From: an archaeon
GTDB lineage: Archaea; Thermoproteota; Nitrososphaeria; Conexivisphaerales; UBA164
Reading direction: 5' to 3'
Length of the DNA: 44,347 nucleotides
Assembly: GCA_021792955.1 (NCBI GenBank)
Contig: JAJYTP010000007.1
Location: forward strand, 1-44,347
In this document: piece after piece, positions 1 through 44,347 of the stretch
How positions within the stretch are numbered: position 1 is the first letter of the stretch
Layout of the letters: the number at the start of each line of letters is the position of its first letter
Notes under the pieces: model-generated
The model's database searches: none
What the model saw: only the letters and a program-made list of their open reading frames with translations
Told to the model about the DNA's origin: nothing
Translations under genes and position numbers: made by a program

Positions 1-63
1 TGAAATGTAGCTATTGGCATTGGTACCATCCACCAGATGCACACCTGGTACTATCTCACCCAT
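1..63 (-). CDS. MBL-fold hydrolase, N-terminal fragment
   Basis: Only the first 21 codons lie in the window; the gene runs off the left edge on the minus strand. The ATG is at 63-61. The peptide begins MGEIVPGVHLVDG and goes on to TNANSYIS, the usual opening of archaeal metallo-beta-lactamase-fold hydrolases (a 'xPGVxxVDG...NSY' pattern before the HxHxDH motif). The zinc-binding motif lies outside, so neither catalysis nor subfamily can be judged. The assignment rests on N-terminal pattern recognition only. Confidence 0.5.
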   Translation of the reverse strand, partial: MGEIVPGVHLVDGTNANSYIS

Positions 64-179
64 GGCTTCTGTTTAATAACCATAACTATAAACATATCAC
101 ATTACATATTAAATTTCGTCTGCCAGCACCGGGGCAGGCTGTCCCCCTTGCCTTTGAGCTGCCATTAACACTTAGGCAA

Positions 180-872
180 TCAGAAGTTTGTCTGAATGTG
201 TTGGCCTGGTGCATCTGGCTGACCGTCGAAAAACTCCTTGAGGAAGTCCATGACGCCTTCGCAGAACGGCTTTTGCGTAATTACCTTCGCTATGGCCTTT
301 AATGATTGATCTGCGTTTGCTACCGCGATGCTCATGTCTGCTGCATTAAGAAGCGATAAGTCATTTTCAGCGTCGCCGAACGCGATTGTATAGGTATTCT
401 TCAATTCAGCTAACTCTAGCAACCTTTTAAGTCCCTGGCCCTTGTTTACCCCGCGTGGGAGCACCATTATTGAATTTCTGTTCCTTTCAATAGACCAGTT
501 CAGATCCCTGTCTTTAATCGCATCAATGGTCTGCTTCTCGAACTGGTTTGGCACATACGCGATCACTTCGCCGAACAGAATAGGTAGGCCGAGGCCTTCG
601 AGGACGGTCCTTATCCTTTTACCTTCACTTTCGCCAAGCAATACCCTTTGGTTCTCGTACTCTATTATAGCGCCGTTCTCGGCTATTATCCCATCTGCCG
701 TCCCCGGCAGCGTTTTGTGAAGGAATGACATCCTCCTTCCGGAGCATACTATGAACTTGACATGATGTTCTATTTTCAGGCTTTCAATCATGTTAACCAG
801 CGGCGTACAAAGGTTAAGGGACTCATCTGTTATAGTCCTGTCGTAATCAGTAGCTATGACGTATCTGACCAT
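180..872 (-). CDS. pgp: Phosphoglycolate phosphatase, archaeal HAD type
   Basis: A 230-residue HAD-superfamily phosphatase of the Cof/IIB type, similar in length and layout to the archaeal phosphoglycolate phosphatases, which hydrolyse 2-phosphoglycolate in the cytoplasm. The nucleophile motif is DYDRT at residues 9-13, a CSGR segment matches motif II, a conserved Lys sits in the region RGVNKGQGL, and GDAENDLSLL supplies the motif IV metal-binding acids. The cap domain lies between motifs II and III. A TATA-like stretch at about 891-901 is centred roughly 25 nt before the ATG, so the transcript is probably leaderless. The gene stands alone with the same orientation as its neighbours. Other sugar-phosphate substrates cannot be excluded from sequence alone. 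Confidence 0.82.
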   Translation of the reverse strand: MVRYVIATDYDRTITDESLNLCTPLVNMIESLKIEHHVKFIVCSGRRMSFLHKTLPGTADGIIAENGAIIEYENQRVLLGESEGKRIRTVLEGLGLPILFGEVIAYVPNQFEKQTIDAIKDRDLNWSIERNRNSIMVLPRGVNKGQGLKRLLELAELKNTYTIAFGDAENDLSLLNAADMSIAVANADQSLKAIAKVITQKPFCEGVMDFLKEFFDGQPDAPGQHIQTNF

Positions 873-1225
873 CGCCCTTTACCGATATCATCCATATTTA
901 TGTTTTGATGCCGAAGCTGAAGAGCCCTGTAGAATCGATTAATTTCAAGTGTAGTTTAAAAGGAGGTTAGGAAGCGGTAAATCTCAATTGCTTTAGACGA
1001 AATACGCTAACTTTCCTCAACAAGCCAACTTATTTTCATAAATACGACAGACTTTATATGTCCTTTTTGCGATCTATCCATTGCAATATGCTTTCAGCAT
1101 TCAGGCGCTGCACATATAAAACATGAAAAGCCCTTAAGCGATATCTGGAGATGCGCGGGGAGATCGATAATTGAGCTATTTGTAAGATCTAGGAGATCTC
1201 AGTATAAGGTTCAGCTTTAAACAGC

Positions 1226-1279
1226 CTGATATATCGTTTAGCGGAATGTATTCTGATATATCAAACTGGTAACCAGTTT
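1226..1279. promoter_or_regulatory. Direct repeat plus palindrome, operator-like
   Basis: CTGATATATC occurs at 1226-1235 and again at 1253-1262, 27 bp apart start to start. It is followed directly by the perfect palindrome AAACTGGTAACCAGTTT at 1263-1279. A TTTAAATA box on the plus strand (1277-1284) overlaps the palindrome, so a rightward transcript starting near 1305 is possible. No plus-strand gene follows; such a transcript would run antisense into the aminopeptidase gene. The pattern resembles a dimeric repressor site, but no partner can be named. Confidence 0.4.
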
Positions 1280-1326
1280 AAATAACTTATCTAAGGCTGT
1301 AAAGCAACTCATTTTGGGTACATTCT

Positions 1327-1348
1327 GGAAGGCCCATTAGGGCCTTCC
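1327..1348 (-). terminator. Hairpin downstream of the M1 aminopeptidase
   Basis: GGAAGGCCC and GGGCCTTCC form a perfect 9-bp stem with the 4-nt loop ATTA. It sits 12 nt beyond the stop codon of the leftward aminopeptidase gene. No long T run follows on the minus strand, so termination or 3'-end stabilisation is an inference from position and stem strength. Confidence 0.45.
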
Positions 1349-1359
1349 ATCTCCAATCT

Positions 1360-3702
1360 CTATTCTGAAAGGCGCAGGTAGATATCCAATAGCTCTAATG
1401 CGCTCTTGATTCCCACCGTCGCCTCTGGGATATCAGTATTCGAAAGGAATGATTTTACGCTGTCAGCCCTCCCTATGCCTAGGAAGGGTATCGCCCTAGC
1501 TATGGCTGAGCCCAGTATGCTGGTGCCCATGTACAGGGACCTTAGCTTCCCTATGTTGCGCTGGAACCAAGCGAACGTCTCGTCCCTGTTATAAATGCTC
1601 AAGGAAGCATACTGAAAGGCTGACAGTAGGTCCTGATCCTTTACCCTACCGGACTCCAGTAATTCAATGCCCTTCCTGAATTGATGCTTATAAGGGGTAT
1701 TCATTATCGCAGCTATCACCCTGAGCTTTTCTTCATCCTTATTTGTTTCAGAATAAAGTTTCATAAGGGTATCGTATGAATTTTCTCGCATTCTGACATA
1801 TCCTATTAAAAGAGCCTGTTTCATATCAGGCTGGAACCTGTTATATTGATCGAACAGCTGGGCTAAGGACTCGGCATACGAGTCGTCCACCAGTGCTAGC
1901 CTTTCGGCTACTATCCCCCTGAACATCAGGGTATTTTCATCTGCCTTCCTGTTTAGGACGTTTAGCTGGGTTTTATGAAAGTCGGTCATAGCCTCCTTTG
2001 TACGTCTTGGGGCTATCGAGTAGAGAGCCGCGAGCTGGGATGATGCCTCCCAGGCGGGGAGATATGAATCCTCTTCATAATAACGTTTTATAAATACGTA
2101 GTAATCTTCCATTGAATATTCACCTCTGAGCAGCAATGCAAATACATCGTTCAGCAAACCCCATCGGTCTAACGGTGAATCCGCTGCGCGCCACGCCCTG
2201 TCCAGATCATCGTACTTAACCCTGTAGAAGCCGCTTGATTCTACGTTTAGCTTTGCCGACTCGATTGACTTAGCGGGAACCTTCAGCTCCTTTTGAGCCA
2301 TCAGTATGCTCCTGGTTTCACCATTGATCCTGACTGTCAACGGAATAGGCCAGATCTGCCCTCCATCCTTACCGGCGAGGGAGAACCTCTCTTGGGTCAG
2401 CTTGAGCCCATCAACTTCCGTCTTAACCCTTATGAGCGGATAACCCGGCTGGGTTATCCAGTAGTCCATTATCGACTTTACTGGCTGCGTCGCCGCTCTA
2501 TCCAACGCCTCCCACAGTTGTTCGGCCGTCGCGTTTGAGTACTTGTGTCCGGCTAGGTAATCTGCTACACCCTGGCGAAAGCGTTCAGCGCCCATATAGT
2601 ATTCTATCATCCTCAATATGCTAGCCCCCTTTCCATAGCTTATATCATCGAATACCTGCTCCACTTCATCAGGCGTCTGTATTTTAACATGAATAGGGTG
2701 GGTTGTCGAGATGGAATCCCTGGTCAGCGCGCCCCCGGTCTCTCCAAGTATAAAATCGTACCATATCATCCAGTCAGGTTTGAAACTATCTATAGCCTTG
2801 AAGCTCATGAAAGTGGCAAAGCTCTCGTTCAACCACAGATCATCCCACCATTTCATCGTGACCAGGTCGCCGAACCACTGATGTGCTATCTCATGAGCCA
2901 CTACATCAGCGACCCTCCGCTTTGCCCTGTTGCTGCTGGACTGGCTTATCAGCAGGGCCGTTTCCCTGAACGTAATGGCTCCCCAGTTTTCCATAGCCCC
3001 GTGAGCGTACTGAGGTATAGCTATAAGGTGCATCTTTGGTAGCTGATATCTGATCTTGAAATAATTTTCATAAAACGATATCGATGATTTGGCCATAGTT
3101 AGGCCGAACATTCCTTCGTTTGACCTGCCAGGTATCGTAGCAACTATCAGTTCAGTATCTCCAACCTTGTCCCTCTTCTCCTCAAACCTCCCAACCCCTA
3201 CATAAAGAAGGTAGGTGGACATTGGGGGCGTGCTCATGAAAGCGACCGCTTTCTTACCCTTCCCATCCTCTTTGGTGGATTCGATAGGCGAGTTCGAGAT
3301 AGCCTGCAGTTCATCGTCAATAATGACGGTTAACTTGAATCTAGCTTTCACAGAGGGGTCGTCCACACACGGGAACATTCGGCGGGCGTTCATAGCTTCA
3401 AACTGTGTAGTGAGCAGATGTGAACCATCATATGAGGCCTTGTAGAACCCGGTAAGGCCGCTGGAAACATTTCCGGAGAATTTTATCCCAATCTTCTCCT
3501 TTATCGGGCCGGGGATCACAAGTTCATTCCCATCGTAGGTATATTTTACCTCCTTATCATCCACTGAAACTCCCTTAATTTCTAGCTTTGTAGCGTTAAG
3601 CGTAATGCCGGAATCGGCCTTTACCAGAACTTCTTCGATCCCATCATACGATAGCTTCTCATTATCTATGTCCAGGCGCAGATCATATTGTTCAAGTTGC
3701 AT
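1360..3702 (-). CDS. M1 zinc aminopeptidase, tricorn-interacting factor F2/F3 type
   Basis: A 780-residue gluzincin aminopeptidase with the length and motif layout of the Thermoplasma tricorn-interacting factors F2 and F3, which trim oligopeptides released by the proteasome and tricorn. The exopeptidase motif GAMEN is at residues 235-239. The zinc site is HEIAH at 270-274 with the third ligand Glu293 in LNESF, giving the classical HExxH-18-E spacing. The N-terminal beta domain (about 1-190) and the helical C-terminal domain (about 530-780) look complete. A minus-strand ACTTTTTAAC box at about 3725-3734 is centred some 27 nt before the ATG, suggesting a leaderless message. No tricorn core or proteasome gene is in view. 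F2 and F3 cannot be told apart with confidence; the N-terminus looks more like F3. Confidence 0.9.
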   Translation of the reverse strand: MQLEQYDLRLDIDNEKLSYDGIEEVLVKADSGITLNATKLEIKGVSVDDKEVKYTYDGNELVIPGPIKEKIGIKFSGNVSSGLTGFYKASYDGSHLLTTQFEAMNARRMFPCVDDPSVKARFKLTVIIDDELQAISNSPIESTKEDGKGKKAVAFMSTPPMSTYLLYVGVGRFEEKRDKVGDTELIVATIPGRSNEGMFGLTMAKSSISFYENYFKIRYQLPKMHLIAIPQYAHGAMENWGAITFRETALLISQSSSNRAKRRVADVVAHEIAHQWFGDLVTMKWWDDLWLNESFATFMSFKAIDSFKPDWMIWYDFILGETGGALTRDSISTTHPIHVKIQTPDEVEQVFDDISYGKGASILRMIEYYMGAERFRQGVADYLAGHKYSNATAEQLWEALDRAATQPVKSIMDYWITQPGYPLIRVKTEVDGLKLTQERFSLAGKDGGQIWPIPLTVRINGETRSILMAQKELKVPAKSIESAKLNVESSGFYRVKYDDLDRAWRAADSPLDRWGLLNDVFALLLRGEYSMEDYYVFIKRYYEEDSYLPAWEASSQLAALYSIAPRRTKEAMTDFHKTQLNVLNRKADENTLMFRGIVAERLALVDDSYAESLAQLFDQYNRFQPDMKQALLIGYVRMRENSYDTLMKLYSETNKDEEKLRVIAAIMNTPYKHQFRKGIELLESGRVKDQDLLSAFQYASLSIYNRDETFAWFQRNIGKLRSLYMGTSILGSAIARAIPFLGIGRADSVKSFLSNTDIPEATVGIKSALELLDIYLRLSE

Positions 3703-3845
3703 TTTTATCTGTTAAACCTAGCATGTTAAAAAGTTATCTTTGACCTGGTCTAACGGGAAAATTTTATCCAGCTGTATCATCTCTCCGGCCTTTTAAAACG
3801 ATACCGGCTTGCCCGGATCTCTGGAACGAACATATGAAGATAAGG

Positions 3846-4730
3846 TCAACCGATTTCCTTAATGAATGAAAGAAGCTCCTGCATTGTAGGGCTACCTCTG
3901 CTATCCGCCTTCGTCACCTTAAATGCTCCGCAGTAGTTTCCCATTTTTGCGGCCTCCAGTGGGCTCCTTCCCAAGGCCAAGAATGAAACAAAACCCCCTA
4001 TAAATGAATCTCCAGCCCCCACTGTATTGATAACCTTGTATCCCTTCCTTGAGAGGTCCACCCCTTTAATATCTACTGTGCCAGATGAATCGATATACTT
4101 GAAGCCATCCGATCCCCTTGTAATCACTATCACAGTCCTTTTTACATCCAGATAATCCTCTAGTCCCGCTATTTCAAACTGATTTAGCAAAAGATAGTCT
4201 GCTATGGACGCGATCTCCGCCACCTTTCTTGGCTCTGTTGTAGCCCATGTACCAGGCGCAAATATCTTCGTTGCCCTTAACCCGCTCATCGCTTTTGCAA
4301 GGTCCAAAGGCGGGTCCATCATAATCAGAAAATCCGTCCCCTGTAGGATCCTATCTACGGGCGGAGATCTTATGTGTGCCTGATCAAGGTCGCTGTTGGC
4401 TCCACGGTAGCTGTTGATCTGGTTTTGTCCGGTATCGTCTATCAATATATAAGCTTGACCGGTTTCATGAGTGTGCGATATCTTTACACCTTCAATATCT
4501 ATTCCCTCCCTTCTAAGCAGCCTGAGCTGTTCTGCGCCAATTTCGTCATCGCCTACACAGCTTATCAGGTTGCAAGACCCAGAAAGCCTTGCCACTGCCG
4601 TGGCTACGTTGCCGCCCTTTCCTCCAGGTGACCTAGTTATCTCCTTTATGAAGGCCTGTTTCCCCGGAGCGACTATCTCTCCAACGCGTATATTTATGTC
4701 CAGATTTATGGCCCCGATTACAGTTATCAC
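3846..4730 (-). CDS. PfkB/ribokinase-family carbohydrate or nucleoside kinase
   Basis: A 294-residue ATP-dependent kinase of the ribokinase fold. The N-terminal family signature is the GGKGGNVATA region at about residues 36-45. The second signature with the catalytic base reads NTVGAGDSF, with Asp241 as the base and GAG as the anion hole; Asn replaces the usual first Asp of DTxGAGD, a common variant. The start is GTG at 4730-4728, supported by a TTTATATC box at about 4753-4762, centred 27 nt upstream. The gene is divergent from xdhC across about 150 nt. Ribose, 2-keto-3-deoxygluconate, fructose phosphate and nucleosides are all possible substrates and sequence does not decide among them. Confidence 0.85.
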   Translation of the reverse strand: MITVIGAINLDINIRVGEIVAPGKQAFIKEITRSPGGKGGNVATAVARLSGSCNLISCVGDDEIGAEQLRLLRREGIDIEGVKISHTHETGQAYILIDDTGQNQINSYRGANSDLDQAHIRSPPVDRILQGTDFLIMMDPPLDLAKAMSGLRATKIFAPGTWATTEPRKVAEIASIADYLLLNQFEIAGLEDYLDVKRTVIVITRGSDGFKYIDSSGTVDIKGVDLSRKGYKVINTVGAGDSFIGGFVSFLALGRSPLEAAKMGNYCGAFKVTKADSRGSPTMQELLSFIKEIG

Positions 4731-4882
4731 GTTAAGATATTTCGAAGTTTAAGATATAAAGTTTAGTCGGCGGTCTCAGTTATGGGGGTCAATGACAATA
4801 GTACGATGACAGAAGTCAATTAAAGGCCGGTAAACGCCATGCCGCCGAAATGTTAAACTATAGGGTATAACTCCTATTTGAT

Positions 4883-5719
4883 ATGTCAGCGATTGAGATG
4901 GAATCCATATTCAGGGAAGGAGCCGATCTTGTTAAGAAGGGTGAACCTTACGCCCTCGTTACTGTGACAGAGTATAAGGGGCATAACGCCAGACACGAAG
5001 GCTCCATGATGCTAGTGAAGAAGGATGGTTCTATCGTCGGAACCGTAGGCGGCTCGGCGCTGGAGAAGTTCGCCATCGAAACCTCCCTTGAATATATCAA
5101 ACAAAATAAATCAGCCACCGTAGACATTGGCCCAACCTCCAGCCTGGGGATGGTATGTGGTGGCAGCGTCAAGCTTTTCATAAAATCGGTTCCGTCCAAG
5201 GATACGCTGGTGATATTCGGCGCCGGGCACGTGGCGATTCAGGTGAGCAGGTTGGCCAAAATGCTCAATTTCAACGTTATAGTGGTGGATGACAGGCCAG
5301 ACTGGGCTAATCAGGAGAAGTTTCCTGACGCTGATAGGATCATACTCAATCAGCCCGAAAAGGCTATCGAAGATATTCCCTTCGGAAGAACTACCTACGT
5401 CCTGTTGATGAGCTATTCTGGGGAAATAGAAAAGAGGGCGCTTAAGCTGCTGCTACAGGGTGAAACCGCCTATATAGGTTTGATATCGAGTCCGGTCAAG
5501 GCCTTAGAGTTCCTTGATTACCTTTCGAAGTACTTCGATTCAGAGGTCCTGAAGAGGATCAGGGCACCCATGGGTCTGGACATATGCGGTGGCCAGATAC
5601 CAGCAGAAATAGCGATGAGTGCCTTGGCCGAGATCCTTACGGTCAAATACGGTACAACGGGGCTTCCATTAAGCCGGACTGAAAGTCTGCTTGCCCAATT
5701 ATCTAAGAAAAAAGCTTAG
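4883..5719 (+). CDS. xdhC: XdhC/CoxI-family molybdenum-enzyme maturation factor
   Basis: A 278-residue protein with the two XdhC domains. The N-terminal XdhC/CoxI domain (about 1-100) contains GTVGGSALE and the MVCGGSV segment with the conserved Cys of the cofactor-handling site. The C-terminal Rossmann domain begins at VIFGAGHVAIQ (about 113-123) and ends with a DICGGQIPAEIA helix. XdhC proteins bind molybdenum cofactor and pass its sulfurated form to xanthine dehydrogenase or CO/aldehyde oxidoreductase-type enzymes. No molybdenum hydroxylase subunit is in the window, so the client is unknown. A GTTAAACTAT box at about 4851-4860 lies 27 nt before the ATG. The 3' end overlaps the convergent HypE-like gene by 17 nt. 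Confidence 0.85.
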   Translation: MSAIEMESIFREGADLVKKGEPYALVTVTEYKGHNARHEGSMMLVKKDGSIVGTVGGSALEKFAIETSLEYIKQNKSATVDIGPTSSLGMVCGGSVKLFIKSVPSKDTLVIFGAGHVAIQVSRLAKMLNFNVIVVDDRPDWANQEKFPDADRIILNQPEKAIEDIPFGRTTYVLLMSYSGEIEKRALKLLLQGETAYIGLISSPVKALEFLDYLSKYFDSEVLKRIRAPMGLDICGGQIPAEIAMSALAEILTVKYGTTGLPLSRTESLLAQLSKKKA

Positions 5720-6683
5720 TTATTTCATCAGATGGGGGCTCATCATATTCGGTACTCTCCGCGCCCCTTAGGATTATGGCCGACGCCTTACCCACCTTCA
5801 CGGTACCTATTACAGCGGCCCTACCTCCGTAAGCCTTGAGTATCTTTTGCGTATCCTTCTTCCTTGAGGTGCAGATAAGCGCCCCACTGCCCAGAAGCTT
5901 CAGCGGGTCAACCTTTAGCAGATCGCATATGAGGGCGGTTTCCTTCCTTACAGGCACCAGAGGCCTTTCTATTTGGAAGGTGTGGCCGCTCCTGATGGCC
6001 ATCTCGACAAGCGCCCCTATAACCCCTCCTTCGGTAGGATCATGCATCGAAATGACCCCCAGCTTTGCTGCGCGTAGTGCGTCTTTCATTATGCTTACAT
6101 CATCCAGATATTTCTTAGCTGCTGCAATAACTTCAATTCCCAGTGATTCTATTTTATCTGGATGATCAAAGGCTAGTATGGCTGTTCCTTCGATCCCTGC
6201 TTCGTTGATCATTATTATATCATCTCCAGGCCTTGAATCTGCTATGCTTATAGGCAGCTTTCCCTTCCCTATCCCCATCTGTGCTACGGAGATGATGGGC
6301 CACATCAAACCTCTTGTTTCTTCAGTATGTCCACCCACGATAGCTATACCAAGTGATCGGGCAGCTACATCAATATCAGAGGTGAGCCTGTCCAGTTCGA
6401 CCTCTCCAAAGCCCTCAGGCAGCAGGATCGTCACCAGAGCCCACCTTGGTCTGATACCTTTGGTAGCTAAATCATTTGAAGAGACCTGCATGGCAAGCCT
6501 CCCTGCCATTGATGATGTCTCTGTTATGGGATCGGTGTGAGTTACAAGATATAGGTTATCGGCTATTCTAATGACCGCGGCGTCCTCACCCACGCCTGCG
6601 CCTGTTATTACAGCCTCATCCTTTGCCCCAACTCTGGAAAGTATGTACTTTTTTTGCATATTAATTGGAAGCTTTCCGATCAT
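5703..6683 (-). CDS. HypE/PurM-like ATP-binding protein lacking the HypE C-terminal Cys
   Basis: A 326-residue protein of the PurM/HypE (AIR synthase-related) superfamily. The N-terminal domain has GVGEDAAVI, the THTDP segment and a glycine-rich VGGHTEETRG region of the ATP-binding site. The C-terminal domain includes MHDPTEGGVIGALVEMA, typical of HypE-like proteins. Authentic HypE ends in PRIC, whose Cys carries the carbamoyl group that becomes cyanide; this protein ends DEITKLFS, so it cannot do that chemistry in the known way. Thiamine-phosphate kinase and selenophosphate synthetase are related alternatives, but the domain 2 motif looks closest to HypE-like 'AIR synthase-related' proteins. 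A CTTAAAATAG box at about 6703-6712 precedes the ATG by 25 nt. It is convergent with, and overlaps, xdhC. Confidence 0.75.
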   Translation of the reverse strand: MIGKLPINMQKKYILSRVGAKDEAVITGAGVGEDAAVIRIADNLYLVTHTDPITETSSMAGRLAMQVSSNDLATKGIRPRWALVTILLPEGFGEVELDRLTSDIDVAARSLGIAIVGGHTEETRGLMWPIISVAQMGIGKGKLPISIADSRPGDDIIMINEAGIEGTAILAFDHPDKIESLGIEVIAAAKKYLDDVSIMKDALRAAKLGVISMHDPTEGGVIGALVEMAIRSGHTFQIERPLVPVRKETALICDLLKVDPLKLLGSGALICTSRKKDTQKILKAYGGRAAVIGTVKVGKASAIILRGAESTEYDEPPSDEITKLFS

Positions 6684-6813
6684 GAGAATGGGATGCAGAT
6701 TAAACTATTTTAAGCCTTCCTCCGTCTCCCGTCAAGCTATAAAGCGTTGGGTCATAGCCCGATCGGATCAACGAATGTTCCGTTCCGATCGCCGGAAACT
6801 GCTATATAAATGA

Positions 6814-7539
6814 CTATGGTTTCCAGACCGACCTTCCCTTCCTTCCGGCAAAGTATCCTAGCGCGCCGCCGACCGCACAGAATACGCCTGCCGATGCCGC
6901 CGTAATGCCTGATAGGATAGGGAGAGTATATACACCCATGACGAATAGTGAGAATATCGCCACCAGCGCCGCATCTGCAACCCCAAATAATAGTGAAATC
7001 ATGGCTGCGCCGCTAAGCCTTAGACCATCCTTGCCAAGCCATATCACCAGTTCGGCTGCGCCGGCCCACCCAAAGTAAAACAGCGTCCAGATGGGATTGA
7101 AATAGGAAATCATGGAGAGGATGTAGAATGGGACCATCATGGAAAAGATGCTGCCGGGCTTGTGCACCATTGTGATCAGGGCGGCGAATATGATCCCTTG
7201 GGGGAGGTATATCAGAAGGTCTGTGGCTACGTAACTGATGGGGGGGACGTAGTAAACGAACGCCGGGACAAAGCCAGTCACGAACTGTGCTACGTAGAGA
7301 AGCACTCCGAAGGATACAGTAAGGGCCATATCCTTCTCTGAGAAGTTCTTTGGAAACCCCTTTGATATCGATACTGCGAGGCCACCTATAATTAGAGCAC
7401 TAGCTACCGCAATGGTTTCCCATTCCGCAATGCTGCTCCCATGGTATAAGCTGAAGAGCGTATAATTTATTGCAATTAATATAGCCGCAATTACCGCTGA
7501 GCCTATAACTATCCCCACGTTGCTTGTGCCTGACGACAT
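6814..7539 (-). CDS. Membrane S component of an ECF transporter, probable
   Basis: A 241-residue, very hydrophobic protein with about six to seven membrane segments. It has no hit-like soluble domain. It is divergent from the ECF ATPase and T component, shares their promoter, and has the size of a substrate-binding (S) component such as YkoE or ThiW-like proteins. The ATG at 7539 is chosen over longer readings because it lies 26 nt from the centre of the TATA palindrome at 7561-7570. A longer frame would read through that promoter. The likely role is to bind a vitamin, vitamin precursor or metal and deliver it through the shared T/ATPase module. The substrate is unknown; an HMP/thiamine role like YkoEDC is suggested only by the two-domain ATPase architecture. 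Confidence 0.6.
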   Translation of the reverse strand: MSSGTSNVGIVIGSAVIAAILIAINYTLFSLYHGSSIAEWETIAVASALIIGGLAVSISKGFPKNFSEKDMALTVSFGVLLYVAQFVTGFVPAFVYYVPPISYVATDLLIYLPQGIIFAALITMVHKPGSIFSMMVPFYILSMISYFNPIWTLFYFGWAGAAELVIWLGKDGLRLSGAAMISLLFGVADAALVAIFSLFVMGVYTLPILSGITAASAGVFCAVGGALGYFAGRKGRSVWKP

Positions 7540-7552
7540 GGATGGAGTATCC

Positions 7553-7578
7553 AACCAACATTTATATAAACGTTGGTT
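7553..7578. promoter_or_regulatory. Palindromic bidirectional TATA promoter
   Basis: The core TTTATATAAA (7561-7570) is a perfect palindrome, flanked by AACCAAC (7553-7559) and GTTGGTT (7572-7578), a perfect 7-bp inverted repeat. Each strand therefore reads AACCAAC, one base, then the same TATA box. The box centre (7565.5) is 25.5 nt from the GTG at 7591 and 26.5 nt from the ATG at 7539 on the other strand. That is the archaeal TATA-to-start distance, so both messages should be leaderless. The flanks may act as matched BRE elements, as a repressor site, or both. Confidence 0.75.
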
Positions 7579-7590
7579 TTCAGTATCAGT

Positions 7591-8898
7591 GTGAGCCCAC
7601 TTATCGACACCAGTGGATTGTCCTTCTCTTACGAGGGGTCGAAAGAGCATACTTTTGAAGGACTGCGGATGGCGTTGGACCGTGGAGAGCTTACCCTTGT
7701 GAGCGGGCCAACCGGTTGCGGTAAATCCACCTTCATTTATCTACTGGCCGGCCTTTATCCGGAGCATATATTTGGAGATCTCAGTGGGGAGCTGCGTGTA
7801 GGGGGAATGACCGCCCCTGCAGCAAGAAGGGAGGGGTTCACATTTTATGTGCCGCAGGATCCAGTAAATGCGCTTGCAGGTTATGACGTATATACGGAAT
7901 TAGCATGGCGCGGCAGCACCAGGGAGCAAATACACGATGTTGCCGACGAACTGGGCATCGAGAAGTTGATGAATAGATATGTCATGCAGCTTTCCGGTGG
8001 AGAGGTTCAGAGGGTTGCCATCGCATCAGCCATTCTCAGCGGCGCCAAGGTATTAATGTTCGATGAGCCCCTTGCAAACCTAGATGAGGAAGGAAGGACG
8101 GATTTTATTTCTACCATAAGGAGGCTAAAAGAGGCCGGCCTAGCGGTAGTCGTAGCCGAACACAAGGTAAGGTACTTCAGGGGAATGGTGGACCAAGAGA
8201 TCCCACTAGATGGTCACGGTCTTACTGGCACGGTAACAGGTTATCCACCGAAGATAGCGCACAAGGAAGGCGATATAGTTGACGGTAAAAGCCTGATCAG
8301 CTTTAAAGGGCTTTCCTATGGATACGACTCCGGGCTTCCGGTCCTGAGGGATATTGAGCTTGATCTAAAACGGGGTTCAGTAACTGGCTTGGTTGGGCCA
8401 AACGGCTCCGGGAAAAGCACCCTCGCTAAGATCCTGATAGGGCTCATAAGGCACAGGGCGGTCAGGTTGAAAGGCATCGAAGTGGGCTTCTCCCTGCAGT
8501 CACCAGAGGCTCAATTCCTAATGGATGACGTAATATCTGAACTGCTATACAGCAACGGCGATAGGGGCAGGGCTAGCGCACTTATGGATCTTTTCGGGTT
8601 AAACGACTTCTCCCGTCAGCTGCCACACGCCCTGAGCAGGGGCCAGAGGGTAAGGGTATCTGTAGCTTCGGCTGCTATGCGTAACCCGGACCTCCTGGTG
8701 CTAGATGAACCTACCCAGGGCCAAGATGCCCGCGGGCTCTACGCCCTGGCCAGGCTGCTCAGGGATGAAGCTTCAAAGGGATCAGCCATCCTGATCATAA
8801 CCCAGGATATGGACTTCGCTGGTGCAGTTTGTGACAGGATACTTCTAATGACAAGGGGGATAATAGCCGAAATGGGCGATCAGAATGAAAGTCTTTGA
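7591..8898 (+). CDS. ECF transporter ATPase, fused A1-A2 (two ABC domains)
   Basis: A 435-residue protein holding two complete ABC ATPase domains in one chain, as in YkoD and CbiO-type fusions. Domain 1: Walker A GPTGCGKS at residues 39-46, signature LSGGEVQ, Walker B VLMFDEPLANLDEEG. Domain 2: Walker A GPNGSGKS in the middle of the chain, signature LSRGQR (degenerate), Walker B LLVLDEPTQGQD. It would drive import on the cytoplasmic face of the membrane with the T and S components. The GTG at 7591 is preferred over an upstream TTG at 7573 because the TTG lies inside the promoter palindrome and before the expected transcription start. The 3' end overlaps the T-component gene by 14 nt, so the two are translationally linked. 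Confidence 0.88.
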   Translation: MSPLIDTSGLSFSYEGSKEHTFEGLRMALDRGELTLVSGPTGCGKSTFIYLLAGLYPEHIFGDLSGELRVGGMTAPAARREGFTFYVPQDPVNALAGYDVYTELAWRGSTREQIHDVADELGIEKLMNRYVMQLSGGEVQRVAIASAILSGAKVLMFDEPLANLDEEGRTDFISTIRRLKEAGLAVVVAEHKVRYFRGMVDQEIPLDGHGLTGTVTGYPPKIAHKEGDIVDGKSLISFKGLSYGYDSGLPVLRDIELDLKRGSVTGLVGPNGSGKSTLAKILIGLIRHRAVRLKGIEVGFSLQSPEAQFLMDDVISELLYSNGDRGRASALMDLFGLNDFSRQLPHALSRGQRVRVSVASAAMRNPDLLVLDEPTQGQDARGLYALARLLRDEASKGSAILIITQDMDFAGAVCDRILLMTRGIIAEMGDQNESL

Positions 8899-9682
8899 TT
8901 ATGTAGCTTCGGATGATCCTATGAGCCGGCTGGATATCAGGCTGAAGGTATTTGTAATTTTCAGCATAGGGATCGTCACCCTGATGAAGTGGAACCTGAT
9001 TGTCCTTGTTCTACTGCTGGCCATCACGGTCCTGCCGTACCTGATCTTCGCACGGAGCTCCCTTCATAGGCTTAAATGGTGGGGAAGATTCATAGTGTTA
9101 ACCACAGCCCTGTTGATCCTATCACAGGGGTTCTTTTACTGGGGGTATTACCAGGGGTTGAGGGTCGATGTGCTATTTTACCTGTTCAAGCCTAACTCAA
9201 ATGCCTTCATTAACCTTTTCACCAATGGGATGGGAATTGCTTTAACGTCTCAGGGGCTGTACTGGGGCTTGCTTGCGGGCCTGAAGTTCGGCATAATGGC
9301 GTTAGCAGCGGCGCTGACCATCATGAGTGTGAGCCCCAGGGAATGGTCATCGCTTCTTAGCTGGATCAAAATGCCCAAGTTTCTTCAGCGTCTGTTTCTT
9401 GCCACCGTCAGGGTAACTCCCATGATACTTGAAGAATCGCTCTATCTATATTCGGTGGCGCGGCTCAGGAGGCCGGCCTCGATCGGCGACAGGATCAGGT
9501 TACCATATAGGCTGATCAAATCGATGATTTTTATAACCATCAGAAAAGCGATGTTACTGACCATAGCGCTAGAGATCAAGGGGGAGCCAAAGTTCAGGCC
9601 GGAACGCCTTAAATTAAAGAGGAAGGACCTGGTCATAGCATCGATTTGGATAGCCGCAATACTGCTGCCTGGTCTGCTCTGA
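8885..9682 (+). CDS. ECF transporter T component (EcfT)
   Basis: A 265-residue membrane protein of the EcfT/CbiQ family. It opens with the usual SRLDIRLKVFVIFSIGIVTL stretch (an 'xDPRxK' type start before helix 1) and has about five to six membrane helices. A cytoplasmic coupling region contains a basic VARLRRP motif, matching the Arg-containing motif through which T components contact the ATPase grooves. It overlaps the ATPase gene by 14 nt, so the two form one operon. With the divergent S-like gene this gives a complete dedicated (group I) ECF importer. Confidence 0.85.
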   Translation: MKVFDYVASDDPMSRLDIRLKVFVIFSIGIVTLMKWNLIVLVLLLAITVLPYLIFARSSLHRLKWWGRFIVLTTALLILSQGFFYWGYYQGLRVDVLFYLFKPNSNAFINLFTNGMGIALTSQGLYWGLLAGLKFGIMALAAALTIMSVSPREWSSLLSWIKMPKFLQRLFLATVRVTPMILEESLYLYSVARLRRPASIGDRIRLPYRLIKSMIFITIRKAMLLTIALEIKGEPKFRPERLKLKRKDLVIASIWIAAILLPGLL

Positions 9683-9812
9683 TATTCAATGATGTGTCGT
9701 ATCATTGTCCCCATCGCAGAAATGGAAACTCTGTTTGGCAACTCCGCAAACACTCGATGGGTTCCCTCATATATCGGTAACCCTTATAAATCGAAGGGCC
9801 GGTGTCCCTTTG

Positions 9813-10556
9813 TTGAGCATTTCGGTAAACGTTGAAAATTTGGTAGTCAGATATGAATCAAAGGTGGCTGTAAACGGCCTTAGCTTCAATATCAAGGCGG
9901 GGGAGATCTACGGACTGCTCGGGCCCAACGGCGCCGGGAAGACCTCCACCATCAAGGCCATGACCGGTCTTGTGGAACGCTCGGGCGGAAGCATAACTAT
10001 ACTCGGTGAAACCGAGCCTTCCAGCAAACTTATGAACAAGGTTGGAGTTGTGCTCGAGACGCCCAGCCTCCTCGATGTGTTAACGCCGAATGAATTTCTA
10101 AATTTCGTAGCATCAGTTAGGGAAATGGATGATGTGCAGCGCGTAAAGGGCCTCGTAAGTGCGTTGGACCTGGAACAATTTCTAAACGTCCCGATAGCGT
10201 CCCTTTCGATGGGAAACAAGCAGAAGGTGGCTGTCGTAGCGGCACTAATGCACAAGCCCCTGTTTCTAATACTTGATGAGCCGTTTAATGGGCTGGATGT
10301 AAAGTCGGTGAGGATATTCAAAGACCTTCTGGCCAAGCATGCTGAGGAAGGCGGCTCCGTTCTGTTCTCCACCCACATAATGGAGGTGGCTGAAAAGATC
10401 TGTAACAGGATTGGAATCATAAACGATGGTAAAATGGTCGCTGAAGGAACAGTTTCGGAGCTCAGGGAAAAGGTGCAGGCGGCGTCCCTTGAGGACGTAT
10501 TCCTTAAGGCAATAAATGCTGAAGATGAAATAAAGAGCATAGTGAACAGCCTTTGA
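9813..10556 (+). CDS. ABC-2 type transporter ATP-binding protein
   Basis: A 247-residue single ABC ATPase of the CcmA/DrrA kind. Walker A is GPNGAGKT at about residues 37-44, the signature is LSMGNKQK, Walker B is LFLILDEPFNGLD, and the switch His is in FSTHIMEVAE. The start is TTG at 9813. A CTTATAAA box at about 9783-9790 is centred 27 nt upstream, whereas a longer in-frame TTG at 9705 would lie upstream of this promoter. The stop codon overlaps the start of the permease gene (TTGA), so the pair is coupled. The cargo is unknown; drug, lipid or polymer export and immunity functions are all seen in this family. Confidence 0.87.
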   Translation: MSISVNVENLVVRYESKVAVNGLSFNIKAGEIYGLLGPNGAGKTSTIKAMTGLVERSGGSITILGETEPSSKLMNKVGVVLETPSLLDVLTPNEFLNFVASVREMDDVQRVKGLVSALDLEQFLNVPIASLSMGNKQKVAVVAALMHKPLFLILDEPFNGLDVKSVRIFKDLLAKHAEEGGSVLFSTHIMEVAEKICNRIGIINDGKMVAEGTVSELREKVQAASLEDVFLKAINAEDEIKSIVNSL

Positions 10557-12076
10557 AGTACAGCAGATGGAACATAGCTAATTTCATTTATAGGGAACTG
10601 ATGTATCAGAGCTATGCAGCCAGCCAGCTCACAGGTCTGAGCGCCGGCAACGTAAAGAGGGCGCTAAACAATTCCATCCGTCAGAAATACATGATCAGCG
10701 TCATATACGGCTTTATCATCGTAATATTCATTAGCACGGGCTCCCTGCTAGGTGCCAAATATGCTTCCGTGCTCCCTCTTGAGCTCTTCCTTTGGTCCTT
10801 TTTCATAATATTCGCTTCTTCCATGCAGCTCTCCTTTTCGGTGTCCTCCTCTTCAAGGCTGAAGGACCTCCTTAGTATACTCCCTATTGACAGCGCTAAC
10901 GTAAAGACGATTTCAGAGCTGTCGATAATCAGGGCTGTAGATATGCCCATACTCGTTCCACTGGCTATTTCGATTGTCTTGGGTGCTATGGCTGGAATTG
11001 ACCGCCTGCTGGCCTATATGATAGCCGATGTGACGGCGATAGCCCTATCCCTTTTGGTGATAAATCTGATGATCCTAGCTTTCAGGCAGATAAAACTCGG
11101 CAGCAGGACCAATACGCTGGCCAGGCTGGCCGTGTCATTGCCCATTATAGCCCTGGCCATGACGGGTGGACTTATACAGCAGTTTTACGCGCTAACGCTT
11201 AATCCGCTCTATTCTTACCTGCCCATAGTTGATCTGCCGGGGATCCTTCAGGGGGAAACAGCTTCAATTTATACCTCTGTCCTGTATATGATAGTCTTTG
11301 CACTGGCTGCATACTTCTTCTTCAGGAGGGCCGCGATTGAGCTGCTTTCACCTGCGCAAATGACCACCAGCATTTCAAATAGGAAGCTATTCGTAAAAAG
11401 GAGCTCTCCCACTATGGCGGTGATAAGCACCGACTTTAAGCAGATGATAAGGTCTAGGATGTCCGGCCTCTTTATAATGCCCTTCATGTACTTCTTTATA
11501 GTGCTGATCTCGGCGCTGATAAGTGGTACCAACCTTCTAAAAACCGATTACCTCCTGTTCTGGGGGTCTTATATGGTCCCATTGGCGTTCATTTCATCGA
11601 TTATAGGCTTTATGCTCTATATGTCAGAGATGCGAGGACAGGCCACCTACAGGCTGCTTCCGCTCAGCCGTAACATGAATTTGCTGGCCAAGGAACTGGT
11701 GACCATTGGCGACTACCTGATAGGCGCTGTATTAATGTCAGCTCTGGTCATATTTCTGGGTGGGCGGTTTCTTTACGTCCTGCCCATATGGACTTTGACG
11801 TTCACTATAATGCCACTCGTAGCGTTCGCGGGGTTTTATTTCGAATATTCTTACAAGAAAGGGGGGGCTGGCATTGCCAGTCTTACTTCGATCATTTTAT
11901 ACACCGTGACGACCGGTGCGCTGTTTGGCCTGCCAGTAGTACTTTTCATCGTAGGATACTTGATATACGCCAGCCTGATTGTAGGGTCTATCTTAATGGT
12001 GTTGGCTTCACTGCTGGAGCTGTCTGCGATACTCTATTTCACCCGTACTGTCATCGGCGGCAGATCAAGGCGATAA
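10553..12076 (+). CDS. ABC-2 type transporter permease
   Basis: A 507-residue membrane protein with about ten to twelve predicted helices and few conserved soluble motifs, encoded immediately after its ATPase. Translation probably starts at the TTG at 10553, which overlaps the upstream TGA. The length is large for an ABC-2 permease and suggests a duplicated six-helix unit or an ABC exporter of the crenarchaeal 'putative ABC-2' type. Polar loops include a basic stretch around RKLFVKRSSP. Function follows from the operon rather than from recognisable motifs. Confidence 0.7.
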   Translation: MKYSRWNIANFIYRELMYQSYAASQLTGLSAGNVKRALNNSIRQKYMISVIYGFIIVIFISTGSLLGAKYASVLPLELFLWSFFIIFASSMQLSFSVSSSSRLKDLLSILPIDSANVKTISELSIIRAVDMPILVPLAISIVLGAMAGIDRLLAYMIADVTAIALSLLVINLMILAFRQIKLGSRTNTLARLAVSLPIIALAMTGGLIQQFYALTLNPLYSYLPIVDLPGILQGETASIYTSVLYMIVFALAAYFFFRRAAIELLSPAQMTTSISNRKLFVKRSSPTMAVISTDFKQMIRSRMSGLFIMPFMYFFIVLISALISGTNLLKTDYLLFWGSYMVPLAFISSIIGFMLYMSEMRGQATYRLLPLSRNMNLLAKELVTIGDYLIGAVLMSALVIFLGGRFLYVLPIWTLTFTIMPLVAFAGFYFEYSYKKGGAGIASLTSIILYTVTTGALFGLPVVLFIVGYLIYASLIVGSILMVLASLLELSAILYFTRTVIGGRSRR

Positions 12077-12178
12077 TAAAGAAGGAAGCTAACCTGCCAG
12101 TCAAATACCATTGCCGCAGTGACTGTGAAAAGCGAATTGTTTTTAAGCTAAGCATTCGTATATGAGCGTGATAAGGGC

Positions 12179-12325
12179 ATGGTAGAAGCATACTGCGTTA
12201 AGTGTAAGGCAAAGAGACAGATAAAAAATCCCGTCATGACAACCTTGAAGAATGGCAGGAAGGCGGTAAAAGGCGTCTGTCCAGTTTGCGGCACGAAACT
12301 CTTTAGGATAGGGGGGAAGCTTTAA
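12179..12325 (+). CDS. Small zinc-ribbon protein, DUF5679-like
   Basis: A 48-residue protein starting at ATG 12179. It has two CxxC pairs, CVKC (residues 6-9) and CPVC (34-37), with the DUF5679-like pattern AYCVKCKAKRQIKNP and GTKLFRIG. These widespread archaeal mini-proteins have no established function. The many Lys and Arg residues suggest nucleic acid binding. It is followed at once by a hairpin and a T run. Upstream, TTTTTAAGC at about 12139-12147 is a possible TATA box, but its spacing of about 36 nt is longer than elsewhere in the window. Confidence 0.8.
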   Translation: MVEAYCVKCKAKRQIKNPVMTTLKNGRKAVKGVCPVCGTKLFRIGGKL

Positions 12326-12350
12326 GCTCCCCTAAATTTTTTTTAAAGAT
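12311..12350 (+). terminator. Hairpin and T-run terminator
   Basis: GGGG at the end of the zinc-ribbon gene can pair with CCCC just after its stop, with an inner AGCT/AGCT helix (one A bulged). A run of eight or more T follows at about 12337-12346. This fits archaeal termination at T-rich tracts and separates the gene from the convergent PPOX gene. Confidence 0.55.
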
Positions 12351-12363
12351 CTGCGCCCTATAA

Positions 12364-12750
12364 TTACTGTGGTATAATTACCCTTTCGGGCTTAATGTAC
12401 AGTATAACCCTCTGTTCATTGGGTGATTTCCATGGGTAGGAATCCTTGCCCAGGTACTTCTTCGCCAATTTGTCAATATGTTCATCAGCCCCCTTGGTGG
12501 TCTGTTTGTAAATTTTGCCTCTGACCAGCGCGTAATGGTATGGATTAGCCTGATCCGATACCGCTATTGCGACCTTTGCATTTTCTCGCAAGTTCTTCTG
12601 TTTGACCCTTCCGATGGCGGTATTCACTAGGACATATTCCCCCTCCATATCTATCCATACAGGAGTCACATGAGGGTTACCTCCATTACTGACGGATGCT
12701 ATATAGCCGAAATTTTTCCCATTTATTAATTCCTCAACCTTTGGATTCAT
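12364..12750 (-). CDS. PPOX-class F420-dependent flavin/deazaflavin oxidoreductase family protein
   Basis: A 128-residue split beta-barrel protein of the pyridoxamine-5'-phosphate oxidase-like class, subgroup with F420-dependent members. The run GYIASVSNGGNPHVTPVW is the hallmark N-terminal strand pair, followed by INTAIGRVKQKNLRENAKVAI-type phosphate-binding residues (here beginning VNTAIGRVKQ). The ATG at 12750 is preferred over an upstream TTG because a TTTTAAAATAA box (about 12770-12780) lies about 26 nt before it. Such enzymes reduce quinones, biliverdin or other small molecules; the substrate is not predictable. F420 use fits the LLM-type F420 enzyme later in this window. Confidence 0.78.
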   Translation of the reverse strand: MNPKVEELINGKNFGYIASVSNGGNPHVTPVWIDMEGEYVLVNTAIGRVKQKNLRENAKVAIAVSDQANPYHYALVRGKIYKQTTKGADEHIDKLAKKYLGKDSYPWKSPNEQRVILYIKPERVIIPQ

Positions 12751-12924
12751 ATCGATATTCAATGACAGAATTTATTTTAAAAACATTTCTATGTTATTCC
12801 GTGGGTGTAACGTGGTCCTTCTGGCCTCCTTCTGGGCCACGGCAATTATACCCCAGTATTACCGGACCTGCTCGCAATGGGCACCGGAAAAGGTTAAAAA
12901 AGGGTTATTGGAAGGTTAATTCTA

Positions 12925-13449
12925 ATGGCGAATTTTCAACTTATTCTGTCTGATCCAAAGACCCGCAGGTCGTTCAAGACGGACGTAAATCCCCCGGCAT
13001 CACAGGTGCTTGTTGGGCACCGGATAGGGGATATTATAGATGGTTCAATGATCAGCTTGAATGTTAAATTTAAGATCACCGGCGGCTCGGATAAGTCTGG
13101 CGTTCCCTTGAGGTCTGACCTTCAGGGTTCCGTCAAGAGGAGGGTGGTGCTTAACGAGGGGCCGGGCTTCAGGCCTATGGACAGGGGAGCTAGGAAGAGG
13201 AAGCTCATAAGGGGCAATTCCATCTCTGAAGACGTATATCAGGTTAACGCCGTGATCGTAGAAGGCCAGCTACCCGGACAGAAGACCGAAGAGGCTGAAG
13301 TCCAGCAGGCCAAGCCAGCTGAATCGGAAGCCAAGGCTCAACCTTCGGAAAAACCCAAAGCGGAAACCAAACCAAAGCAGGCCAAGGCTCAAAGGAAGGT
13401 AACCAAGGAAGAGCCACAGAAGGAGGGAGCTCAAGTTGCCAAGGTTTAA
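12925..13449 (+). CDS. rps6e: Ribosomal protein S6e with a long charged C-terminal tail
   Basis: A 174-residue S6e. The conserved core (about 1-120) includes the start MANFQLILSDPKTRRSF, the VGHRIGD strand, ITGGSDKSGVPLR and the signature GARKRKLIRGN. Archaeal S6e usually ends near residue 120-130; here about 50 more residues follow, rich in Lys, Ala, Glu, Gln and Pro and apparently disordered. A GGTTAAAAAAG box at about 12891-12901 lies 27 nt before the ATG. The last 14 nt overlap the EF-2 start, so the two translation genes are coupled. S6e sits in the small ribosomal subunit. Confidence 0.93.
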   Translation: MANFQLILSDPKTRRSFKTDVNPPASQVLVGHRIGDIIDGSMISLNVKFKITGGSDKSGVPLRSDLQGSVKRRVVLNEGPGFRPMDRGARKRKLIRGNSISEDVYQVNAVIVEGQLPGQKTEEAEVQQAKPAESEAKAQPSEKPKAETKPKQAKAQRKVTKEEPQKEGAQVAKV

Positions 13450-15628
13450 GACCACCGGAGAAGCAATAAATATAGTTACAAACAGGGAACAGGTTAGGAA
13501 CTTCGGTATCATAGCCCACGTAGATCACGGCAAGACAACTACTTCAGATTCACTGCTCGCGGCTGCAGGCATGCTGAGCCCGTCGGTTGCGGGCGAGGCT
13601 CTGGCCATGGATTACATGGAGCTGGAGCAGAAGAGACAGATGACCATTAAGGCCGCTAACGTAACCCTGTACTATGAATACGAAGGAAAGCCTTATGTCT
13701 TCAACATGATAGACACGCCCGGCCATATCGATTTTACAGGCAAGGTGACTAGGTCGCTAAGGGCTATAGATGGGGCCGTTGTGGTGGTGGATGCGGTCGA
13801 AGGCGTAATGACTCAGACCGAAACCGTGCTCAGGCAGGCACTGGACGAGAGGGTCAGGCCCGTGCTTTACATAAACAAAATAGACAGGCTTGTAAAGGAA
13901 CTCAGGCTTACGCCCGACAAGATGCAGGCCTGGTTATCGAACATAATTGCAGAAGTTAATCAGCTCATAACCATATATGCCGAGCCTGAATTTAGGGATA
14001 AATTCAAGGTGAACATAGCGGACGACAGCGTTGCCTTTGGCAGCTCTAAGGATAAATGGGGATTCACGTTAAGCATGGCCAAAAGGGTTAACGGCGGTTT
14101 CAAGGATATATATGATGCCTATACCGGCGGCAACATAGCTGATATGTCCAGCAAGTTTCCATTGCATGAAGCGGTGCTGTCAATGGTCGTAAAGCATCAT
14201 CCCCCGCCACACGTAGCCCAAAGGTACAGGATACCGAAAATATGGAAGGGCGACCAGAACAGCGAGATCTACAGGGCGATCATAAATTGCGATGAAAACG
14301 GGCCCGTAGTAATGATGGTGACGACGGTCGTGGTTGATCCGCAGGCTGGAATAGTGGCCGTCGGGAGGCTTTTCAGCGGCACCATAAGGGATGGCGATAT
14401 GCTTTACCTGATTAACTCCAAGAGGCAGGAAAGGGTCCAGAGCGTGAACATGTTCATGGGCCCGTTCAGGGAGATGGTGGGATCGTTGCCCGCAGGCAAC
14501 ATCCCAGCGCTTTTAGGCCTGGAACATGCAATGGCCGGTGAAACCCTTTCGGCTATTAAGGATACATACCCCTTCGAGGGGATCAAATATGTCAGCGAGC
14601 CGGTGGTGACCATAGCGGTGGAGCCAAAGAACCCTCGTGACCTGCCAAAACTGGTTGAAGCGCTTCAGAACATGCATATAGAGGACCCCAATCTGGTGGT
14701 GAGGATCAATGAAGAAACCGGGGAGACCCTCATGTCCGGAATGGGCGTGCTTCACTTGGAGATAGCGACCACCATGATAAGGGATCAGGGGCTCGATATA
14801 GTTACCAGCCAGCCGTTGATAAATTATCGAGAAACCATCACCGGGGCGGCAGGGCCCGTCATGTCCAAGAGCCCAAACAGGCACAATAAGGTCTTCATAA
14901 GGGTTGAACCGCTTCAGAAGGACGTAGTGGACCTGATCCTGTCAGGTCAGATAAACGATAATATGGATAAGAAACAGATAGGGAAGATACTCAGGGATCA
15001 CGGCTGGGACGCAGATGAGGCAAAGAGCGTAATAACCGTAGACGAAAGGGGCAACCTTTTCATCGACCAGACGAAAGGGGTTCAATTCCTTCAGGAAAGC
15101 ATTGACAGTCTGCGTGCTGGCTTCGTTGACGCCATGATAAATGGCCCGCTTTCATATGAATTCGTAAGGGGGCTGAAGGTCGTGCTGCATCACTTCGTAC
15201 CTCACGAAGACCCGGCCCACAGGACCTACGCCCAGCTCATGCCGGCCGCACGACGCGCCGTCCTTGGTGCCATGCTTTTGGCCAATCCTACCCTGCTGGA
15301 ACCGGTGCTTGCGGTGGAGGTTAAGGGGACAAGTGACATCATAGGACCCGTGGCTAGCATATTTTCAAGCAAGAGGGGAAAGCTCATAGATATGCAGCAG
15401 AAGGAGATCTTCGCTATAATGCAGGGTGAAATACCTGCATCTGAGACGTTCGACCTTGCCGAAATAATAAGGGGGGCTACCGCCGGAAAGGCCGTTTGGA
15501 ACACCAGCTTCAAGAACTGGTCGCCGGTGCCCAGCAGCCTCCTGCAGCCGTTGATCAATTCAATAAGGAAACGTAAGGGGCTACCGGAAGGAGTGCCAAG
15601 GCCAGAGGAGTTCATAGATCAGGATTAA
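13436..15628 (+). CDS. fusA: Translation elongation factor 2 (EF-2)
   Basis: A 730-residue GTPase that drives ribosomal translocation. G motifs: AHVDHGKT (27-34), DTPGH (93-97), NKID (147-150). Domains II-V follow in order and the length is normal. Translation most likely begins at the TTG at 13436 inside the S6e gene, giving MPRFKTT as in crenarchaeal EF-2. The switch I motif reads RQMTI rather than RGITI. The diphthamide loop reads HEDPAHRTYAQ with the modifiable His595 kept, but the Gly that normally follows HR is replaced by Thr. The sequence agrees best with TACK EF-2 (for example NREQVRNFGIIAHVDHGKTT and the ending FIDQD). It shares a TAATG overlap with the downstream M50 protease gene. 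Confidence 0.97.
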   Translation: MPRFKTTGEAINIVTNREQVRNFGIIAHVDHGKTTTSDSLLAAAGMLSPSVAGEALAMDYMELEQKRQMTIKAANVTLYYEYEGKPYVFNMIDTPGHIDFTGKVTRSLRAIDGAVVVVDAVEGVMTQTETVLRQALDERVRPVLYINKIDRLVKELRLTPDKMQAWLSNIIAEVNQLITIYAEPEFRDKFKVNIADDSVAFGSSKDKWGFTLSMAKRVNGGFKDIYDAYTGGNIADMSSKFPLHEAVLSMVVKHHPPPHVAQRYRIPKIWKGDQNSEIYRAIINCDENGPVVMMVTTVVVDPQAGIVAVGRLFSGTIRDGDMLYLINSKRQERVQSVNMFMGPFREMVGSLPAGNIPALLGLEHAMAGETLSAIKDTYPFEGIKYVSEPVVTIAVEPKNPRDLPKLVEALQNMHIEDPNLVVRINEETGETLMSGMGVLHLEIATTMIRDQGLDIVTSQPLINYRETITGAAGPVMSKSPNRHNKVFIRVEPLQKDVVDLILSGQINDNMDKKQIGKILRDHGWDADEAKSVITVDERGNLFIDQTKGVQFLQESIDSLRAGFVDAMINGPLSYEFVRGLKVVLHHFVPHEDPAHRTYAQLMPAARRAVLGAMLLANPTLLEPVLAVEVKGTSDIIGPVASIFSSKRGKLIDMQQKEIFAIMQGEIPASETFDLAEIIRGATAGKAVWNTSFKNWSPVPSSLLQPLINSIRKRKGLPEGVPRPEEFIDQD

Positions 15629-16284
15629 TGTCCAAGCAAGAATCCCGGCAGAATGATGCTATCAGGAGTTCGGGCACTTACTATTTTGAAGTGAGGGGCC
15701 CAAAGTACAGGAGAAGCGAAGCGGTGCACCTGATAATAGGCTCATTACTGGTCTGGGGGGTGGGAGCTAGCTGGCTGCTCGGGATAGTTAATTCATGGGG
15801 ATTCATAATAGATAGCCTGCTCTTTTTAGCCGCGTTCATACTTCATGAGTACATGCACAAGGTTGCAGCTATAAGAAGCGGGTTCATGGCTCAGTTCAGG
15901 CTGCAGAGCTTCGGGGCGATACTTACGTTCATAAGCATTATAATACCATTTTTCAAGATAATCGCTCCAGGGGCTACCATGATCTACGGCTCCGGTGATG
16001 AAAGTTCACTGGGCAAGATAGCGTTGTGGGGTCCCCTTACAAATATAATAATGGCGATAGCCCTTCTGCCTTTCGTACTGTATTCACCATATGGCGGGGT
16101 GCTCGTATTGGCCCTCTACTTTAACGCCTTTATAGCCACCTTCAACCTGCTGCCGGTGGCCATACTTGACGGCCTGAAAGTGTTCAGGTGGAATAAGGCG
16201 GCCTGGGCAATATCCATAGCGGCCTCTGCAGGACTGCTCATCTATACGTACCTATTGATAGATGGCATCATAGGCATCCCCTGA
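15628..16284 (+). CDS. Site-2 protease-like M50 membrane metalloprotease
   Basis: A 218-residue integral membrane protein with about five to six helices. The zinc-binding HEYMH motif is at residues 73-77 inside a helix, and the third ligand is supplied by NLLPVAILDG (Asp181), the paired motif of M50 proteases. No PDZ domain is present, so it belongs to the minimal group. Such enzymes cut membrane-embedded substrates, often anti-regulators. The ATG overlaps the EF-2 stop by one base (TAATG), placing it third in the S6e/EF-2 operon. Its substrate is unknown. Confidence 0.85.
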   Translation: MSKQESRQNDAIRSSGTYYFEVRGPKYRRSEAVHLIIGSLLVWGVGASWLLGIVNSWGFIIDSLLFLAAFILHEYMHKVAAIRSGFMAQFRLQSFGAILTFISIIIPFFKIIAPGATMIYGSGDESSLGKIALWGPLTNIIMAIALLPFVLYSPYGGVLVLALYFNAFIATFNLLPVAILDGLKVFRWNKAAWAISIAASAGLLIYTYLLIDGIIGIP

Positions 16285-16342
16285 CCGCAATAGACCATCG
16301 TGTCAGTCCTTGTTACAGCCTATGATTTGTGTGTAGCGCACA

Positions 16343-17560
16343 CTACCTGCTAGAAGATACCAGGTTTACGATATCCCTATCTTTAAGCTTGTAAGTAGGC
16401 GGCAGCCTCAGCCCTGACCTTGCATCTATACCGAAAAGCAATCCCTTCACAAGGTCGCTGTGAACTGACCGGGCTAGATCGGTTATATCGCTTCCCTCGG
16501 CCATCAGGTATGCATCTGGAAGGACCCGCCCCTTTTTGTCAGCCAGCCTTTTCACATCGGCCACAGGATAGACTACGTTCATCCTCAGCAGCTTGAAAAC
16601 TAGCACATTGAGCGCGAACTGCACGCCGGTCCTCATCAGCTCCTTCATTACGAACTTGTTTATGAAGTTGAGCGCTTTCTTCTGCCTTTCGTTAAGGATC
16701 CCTTCATTGGTTATTGCGAAGCTTTCATCGCCTGGATTGTAAGAAATGATGCCGCTTTCTTCAGCCCTCCTCAGGACGAGTTCGGCGTCAGAGCTGGCCG
16801 GCACTATCATCATGTCAGAATGCGCTTCCCTGAAGGATTTGTAGTTCACAGAGGATATTGGTATATCCATTTTGTTCGCGAGCACAAGGGTCGGCTTTGA
16901 TATCTCCCTTATCTTGGATGCGAAGGTCCACAACTCCCTATCGGTCCAGTGTCTGAAGTCATTGGGGTCAAGTTTCAGAGACATAAGTGATGAAGCTACA
17001 TCTGTGCTTGACACCTTTATACCTCCCAGTGGCGCAGCTATGGCCCTTATGGCCGCCTTTTCATCACCCTTTGCCTCCTTAACTAGTTTGGTTATCTTTT
17101 CCCGGTTCTTCTCTATTATCCCCTTGTACCATATTATGAGTTCGCCCTCGATTTCTTCGTAATCGCGGCCAGGATCACCGCTACCCGGCTCAGCAGCATG
17201 CCCTTCTTCGTCGATGCTGCCGGATATATCAACTACGTGTACAAGCGCATCGCTTGTGGCCGCAATGGAAAGAAATTTGGTGCCTAACCCTCTTCCAACG
17301 CTAGCGCCTTTGATAAGGCCCGGCAGGTCCCAAACTTCCACGGGGATATACCTCCATCCATTTATGCACTTAGAGTTGACCGGCTCATCCTGCACCCCAA
17401 ATTCCCTGCATACACAGGGGGCCGTTACGTAGGCTATCCCTTTGCCGGGCTCCTTGGTAGTGAAGGAATAATTGCTTATTTCCGCCTCCTTAAGGGTTAC
17501 TGAATTGAAGAACGTGGTCTTTCCGGCATTGGTCTTTCCAATAAGACCTATCCTTAACAT
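16343..17560 (-). CDS. YchF/Obg-related archaeal GTPase with C-terminal TGS-like region
   Basis: A 405-residue TRAFAC-class GTPase. G1 is GKTNAGKT near residues 9-16, G3 is DLPGLI followed by GASVGRGLGTKFL (the Obg/YchF switch II), and G4 is NKMD. A helical insertion rich in Glu and Lys follows G3. The C-terminal segment, with MRTGVQFALNVLVF and LPDAYLMAEGSD, corresponds to the TGS domain of archaeal and eukaryotic YchF-like (Ygr210-type) proteins. A TTTATTAAAC box at about 17580-17589 precedes the ATG by about 26 nt. Members bind ribosomes and take part in translation-linked stress responses; the exact role of this subgroup is unknown. Confidence 0.85.
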   Translation of the reverse strand: MLRIGLIGKTNAGKTTFFNSVTLKEAEISNYSFTTKEPGKGIAYVTAPCVCREFGVQDEPVNSKCINGWRYIPVEVWDLPGLIKGASVGRGLGTKFLSIAATSDALVHVVDISGSIDEEGHAAEPGSGDPGRDYEEIEGELIIWYKGIIEKNREKITKLVKEAKGDEKAAIRAIAAPLGGIKVSSTDVASSLMSLKLDPNDFRHWTDRELWTFASKIREISKPTLVLANKMDIPISSVNYKSFREAHSDMMIVPASSDAELVLRRAEESGIISYNPGDESFAITNEGILNERQKKALNFINKFVMKELMRTGVQFALNVLVFKLLRMNVVYPVADVKRLADKKGRVLPDAYLMAEGSDITDLARSVHSDLVKGLLFGIDARSGLRLPPTYKLKDRDIVNLVSSSR

Positions 17561-17614
17561 GACTTGATATTATCTTTACTTGTTTAATAAACTTATAGAG
17601 ACATATTGAAAGAA

Positions 17615-17833
17615 TTACGATATTGTTCGCAGAAAGCTAACGTGTTCAGCCATTGCTAGTCTACTGCTTGCTGCATTTACCTTCCTCTCAGATATGTCAT
17701 GTACGGTGTGAACCCCGGTGATCCTCAGCCGGTCGCTGTATGATCGAGTCTAAGTTATGGCCCTGTGCTCCCTTTCATGTGTTTCCTCATTGCTCAGGAG
17801 ATGATACCTCCTTCCTTGATGCGTATGTATCAT
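17615..17833 (-). pseudogene. Decayed reading frame with one in-frame TAG, unrecognised
   Basis: From the ATG at 17833 the minus strand reads 73 codons with one internal TAG (about codon 28) before a TAA at 17615-17617. The second half reads like protein (SYSDRLRITGVHTVHDISER, then KVNAASSRLAMAEHV). It may be a worn transposase or other gene tail; I do not recognise the family. The rest of the 409-nt gap (17561-17969) shows only the AT-rich tRNA promoter. Confidence 0.2.
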
Positions 17834-17969
17834 ATGCAATGGCCGCAGTTATTCATATGGATTACCGTATTATAGAAGCTCCATAACCGTACTCGTTCTA
17901 ATTCCTGAAATACGCTCATATGATAAAATATATATCCATGTAGAAGTTCAGGTGAGTGAGCTAATGGGT

Positions 17970-18060
17970 GGGCCCGTAGCTCAGTCAGGTAGACTTGTAA
18001 AAGACCTAAAGTATCGGGCTTTTAACCCGAGGGTCCCGGGTTCGACTCCCGGCGGGCCCG
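17970..18060 (+). tRNA. tRNA-Lys (UUU), apparently with a 16-17 nt intron in the D arm
   Basis: Acceptor GGGCCCG (17970-17976) pairs with CGGGCCC (18053-18059), discriminator G at 18060. The anticodon arm is TCGGG-CTTTTAA-CCCGA with anticodon TTT at 18021-18023; the T arm is CCGGG-TTCGACT-CCCGG. The D arm cannot close as it stands: between GGTAGA and GTATCGGG lie 17 extra bases (17994-18010). Removing them gives D stem GCTC/GAGT and a normal 74-nt tRNA. An alternative cut of 16 nt would fit a relaxed bulge-helix-bulge (ACTT paired with AAGT) but leaves a weaker D stem. CCA is not encoded. An AAATATATAT box lies near 17929-17938. Confidence 0.88.
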
Positions 18061-18491
18061 CTTAACATTTTCTTTATACCCAGCCGTCCTTATTAATTCC
18101 AATGCTTATCAATTCAAGGTAAATGAGTGGCCGTTCTAGACTGCAACACCAATAAGGTATGATATGAGAATGTCTAAGCAGCTCGAGGGTCACCGCCATC
18201 AGTAATCTACATATACCTGTTTCCTAGTTGGCAGGCATCCTGTGTGAACTTTTATAATTAACAATCCTCCCATATTATCCTTTATACTGGATCAATCCAT
18301 ACTTCCCGATGATGGCTATCTTACAATTCCCTGTCATCTGTATATTATTTGTAATATATTTGAACCTCTTTATGATTACTTTGTGAAGATTGGTGAACCC
18401 TATTAATACCCTGTTTCACCAGAAGGTAAGGCTGGCCTATACTTTTCCGTGGCGCGTAAACATTAAATCCGACTACTTGGAAGTGATAGCA
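18061..18491. other. Gene-poor stretch between tRNA-Lys and tRNA-Leu
   Basis: About 430 nt of AT-rich sequence. I see no coding frame with family resemblance, no long inverted repeat and no recognisable RNA. The last 60 nt should hold the tRNA-Leu promoter, but no clear TATA box is visible beyond ATTAAATC near 18462-18469. Confidence 0.5.
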
Positions 18492-18576
18492 GCGGGGGTC
18501 GCCCAGCATGGCCAAAGGCGCTGCCCTGAGGCGGCAGTCCCGTTGGGGTTCGTGGGTTCAAATCCCACCCCCCGCA
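18492..18576 (+). tRNA. tRNA-Leu (GAG)
   Basis: Acceptor GCGGGGG pairs with CCCCCGC, discriminator A at 18576. The anticodon arm is CTGCC-CTGAGGC-GGCAG with anticodon GAG at 18528-18530. A long variable arm (TCCCGTTGGGGTTC region) marks it as class II, and the T arm is GTGGG-TTCAAAT-CCCAC. The D arm carries the GGCC loop bases. No intron and no encoded CCA. Confidence 0.93.
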
Positions 18577-19141
18577 TTATATTACGCACTTGTAAGAAAT
18601 CACTGTGAGAGGTAATAACATGATAAAGCGTGTATGGTTATATCCCTTTCTCGGCAATCATGCTCTTAGTTAGTTTCATATAATTTAATAAAAGATATAA
18701 TCGATTTTAATTCAACCATAGCTACACTCAGCTTGTTCGGATTAGATTAAATATATAAGATGGTAAAAGCCAAACGTGAACCTGTGAAAGGATTGTAGGT
18801 TGGAGCGCTAGGAAACCTTTAATTGTAGTCGAGTCGCAAAACATATGGCAGAGGCGTAGCAACACACCATATGGCCAGCTTGCGTTATTTATGAAGCCTT
18901 TTGTAAATATAAAATTAAATTAGTTTTATATACATTAAAGGCATCAGATCATATCTTGTCCTACATCATCTTTCTCGAATAGGTTGATTGAATTATATGG
19001 CCAGTTTAGCGTCTATAGGGTTTCAAAGACACTTTTATCAGTTCAATGGACCACGGGAAACTTCCCATCTTTATGAAAATCGATGACCACAGGAAATACA
19101 GGATAACGCTTTTATTTCGGTGTTATTTATCTATAAATTGT
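18577..19141. other. AT-rich gap before the VIT1 gene
   Basis: About 565 nt without a convincing gene. It holds a 7-bp inverted repeat, CATATGG at 18842-18848 and CCATATG at 18867-18873 (18-nt loop). A TATA-like AAATATATAAG lies near 18750-18760 and could drive a short RNA across the hairpin. The TTTTATTT box at about 19110-19118 belongs to the downstream gene. Confidence 0.4.
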
Positions 19142-20230
19142 ATGAGTTATAACGAGCTCTATAACGATGAATTACATGATTTTATGCTTTACAAGGAACT
19201 TTCAAACATCTATTCGGATGTGGCCATCAAGGAGAAGTTGTCCAGCCTGTCAGCCATTGAAGGGGGCCACATGAAATACTGGATGAAGGTCATGGAAAAG
19301 CGAGGCCAGAAACCCAAAAACACTGTAAAAGGGTGGCGCATCAAATTATTCGCCTTCCTCAGCAGGATAATGGGAGTCGGATTCATAATGCAGGTGTTCG
19401 AGGCCGCTGAGCAAGCGGCCGTGGGTAAGTATATTGGTTTCCTAGTGGACTCCGATCTTACTGACGAGGAGAAGGAGCAGCTAAAGGGAATAATCGGAGA
19501 CGAACTTGAACATGAATCCTTCTTCGCGGAACAGAAGGTATCTAGGTTCAACGTTATAGAAAATATAAGGGACATCCTCTTCGGCATGAACGATGGCCTT
19601 GTGGAAGTACTGGCCGCCGTTTCAGGTTTCGCTGGTATTTACCCACTGCCCGCGCTTGTAGCGCTGGCCGGATTCGTGGTAGGAATAGCAGGAACTCTTT
19701 CTATGGCGGCTGGCGCGTACATTTCAAGCAAGTCGGAAAGGGGAGTAAAAGAAGGACAGTTGACAAGGCTGAAACTGGAGACCGAGGCCCTTACAAAGCA
19801 AAAGGAGGAAGAGCTAATAGCTATAATGAAGGAGAGGGGACTTGAGGTCGACGGGAAAACACTCTCCAGATCCAAGGACATTAAGCGAACCCTATTTTCC
19901 ATCCTTTCCAGGGAGCGGTTGGGCGTTTCACCTGAGGAGCTGAAAAGCCCTTCATCGTCGGCCATATATACGGGTATCTTCTACTTCATCGGCGCTGTCA
20001 TCCCGATAATACCGTATGTGTTACCTCTGCCCATCCTTTTAAGCCAGCTCCTTTCAGTTACGTTTACGGCAGCAGTGCTAGCGTTTGCCGGCTATATTAC
20101 CGGCATGTTCAGTGGGTTGAACCCGCGTAGAAGGGCGCTCGAAATGGTGTTGATAGGGCTGGGGGCGGCCGCTGGGACCTTCCTCCTCGGGAAGGGTATA
20201 AACTTGGCCGTACACATCACCGTTCCCTGA
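19142..20230 (+). CDS. Ferritin-like domain fused to VIT1/CCC1 metal transporter
   Basis: A 362-residue fusion. The N-terminal half (about 1-140) is a ferritin/rubrerythrin-like helical bundle with acidic metal-ligand segments such as EGGHMKYW and DELEHESFF. The C-terminal half is a VIT1/CCC1 transporter, recognisable from the first transport helix (DILFGMNDGLVEVLAAVSGF), the GTLSMAAGAYISSKSE motif, and three further helices at the end. Related fusions move iron or manganese out of the cytoplasm in response to metal or peroxide. The start is set at ATG 19142 rather than further upstream: MSYNELY begins the ferritin-like fold and a TTTTATTT box lies about 27 nt before it. The gene stands alone. 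Confidence 0.83.
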   Translation: MSYNELYNDELHDFMLYKELSNIYSDVAIKEKLSSLSAIEGGHMKYWMKVMEKRGQKPKNTVKGWRIKLFAFLSRIMGVGFIMQVFEAAEQAAVGKYIGFLVDSDLTDEEKEQLKGIIGDELEHESFFAEQKVSRFNVIENIRDILFGMNDGLVEVLAAVSGFAGIYPLPALVALAGFVVGIAGTLSMAAGAYISSKSERGVKEGQLTRLKLETEALTKQKEEELIAIMKERGLEVDGKTLSRSKDIKRTLFSILSRERLGVSPEELKSPSSSAIYTGIFYFIGAVIPIIPYVLPLPILLSQLLSVTFTAAVLAFAGYITGMFSGLNPRRRALEMVLIGLGAAAGTFLLGKGINLAVHITVP

Positions 20231-20270
20231 CCTCTAACTTTTTATAACATGACATACAAACCCTTGCCAT

Positions 20271-21413
20271 ATGATTTACAAGCCTCCGTCCAAGTTCGCA
20301 AAGATCGAAGAATCAGCTACGCTAAAGGCGGGTGAAAAGGCAAAGGAACTTCAGGACAAAGGGGTATCGATATGGAAGCTGGATGTTGGGGAACCAGACT
20401 TTAACACCCCAGAGCCCATAGTCAGGGCTGCATATGAAGCAATAAAGAAGGGGATGACGCACTACTCTTCGACTCAGGGGCTTCCGGAGCTGAGGGCCGA
20501 GATAGCCAGAAGATCAGGGAATCAGGCGTCCCCCTCTGAAGTCATCATAACTCCTGGTTCCAAGCAGGCGCTGTTCTACACCTTTGAGGCAATACTCGAT
20601 CCTGGTGATGAAGTCATAATAATTGAGCCGGCGTGGCCCTCTTACAAGCAGATGGTGCAGCTGAGCGGGGGAAGGCCGGTGACCATAGATACCGGGGAGG
20701 ACTTCCAACCCGTATTGGATTCCGTGGCTTCCAGCTTAACTGACCGAACTAAGGCCATTTTGCTGAACAGCCCTAATAACCCAACAGGAGCGGTGTTCAG
20801 CGAAAGCGTTATCAAAGGGATAACCGACATAGCCAAGGACGCTAAGATCTGGGTTATTTCCGACGAGATCTACAAGGATATAATATATGAAGGGCATCAC
20901 GTCAGCGTTACCTCTTTCCTCAGTTACGACGACGGCCTCATCCTGATAGATGGTTTCAGCAAGTCCTATGCTATGACCGGGTGGAGGCTGGGTTACGCAG
21001 TGGCCCCCAAGCCGGTGATTTCTCAGATGGTCAAGATGCAGGGCCATATAGCAACCTGCCCAGCTCCGTTCACCCAAGTGGGCGCCCTTGAAGGCCTTAA
21101 GTCATGCGGCGGGCAGGTCCGGGAAATGGTGGCGGAGTTCGCCCGGAGAAGGATGTATATAATCTCACGGCTAAAGGCTAACAATATTCCTTTTGTGGAG
21201 CCAAAGGGGGCCTTCTACTTTTTCATCGATCTTTCGGGGCGCATAAAGGACGGGATGGAGCCCAGCGAATTCCTATTGGAAAGAGCGCACGTAAGTACGA
21301 CGCCTGGAGGGGCCTTTGGAGAGAAGTACAAGGGCTTTGTAAGGCTCTCATATGCGAGCTCCATGAAAACCATAGAGGATGGTCTAGACTCAATATTCAA
21401 AGCCACAGCCTAA
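20271..21413 (+). CDS. Class I/II aminotransferase, aspartate aminotransferase-like
   Basis: A 380-residue PLP enzyme of fold type I. The internal aldimine Lys is K231 in FSKSYAMTGWRLGY. Other marks are NSPNNPTG (about 166-173), the Asp/Tyr pair in SDEIYKDI, and the substrate-carboxylate Arg in GFVRLSYASS. It moves an amino group between an amino acid and 2-oxoglutarate; aspartate, alanine and aromatic specificities look alike at this level. A TTTTTATAAC box at about 20237-20246 precedes the ATG by 28-30 nt, close to leaderless. It is co-directional with the VIT1 gene but has its own promoter. Confidence 0.9.
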   Translation: MIYKPPSKFAKIEESATLKAGEKAKELQDKGVSIWKLDVGEPDFNTPEPIVRAAYEAIKKGMTHYSSTQGLPELRAEIARRSGNQASPSEVIITPGSKQALFYTFEAILDPGDEVIIIEPAWPSYKQMVQLSGGRPVTIDTGEDFQPVLDSVASSLTDRTKAILLNSPNNPTGAVFSESVIKGITDIAKDAKIWVISDEIYKDIIYEGHHVSVTSFLSYDDGLILIDGFSKSYAMTGWRLGYAVAPKPVISQMVKMQGHIATCPAPFTQVGALEGLKSCGGQVREMVAEFARRRMYIISRLKANNIPFVEPKGAFYFFIDLSGRIKDGMEPSEFLLERAHVSTTPGGAFGEKYKGFVRLSYASSMKTIEDGLDSIFKATA

Positions 21414-21507
21414 GTGGCATTATTAGCAGAAGGGGGGCGGGCCTTGATCAATGCTAAGGGCAATTATAAAGTGAAATAGAAGGATAGCAGAACACCATTA
21501 ATAGATT

Positions 21508-22791
21508 GGTGCAGTTCAGCCACAGGTTAGGCACACTGCCATGACCTACATCACCTCTTTATCACTGGATGTATATATCTTTGCCAGAACTTCATGTAGT
21601 TATCAGGCTCAACTATCCTGAACTGCCTGAGTACGTTCCCAAGCCTCTCATCGCTCCACCTTGCCCAGATGCGCTTGCATCACCTCATTATCTCCGCCAT
21701 CAGCCTCTCTATTACGTTTAAAGTGCAAGGTATTCTCTCCCCCTCACTTATGGCAACCCTTGCAAATGTAACCATAAAACTGGCCCTTATGAACCTGGCT
21801 GCCCTCCGATATCCATTGCCTTCGAGCTCTGCTGCGGTCATCTCCAGCTCATCAAGCGTTCTGTCAATTCTCAATGGAAGGGCATCCATATCCTCATCTG
21901 CCAGATGCTTCTTGACAGAATTGACAAGCATATGGAATATCACCTTCATCCTGCAGGTTATCTGATCCCTTTCCTCCTTTGATCCATCCACATCACGAAC
22001 GGTGTATATCTCACTGCACGCATGCACCAGGTCCAGCTGATGAGAGGAGGGCTCAACGTTATTCTACATCTCCCTTTCCGCATCTGACACAGTAAATGTT
22101 CCTTGTGGCATTCTGGCCCAATCCTTATTTACTGTAACGCTGATAAAACTCACTCTTTTGACGGCCTTCCTGGACATAGGATATGGCCACCTTGATGGAG
22201 CTGTTCCTATGGTCAGTTGATTGAACTTCAGTGCCATCATGCTCAACAACTGAATTTTCAGCCTCATTTTGGTCAAAGCGTATAAGCTGGCCCACTTCCT
22301 GAACAAATCCATGTATGGTGCTCTTTAACACATCGATGCCTGAAATATTCTTAAACATCCTGCTCGATTCATCGTATGTCGCAACAGATGCCATGTCAGC
22401 CAGCTTCATCTTCACTTCTCTAGAATATTTTCCCCTTCTTATACCTAATCTAGCCAGTATTGGGGAAGTAATTTCATCTTCCCTTTTTAGCTTTATTATT
22501 TTTAGCTCAATAACGCCCAGATTTGTTTCAAGTTTCCTTTGATATGATCCTGCCATTTCATATCCTTCATTGACCTTTTCATGAATGACCTGCTCCTGCA
22601 GCTCTTCTAACCTCTCCTTTAACCTTACAGCTGATTCTATCCTCTCACTTTTAATTATAGACGCAAGGTCTCTATTCTCCCAATTTATATCCAACTCTGG
22701 CTTGTTCACCTCTTTGTGTCGTTCATGACAATGTGGTGAGCAATCCACTTTAAGCTTGCTTTTGATTATTTAACCCGTCACCGAACGGGAC
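21508..22791 (-). mobile_element. Decayed insertion sequence with imperfect terminal inverted repeats
   Basis: About 1.28 kb. The left end (21509-21529, GTGCAGTTCAGCCACAGG onward) and the reverse complement of the right end (22791-22771, GTCCCGTTCGGTGACGGG onward) agree at 14 of 21 positions. The element is flanked by the 9-bp direct repeat TAATAGATT at 21499-21507 and 22792-22800, which looks like a target-site duplication (one base of slack at the left end). It encloses one leftward transposase pseudogene. It lies between the aminotransferase and UbiA genes and interrupts neither. Confidence 0.65.
21551..22748 (-). pseudogene. Transposase pseudogene (one frameshift, two in-frame stops)
   Basis: About 400 codons. 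It opens at a GTG (22748) in one frame with a Cys/His-rich start (CSPHCHERH), a coiled-coil-like stretch and SREVKMKLADMASVATYDES. Near 22160 the frame shifts: the reading continues as RVSFISVTVNKDWARMPQG, passes a TAG at 22064-22066 and a TGA at 21680-21682, and ends at 21551 with NVLRQFRIVEPDNYMKFW. The ending 'IER-MAEI-R-CKR-WARW' resembles the C-terminus of ISH6-like and related mutator-type transposases; the family name is tentative. With three lesions it is inactive. Confidence 0.72.
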
Positions 22792-22820
22792 TAATAGATT
22801 ATGGTGTGACGATAGCCATT

Positions 22821-23642
22821 TTAATGTACAAGTATGGCATTGATTATGAAGAAAACTTCCAGGGCAAGTATGTAAACCTGGGCACGCCTTACTGAGATAG
22901 GGTCCATATTTTTGTGTGCTATATAAAGGAAATAGGGGAGCGCCAGCATCGGAATTATTGCATAATAGAGGCCCAGCAGATACATGAGGACAATTATCGC
23001 AGCCAGTGCAGCATAGCTTATAATGCTTGACATGCGCACTCCAACCTTAAGCAAAAGCGTTGGATTGCCCGTCCTCAGGTCCTCTTGATAGTCGGAGAAT
23101 TGGTGAGTTATATATGTCAGAAATACAAAGAGAGAGGCCGCTACAGGTGCCAGAATTCCGTTCAGCGTTATGGTAAGCGCTTGGGAATAAAATACGGCAA
23201 GCGAAATCAGAAAGAAGGAGAAGGGCACAATGAACTCCCCGAAGCGGCTGAGGTTAAATGGAATGCCGGAATAACCGTAAGCCAGGACCAAACCTATCCC
23301 CATTGGAATCACAAGAAGGTACGCGCCGGTGATCAAGATTACAAAGGCCCCCAGGAGCGAGCCCACGACCATTGACACATATGCGGTCCTTAAAAGAAGC
23401 TGATATTCTCTTACCGGCAATACGAAATTGTGAAGGCCCTTCCTGTTCTCCACTCTGAGGTCTTGGTAATCGTTAACCAGATTTGCGCTCATCTGGAAAA
23501 GGGTAACACCCATCAATTCCAGTGCAAGGACCAGGTAGTTTATGTTGCTTGAAAACATCGTCCCAACTACGACCGCGAATGGGGAGGATACGATGGAGGG
23601 GCCCCTTAAGCCCCTAAGTACCACCCTCACCCTATTTTGCAT
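22821..23642 (-). CDS. UbiA-family prenyltransferase, MenA-like
   Basis: A 273-residue membrane protein with about eight to nine helices and the two Asp-rich motifs of UbiA prenyltransferases: NLVNDYQDLRVE in the first cytoplasmic loop and SDYQEDLRTGNPT in the second. The 'NDYxDxxxD/E' form and the downstream TGN are closest to MenA-like enzymes that prenylate dihydroxynaphthoate for menaquinone, but archaeal members also make archaeal lipids. It starts 15 nt after the S26e stop, so it is probably co-transcribed with that ribosomal gene. No other quinone-synthesis gene is in view, so the substrate is open. Confidence 0.78.
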   Translation of the reverse strand: MQNRVRVVLRGLRGPSIVSSPFAVVVGTMFSSNINYLVLALELMGVTLFQMSANLVNDYQDLRVENRKGLHNFVLPVREYQLLLRTAYVSMVVGSLLGAFVILITGAYLLVIPMGIGLVLAYGYSGIPFNLSRFGEFIVPFSFFLISLAVFYSQALTITLNGILAPVAASLFVFLTYITHQFSDYQEDLRTGNPTLLLKVGVRMSSIISYAALAAIIVLMYLLGLYYAIIPMLALPYFLYIAHKNMDPISVRRAQVYILALEVFFIINAILVH

Positions 23643-23657
23643 TTTATAGTCGTTTAT

Positions 23658-23942
23658 TTATGAGTTATAGGAGGTTCTCCTATCCTCTCGAGCTCTGACC
23701 TTAACAACTCCGTAGTGGACTGCACACGAGATGCAGTAATACTTGGTTACGTATGATACAGGAATATAGGCCCCCTTCTGGCTGAGCTCCCTGGCGAGCG
23801 TTGGTTCCACAAGAGATACCCTCTGAGTAACCTTCTTAGCCTTATCCCGAGGCACCCTTGACCCGCAGTTGCTACACTCAACATAATCGCTTCTGCCCTT
23901 TCCCCCCTTGCTCCGCCCACGGCTCTTCCGTTTTTTGGTCAA
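23658..23942 (-). CDS. rps26e: Ribosomal protein S26e
   Basis: A 94-residue small-subunit protein. The basic N-terminus (KKRKSRGRSKGGKGR) is followed by a zinc ribbon with CSNC near residue 23 and CISC near residue 72, and the archaeal/eukaryotic signature of CxxC-G-x-VPRDKAKK. S26e occurs in eukaryotes and TACK/Asgard archaea but is generally missing from euryarchaea, which makes it the best lineage marker in the window. The start is a TTG at 23942-23940; a TTTTTAAATG box at about 23967-23976 is centred near 27 nt upstream. The UbiA gene follows closely. Confidence 0.93.
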   Translation of the reverse strand: MTKKRKSRGRSKGGKGRSDYVECSNCGSRVPRDKAKKVTQRVSLVEPTLARELSQKGAYIPVSYVTKYYCISCAVHYGVVKVRAREDRRTSYNS

Positions 23943-24026
23943 TTCGATACGTCTCCTTTTCCAAGCTTTTTAAATGTATCTATAACTTGCTTCTGTGCAC
24001 CGTCACCATGGCCTTGGATGTCCTCT

Positions 24027-24788
24027 TCAGGCCAGTTTCTTGGCGAACATCAGATAAGCGGTATGGCCGGACATAAATACTGATGGCCTCGATTTTCCTT
24101 CCGCTATGTTCATCTTCCTCATCATTATCTCCACCGTATCCATCATCCCGAATCCACCCTGAGTTAGGGCTGTAGAAAGCTTCTCCGCTTGGTCGACTGT
24201 TGGGATAAGGAAGCTTACAGGAGCAGACGGCCTGACCGCCCTGTAGACCTCCCCGACATGTTCCCACGGGTCCCCAAGGTCAACGAACGCAGAGTCACAG
24301 GATTCATCGTCGGGGACCGGCTGAACCTTGATGTCCCTGAGCTCAACGTATCGGAGCAGGCCCGACATTTCCAGGTTTCTTTTCGCTATTGGCATAAAAT
24401 CATCCCTTATTTCATAGGATAACACACGCCCGCTGGATGATACAGCCGATGCAAGGTATGAGGACATCGCTCCGCTCCCAGTGCCCATCTCCAAGACCTT
24501 CTTCCCATCCCTCACGTCGAGCCGTATCAATATGTAACCCGCGTCCTTCGAATAAACGATCTGCGTCCCCCTCCTGTACCTCATGATAAGGTCTTCAAGG
24601 GTGGGCCTTAACAGCACGTAGTGGCCCCCGGAATAGATCCGGCTGCCATATGCAGCCCCCAGTATATCGTTCATGTCGATCGTTGAAATATGGGTCTGGA
24701 ATTTCTTATCCTTCTCAGCCTTGATGAGCCAGCTCTTACCTCTTTCACTCATCACTAAAACATATTCATGTTCACCAATGCGCTCCAT
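24027..24788 (-). CDS. trmI: tRNA (adenine-N1)-methyltransferase TrmI
   Basis: A 253-residue class I methyltransferase. The N-terminal beta domain is followed by the TrmI-family linker RRGTQIVYSKDAGYILIRLD and the SAM-binding motif I VLEMGTGSGAMSSYLA (about 115-130), with the acidic residue of motif II in VLSYEIR and motif IV FVDLGDPWEH. In archaea this enzyme forms m1A at positions 57 and 58 of the T loop in tRNA. It acts as a tetramer. A TTTATTATT box at about 24810-24818 lies some 26 nt before the ATG. It is co-directional with S26e downstream, fitting an RNA/translation cluster. Confidence 0.9.
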   Translation of the reverse strand: MERIGEHEYVLVMSERGKSWLIKAEKDKKFQTHISTIDMNDILGAAYGSRIYSGGHYVLLRPTLEDLIMRYRRGTQIVYSKDAGYILIRLDVRDGKKVLEMGTGSGAMSSYLASAVSSSGRVLSYEIRDDFMPIAKRNLEMSGLLRYVELRDIKVQPVPDDESCDSAFVDLGDPWEHVGEVYRAVRPSAPVSFLIPTVDQAEKLSTALTQGGFGMMDTVEIMMRKMNIAEGKSRPSVFMSGHTAYLMFAKKLA

Positions 24789-24841
24789 TCTGTAAAGTCC
24801 ATGTGGCCATAATAATAAACCGATCGCTGGCCTTGAATTTT

Positions 24842-25747
24842 TCAGGAGGCATATAGCGTTCTCGACAGGTCGGATATATCAGCGGCGAGCTCAAGCAGGT
24901 GTCTAAGGTAAGGCCTAAGCGCATCGATGTCCGGCATCTCCTTCAGCTTGGCGCTCAGGAGGTCGAATACCCTGATCAGCTCAATTGGCTCGGCTCGGTA
25001 ACCGAGGAAGGCGCTCAGTGAACTGGTCTTGAATTCCTTAAGGCCGTCTAGGAATTCAAACAGCTGTTTGCCGACAGGCGCGTACTTAGATATGTTAACC
25101 AGATCATCGCCAAACCTCTCCAGTATATGAGCCACCAGCCTGTAATCAAGGCAATCGGTTGGGGAAAGCTGGTAAGACAAAGCTACATCCGAATTTGAAA
25201 CGGCATTTCTCAGGAGCCTTATGAGCGCAAAATACAGGCGATCGATTTCTCCATCCTCCCTTTCAATCATCACGGTATTTCCTCCCACCAGATCATCGCA
25301 CATGAAGCTTGAAAGCCTGTCCATCCTCAGCATGATCTCCTTTGGGCTCAGCGATTTAAGGTTCATTGTAAAGCGATAACTTAAAGTTGATTCGTCCTCG
25401 CTGAAAGACTCGAAGCCAGGCATGTGGGTGGCAATGAACTGGAGCACACGGTTCCTTACGGGACCGTGCTTGAGCTTGATGTATAGCTCATCGCTACCGT
25501 TTAAATACGCAGCGGATATAAGCCTCACGATAACCCCCTCCTTCTTTCCATCTAGATCAAGCTTGACTACATTTCTTGGCTGACCGTCCCCCTGGGAAAA
25601 TGGGGTTATTATCAGGTTTCCTGAGGCTGATTCCTCCACCACCACTGAAGACCCCTTTTGGAGCCCCATTCTTTCAACCCACGACCTTGGCAGGGTCATC
25701 AAGAGCGACCTGCCGCCTATCTGTTGCAGCTTGCGGTAAGTAATCAT
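24842..25747 (-). CDS. AbrB/SpoVT-type DNA-binding domain plus PhoU-like domain regulator
   Basis: A 301-residue protein. The N-terminal 45 residues read YRKLQQIGGRSLLMTLPRSW and GLQKGSSVVVEE, a swapped-hairpin AbrB domain of the kind found in archaeal PhoU-like regulators. The rest is mostly helical and resembles PhoU repeats, with conserved acidic patches. Such proteins are thought to sense phosphate or metal state and regulate transporters. A GATATAAATATC box at about 25769-25780 is centred 27 nt before the ATG. It is divergent from an MFS transporter across a 324-nt gap that holds a nested inverted repeat, which suggests control of that transporter and of itself. Confidence 0.8.
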   Translation of the reverse strand: MITYRKLQQIGGRSLLMTLPRSWVERMGLQKGSSVVVEESASGNLIITPFSQGDGQPRNVVKLDLDGKKEGVIVRLISAAYLNGSDELYIKLKHGPVRNRVLQFIATHMPGFESFSEDESTLSYRFTMNLKSLSPKEIMLRMDRLSSFMCDDLVGGNTVMIEREDGEIDRLYFALIRLLRNAVSNSDVALSYQLSPTDCLDYRLVAHILERFGDDLVNISKYAPVGKQLFEFLDGLKEFKTSSLSAFLGYRAEPIELIRVFDLLSAKLKEMPDIDALRPYLRHLLELAADISDLSRTLYAS

Positions 25748-25888
25748 GCGCTCTTATTATTTATATTGATATAAATATCTTTCAGATGATTTAACAGCCC
25801 TCTTTCTACTACACGGCATCATGCGGTTAAGGGCTGCCAGATTAGCAGGCTTCCCTATACCCAACGGATTCTTGTGAATAGCCAGATC

Positions 25889-25943
25889 AACCTATTGAGT
25901 AACCCCTTATTACCCAGGATAAGGGTTGATAATCTGATAGGTT
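25889..25943. promoter_or_regulatory. Nested inverted repeats between regulator and MFS genes
   Basis: The outer arms are AACCTAT (25889-25895) and ATAGGTT (25937-25943), both perfect. The inner arms are AACCCCTTAT (25901-25910) and ATAAGGGTT (25919-25927), nine pairs with one bulge. The four arms are variants of one AACC(n)TAT word, two in each direction, as in a tandem operator. An AT-rich stretch (26010-26036) and TAAATATA (26041-26048, 27 nt before the GTG at 26072) form the transporter promoter. Nothing else of note is seen in the 25748-26071 gap. Confidence 0.5.
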
Positions 25944-26071
25944 TTAATTAAATTTGCCCGGTGATAAGGCGCCACCCGATCCGTACTAGGCCGTAATAAT
26001 AGGCTCAATATATATCAATATATATATTATAAAGGAAATCTAAATATATGCTCTTATCGCCGATATGAACT

Positions 26072-27391
26072 GTGAAAGGCAAGGAAGGCTCTAAGAGCAT
26101 TGATGAATTGCCTGTTACAGGGTTTCATTGGGGGCTCAGCACGCTGGCAGCGATGGGAATATTCTTGGACGGCTATGATTTAAACGTTATAGCCTTTTCC
26201 GTGCTGCTGGTATCTTCTTATTTTAAAGTTTCGACAACAAGTGTTTCGTACGCATTGCTTCTAGCAAGTGGCCTCATAGGCATGGCAATAGGCGGCGTTA
26301 CCTTGGGGGGGATAGCGGATAAGATAGGCAGGAAGACCATGTTCATCATAAATATAATACTATTTATATTCTTCACCCTATTATCGGCCATAGCCACCAA
26401 CGTACCAGAACTTATAATATTCAGGGTCCTTATGGGTATAGGCCTTGGAGCGGACTATCCCATAAGCTCTTCCTTGATAGCCGAGTTCGCACCAAAGCGT
26501 GATAGGGGGAAGCTGCTCATGTATGGAATCATGTTCTATTGGTTAGGAGTCCTAGTATCCGGAGCCGTAAACTACTTTGCGCTCCCATTGGGTGCGGCTC
26601 TATCATGGAGGGTAGCGTTGGGAGTTGGTGCTGCAATAGCAGTTCCAGTTATAGCGGCCAGATGGTTCATGCCAGAGTCAGCCAGATGGCTTAACACAGT
26701 AGGAAGGAATGATGAAGCAGAATTGGTGATGGAAAAGGCCATGGGCCCTGGGGATTACAATATACCTCAGCAAAGGGCGGTGGGGATCAAGGAGCTCTTC
26801 TCGAAACACTGGAAGCAGTTAGCTTTTGTCCTTATAACGTGGTTTGCCTTTGATGTAGGGGCCTACGGGTTTGGGTTCTATACGCCAACCCTTTATTATG
26901 AACTGGGCATCAAGAGCTTGAGTACAGTGGTGCTCTTCGGCACTATAACCGCGCCCTTCCCTATCCTTGCTTATCTGGCGTTGATGAGGATCATAGATAG
27001 ATACGGAAGGAAATATCTTTCGCTGGTGGGGTTTGCGGTCATGGCGGCCGTTCTGGTCGTTCTAGTGCCGCTCGTGAACATCACCCCGTATGCCCTCCTC
27101 CCCCTCTTTATACTATTTTCTTCGTTTGAGCAGTGGCCTGGCGGGATCTTTTCATTTTCATATTCCACGGAGCTCTTTCCAACCAACGTGAGGGGGCTGG
27201 CGCAAGGCCTTGGCACCAGCGTAAGCAGAGTAGGTGGAATCCTGGGGGTACTGCTATTTCCTATCATTAAGGGATACGGGCTCGTCTATGGAACGGTCTT
27301 CTTCCTAGTGTTCATCCTGTTGGCTATAGCCCTAACGGCGATCATGGCGCCAGAAACGTCCAGGAAATCACTTGAAGACACTAGTTCCTGA
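26072..27391 (+). CDS. MFS transporter, metabolite/sugar:H+ symporter type
   Basis: A 439-residue transporter with 12 predicted helices. Helix 1 contains LDGYDLNVIAF, typical of the sugar/metabolite and phosphate symporter branches. The loop 2-3 signature is GGIADKIGRKTM, and FMPESARW follows helix 6. A second-half loop RIIDRYGRKYL repeats the signature. The GTG at 26072 is chosen because a TAAATATA box is centred 27 nt upstream. Divergence from the PhoU-like regulator hints at phosphate or another anion as substrate, but that is inference from position. Sugar or aromatic acid transport is equally possible. Confidence 0.82.
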   Translation: MKGKEGSKSIDELPVTGFHWGLSTLAAMGIFLDGYDLNVIAFSVLLVSSYFKVSTTSVSYALLLASGLIGMAIGGVTLGGIADKIGRKTMFIINIILFIFFTLLSAIATNVPELIIFRVLMGIGLGADYPISSSLIAEFAPKRDRGKLLMYGIMFYWLGVLVSGAVNYFALPLGAALSWRVALGVGAAIAVPVIAARWFMPESARWLNTVGRNDEAELVMEKAMGPGDYNIPQQRAVGIKELFSKHWKQLAFVLITWFAFDVGAYGFGFYTPTLYYELGIKSLSTVVLFGTITAPFPILAYLALMRIIDRYGRKYLSLVGFAVMAAVLVVLVPLVNITPYALLPLFILFSSFEQWPGGIFSFSYSTELFPTNVRGLAQGLGTSVSRVGGILGVLLFPIIKGYGLVYGTVFFLVFILLAIALTAIMAPETSRKSLEDTSS

Positions 27392-27584
27392 ACGTACTAG
27401 ACCGGCTTTCCATAGTGGTTTTATAAGCGCCTTCTGGATCACCCTGCCTGCTTTTAATTAACAGCCATTGTTATAATTAAATGGGTAGGTCAGATCGAGT
27501 TATACTCCATTAAATGGCAGATAATATATGCGTGATGACGCTGCGATAAGGTTAAAAATATGGGCGCTGCAATTCGCACGAGCT

Positions 27585-27659
27585 GCCCCGATAGCATAGC
27601 CTGGCCAATGCACTCGCCTCGTAAGCGAGAGACCGCGGGTTCAAACCCCGCTCGGGGCT
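27585..27659 (+). tRNA. tRNA-Thr (CGU)
   Basis: Acceptor GCCCCGA pairs with TCGGGGC, discriminator T at 27659. D arm GCAT/ATGC, anticodon arm CTCGC-CTCGTAA-GCGAG with anticodon CGT at 27620-27622, T arm GCGGG-TTCAAAC-CCCGC. No intron, no encoded CCA. A GGTTAAAAATATG stretch at about 27550-27562 is a likely promoter. An IS200/IS605-type element begins about 50 nt downstream. Confidence 0.95.
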
Positions 27660-27710
27660 GATTTTGAAAAGGTACGAATTCCTAGGTCTTAGGATAAATT
27701 CTGCAGAAAG

Positions 27711-28264
27711 CCAACGTCTTGAGACGTTGGATGAGAGCAACACCAGGCTGCTTATATAAAAGCAAGACGCTATATAAAAGGGGCAGAAAGGCAAACAGAT
27801 GATTCTAACGTTCAAGGTCAGGCATAGCAAGGATTTCTCCGCAGAGCTTCAGAAGGCACGTCAGGTTGCCGAGTTTGCGTTTGAGACCAGCACGCTGTCT
27901 TCTGCCAGAGTCAAGTAGTTTGGGCTCAAGAGCGCCATCTCAAACCAGATCCTCAGGGAGTACAGCAGGAACGGGAGATTGAAGCGCGTCGGGAGCGTAA
28001 ATCTGACCGTTCCAAATCAGAGCATCAGAAAGGAGGAAGACGAACTGAAGATCGCCTGTCTGAAGCTTTCATTGTAGATAACCTTCAGTAAGGACTTCGC
28101 CGAAGTGAACCAAATTGAGCTGGATAGGGAATATGCGTTCATATCCGTAACCGTTCCAGACGCTCCGATGAAGCAGGTCTCCAGCTACATCGGCGTTGAT
28201 AGGAACGCCAGCGGGCAGGTAAAGTTGACAGATTTCAGTTGACCCAACGGGCTTTAGCCCGTTG
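27711..28264 (+). mobile_element. Internally deleted IS200/IS605-type element with both end hairpins
   Basis: The left end is a perfect hairpin CCAACGTCTTGAGACGTTGG (27711-27730; 9-bp stem, 2-nt loop). The right end is a perfect hairpin CAACGGGCTTTAGCCCGTTG (28245-28264; 9-bp stem, 2-nt loop). Between them lies the first third of a tnpB gene and no tnpA. Subterminal hairpins at both ends, no inverted repeats and a TnpB-like gene are the marks of this family. About 554 bp in all; full tnpB elements are roughly 1.3-1.9 kb, so the nuclease half has been lost while the ends survive, as in palindrome-associated non-autonomous elements. Confidence 0.75.
27799..28242 (+). pseudogene. Truncated TnpB, N-terminal third, with two TAG codons
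   Basis: Reading from the ATG at 27799, 148 codons give a TnpB/OrfB N-terminus: FGLKSAISNQILREYSRN, VNLTVPNQSIRKEEDELK and LDREYAFISVTVP are family-typical, and the first RuvC motif appears as GVDRNAS (Asp at about codon 134). Two in-frame TAG codons (27916-27918 and 28075-28077) interrupt it. The frame ends eight codons after the RuvC I motif, just before the right-end hairpin. The RuvC II/III motifs and the zinc finger are missing, so no nuclease can be made. Confidence 0.8.
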
Positions 28265-28285
28265 TAGTTCAGTCATGAGAGCATA

Positions 28286-29695
28286 TCAGTTGCGATTTGT
28301 CCTTCCCCTCAACAATGACATGGGCATCGCGATTGTTGCAGTTATAGCGGCAACGGCCGCCGAATATTTGATCCCCATCATAAAATGCGATATGAGGCTA
28401 GCTGGAGCTCCACCTCCAAAAATAAAGATGCTAAGCAGGGAGGAAAGCGGCACATAGAACAGAATGATAGGGATTAGCAGCGAAAAACTAAGTATAGAGC
28501 CAAAATTTCTGAATAAGGACATTATTCCTGAAGTCAGTCCTCTTTTATTGGGGGGCGGAATACTCATTATAAATTTATTGTTTGGCGAATTGAACATGCC
28601 TGCACCGATTCCAACAACTGTCATGTAAATGCTCAAACTGTATGGTGAGGTGTTTGTTGATACCGTAGATAGCATCCACATACCGGATGCGACTAAAAGT
28701 AGTCCAACGGTAGCTATTATAGACGCATCTCCTCTATCCGCCAGTTTACCGCTTATTGGGGAAATTATTGACCAAGATGCCGCAAACGGAATCATGTAAA
28801 ATGCCGCTTGAAGCGGCGACATACCATACGGTCCTTGAAATATTAGGGTTAAAAGAAATATCAATGACCCTGTGGCTATTCCATTTAACAGATTAACCGC
28901 CATTGAAATGCTAAATGATCTATTTGAAAAGAGTTGAGGATCAAAAATTGCGTTGCTGGACCTGCGTTCTATGTAAAAGAGGGCGCCTATCAAGGCTATC
29001 ATTGCAATTATCGAGATATAGTATATGTTCGGATTCAAGTTTAGCATCGGGAGTATCGTGAGCGCGATGCTCGTATAGGTGATTATGATGGAGAATAATG
29101 CAGCCCCCATCCAGTCAATTTTGGATTCGTTTTTACTTTCTGGTATCCCTTTGAGCTTGCCAATGCTCCAGATCAGTGCTATTATGCCAACAGGTACGTT
29201 GTACCAAAAGACCCATCTCCAGGAGATCACCGTAAGTATTCCCCCAATTATTGGGCCAATCGCAAAGCCGGCTGATACGGCTATCTGATTAACGCTCAGC
29301 GCGAAGCCCAGGTTTCCCTTTTTTGAAAATACTTCAGTGACCATGGCGCTTGAATTCGTCATTATAAAGGCAGCACCTATCGCCTGAAAAACGCGAAATA
29401 TTATTATGAAAAGGGGTGATGGTGAAAATCCGAGTACAAGTGAAAAGATGGTGAAAATTATAATCCCAAGCCTGAAGGTGTTTGCTCTGCCGATCCTATC
29501 AGTCACCGCGCCAATTATTGTAAGCACTGAAACCAGCGCTATCAAGTAGGAAATAATTATCCAAAGCGTATATACCAGATTAACGTGAAACTGAACCATT
29601 ATCGATGGTAGGGCTAGTATTAGAGCGCTGCCTGCCATACCGCTCAACGCCGCTGCGAAGGTTGTTACAGATAGTAACTGTCTGCCATTTTCCAT
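28286..29695 (-). CDS. MFS drug/efflux transporter, DHA2 (14-TM) family
   Basis: A 469-residue transporter with about 14 predicted helices. Motif A is GAVTDRIGRANTFRLG in the 2-3 loop, the helix 5 motif C appears as AGFAIGPIIGGIL, and WRWVFWYNVPVGIIAL is the DHA2/EmrB-QacA signature. It would export drugs, organic acids or other small molecules against protons. A GTTAAAAAC box at about 29718-29727 precedes the ATG by 27 nt. Its 3' end lies 22 nt from the IS200/IS605-type right end, so the element has landed close downstream. AT richness is higher than in the core genes, which may point to transfer. Confidence 0.85.
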   Translation of the reverse strand: MENGRQLLSVTTFAAALSGMAGSALILALPSIMVQFHVNLVYTLWIIISYLIALVSVLTIIGAVTDRIGRANTFRLGIIIFTIFSLVLGFSPSPLFIIIFRVFQAIGAAFIMTNSSAMVTEVFSKKGNLGFALSVNQIAVSAGFAIGPIIGGILTVISWRWVFWYNVPVGIIALIWSIGKLKGIPESKNESKIDWMGAALFSIIITYTSIALTILPMLNLNPNIYYISIIAMIALIGALFYIERRSSNAIFDPQLFSNRSFSISMAVNLLNGIATGSLIFLLTLIFQGPYGMSPLQAAFYMIPFAASWSIISPISGKLADRGDASIIATVGLLLVASGMWMLSTVSTNTSPYSLSIYMTVVGIGAGMFNSPNNKFIMSIPPPNKRGLTSGIMSLFRNFGSILSFSLLIPIILFYVPLSSLLSIFIFGGGAPASLISHFMMGIKYSAAVAAITATIAMPMSLLRGRTNRN

Positions 29696-30266
29696 GGAAG
29701 GTGAGCGCTTATCAAGCCGTTAAAAACTTTATTGAAAACATGCTATAAATCGAAGGCGGCCCAGTACAACCAATATAGGATGCGGATTAGTGCGTTACAC
29801 CGTATACATGCATGTGATTGCATTAGGCTTCACGGTATAATACGAATCTAGAATTAATCGGATGCCTTTGCTAGGAAGTGTAAGCTGCGCTGCAGGGTAT
29901 AAACTATTGCATATATTAACTGGTAACGTCCCAGTGAACGGGTTCAGGGCTAGGACATCTAGCTGGAATCAATAGTTCGGGCTCGCTCTGCCCTTTTATA
30001 GTCCTCTATGACACGTAGTTACTCCTAAGCCTATGATAATAAGGGAATTCTTCTGTAGCTAAAAGAGCGCAAGTTCCATTTAGTGGCATTAAACTGATGC
30101 TGGCATCATCATTATGATCAAGTCATTCTAAGTGGGATGGGCAACAATGTTTACAATGGAGGTAATATTAGCACATCGTCCCTATTCGCATTTCTATCTG
30201 TTGCCGGTGGCAATGTATTTAAATAGTCGCCTCAAAGGTAAAAAATCGGCTCTTTGTTGTGCTGGA
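29696..30266. other. Gene-free stretch upstream of tRNA-Pro
   Basis: About 570 nt. The left 35 nt hold the MFS promoter. A GTATTTAAATAG box at 30210-30221 probably serves the tRNA-Pro gene. I found no coding frame with family resemblance, no hairpin of note and no known RNA in the rest. Confidence 0.5.
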
Positions 30267-30345
30267 GGGGCTGTGGGCTAGCATGGTTCAGGCTACCAGC
30301 CTCGGGCGCTGGTGATCGGCGGTTCAAATCCGCCCAGCCCCACCA
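30267..30345 (+). tRNA. tRNA-Pro (CGG), CCA encoded
   Basis: Acceptor GGGGCTG pairs with CAGCCCC, discriminator A at 30342, and CCA follows in the DNA (30343-30345). The D stem GGCT/GGCT closes through G-C, C-G and two wobble pairs. The anticodon arm is CCAGC-CTCGGGC-GCTGG, anticodon CGG at 30303-30305. T arm GGCGG-TTCAAAT-CCGCC. It is the only one of the four tRNA genes in the window with a templated CCA. Confidence 0.93.
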
Positions 30346-30500
30346 TTATGGGATTATAAACAAGAAAAATATGTCGTCTAGATATATTACAAATCGAAAA
30401 TTTTGTCCAATTCAATGTTAGGCTAGGCTTAGAGGACGGGTCATATGCCCCTGTGATTATATGAATATGATCAATTCCCAATTTGATAATATCGATTCAT

Positions 30501-30710
30501 GTTAATGGACATCGCCAGGCTGGTGCATACTGCCTTTTATGTAATAACTACAGAGTGGATCTGAATATCTCAAGGAACATTGAAGTGCTCGGCAGGTCTG
30601 AGTACTTCAGGCTGTTGTCAGCCAGTCAATAGTTGCGGTTCGATAAAACCCCACTTACGAACGAAGGGGATACGAGCAACAAGCTCCGAAGCTTCAGTTG
30701 AGGAGTAGCT
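30501..30710 (+). pseudogene. TnpB C-terminal remnant and right end of an IS200/IS605-type element
   Basis: The plus strand at about 30501-30636 reads a zinc-ribbon-like CLLC followed by YRVDLNISRNIEVLGRSEY, close to the 'ADLNASRNI' segment after the TnpB zinc finger. It stops at a TAG (30628-30630), but an adjacent frame carries on with LRTKGIRATSSEASVEE to a TAG at 30706-30708. The last 29 nt form an imperfect hairpin (AGCTCC ... GGAGTAGCT) with an internal GAAGCTTC, as at the right end of such elements. Nothing of the N-terminal two thirds of TnpB is visible in the 150 nt up to the tRNA-Pro gene. Confidence 0.55.
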
Positions 30711-30745
30711 ACCTAGACCAGCTTTAAATATTTAAACTATTAACG

Positions 30746-31105
30746 ATGGTTATGTCAGAAAAAGCTTGCATGATAGCTGTGGATGAGGGCGTGGTTTGTC
30801 TCTACCCTTCAGAGAAACTGTTCAAGCTGTTGGGTAAGGATTATACGTTATTGATAATCGGGCTCCTTGGTAATAATAATGGAATAGGTTTTAACGAAAT
30901 AAAAAGGAGCATAGGCAATCCTCAGTCAAACCTATTATCCATTCGGTTTAAGGAGTTAGAGCACGCAGGTCTTTTGACAAGGTACGTCGTAGATGCCAAG
31001 CCTATAACAGTGAAATATTCCCTTACTGATAGAGGTTTAGAATTGAGGAAATTGATGATTCCTTTATTTAAATGGATGGAAGTTGAACGTGAAGAAATGG
31101 AATGA
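30746..31105 (+). CDS. HxlR-family winged-helix transcriptional regulator
   Basis: A 119-residue protein with the HxlR fold: Cys18 just before YPSEKLFKLLGKDYTLLIIGLL (first helix), a helix-turn-helix with FNEIKRSIGNPQSNLLSIRFKEL, the wing RYVVDAKPITVKYSLTDRG, and a final dimer helix. The usual 'CPxxxALxLIGGKWTxLIL' pattern is modified but clear. HxlR proteins respond to thiol, aldehyde or redox stress through the N-terminal Cys; a second Cys (Cys8) is present. A TTTAAATATTTAAAC stretch (30723-30737) is the promoter. Translation may start at 30746 or at the ATG two codons later (30752), which fits leaderless spacing better. The target genes are unknown. Confidence 0.82.
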   Translation: MVMSEKACMIAVDEGVVCLYPSEKLFKLLGKDYTLLIIGLLGNNNGIGFNEIKRSIGNPQSNLLSIRFKELEHAGLLTRYVVDAKPITVKYSLTDRGLELRKLMIPLFKWMEVEREEME

Positions 31106-31168
31106 CACCATCTAACGCTAAGAGCTCTCAACATATTATCGTCTCTATGGGTCCTGAGGCATGATGAC

Positions 31169-31450
31169 CTACTCCAGCTTACGGTACGGTTTTCCGATAT
31201 TTTTAATGCATCCTTTAATATTTACATCCTTGCCCCCCATCCGGTCGCCATTAAGGAGACGTCGTCCACGTACTCTATGGCCAATTATCTTACCATCCTT
31301 GGCCTCCACTATTAATCAGCGTGCAGAAGGGAGCTGGTGCGCTTGTATGCACCCTAGACTTCAGTTACCTGTCCTGCCGTCCGGGAGTTTCATCGTGGAG
31401 CGGAACCCGTTGCGCGTTAAAATAAGGTGTAGGCCATTAAGTTCATAAAA
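31169..31450 (-). pseudogene. Decayed reading frame with two in-frame TGA codons, unrecognised
   Basis: One minus-strand frame reads as protein for about 94 codons apart from two TGA codons: ELNGLHLILTRNGFRSTMK, then LPDGRTG, stop, SLGCIQAHQLPSAR, stop, LIVEAKDGKIIGHRVRG, RRLLNGDRMGGKDVNIKG, and a TAG at 31169-31171. The even protein-like composition suggests a dying gene or a fragment. I do not recognise a family. The rest of the 31106-31509 gap contains the msrA promoter at its right end and nothing else I can name. Confidence 0.3.
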
Positions 31451-31509
31451 AGATATATTAAAAGGCAGCTCAAAGGGTTCAAATAGATAGCGATTAAGTG
31501 TGATCTGGT

Positions 31510-32034
31510 GTGTTTGACATAATAGCTTTAGGAGGTGGATGTTTCTGGTGCACAGAGGCCGTTTTCTCTATGGTACATGGTGTAATCGATGTGGAACCAG
31601 GATATTCTGGCGGGACAACCGTTAATCCGACCTATGAGGAGGTATGCAGCGACAAAACCGGCCATGCAGAAGTGGTACGGATTGCATATGACCCAGATAC
31701 CGTATCACTGATCGATCTCCTTGAAATATTCTTTAAGATGCATGATCCAACCCAGGGGAACAGGCAGGGAGAGGATATAGGCTCTCAGTATAGGTCCATA
31801 ATACTTTACACTTCAGACGAACAGGCTAAGATCATTGAGGATTACATAAATCATATACAGGGCCATTTTAAGAGACCGATAACAACCGAGGTGAGGAGGC
31901 TTGAAGCCTTCTATTCCGCAGAAAAGTACCATAGGGGATATTATCAGGCCAATGGAGCAAAACCATATTGTAGGCTGATCATAGCGCCAAAGGTTGAGAA
32001 AATAAGGAATGAGTTCGGGAAGCTTATGCGGTAG
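31510..32034 (+). CDS. msrA: Peptide methionine sulfoxide reductase MsrA
   Basis: A 174-residue enzyme that reduces the S-epimer of methionine sulfoxide in proteins. The catalytic motif GGGCFWC lies at residues 8-14 with Cys11 as the nucleophile. EPGYSGGT and the NPTYEEVCSDKTGHAEVV stretch are family-invariant, as is EKYHRGYY near the C-terminus. The start is a GTG at 31510; a TTCAAATAG box at about 31479-31487 is centred 27 nt upstream, so the message is probably leaderless. No C-terminal resolving-Cys pair is seen beyond Cys160 in YCRLII. It stands alone. Confidence 0.94.
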   Translation: MFDIIALGGGCFWCTEAVFSMVHGVIDVEPGYSGGTTVNPTYEEVCSDKTGHAEVVRIAYDPDTVSLIDLLEIFFKMHDPTQGNRQGEDIGSQYRSIILYTSDEQAKIIEDYINHIQGHFKRPITTEVRRLEAFYSAEKYHRGYYQANGAKPYCRLIIAPKVEKIRNEFGKLMR

Positions 32035-32119
32035 GCATGCCCTTTAGCGCTTATCAAACTACTCAATAGGAACATGATATTTTTGGCGGCGCTATAGCTC
32101 AAAGGGATTAACGCCTTTA

Positions 32120-33382
32120 ATGATCAATCAAATGGCCATTCCGGTACCGCTGTCTGTCATCGTTCTTGCTGGCGTGTTTATAGCAATAGCTGTCAGACAG
32201 GTTGGCAGGTTCAGGCTCCAAATATGGCAGATAGTGCTAGTGGGGGCGATAATTGTACTAGTAACACGGCAGATCAGCATACCTGCTGCCTTATCATATA
32301 TCGATCCAACGGTTATCCTATTCCTCCTTGGAATCTTTATAGTAGGTGAAGCGCTCACAGAGAGCGGGTACCTTCAATACTTGTCATACAGGCTCTTTAG
32401 ACGCGCAAAATCCGTAAGCTCCTTGGTGTTCATCATTCTGTTTGCGGCCGGTCTAGCTTCAATGTTCCTTTTAAATGACACCCTTGCAGTAATAGGAACA
32501 CCCATTATAGTCATGCTAGCCTCCTCCAAGCATATTAATCTGAAGCTCCTTTTATTAGCTCTAGCGTTTGGTATAACTACGGGGAGCGTCATGAGCCCTA
32601 TTGGTAACCCTCAGAACCTTCTGATAGCTTCCAGCGGAATCGTTAGAAACCCATTTTCAACGTTCTTCTCCTATCTGATAATTCCGACCATCTTAAACCT
32701 ATTCATTGCATATGCGGTGCTCAGGCTCTTCTACAGGGGAGAATTTAAGAAAGGCGGATTGACTCACGATCCAATTGAAATCAATGATTCACAGTTAGCG
32801 AAGCTTAGCAGGGTAGCGCTGGCTTTACTCCTAGCCCTCATAGGGATCTATATCGTGGTTTTGTACTATGGAAGGTCCTCCAGCTTTAACCTTTCATATA
32901 TAGCCCTCATCCCCGCGATTGTGATAATAACCTTTAGCCACAGGAGGCGCTCAATAATCAAGGGGATCGATTGGTCGACCATAGTTTTCTTCCTTGCACT
33001 ATTTGTGCTGGTGGGTAGCGTATGGCAATCAGGATTCTTTCAAAGCGTGATTTCAGGTCTGAATCTGGATATAGGGTCAATACCGATAGTATTAGGTGTA
33101 AGCGTGGTAGGAAGTCAGTTCATTTCAAACGTGCCCATGGTGCTGCTCTACCTGAAGCTGCTTTCCTACTCCCACATATCGACTTCGGCGGCTATAGCAC
33201 TGGCGGCAGGCAGCACCATAGCGGGTAACTTATCCATACTTGGCGCAGCTAGCAATGTAATAATAATTCAGGGCACGGAAAAAAGGGGGGCGGAACCCCT
33301 ATCATTTATGGACTTTGTTAGAATCGGCGTAATACTTACAACGATAAACGTCCTGGTATACTGGGCATTCTTAACCCTTTAA
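32120..33382 (+). CDS. Anion permease, ArsB/NhaD/SLC13-like
   Basis: A 420-residue membrane protein with about eleven to twelve helices of the ion-transporter superfamily. The two re-entrant-loop motifs are visible: MSPIGNPQNLLIA near residue 155-170 and NLSILGAASNVIIIQ near 370-385, each with the conserved small-residue/Asn pattern. LLNDTLAVIGTPI in the first half is also typical. The family includes arsenite, dicarboxylate and Na+/H+ carriers; nothing here fixes the substrate. Two further in-frame ATGs exist, at 32132 and beyond; 32120 is supported weakly by a CTATAGC box about 25 nt upstream. Confidence 0.8.
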   Translation: MINQMAIPVPLSVIVLAGVFIAIAVRQVGRFRLQIWQIVLVGAIIVLVTRQISIPAALSYIDPTVILFLLGIFIVGEALTESGYLQYLSYRLFRRAKSVSSLVFIILFAAGLASMFLLNDTLAVIGTPIIVMLASSKHINLKLLLLALAFGITTGSVMSPIGNPQNLLIASSGIVRNPFSTFFSYLIIPTILNLFIAYAVLRLFYRGEFKKGGLTHDPIEINDSQLAKLSRVALALLLALIGIYIVVLYYGRSSSFNLSYIALIPAIVIITFSHRRRSIIKGIDWSTIVFFLALFVLVGSVWQSGFFQSVISGLNLDIGSIPIVLGVSVVGSQFISNVPMVLLYLKLLSYSHISTSAAIALAAGSTIAGNLSILGAASNVIIIQGTEKRGAEPLSFMDFVRIGVILTTINVLVYWAFLTL

Positions 33383-33517
33383 ATCGGACGTTAACCTTCG
33401 CGCATCATCTAGTCCAGATATTATTAAGCTATTAACACGAAGTCCTTGGGGGTTGATCAACTCAGAAGGGGCCATCGATCATGCCACTGGTGAAGTTATT
33501 ATGTGTACCTCTAAAAA

Positions 33518-34801
33518 TTAAGAAATTATGCCCTCTTTCTTGTAGTCGGTAGTTATTCCATGAGTAGCTATACCTATTAGTGATATTGTCGCGTATGAAA
33601 GCACGAATACCACGGACATGACCACCGCTACCCCAAAGACCTCCAGCCCAAGCTGGCCAAGCGCTGCAAAGCCACCGCCGAACAACAACCCGTTTGGCAG
33701 ATTGGCAGCACCTGAAGCCGCTGCAAATGCGTTCTGCGTGAAAAACGCTATCATTGTTATTCCGAAGATGCCACCCAGCATATGGCCAGGAAACAGGCCT
33801 ATTGGATCCGAGAACCATTTAAAGCGCCCAAAGAACCTTTCGCCGGCTAGGAACAGCGGTCCCCCCAAAACGCCCAGAATCGCAGCGCTCGCAGGGCTCA
33901 CATATCCTGCCAATGGCGTTATTATTATCAGGCCCATCAGTATGCCATTTACAGCATAGAGCAATCCAGGATTACTCCTCTTGAAAAGGTATTGGAAGAA
34001 CATGGTGGATGCGAGGGCCATGGCCGCAGCAATGAAAGTGGTAAGAACCACCACCGTCGTCTCATTGGTTAGAGCCAGTTCGCTGCCAGGATTGAACCCG
34101 AACCAGCCAACCCATAGCAATAATATCGAAATTGTAAGCATTCCAGGGTTAATGCGGATGGTCGACTGTGGGCTTCGTTCCAGCCCCTTCTTGCGCTCTT
34201 CCTGCCATATCTTGAGTACCAGTGCAAAGCCCGTGGCCCCCGCGGCAGCGTGAACGACTAGGCCGCCAGCGAAGTCTCTCACACCCATGAGGTACATCCA
34301 ACCCGTAGGATTCCAGATCCAAGCGGCTGGAAGGTTCCATATAAATATGAAATAAACTATCGCAAAGGCAACTAAGGCCTCGATTTTGAGCTTCTTCAAC
34401 GCTATAACGGCAACCAGGGCAAACGTCACCGCAGCGAAGGCTGCTTCAAATAGAAAATACGTACCTGTAGTAAGGCCTGTGCCGGTATATGTAGATGTCA
34501 TGGACCACCAGACCCCTGAAATTATACCGGTTACATGTGTTGAAAAACCACCAAGAAATAAGCCCGTATAAAATGGATTACCTATTATTCCGTCAATTGT
34601 TGGAGCGAATGCTGTGTTGAATCCTATAAAGGCCATAACGGCCACTCCTATGCCGGTTATAAGGATCCCCTTTAACAGGCTTTGTGAGATATCTTCGCCG
34701 AGCTCTCCCACTTCTAGTAGACCCACGGATGCGGTCATCATAAAAACTAGTATTGCGGACAGGAGCACCCACATATTGTTAATAAGGTTAGGGGTGATCA
34801 A
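33518..34801 (-). CDS. amt: Ammonium transporter Amt
   Basis: A 427-residue Amt/Mep/Rh channel with eleven predicted helices. Asp176 in RDFAGGLVVHAAAG is the conserved pore residue, His184 and His340 (FPGHMLGGIFG) form the twin-His pair, and WVGWFGFNPGS is the family signature. No PII (GlnK) gene is adjacent. The start is a TTG at 34801-34799, supported by a Shine-Dalgarno-like GAGGAGGA nine bases upstream; an ATG nine codons in (34774) would lose the start of helix 1. The promoter seems to lie far upstream (ATATTTATAC near 34940), giving a leader of about 100-130 nt, unlike most genes here. Confidence 0.95.
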   Translation of the reverse strand: MITPNLINNMWVLLSAILVFMMTASVGLLEVGELGEDISQSLLKGILITGIGVAVMAFIGFNTAFAPTIDGIIGNPFYTGLFLGGFSTHVTGIISGVWWSMTSTYTGTGLTTGTYFLFEAAFAAVTFALVAVIALKKLKIEALVAFAIVYFIFIWNLPAAWIWNPTGWMYLMGVRDFAGGLVVHAAAGATGFALVLKIWQEERKKGLERSPQSTIRINPGMLTISILLLWVGWFGFNPGSELALTNETTVVVLTTFIAAAMALASTMFFQYLFKRSNPGLLYAVNGILMGLIIITPLAGYVSPASAAILGVLGGPLFLAGERFFGRFKWFSDPIGLFPGHMLGGIFGITMIAFFTQNAFAAASGAANLPNGLLFGGGFAALGQLGLEVFGVAVVMSVVFVLSYATISLIGIATHGITTDYKKEGIIS

Positions 34802-34810
34802 TCAGTTCAG

Positions 34811-34818
34811 TCCTCCTC
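34811..34818 (-). promoter_or_regulatory. Shine-Dalgarno sequence of amt
   Basis: On the minus strand GAGGAGGA ends nine bases before the TTG of amt. It is complementary to the anti-Shine-Dalgarno CCUCC core. It decides the TTG start and marks this gene as one with a leader, in contrast to the apparently leaderless genes around it. Confidence 0.6.
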
Positions 34819-35052
34819 AATTCCCAGTATGTAAGTGATTACCTGGCCTTTTGTACTTTTGATAACCGGACAGATCATAATAGGCTTATTCATGGATGAA
34901 TTTCACCAATTGGATTTACATGGGGTAATTATAACAGCGTATAAATATTTCTATTTTCAATAATTGTTAAATTGTTCAATAAATGCGAAATACTTTGAAC
35001 AGATTCGGTTTAATTTATATCGTTAAATGCATTCCTTTGCCTTTAAGCGCAC

Positions 35053-35096
35053 CGAGGCTCATATGATCTCCGCCGTATACGGAGTTTTCAACCTCG
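35053..35096 (+). ncRNA. Possible small structured RNA
   Basis: Inside the 449-nt gap between amt and ndk, CGAGG (35053-35057) pairs with CCTCG (35092-35096), enclosing CTCCG (35068-35072) paired with CGGAG (35080-35084). The palindrome CCGTATACGG overlaps the inner stem and TTTT follows it. A TATA-like stretch (TTTATATCG at about 35014-35022) lies upstream on the plus strand. The fold is short and unrecognised; it could be chance or a leader or terminator element. Nothing else is seen in the gap beyond the amt leader and the ndk promoter. Confidence 0.25.
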
Positions 35097-35250
35097 CTAA
35101 TTATTTGGCAACTCTTCAAGCACTCCTAGATTTACTAAAATTTACTTAACGCAATCAGCTTGCGGGCAGCCCGGTCGCCGGATTTTAATATATCAAAGGA
35201 AATTTAAAGAGTTATATAGCGTTTAAAAGTTATTTTGGACGTGGTAACTG

Positions 35251-35646
35251 ATGGAAAGGACTCTAATCGTTATAAAGCCAGATGCAGTTAAAAGGGGGAT
35301 GGTAGGAACCATACTTAGCAGGTTCGAGTTAAAGGGCTTCAAAATCATAGAGCTTAAGATGATAACGCCAACCCGCGAGCTAGCTGAAAGGTTCTACATA
35401 ATACACAAGGGGAAGCCATTTTTTAATGATCTGTTGGATTTCATTACATCCGGGCCCGTAGTTGCCGCAATACTGGAAGGTAGAAACGCTATAGAAACTG
35501 TTAGGCTTATGATTGGCTCCACCGACTCTTCAAAGGCGCAAGCCGGCTCCATAAGAGGGGACTTTGGACTCGGCCTAACTGATAATATAATTCACGCTAG
35601 CGATTCATTGGAGAGCTTTAATAGAGAATCAGCAGTTATCTTTTAG
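35251..35646 (+). CDS. ndk: Nucleoside diphosphate kinase
   Basis: A 131-residue enzyme that moves the terminal phosphate between nucleoside triphosphates and diphosphates. The phosphohistidine is His115 in DNIIHASDS. The N-terminus (ERTLIVIKPDAVKRG) and GSIRGDFG are family-invariant. A GTTTAAAAG box at about 35220-35228 is centred 26-27 nt before the ATG, so the message is leaderless. The gene is convergent with rpo12 and overlaps its 3' end by four bases. Confidence 0.97.
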   Translation: MERTLIVIKPDAVKRGMVGTILSRFELKGFKIIELKMITPTRELAERFYIIHKGKPFFNDLLDFITSGPVVAAILEGRNAIETVRLMIGSTDSSKAQAGSIRGDFGLGLTDNIIHASDSLESFNRESAVIF

Positions 35647-35813
35647 GTGGCCTTTAACTGTTTAATTACGTTAGGCCGTACCTTCTTTAGAATCCTAAAA
35701 CCGCATATACACTTGATTTCAGGAAGCATAGCTAGCTTTTCAGCGCTGGTCTTTGTGCCGCATCTCACACATTCGTATATAATTCCGGATTCGGTGTATT
35801 GATCCTCTGCCAT
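35643..35813 (-). CDS. rpoP: RNA polymerase subunit Rpo12 (RpoP) with a CxC second zinc pair
   Basis: A 56-residue zinc-ribbon subunit of archaeal RNA polymerase, equivalent to eukaryotic Rpb12. CVRC is at residues 15-18. The second knuckle normally reads CPxCGYRIL; here it is Cys35-Ile-Cys37 followed by GFRILKKVRP, so one residue is missing between the Cys pair. The ATG at 35813 is chosen over a longer reading because a TTTAAA box (35838-35843) lies about 27 nt upstream. The last four bases overlap ndk. Confidence 0.88.
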   Translation of the reverse strand: MAEDQYTESGIIYECVRCGTKTSAEKLAMLPEIKCICGFRILKKVRPNVIKQLKAT

Positions 35814-36073
35814 TGAACTGCTGTTCAAATCACGCAATTTAAACTTTGCTTACCTTTGGCTCAAGTTAAAACCGAGTTAAAATTTGGTTCGACCCACTAC
35901 CCTTAGCACTAATTGATTTGATCATGGCTATATCCAGACCCTTCCTTCAAAAATCCGTTAATTATTTAGATAGTACGGCCAAATTGGTATTTTTATGACG
36001 AGAAATACTGGGTATTCTGAACATCTTGTAAAATTTGACTGCAATTCAATAGCGCAAGTTCAACACAAGACAT

Positions 36074-36106
36074 TTATCCCTTAACCCCTCATAAAAAAAG
36101 GGATAA
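36074..36106. repeat. Inverted repeat upstream of the SpoIIM-like gene
   Basis: TTATCCCTT (36074-36082) and AAGGGATAA (36098-36106) form a perfect 9-bp stem around a 15-nt A-rich loop. It lies about 95 nt before the next gene on the plus strand and could be an operator or a transcript hairpin. The remaining 35814-36199 gap carries the rpo12 promoter and no recognised gene. Confidence 0.4.
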
Positions 36107-36199
36107 CCAACGGCCGAAAGTGGCGACGGCGGAAAGGGTGTACTGCGGAGAATAATACGTACCCTGGATATTGCAAAGCCGGGCCGTCTATTTGTATGG

Positions 36200-36898
36200 A
36201 TGTTGGTTGTTAACGTCGCTATTTTTTTGTTCGGCATTTCCCTGTTTTCCTATAGATCAATGTACGGTATATTTTATTTTTACGCCTTCCCTTTAAGCAC
36301 CGGTTTAATCCTGGCTATCGCGTCATACCGGCGTGATATACGCGCGGGGGACCTTAGGATATATATTTCAGGCCTTATCACTCTATATCTGATCGCAACC
36401 ATAGTCAGCAGCATGTCGGGTATCTACCTTTTGATGAGCAGTCCTTCAACGGTGAACGCCTATGCCAATGATATAGCGATTACCCGTTTACGGTACGTTT
36501 CCGTTTTTTCCTTGTCAAGAGATCTATTCCTTGAAAACGTAGTAATTGATCTTATTTCCTACATCCCCATCGTCGGTATTTTTTTGTTGGGATATTCGGT
36601 AATGAGCACCGGTTCATTGATCTGGGCGCTGAACCTTTCCGGTTATCATATTCATCCGCTAACTTGGTACATGGGCCTGCTCCAAACGTTCTTGGCACCC
36701 TACACTCCAATGGAGTTGGCTTCGTATGCGCTAGCCGCCTATGGAGGTATATACCTAATTAGATTGATCGGTGAAAGAGACACCCTTGAAGTAGAAGGAT
36801 CAAATAAAAAATATCTGCAGAAGTCCCTCACGCTCCTGTTTGCTTCTATAGCTCTGTTATATATCTCGGCCGTTATTGAGGCTATATTAATCCTTTGA
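36200..36898 (+). CDS. SpoIIM/DUF95-like integral membrane protein
   Basis: A 232-residue protein with about six helices. The second half reads FLENVVIDLISYIPIVG, GYSVMSTGSLIWAL and LAPYTPMELASYALAAYGG, which match the pattern of SpoIIM-like (DUF95) proteins, where a large family-typical 'xPHGxxELxA' loop sits before the last helices. Archaeal members have no known function; some neighbour transporters or RDD proteins. The start is uncertain: the frame is open upstream to 36107 and reads RRIIRTLDIAKPGRLFVW before the ATG at 36200, with no ATG, GTG or TTG in that stretch. The true start may be non-standard, or the upstream codons may be chance. Confidence 0.6.
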   Translation: MLVVNVAIFLFGISLFSYRSMYGIFYFYAFPLSTGLILAIASYRRDIRAGDLRIYISGLITLYLIATIVSSMSGIYLLMSSPSTVNAYANDIAITRLRYVSVFSLSRDLFLENVVIDLISYIPIVGIFLLGYSVMSTGSLIWALNLSGYHIHPLTWYMGLLQTFLAPYTPMELASYALAAYGGIYLIRLIGERDTLEVEGSNKKYLQKSLTLLFASIALLYISAVIEAILIL

Positions 36899-37127
36899 AA
36901 TTTGCCAGCTCTGTTAACATTGGTACGGGGGACATGTGGGTCGTCTGATACAAACCTTCCCAGCCCGAAGCCGAGGCCACCTTACAGAATATTAACATAT
37001 CCAGTTATTTTTTATCATGTATAGATAGCCGAATTAGCTGTTTGTCGTTGACCTGGTAGCCGGTTGAGGCTTGGGTCACCGGCTGGTTGATGAATTGACG
37101 TGATCAGGTACTGGATATACGGTGGTA

Positions 37128-38198
37128 TTAAATAATGGAGTTTACTGTGGAAGCCATTGTTTCCAGATCGGCAGATTTGACCAGAGGGTTGACTGGCAGA
37201 GAAAGGACCGACGTCGAATATTCTTCGGTGCGAGGCAATCCTTTCTGACCCAGGTACGCCTTGGTCAGGTGTACAGGGGGATCATAGTACACCCTGCTAT
37301 CTATGCCCTTTGCCCGTAATGCTGCACTAATCTGGTTCCTCCTTTCGCTCCTGATAGTATATAGGTACCAGTTATAGCGGCTTCCATCCCTTACCTTGGG
37401 CCTTATTCGTTCATCAAGTAGCATGTTAAGTACAGAAGCGTTGCTGGCCCTCATCTGTAGGAATCCAGGAAGCTTCTTCAGCTGTGATATTCCAATGGAC
37501 GCGGATAACTGGTTCAACCGGTAGTTTAACCCAAAACCTGAAAGGGAGTTGTGTGCATCATAGCCATGATTCCTGAGCATCCTTGCCCTATCGGCTAGTT
37601 CATAGTCATCGGTTACCAGAGCGCCCCCTTCACCGGTAGTCATTACCTTCCCAGGATAAAAGCTATAACAACCGATGTGCCCTATGGTACCCGTCATCTT
37701 CGTCCCATATACGCTTCCAAGGGATTGCGCTGCATCTTCTATGACATATAGGCTACGCTCTTTCGCGATCTTCATTATAGCTGACATATCAGCCGTATGG
37801 CCATAAAGATGCACCGGCATTATAGCCTTTGACCTACTGGTTACCTTTTCCTCGATTTTTTTGCTGTCTATGGTATAATATTCATCTACATCCACAAATA
37901 CGGGCCTTGCGCCAGTTGCCTTTACTGCATTCGCAGATGCGATGAAAGTCATAGATGGAAGAAGGACTTCATCGCCAGGCCCTACCCCTATGGCCATTAA
38001 GGCTACATGAAGGGCTGCGGTGCCAGAATTTACGGCTATCGCATCCCGTGCCCCAACAAAGGACCTTATTCCGCTCTCAAATTCACGCACATAATTTCCG
38101 CCATTATATGATGCATCAGTCATAGCGCCCTGTTGTATTACCTTTTTAACCATCTTCAGCTCTTCTTCGTCAAATATTGGAGCATTAATTGGTATCAT
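37128..38198 (-). CDS. DegT/DnrJ/EryC1/StrS-family PLP aminotransferase
   Basis: A 356-residue enzyme of the sugar-nucleotide aminotransferase family. PLP-binding marks are NSGTAALHVALMA (about 58-70), the stacking/Asp segment VIEDAAQSLG (152-161) and the aldimine Lys184 in SFYPGKVMTTGEGGAL. These enzymes add an amino group to keto-sugar nucleotides used for surface polysaccharides or protein glycans. No other sugar-nucleotide gene is nearby, so the pathway is unknown. A GGATATAAC box at about 38221-38229 precedes the ATG by 27 nt. The gene is leftward, as is mrp upstream of it. Confidence 0.9.
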   Translation of the reverse strand: MIPINAPIFDEEELKMVKKVIQQGAMTDASYNGGNYVREFESGIRSFVGARDAIAVNSGTAALHVALMAIGVGPGDEVLLPSMTFIASANAVKATGARPVFVDVDEYYTIDSKKIEEKVTSRSKAIMPVHLYGHTADMSAIMKIAKERSLYVIEDAAQSLGSVYGTKMTGTIGHIGCYSFYPGKVMTTGEGGALVTDDYELADRARMLRNHGYDAHNSLSGFGLNYRLNQLSASIGISQLKKLPGFLQMRASNASVLNMLLDERIRPKVRDGSRYNWYLYTIRSERRNQISAALRAKGIDSRVYYDPPVHLTKAYLGQKGLPRTEEYSTSVLSLPVNPLVKSADLETMASTVNSII

Positions 38199-38296
38199 AC
38201 AATAGAATTGAAAAGTAAAGGGTTATATCCTTTATGCATGGCCAAGTGTGCGGTTTATAGGCGATGGGCTAATTTGCGCTAGAAATACATCGTTTC

Positions 38297-39367
38297 TCAG
38301 CCAGTCGCGGCAGCCTTCTCATCTGGACCTTCGATTTTCTCTGACATATCTATGACGCTGATCCTTGCCGCTATCCTTTTAGCGAGATTTATGAATGGCT
38401 CAGCCAGGTTCAGTTCCTTGGCATTTGTGAATCCTAGGTCTTCAAGCTTCCTTATATCGGGATACATGGGGAGAGCGCCCAGATAATCAATTCCCAGTTC
38501 CTTGGCCTTCCCTTCTACCAGCCCTTCCCCATATAGGTCTATCCTTGTGCCGCAATGGGGGCAAACGATGTAACTCATATCTTCGACTATCCCAATTATG
38601 TTAACCTTTAGCCTTCTGAACATGTCAGCAGCCTTCAGCGCTACGGAAAGCGCGGCCCACTGAGGGGTACTGACTATTACTACGCCTGTAAGCGAGGCGT
38701 CCTGAGCTGCCGTAAGAGGCGCATCGCCAGTTCCCGGGGGAAGGTCTATGAAAAGATAATCAAGATTCCCCCAGTTGACCGAACCAACGAAATCACGGAT
38801 TGCCTTGGCGACAAGAGGCCCCCGCCAGACTACGGCACCATCGGACGTACTGAATTGTGAAATTGATATCAGCTTGATACCTGCAACTAAAGCTGGTTGA
38901 ATAAGGCCATCCTTTACCTCTACGGAGCCAGCCCTGCCCAGCATCTGAGGTATGCTTGCGTTATATATATCACCGTCCAAAATACCAACAGTTGCTCCCA
39001 ACTTTGTCAGGGCGAAGGCGGTCAACAGTGTCACCGTCGATTTTCCCACTCCACCCTTCCCGCTGGCTATTGCAACTATGTTCTTTACCCCTGATAACCC
39101 CTCCTTTCGAACTATCGCTCCCTTTGGCACATCGGCCGACATTCGCAGATCCAGCTTTACGCCCAGATTGCCCTCAACGCCGGACTTGATTTCATTTATG
39201 AAATTCTCCCGAAGAGGGCAGGCTGGGGTGGTAAGTGCTAGGTCAATTACTACATTATCACCATTTATGGTGATGGCCTTGACAAACCCTAGGCTCACTA
39301 TATCTTTACCAAGCTCGGGGTCCTTGATCTTGCTCAGGATAGACAGCACGTCCTTTTTCTCGACCAT
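38297..39367 (-). CDS. Mrp/NBP35-type Fe-S cluster carrier ATPase with MIP18 domain
   Basis: A 356-residue protein. The N-terminal MIP18/PaaD-like domain (about 5-80) has DPELGKDIVSLGFV and the TTPACPL motif with Cys50. The Mrp ATPase domain starts with the deviant Walker A ASGKGGVGKST (101-111), followed by GILDGDIYNASIP, Walker B-like FIDLPPGTGD and the cluster-binding CPHC at about 268-271. Such proteins assemble and hand over [4Fe-4S] clusters in the cytoplasm. A TTTTTAAC box at about 39389-39396 lies about 26 nt before the ATG. Confidence 0.94.
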   Translation of the reverse strand: MVEKKDVLSILSKIKDPELGKDIVSLGFVKAITINGDNVVIDLALTTPACPLRENFINEIKSGVEGNLGVKLDLRMSADVPKGAIVRKEGLSGVKNIVAIASGKGGVGKSTVTLLTAFALTKLGATVGILDGDIYNASIPQMLGRAGSVEVKDGLIQPALVAGIKLISISQFSTSDGAVVWRGPLVAKAIRDFVGSVNWGNLDYLFIDLPPGTGDAPLTAAQDASLTGVVIVSTPQWAALSVALKAADMFRRLKVNIIGIVEDMSYIVCPHCGTRIDLYGEGLVEGKAKELGIDYLGALPMYPDIRKLEDLGFTNAKELNLAEPFINLAKRIAARISVIDMSEKIEGPDEKAAATG

Positions 39368-39585
39368 GTGCCGGTGAACGATGTATTAGTTAAAAATGTT
39401 TTGGAGATTACGGCATACAATTAACACGTGGCCAGCCACAATAAAAATAATCTATGCTATATGCGCACCCGATTCTCATATCCTGCTCCCTGGTTATATA
39501 TACAAGATGTGATAGTGCTAGCTCGAGAAGGTAGATGATATTGCACCGTAACCTTTATAGTCAGTTCTGAAGTGCTGTAAAATAA

Positions 39586-40245
39586 ATGGACGAAAAAGAA
39601 CTTGAAACAGCTCTTCGTAATGGGCTTCTTGACAAGTGGGGATTTGAAAATTCACATCACCTTGCCAGGCCAGGGGTATATTACCCATCCTACCTCGGGA
39701 TGTGTATCCGTAAACAATTTTACATCTATACCATAGGGGAGAAGCCTTCTCCTGAGACGCTTGCAATATTTGCGACAGGCGAAGGTGTTCATGAAGCCGT
39801 TGCTGGCGCCCTTAAGAGATCCATAAAGGTTGAGGGAACGGAGATGATAACAAGGCTCAAAGTTAATGAAGAGGTAGCGTTGAGTGGAAGGATAGATCTG
39901 CTTATATCTGACCAGCTTGGGGAAAAATACGTAGTAGAAGTGAAGTCAACATCATCAATACCGGAAATCCCAAGATATTCCCATATAATGCAGCTAGAAA
40001 TATATCTGCTTGCAATGGATATAAACACAGGTTTTGTCCTTTACTGGAATAAGGGAAATGGAGAGATCAAGGCCTTCAAAGCCACCAAGTCCGATGAATG
40101 GAAAAACAAGATAATGGAAAGAAGTATAATGCTTGACTATTTTGTGCGCACTGGCCAAGCGCCTCCTCAAGAGGCTTACATTGAAGGCCGTAACTGGGAA
40201 TGTGATGCCTGTTCCTTCCTGGACTCCTGCAAGCCTGGGCAATGA
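39586..40245 (+). CDS. Cas4/Dna2-like PD-(D/E)XK nuclease with four Fe-S cysteines, outside CRISPR
   Basis: A 219-residue nuclease of the Cas4/RecB-like group. Cys40 (LGMCIRKQFY) and the C-terminal triad Cys206, Cys209 and Cys215 (CDACSFLDSC) match the [4Fe-4S] ligands of Cas4 and AddB. The active site is His69 (GEGVHE), Asp104 (GRIDLL), and Glu118-x-Lys120 (VVEVKST); a QxxxY motif is present as QLEIY. These enzymes cut single-stranded DNA ends with exonuclease polarity. No repeats, cas1 or cas2 lie in the window, so this is probably a stand-alone DNA-repair or solo Cas4. A CTTTATAGTC box at about 39551-39560 precedes the ATG by 28-30 nt. Confidence 0.82.
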   Translation: MDEKELETALRNGLLDKWGFENSHHLARPGVYYPSYLGMCIRKQFYIYTIGEKPSPETLAIFATGEGVHEAVAGALKRSIKVEGTEMITRLKVNEEVALSGRIDLLISDQLGEKYVVEVKSTSSIPEIPRYSHIMQLEIYLLAMDINTGFVLYWNKGNGEIKAFKATKSDEWKNKIMERSIMLDYFVRTGQAPPQEAYIEGRNWECDACSFLDSCKPGQ

Positions 40246-40325
40246 TCGTTTGGCAGATCATACAAATAATTGTCTGAAAGCCGGCCTCTGATCGAGGGTT
40301 ACAGAACGGTTTCTAGCCATGACCA

Positions 40326-40715
40326 TCATTCGAACAGGTCTTCATCCATAAATATTGGGGCATCGTAGAGTATAGCAAGTACAGTGGCGTCAGATGCCCT
40401 GTAGTTCTCAAATATGATCTCTCCGCCCTTTCCATTAAAGAATAAGCTGGCCCTAAGGACGCCACTTCTCTGGTATATCTCTACCCTGCCAAGCGTATAA
40501 CCAAATTTATCACCTAATTGTTCGACTAGGTTATAGATTGTAGGCACAGAACTTCTATCCGAAGCCATGAATCTATTGATATGGAAGGATACTTCACCCC
40601 CAAAGGAGCTCATAGTGAATAGCTTGCCGTCTTCAGCCTGGAACTGGACAAAGCCCTCCTTTCCTGACTCATCAAGGTATCCGGCGCTGGCGATCTTCAC
40701 CGCCTTGGATGTCAT
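40326..40715 (-). CDS. DUF151 (bifunctional nuclease-fold) protein
   Basis: A 129-residue protein with the DUF151 layout: an EDGKLFTM strand, the PTIYNLVEQLGDKFGYTLGRV segment, an LFFNGKGGEIIFEN strand, and RASDATVLAILYDAPIFMDE, which replaces the usual RPSDALALA...API. In plants and bacteria DUF151 proteins have nuclease activity; archaeal function is unproven. The ATG at 40715 is preferred because a TTAAATAA box on the minus strand (40738-40745) is centred about 26 nt upstream, whereas an upstream ATG at 40748 would precede that box. The promoter overlaps a TnpB-like remnant on the other strand. Confidence 0.78.
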   Translation of the reverse strand: MTSKAVKIASAGYLDESGKEGFVQFQAEDGKLFTMSSFGGEVSFHINRFMASDRSSVPTIYNLVEQLGDKFGYTLGRVEIYQRSGVLRASLFFNGKGGEIIFENYRASDATVLAILYDAPIFMDEDLFE

Positions 40716-40735
40716 AATTGACCTTGATGGCCGCG

Positions 40736-40911
40736 CATTATTTAACATTTATAGAAATGTTGGAGATTTTGGAGTGGGGGGAGCTACAAAACTCAGATGT
40801 GTGAGTGCGGATGTCTCTTGGGCTCCGATGAAGGATGAATACCTGTATGTCAGCCATAGGCCTGATATGGCTGCAGCGGACTGGACTGAGAAGTCCAACG
40901 CTCCGAATTAG
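40736..40911 (+). pseudogene. Probable TnpB C-terminal tail and right-end hairpin
   Basis: A plus-strand frame continues past the DUF151 start and reads NIYRNVGDFGVGGATK, then a Trp/Met/Asp-rich tail (SWAPMKDEYLYVSHRPDM, then AAADWTEKSNAPN) to a TAG at 40909-40911. This tail style and a following 5-bp hairpin (GGACT 40878-40882, AGTCC 40892-40896, 9-nt loop) resemble the 3' ends of archaeal IS200/IS605-family tnpB genes. The frame upstream is shared with the antisense of DUF151 and is not meaningful. Call based on pattern only. Confidence 0.35.
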
Positions 40912-41255
40912 AATTATAAGAAGAAATTATAGCCTTTCAGAAACGGTCTGAGACACACCGAACAGGCCAACGTGCCTACTAAGGGAAAAGATAAGCTAGC
41001 ATTCATAACGGTGTATACCGCAACCTTCAGGGCCTACTGAAAAATGTAGAATAATGTTCATAAACTTCCCTAAAGGGTGATCAAGTATCCAAAAAGGAAC
41101 GGCTTGATAACGGCAAAATTGTATACATTAGCTGAAAAGGAAGGGGTATGTGCGCTAAAATACCACTGATCGGTGGCTTAACGCAACGGATCTTATTGCA
41201 GGACATCAAATAATACCAAGATCGCCTTTTAAGGAACATGATATGCCTGTTGATC
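40912..41255. other. Gap before the LLM oxidoreductase gene
   Basis: About 345 nt. Apart from the CTTTTAAGG promoter box near 41225-41233 I see no gene, RNA or strong repeat. The left part may include the outer end of a lost IS element. Confidence 0.45.
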
Positions 41256-42143
41256 ATGGAGTTTGGTGTTTGTCTTCCAAATTATGGTAATGATATATCG
41301 CCAGATGGCCTAAAGAGGTTTGCCATTGCGGCAGAAGAGCTAGGATATACATCGGTATGGACCACGGATCATATACTCCTAAACACAGAGAGCGTTTCGC
41401 CATACAAAAGTATTGTAGAAAGTGTTACCACACTGGCCTATATAGCTGGCTCAACAAGGAGGGTAAAGCTCGGCATATCATCACTGATAATAAGCATGCG
41501 AAACCCGATAATAACGACAAAACAGCTTGCCACTATTGACTTCCTGAGCGATGGAAGGCTTACTGTAGCGATTGGTACAGGCTGGAACAAGGAGGAGTTC
41601 TTTAGTCTGGGGGCCAATTTTCATGACAGGGGGACAAGGACCAGTGAGTCGATAGGGCTGATCAGGGCCCTATGGAGCGGCAAGGCCAATTTTGAATCAG
41701 CGCACTTGAAGGAGAGGTTGTCCGATGCTATCTTCCTTCCGAAGCCGGTGCAGGAAAGGCTACCCATATGGGTGGCTGGAGCTTCCGAGGCCGCCATGTC
41801 GCGGGCGGCCAGGCTGGGGGACGCGTGGCATCCGAACCTCTACAATATTGGTGTATTTGAAAAGTTAGTGGAAAGGTTTCGTGAAATTTCTAGCGAAAAG
41901 GATAAGCCGATATATGTAAGAGCGGCATTGAGCGTTGACCCGAAGGAGAGATCCTACAGGGATCCGCAGGGGGAAGAAAGGCCGATACTATCGTGCTCTG
42001 GAGCAGGAACCGCAGAATTGATTGAAAGGCTGAAAGAACAGAGGATCAGTGGGGTAATACTTTCGCAGAACTCTAGCGGAACGCGTACCATTGGAGAACA
42101 GATCAGATGCATAACTAGCTTTGCCGGGAGCTATTTATATTAG
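41256..42143 (+). CDS. LLM-class F420-dependent oxidoreductase
   Basis: A 295-residue luciferase-like TIM-barrel protein. The N-terminus MEFGVCLPNYGNDISPD, the strand SVWTTDHIL, the segment KLGISSLIISMRNPIITTKQLATID and GRLTVAIGTGWNKEEF are signatures of F420-dependent LLM enzymes. They move hydride between F420 and small organic substrates such as alcohols or methylene-tetrahydromethanopterin; this one is of the broad unknown-substrate group. The ATG at 41256 is preferred over an upstream start because a CTTTTAAGG box is centred about 27 nt before it. It is followed 18 nt later by the small HExxH gene in the same orientation. Confidence 0.87.
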   Translation: MEFGVCLPNYGNDISPDGLKRFAIAAEELGYTSVWTTDHILLNTESVSPYKSIVESVTTLAYIAGSTRRVKLGISSLIISMRNPIITTKQLATIDFLSDGRLTVAIGTGWNKEEFFSLGANFHDRGTRTSESIGLIRALWSGKANFESAHLKERLSDAIFLPKPVQERLPIWVAGASEAAMSRAARLGDAWHPNLYNIGVFEKLVERFREISSEKDKPIYVRAALSVDPKERSYRDPQGEERPILSCSGAGTAELIERLKEQRISGVILSQNSSGTRTIGEQIRCITSFAGSYLY

Positions 42144-42161
42144 TTAAACGTTAAGTTGTTA

Positions 42162-42536
42162 ATGAAGATTCACGACGATGTACCGGATCCCTTTAAGGTT
42201 ATAGTTGTAGCCCTAATTTTGGATTCGCATCCGGAAATCGCGCTGAAGATGCTGAGCGATCACTATAAGGTGGATCGGCCAAGTTTAAAGGTCGGCGTAA
42301 TCAAGGGAAGGACAAAGGGCATCAAGGCCGTTTACATATCAAGGAGGAAAGAGATCATGGCAGCAAGCAGTGAGTACCTATATGATCCGTTCGTTATAAT
42401 TCATGAATTCTATCACCATCTTAGAAGCATAACCGGGGTCCACAGAGGTACGGAAAGGTTTGCGGATGCATTTGCCATCGATTTTATCAAATCATACCTG
42501 CTGGCGGTAAAGGAGATAAAAAGGACAGCAAATTGA
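42162..42536 (+). CDS. Small HExxH metalloprotease-like protein
   Basis: A 124-residue protein. The only strong motif is HEFYHH at residues 81-86, with Glu98 in the following GTERFADAFA, a layout like minimal gluzincin-type zinc sites (HExxH plus a downstream Glu). There is no signal peptide or membrane helix, and the 80 residues before the motif are an alpha/beta stretch (MKIHDDVPDPFKVIVVALIL at the start) that I do not recognise. Translation probably starts at the ATG at 42162. It is likely in an operon with the LLM gene. Peptidase activity is inference. Confidence 0.6.
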   Translation: MKIHDDVPDPFKVIVVALILDSHPEIALKMLSDHYKVDRPSLKVGVIKGRTKGIKAVYISRRKEIMAASSEYLYDPFVIIHEFYHHLRSITGVHRGTERFADAFAIDFIKSYLLAVKEIKRTAN

Positions 42537-42578
42537 AATTCCAGCGATAAATATCGATGTTAAGACAGTTGTGTTACG

Positions 42579-44132
42579 TCAGAAGACCTTCTTTCCCATA
42601 GCTCCTGGTTCCAAGTTAAACACTATGGTCTTAAGGTTCGTCATTTCATCTATGCTAAATCCCACTCCCTCCCTTCCCGTGCCAGAGCTTCTGGTGCCGC
42701 CAAACGGGAAGTAGCCTATACCGTGTCTAGGCATATCGTTTACGGTGACTTCTCCCACCGATAACGATTTTGAAACTCTCCATATATCGTAGAAGTTATT
42801 TGAAAATATGCAGGAATCAAGCCCGTATTTACTCTGCAGGGAGACAGCTATGGCCTCCTCCCTGTCCTTTACAGCGTGGATTGGTATGACCGGGCCGAAC
42901 GTCTCCTCCCATAATATCCTTGCTGATACTGGAACATCCCCCAGGATCGTGGGCTCAACATAACAGTCGCGAACCTTCCCGCCCATCAACAGGCTGGCGC
43001 CCTTCTTCAAGGCGTCCTCGATCAGGGCCTTTACCCTCACTGCGGCGTCTTCATTGACCAGAGGACCGACCTTGACCCCATCATCCTTAAGTGGATCCCC
43101 CAATCTGTATTCCTTACCATAATTAAGGATGCGTTCGGTGAGCTGCTTTGAAACCTTCTTCACCGTGAGCACGGCGCTTATGGCGTCACACCTCTGGCCG
43201 GCGTTCCTGAAACTACCATCTACGATCTTTTTTGCAGCTAGGTCAATATCAGCGTCGCTAAGGACAATGGCATAAGCCTTTCCGCCGAGCTCAAGGTGCA
43301 GCTTTTTAATCCCGGCAACCGATACTATGCTGTTTCCTCCGCCGGTGCTTCCGGTGAAACTTATCATTGAGACATCCTGATTTGACGCTAGAGCCTTTCC
43401 AACAGTCGACCCCGGTCCGTTTATAACGCTCACTGTTCCCTTAGGGACTCCCGCAGCGTTTAGGATCTGGGTAAACAGGATGGTGGATATCGGGGTCTCG
43501 GTGGCAGGTTTTACTATGACGCTATTACCGGCAAGTAATGCCGGTATTATCTTTGATCCGGGTATGTAGAGCGGATAGTTAAAAGGGCCTATAGCTAAGA
43601 CTACTCCTACAGGTTCCCTTATTACCAGCGCCATCTTCTTTGACGTATCTTTGGACCAGTCTCCTGGCATATATTCTCCAAAGATCTTTCTGGCATCCTC
43701 CATAGTCAAGCTCATCCTTGATGCTAATGAGCGTATTTCACCTATTGCGTCATCCCTGGTTTTTCCCCCTTCGAGCATAAGGGCTCTGGCCATTTCTTCT
43801 TCTCTTTCAAGCAGTATATGCCTTGCCTCCTGAAGTATCTCCACCCTTTCTATCCCAGCAAGTTCCCTTATCCTTTTCTGATTCTCCTTGGCAGCATCTA
43901 CAGCATGGCCGGCCTGGTTTAAGGACGCAGTGCCCAGATAGGCGAAATGGCCTCCGTCAAAGGGGGTAATCACCTCTATTCTTTCCCCGTTTCCATCCTG
44001 CCACTCGCCATCAATGAATAATCTAAATACGGGGAGTTCATCTTCATCCTTGTAGATAAGGTCGTCAAAGAATGATGAGATGTTCAGATCGTATTCGCTA
44101 ACACCGGTTAGCTTGCGTCCTCCGGGCTTCAT
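42579..44132 (-). CDS. gapN: Non-phosphorylating glyceraldehyde-3-phosphate dehydrogenase (GAPN-like aldehyde dehydrogenase)
   Basis: A 517-residue aldehyde dehydrogenase with the length and motifs of archaeal GAPN, which oxidises glyceraldehyde 3-phosphate straight to 3-phosphoglycerate in the branched Entner-Doudoroff/glycolytic route. Glu281 is in HLELGGKAYAIV and the catalytic Cys315 in FRNAGQRCDAI; AIGPFNYPLYIPG and ISFTGSTGGG form the cofactor site, and VNDMPRHGIGYFPFGG with SSGTGREG completes the C-terminal end. The N-terminal 35 residues before the usual ALDH start are typical of archaeal GAPN. A CTTTATCTAT box at about 44155-44164 precedes the ATG by 27 nt. Other ALDH substrates are possible. 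Confidence 0.88.
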   Translation of the reverse strand: MKPGGRKLTGVSEYDLNISSFFDDLIYKDEDELPVFRLFIDGEWQDGNGERIEVITPFDGGHFAYLGTASLNQAGHAVDAAKENQKRIRELAGIERVEILQEARHILLEREEEMARALMLEGGKTRDDAIGEIRSLASRMSLTMEDARKIFGEYMPGDWSKDTSKKMALVIREPVGVVLAIGPFNYPLYIPGSKIIPALLAGNSVIVKPATETPISTILFTQILNAAGVPKGTVSVINGPGSTVGKALASNQDVSMISFTGSTGGGNSIVSVAGIKKLHLELGGKAYAIVLSDADIDLAAKKIVDGSFRNAGQRCDAISAVLTVKKVSKQLTERILNYGKEYRLGDPLKDDGVKVGPLVNEDAAVRVKALIEDALKKGASLLMGGKVRDCYVEPTILGDVPVSARILWEETFGPVIPIHAVKDREEAIAVSLQSKYGLDSCIFSNNFYDIWRVSKSLSVGEVTVNDMPRHGIGYFPFGGTRSSGTGREGVGFSIDEMTNLKTIVFNLEPGAMGKKVF

Positions 44133-44195
44133 GGTTGGTAAAGCACGTAATGCTATAGATAAAGTTTATCTCCCTCGTGGCTGTGGGACTTAATT

Positions 44196-44347
44196 CTACG
44201 ATGCCAGGTTGAACAGGTTGTGCCAGAGTTCCATGGAGAACAGCGCGCAGCCGATCCTGTCATCCCTCCTCTGTGCGACCGTCCAGCCCAGCAACTTCTT
44301 ATCCTGTGCAAAGCAAGCCCGATTCCGAGTTGCTCCTCTTATGATAT
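44196..44347 (-). CDS. C-terminal fragment of a possible transposase
   Basis: The last 50 codons of a leftward gene that enters from beyond the right edge, ending with TAG at 44196-44198. The peptide reads TRNRACFAQDKKLLGWTVA, then QRRDDRIGCALFSMELWHN, a basic and hydrophobic tail of the kind seen at transposase C-termini. The family cannot be named from this much sequence, and it may be a remnant. Confidence 0.4.
   Translation of the reverse strand, partial: IIRGATRNRACFAQDKKLLGWTVAQRRDDRIGCALFSMELWHNLFNLAS

Follow-up and report, generated by a model that had tools for sequence, protein, structure and literature searches.

The window, by which we mean the whole stretch of 44,347 nucleotides that was analysed, encodes an ECF importer in two divergent parts, with a TATA box and two overlapping dyads at their junction:

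6814..7539, minus strand: S-like membrane protein of 241 aa, the probable substrate-binding (S) component of the ECF importer, with its ATG at 7539 (from the open reading frame and predicted fold)
7539..7557, no strand: copy TGGATGGAGTATCCAACCA of a 19-bp dyad with consensus TGGATGGATNATCCATCCA, a putative cobalamin operator (from recurrence and gene context)
7553..7578, no strand: AACCAAC-TATA-GTTGGTT dyad of an earlier, sequence-only reading; the left arm overlaps the putative operator and the right arm is genus-specific
7561..7570, no strand: shared TATA box TTTATATAAA, its position kept in 10 homologous promoters
7591..8898, plus strand: ECF ATPase with two ABC domains (A-A' fusion), GTG start
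8885..9682, plus strand: ECF T component (CbiQ/EcfT family; PF02361, E 3e-11)

The transporter is assigned to the ECF type as a T component (PF02361) and two ABC domains are encoded together. The S component gave nothing at gathering level against Pfam, where PF09605 was a weak match (best member 3e-5). Its AF2 model (pLDDT 77) has an ECF S component, 5edl, as its top Foldseek match, with probability 1.00 and TM 0.46-0.54 but an E-value of 0.11. A solved sequence homolog of the S component was searched for and not found, and no homologs were found in viral contigs. S homologues of relatives are likewise divergent from an ECF ATPase. We infer that cobalamin or a corrinoid is the most likely substrate of the importer. 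The genome (G000) is that of an uncultured archaeon, and its nearest named relative in the collections is the metagenome-assembled Nitrososphaerota archaeon FK4_bin.88.

Cobalamin genes beside a 19-bp dyad

In relatives, the interval from the TATA box to the S start codon contains a dyad with the consensus TGGATGGAT-N-ATCCATCCA, with 3-4 bp between dyad and TATA box. The window copy (7539-7557) lies directly 3' of the TATA box at a distance of 3 bp; it has two mismatches to TGGATGGATNATCCATCCA and is imperfect, with two unpaired positions. The right half of TGGATGGAGTATCCAACCA holds most of the left arm of the dyad at 7553-7578. The sequence-only reading had raised the possibility of a regulator that binds the dyad it described. 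A binding site is indeed predicted, but the conserved dyad is the one at 7539-7557 and not that at 7553-7578.

Allowing up to two mismatches, we identified the 19-bp dyad in 9 of the 11 genomes of the family; the reversed dyad pattern, used as a control in the same genomes, was found in none. With at most one mismatch it is present in 45 of 400 genomes of the class and in 78 of 398 Thermoproteota genomes (1 for the reversed pattern). No copy was detected in families f7 and f10, probably ammonia oxidisers. The window's genome shares its class with what look like ammonia-oxidising archaea. A dyad-like site near a CofE-like gene in G001 and G002 (two mismatches) falls within the coding frame or at its beginning and was set aside as chance or coding sequence.

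At 66 of the 87 distinct sites, the dyad has beside it an outward-reading gene for an ECF S component, BtuF, CobT, CobD or NrdD. An A/T-rich TATA element directly precedes the dyad (positions -9 to -3) and the start codon usually follows it directly. Pfam and NCBIfam matches confirm PF12822 S components, BtuF-type binding proteins, CobT (TIGR00303), CobD (TIGR01140), FecCD permeases, NRDD and HemA beside the dyad. Profile comparison detected no relationship between the S family of the window and the S components of PF12822 type that share this dyad. No neighbour gene matching the reference set was found at 21 of the 87 sites, and some of these are B12-like: a BtuC-like gene (L148) and HemA (L090) and, by eye, a CbiE-like (L078) and a chelatase-like gene (L152). 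The B12-independent reductase NrdD occurs in only two genomes of the family, both of which have the dyad at the NrdD start as well as the B12-dependent reductase NrdJ.

A second copy is present in the window's own genome. On contig G000:C43, an identical 19-mer and the shared TATA box have on one side an S paralog (82% identical) and on the other an ATPase remnant of about 43 codons, followed by cobD, cobyric acid synthase (cbiP/cobQ), cbiB, cobS and a CobY-like gene. The duplicated promoter leads into this cobD-cbiP-cbiB-cobS-cobY run (L102, 2431-8885), an apparent case of promoter capture by rearrangement.

Uptake, cobamide assembly and a B12-sparing isozyme are the set expected of a cobalamin regulon. 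We therefore read the 19-bp dyad as a putative cobalamin operator that would govern transcription both ways from a single TBP site. In bacteria, the textbook case is control of B12 genes by riboswitches, and the logic would be the same here, with B12 uptake, the synthesis of cobamides and B12-independent isozymes controlled jointly. Unlike bacterial riboswitches, the element is a DNA dyad at a core promoter and not an RNA element: a covariance search of 7000-8200 against Rfam (E <= 0.1) returned no match, and so no cobalamin riboswitch. In 2003, Rodionov and colleagues reportedly described, for some archaea, a 'CBL-box' as the site of a hypothetical B12 regulator.

Several other genes at or near the dyad may be of interest in their own right. 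NrdD is fused to an N-terminal winged helix and an ATP-cone at two sites (L086, G278:C26; L088, G196:C6), where an S-component gene lies on the other side of the dyad and reads the opposite way; this reductase might regulate itself. Another NrdD frame (G003:C24:168-1529) has one in-frame TGA, apparently at a Trp position in G001. At L100 (G001:C66, 4059-10092), nrdDG adjoin a second ECF transporter and, by eye, genes for a radical-SAM enzyme and a uroporphyrinogen methyltransferase/siroheme synthase. Asparagine-synthase-like genes repeatedly adjoin the dyad in families f3 and f11 (L057, L070, L077, L078, L079, L084, L085); no amidotransferase domain was detected in them, and they may encode a new cobamide-related enzyme. 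At L070, L077, L084 and L155, the dyad lies at the start of genes for secreted proteins that contain a DILIDFGNGTxRWYN-like stretch and could be surface corrinoid binders. The protein at L155 carries DUF4430, which we take to be transcobalamin-like.

Candidate regulator

The regulator is probably a member of the DUF4443/PH0730 winged-helix family, judging from gene neighbourhood and co-occurrence. A DUF4443 gene and an S-component gene diverge from the dyad in families f2, f4, f11 and f14, and a DUF4443 gene lies within about 3 kb of the dyad in G536, G570, G585 and G686; one or other arrangement is found in families f2, f4, f11, f14, f62, f65, f69 and f81. Within the class, 43 of 45 operator-bearing genomes have DUF4443 versus 229 of the 355 others (Fisher 3e-6, phylogeny ignored), and in the rest of the phylum the counts are 39 of 40 versus 31 of 40 (Fisher 0.007, phylogeny ignored). 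DUF4443 was not found in three operator-bearing genomes, G008 and G010 (both incomplete) and G444 (96% complete). The gene of the window's genome (G000:C49:48231-48515) lies away from the ECF locus. Its AF2 model (pLDDT 88) matches PH0730 (2p8t) and the DNA-binding domain of CggR. The modelled protein folds like PH0730, with a CggR-like DNA-binding domain; PH0730 itself has no assigned function. The papers searched contained no mention of DUF4443.

It is a real possibility, though one we lean against, that the operator is genuine but is bound by another protein, DUF4443 genes being merely co-regulated members of the regulon. Divergent placement fits co-regulation as well as autoregulation, and DUF4443 is present in many genomes that have no dyad. 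DUF4443 is also common in ammonia-oxidising archaea without the dyad, and is therefore not diagnostic. Against co-regulation alone, the protein has a CggR-like DNA-binding domain, the family is widespread and usually present in one copy per genome, and its gene is found beside the operator in several independent families. Many f7 and f10 genomes keep DUF4443 without the dyad, and the protein may have another site or role there.

The shared TATA box and its flanks

We identified the divergent S/ATPase gene pair in eight genomes of the family, representing three genera, and aligned ten promoters from them, duplicate copies included. The TATA centre is 25.5-29.5 nt from both start codons in all ten, and the start codons are 52-58 nt apart. 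Between genera, the proteins of the pair are only about 40-47% identical. In the window, the centre at 7565.5 is 25.5 nt from the GTG at 7591 (plus strand) and 26.5 nt from the ATG at 7539 (minus strand), exactly the distances given by the sequence-only reading. Spacing of this leaderless type, with a TATA box about 26 nt before the start codon, is common among the genes of the window. The proposal that one TBP site serves two divergent, near-leaderless ECF genes is supported by the spacing kept in ten promoters, and the case that this single TATA box fires both ways appears well supported.

Bidirectional transcription from one TATA box, with starts 49-50 bp apart, is known in Pyrococcus furiosus (PMC6640164). 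The BRE-TATA-BRE promoters described there resemble the present one in having a near-symmetric TATA box, bound symmetrically by TBP, between divergent starts about 50 bp apart; the second transcript there is mostly regarded as antisense RNA without function (PMC6640164). Unlike the P. furiosus case, both directions here code for importer halves, the arrangement is conserved and the predicted operator is on one side. The two genes could instead use separate neighbouring TATA boxes, or only one direction could be active, with the symmetry of the TATA box incidental: TATA boxes are often near-palindromic, and A/T-rich DNA yields functionless antisense starts (PMC6640164). We consider this unlikely, as the sole TATA-like element between the two starts is common to both genes and both spacings are kept in three genera despite protein identities of about 40-47% between genera.

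The dyad noted by the sequence-only reading (7553-7578) reads AACCAACATTTATATAAACGTTGGTT, with 7-bp arms at 7553-7559 and 7572-7578. It exists but is not perfectly symmetrical as had been stated, since 12 of 13 pairs match and A7560 and C7571 are unpaired. No other 26-bp palindrome of the 44-kb window reaches 11 of 13 pairs; a first-order Markov model predicts 0.02 (at least 12/13) or 0.51 (at least 11/13) per window. Scaled to the genome, about 0.5 palindromes with at least 12 of 13 pairs are expected, and the TATA core is itself palindromic; chance is thus only modestly excluded. The exact AACCAAC/GTTGGTT flank pair occurs once in the genome, and a genome-wide search for the flank dyad with three mismatches gave matches no commoner than those of the reversed control.

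Comparison of the dyad among relatives had been proposed as a check, with its loss where the genes are kept counting against it, and such loss is what we found for the flanks. The right arm GTTGGTT is intact in two of four promoter copies of the genus (G000:C61 and G001:C19), the flank dyad has one arm substitution in G001:C55, GTTGGTT is lost from the paralogous promoter on G000:C43, and the flanks are absent from the aligned promoters of genera g2 and g3. The symmetry of AACCAAC and GTTGGTT as a functional element, whether a directionless promoter or itself the regulator's site, is accordingly not borne out. We regard it as very unlikely, even though this dyad is rare by chance and is present in G000:C61 and G001:C19 and, with one arm changed, in G001:C55. 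The right arm is missing from G000:C43, g2 and g3 although the TATA box, the genes and the 19-bp dyad remain, and the exact flank dyad is unique in the genome.

The promoter is asymmetric, because the 19-bp dyad is shifted to 7539-7557. The BRE position of the ATPase direction overlaps the 19-bp dyad. In the S direction, the BRE position is rich in purines in g2 (GAAAGA) but reads AACCAACG in g1. The core is near-symmetric and the predicted regulatory site one-sided; the direction of transcription, which had been suggested as possibly undecided, therefore need not be so.

Predicted mechanism and significance

The NrdD genes that carry the dyad might suggest a deoxyribonucleotide or redox regulator, with the ECF importer as one more target, but this is highly improbable, as the dyad is also carried by CobT, CobD, BtuF, BtuC-type FecCD and HemA genes and by the cobamide operon of the same genome, and NrdD is what one would expect as the B12-sparing isozyme of genomes that also have NrdJ.

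The observations are that the promoter geometry and the dyad are conserved, that the dyad lies among B12 genes, and that the same genome has a second copy next to a cobamide operon. We have good confidence that 7539-7591 represents a bidirectional promoter with a shared TATA box and one B12 operator, for which DUF4443 is the probable regulator. TBP would bind at 7561-7570, and TFB and RNA polymerase could be loaded either way. This would give two leaderless or nearly leaderless messages, one for the S component (minus strand) and one for the ATPase and T component (plus strand). We infer that control is by repression and that B12 is the signal. When B12 is plentiful, a dimeric repressor would occupy the dyad at 7539-7557. 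The operator spans about -18 to +1 in the S direction, where a bound dimer would block initiation; on the ATPase side, 3 bp separate it from the TATA box, and there it overlaps the TFB contact at the BRE, which the same dimer would prevent. Both directions would thus be shut together. When B12 is scarce, the site would empty and both halves of the importer would be made.

The cobalamin regulon of P. furiosus (CblR, RegPrecise) is listed with its regulator unknown (PMC10746257). The system described here resembles the predicted CblR regulon (RegPrecise) by description, as a putative protein-regulated archaeal B12 regulon with no riboswitch. It differs in that the dyad TGGATGGATNATCCATCCA is traced across Thermoproteota, the shared TATA box is part of the arrangement and a candidate regulator is named. 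Tentatively, and at somewhat less than even confidence, we propose that DUF4443/PH0730 proteins are archaeal B12-sensing repressors, one dimer of which, on the 19-bp dyad, would silence two divergent leaderless operons that share one TBP site.

These results offer a precise predicted operator and a putative phylum-wide regulon, name a candidate protein for which the structure of a relative has been solved (2p8t), and so supply a candidate for an archaeal B12 regulator listed as unknown (PMC10746257). The locus also appears to be a conserved case of a shared archaeal TATA box serving two coding messages, in which the two halves of an ECF importer can be tied to one switch. If the proposed role of DUF4443 is true, the importer halves would be switched together without any upstream regulatory region.
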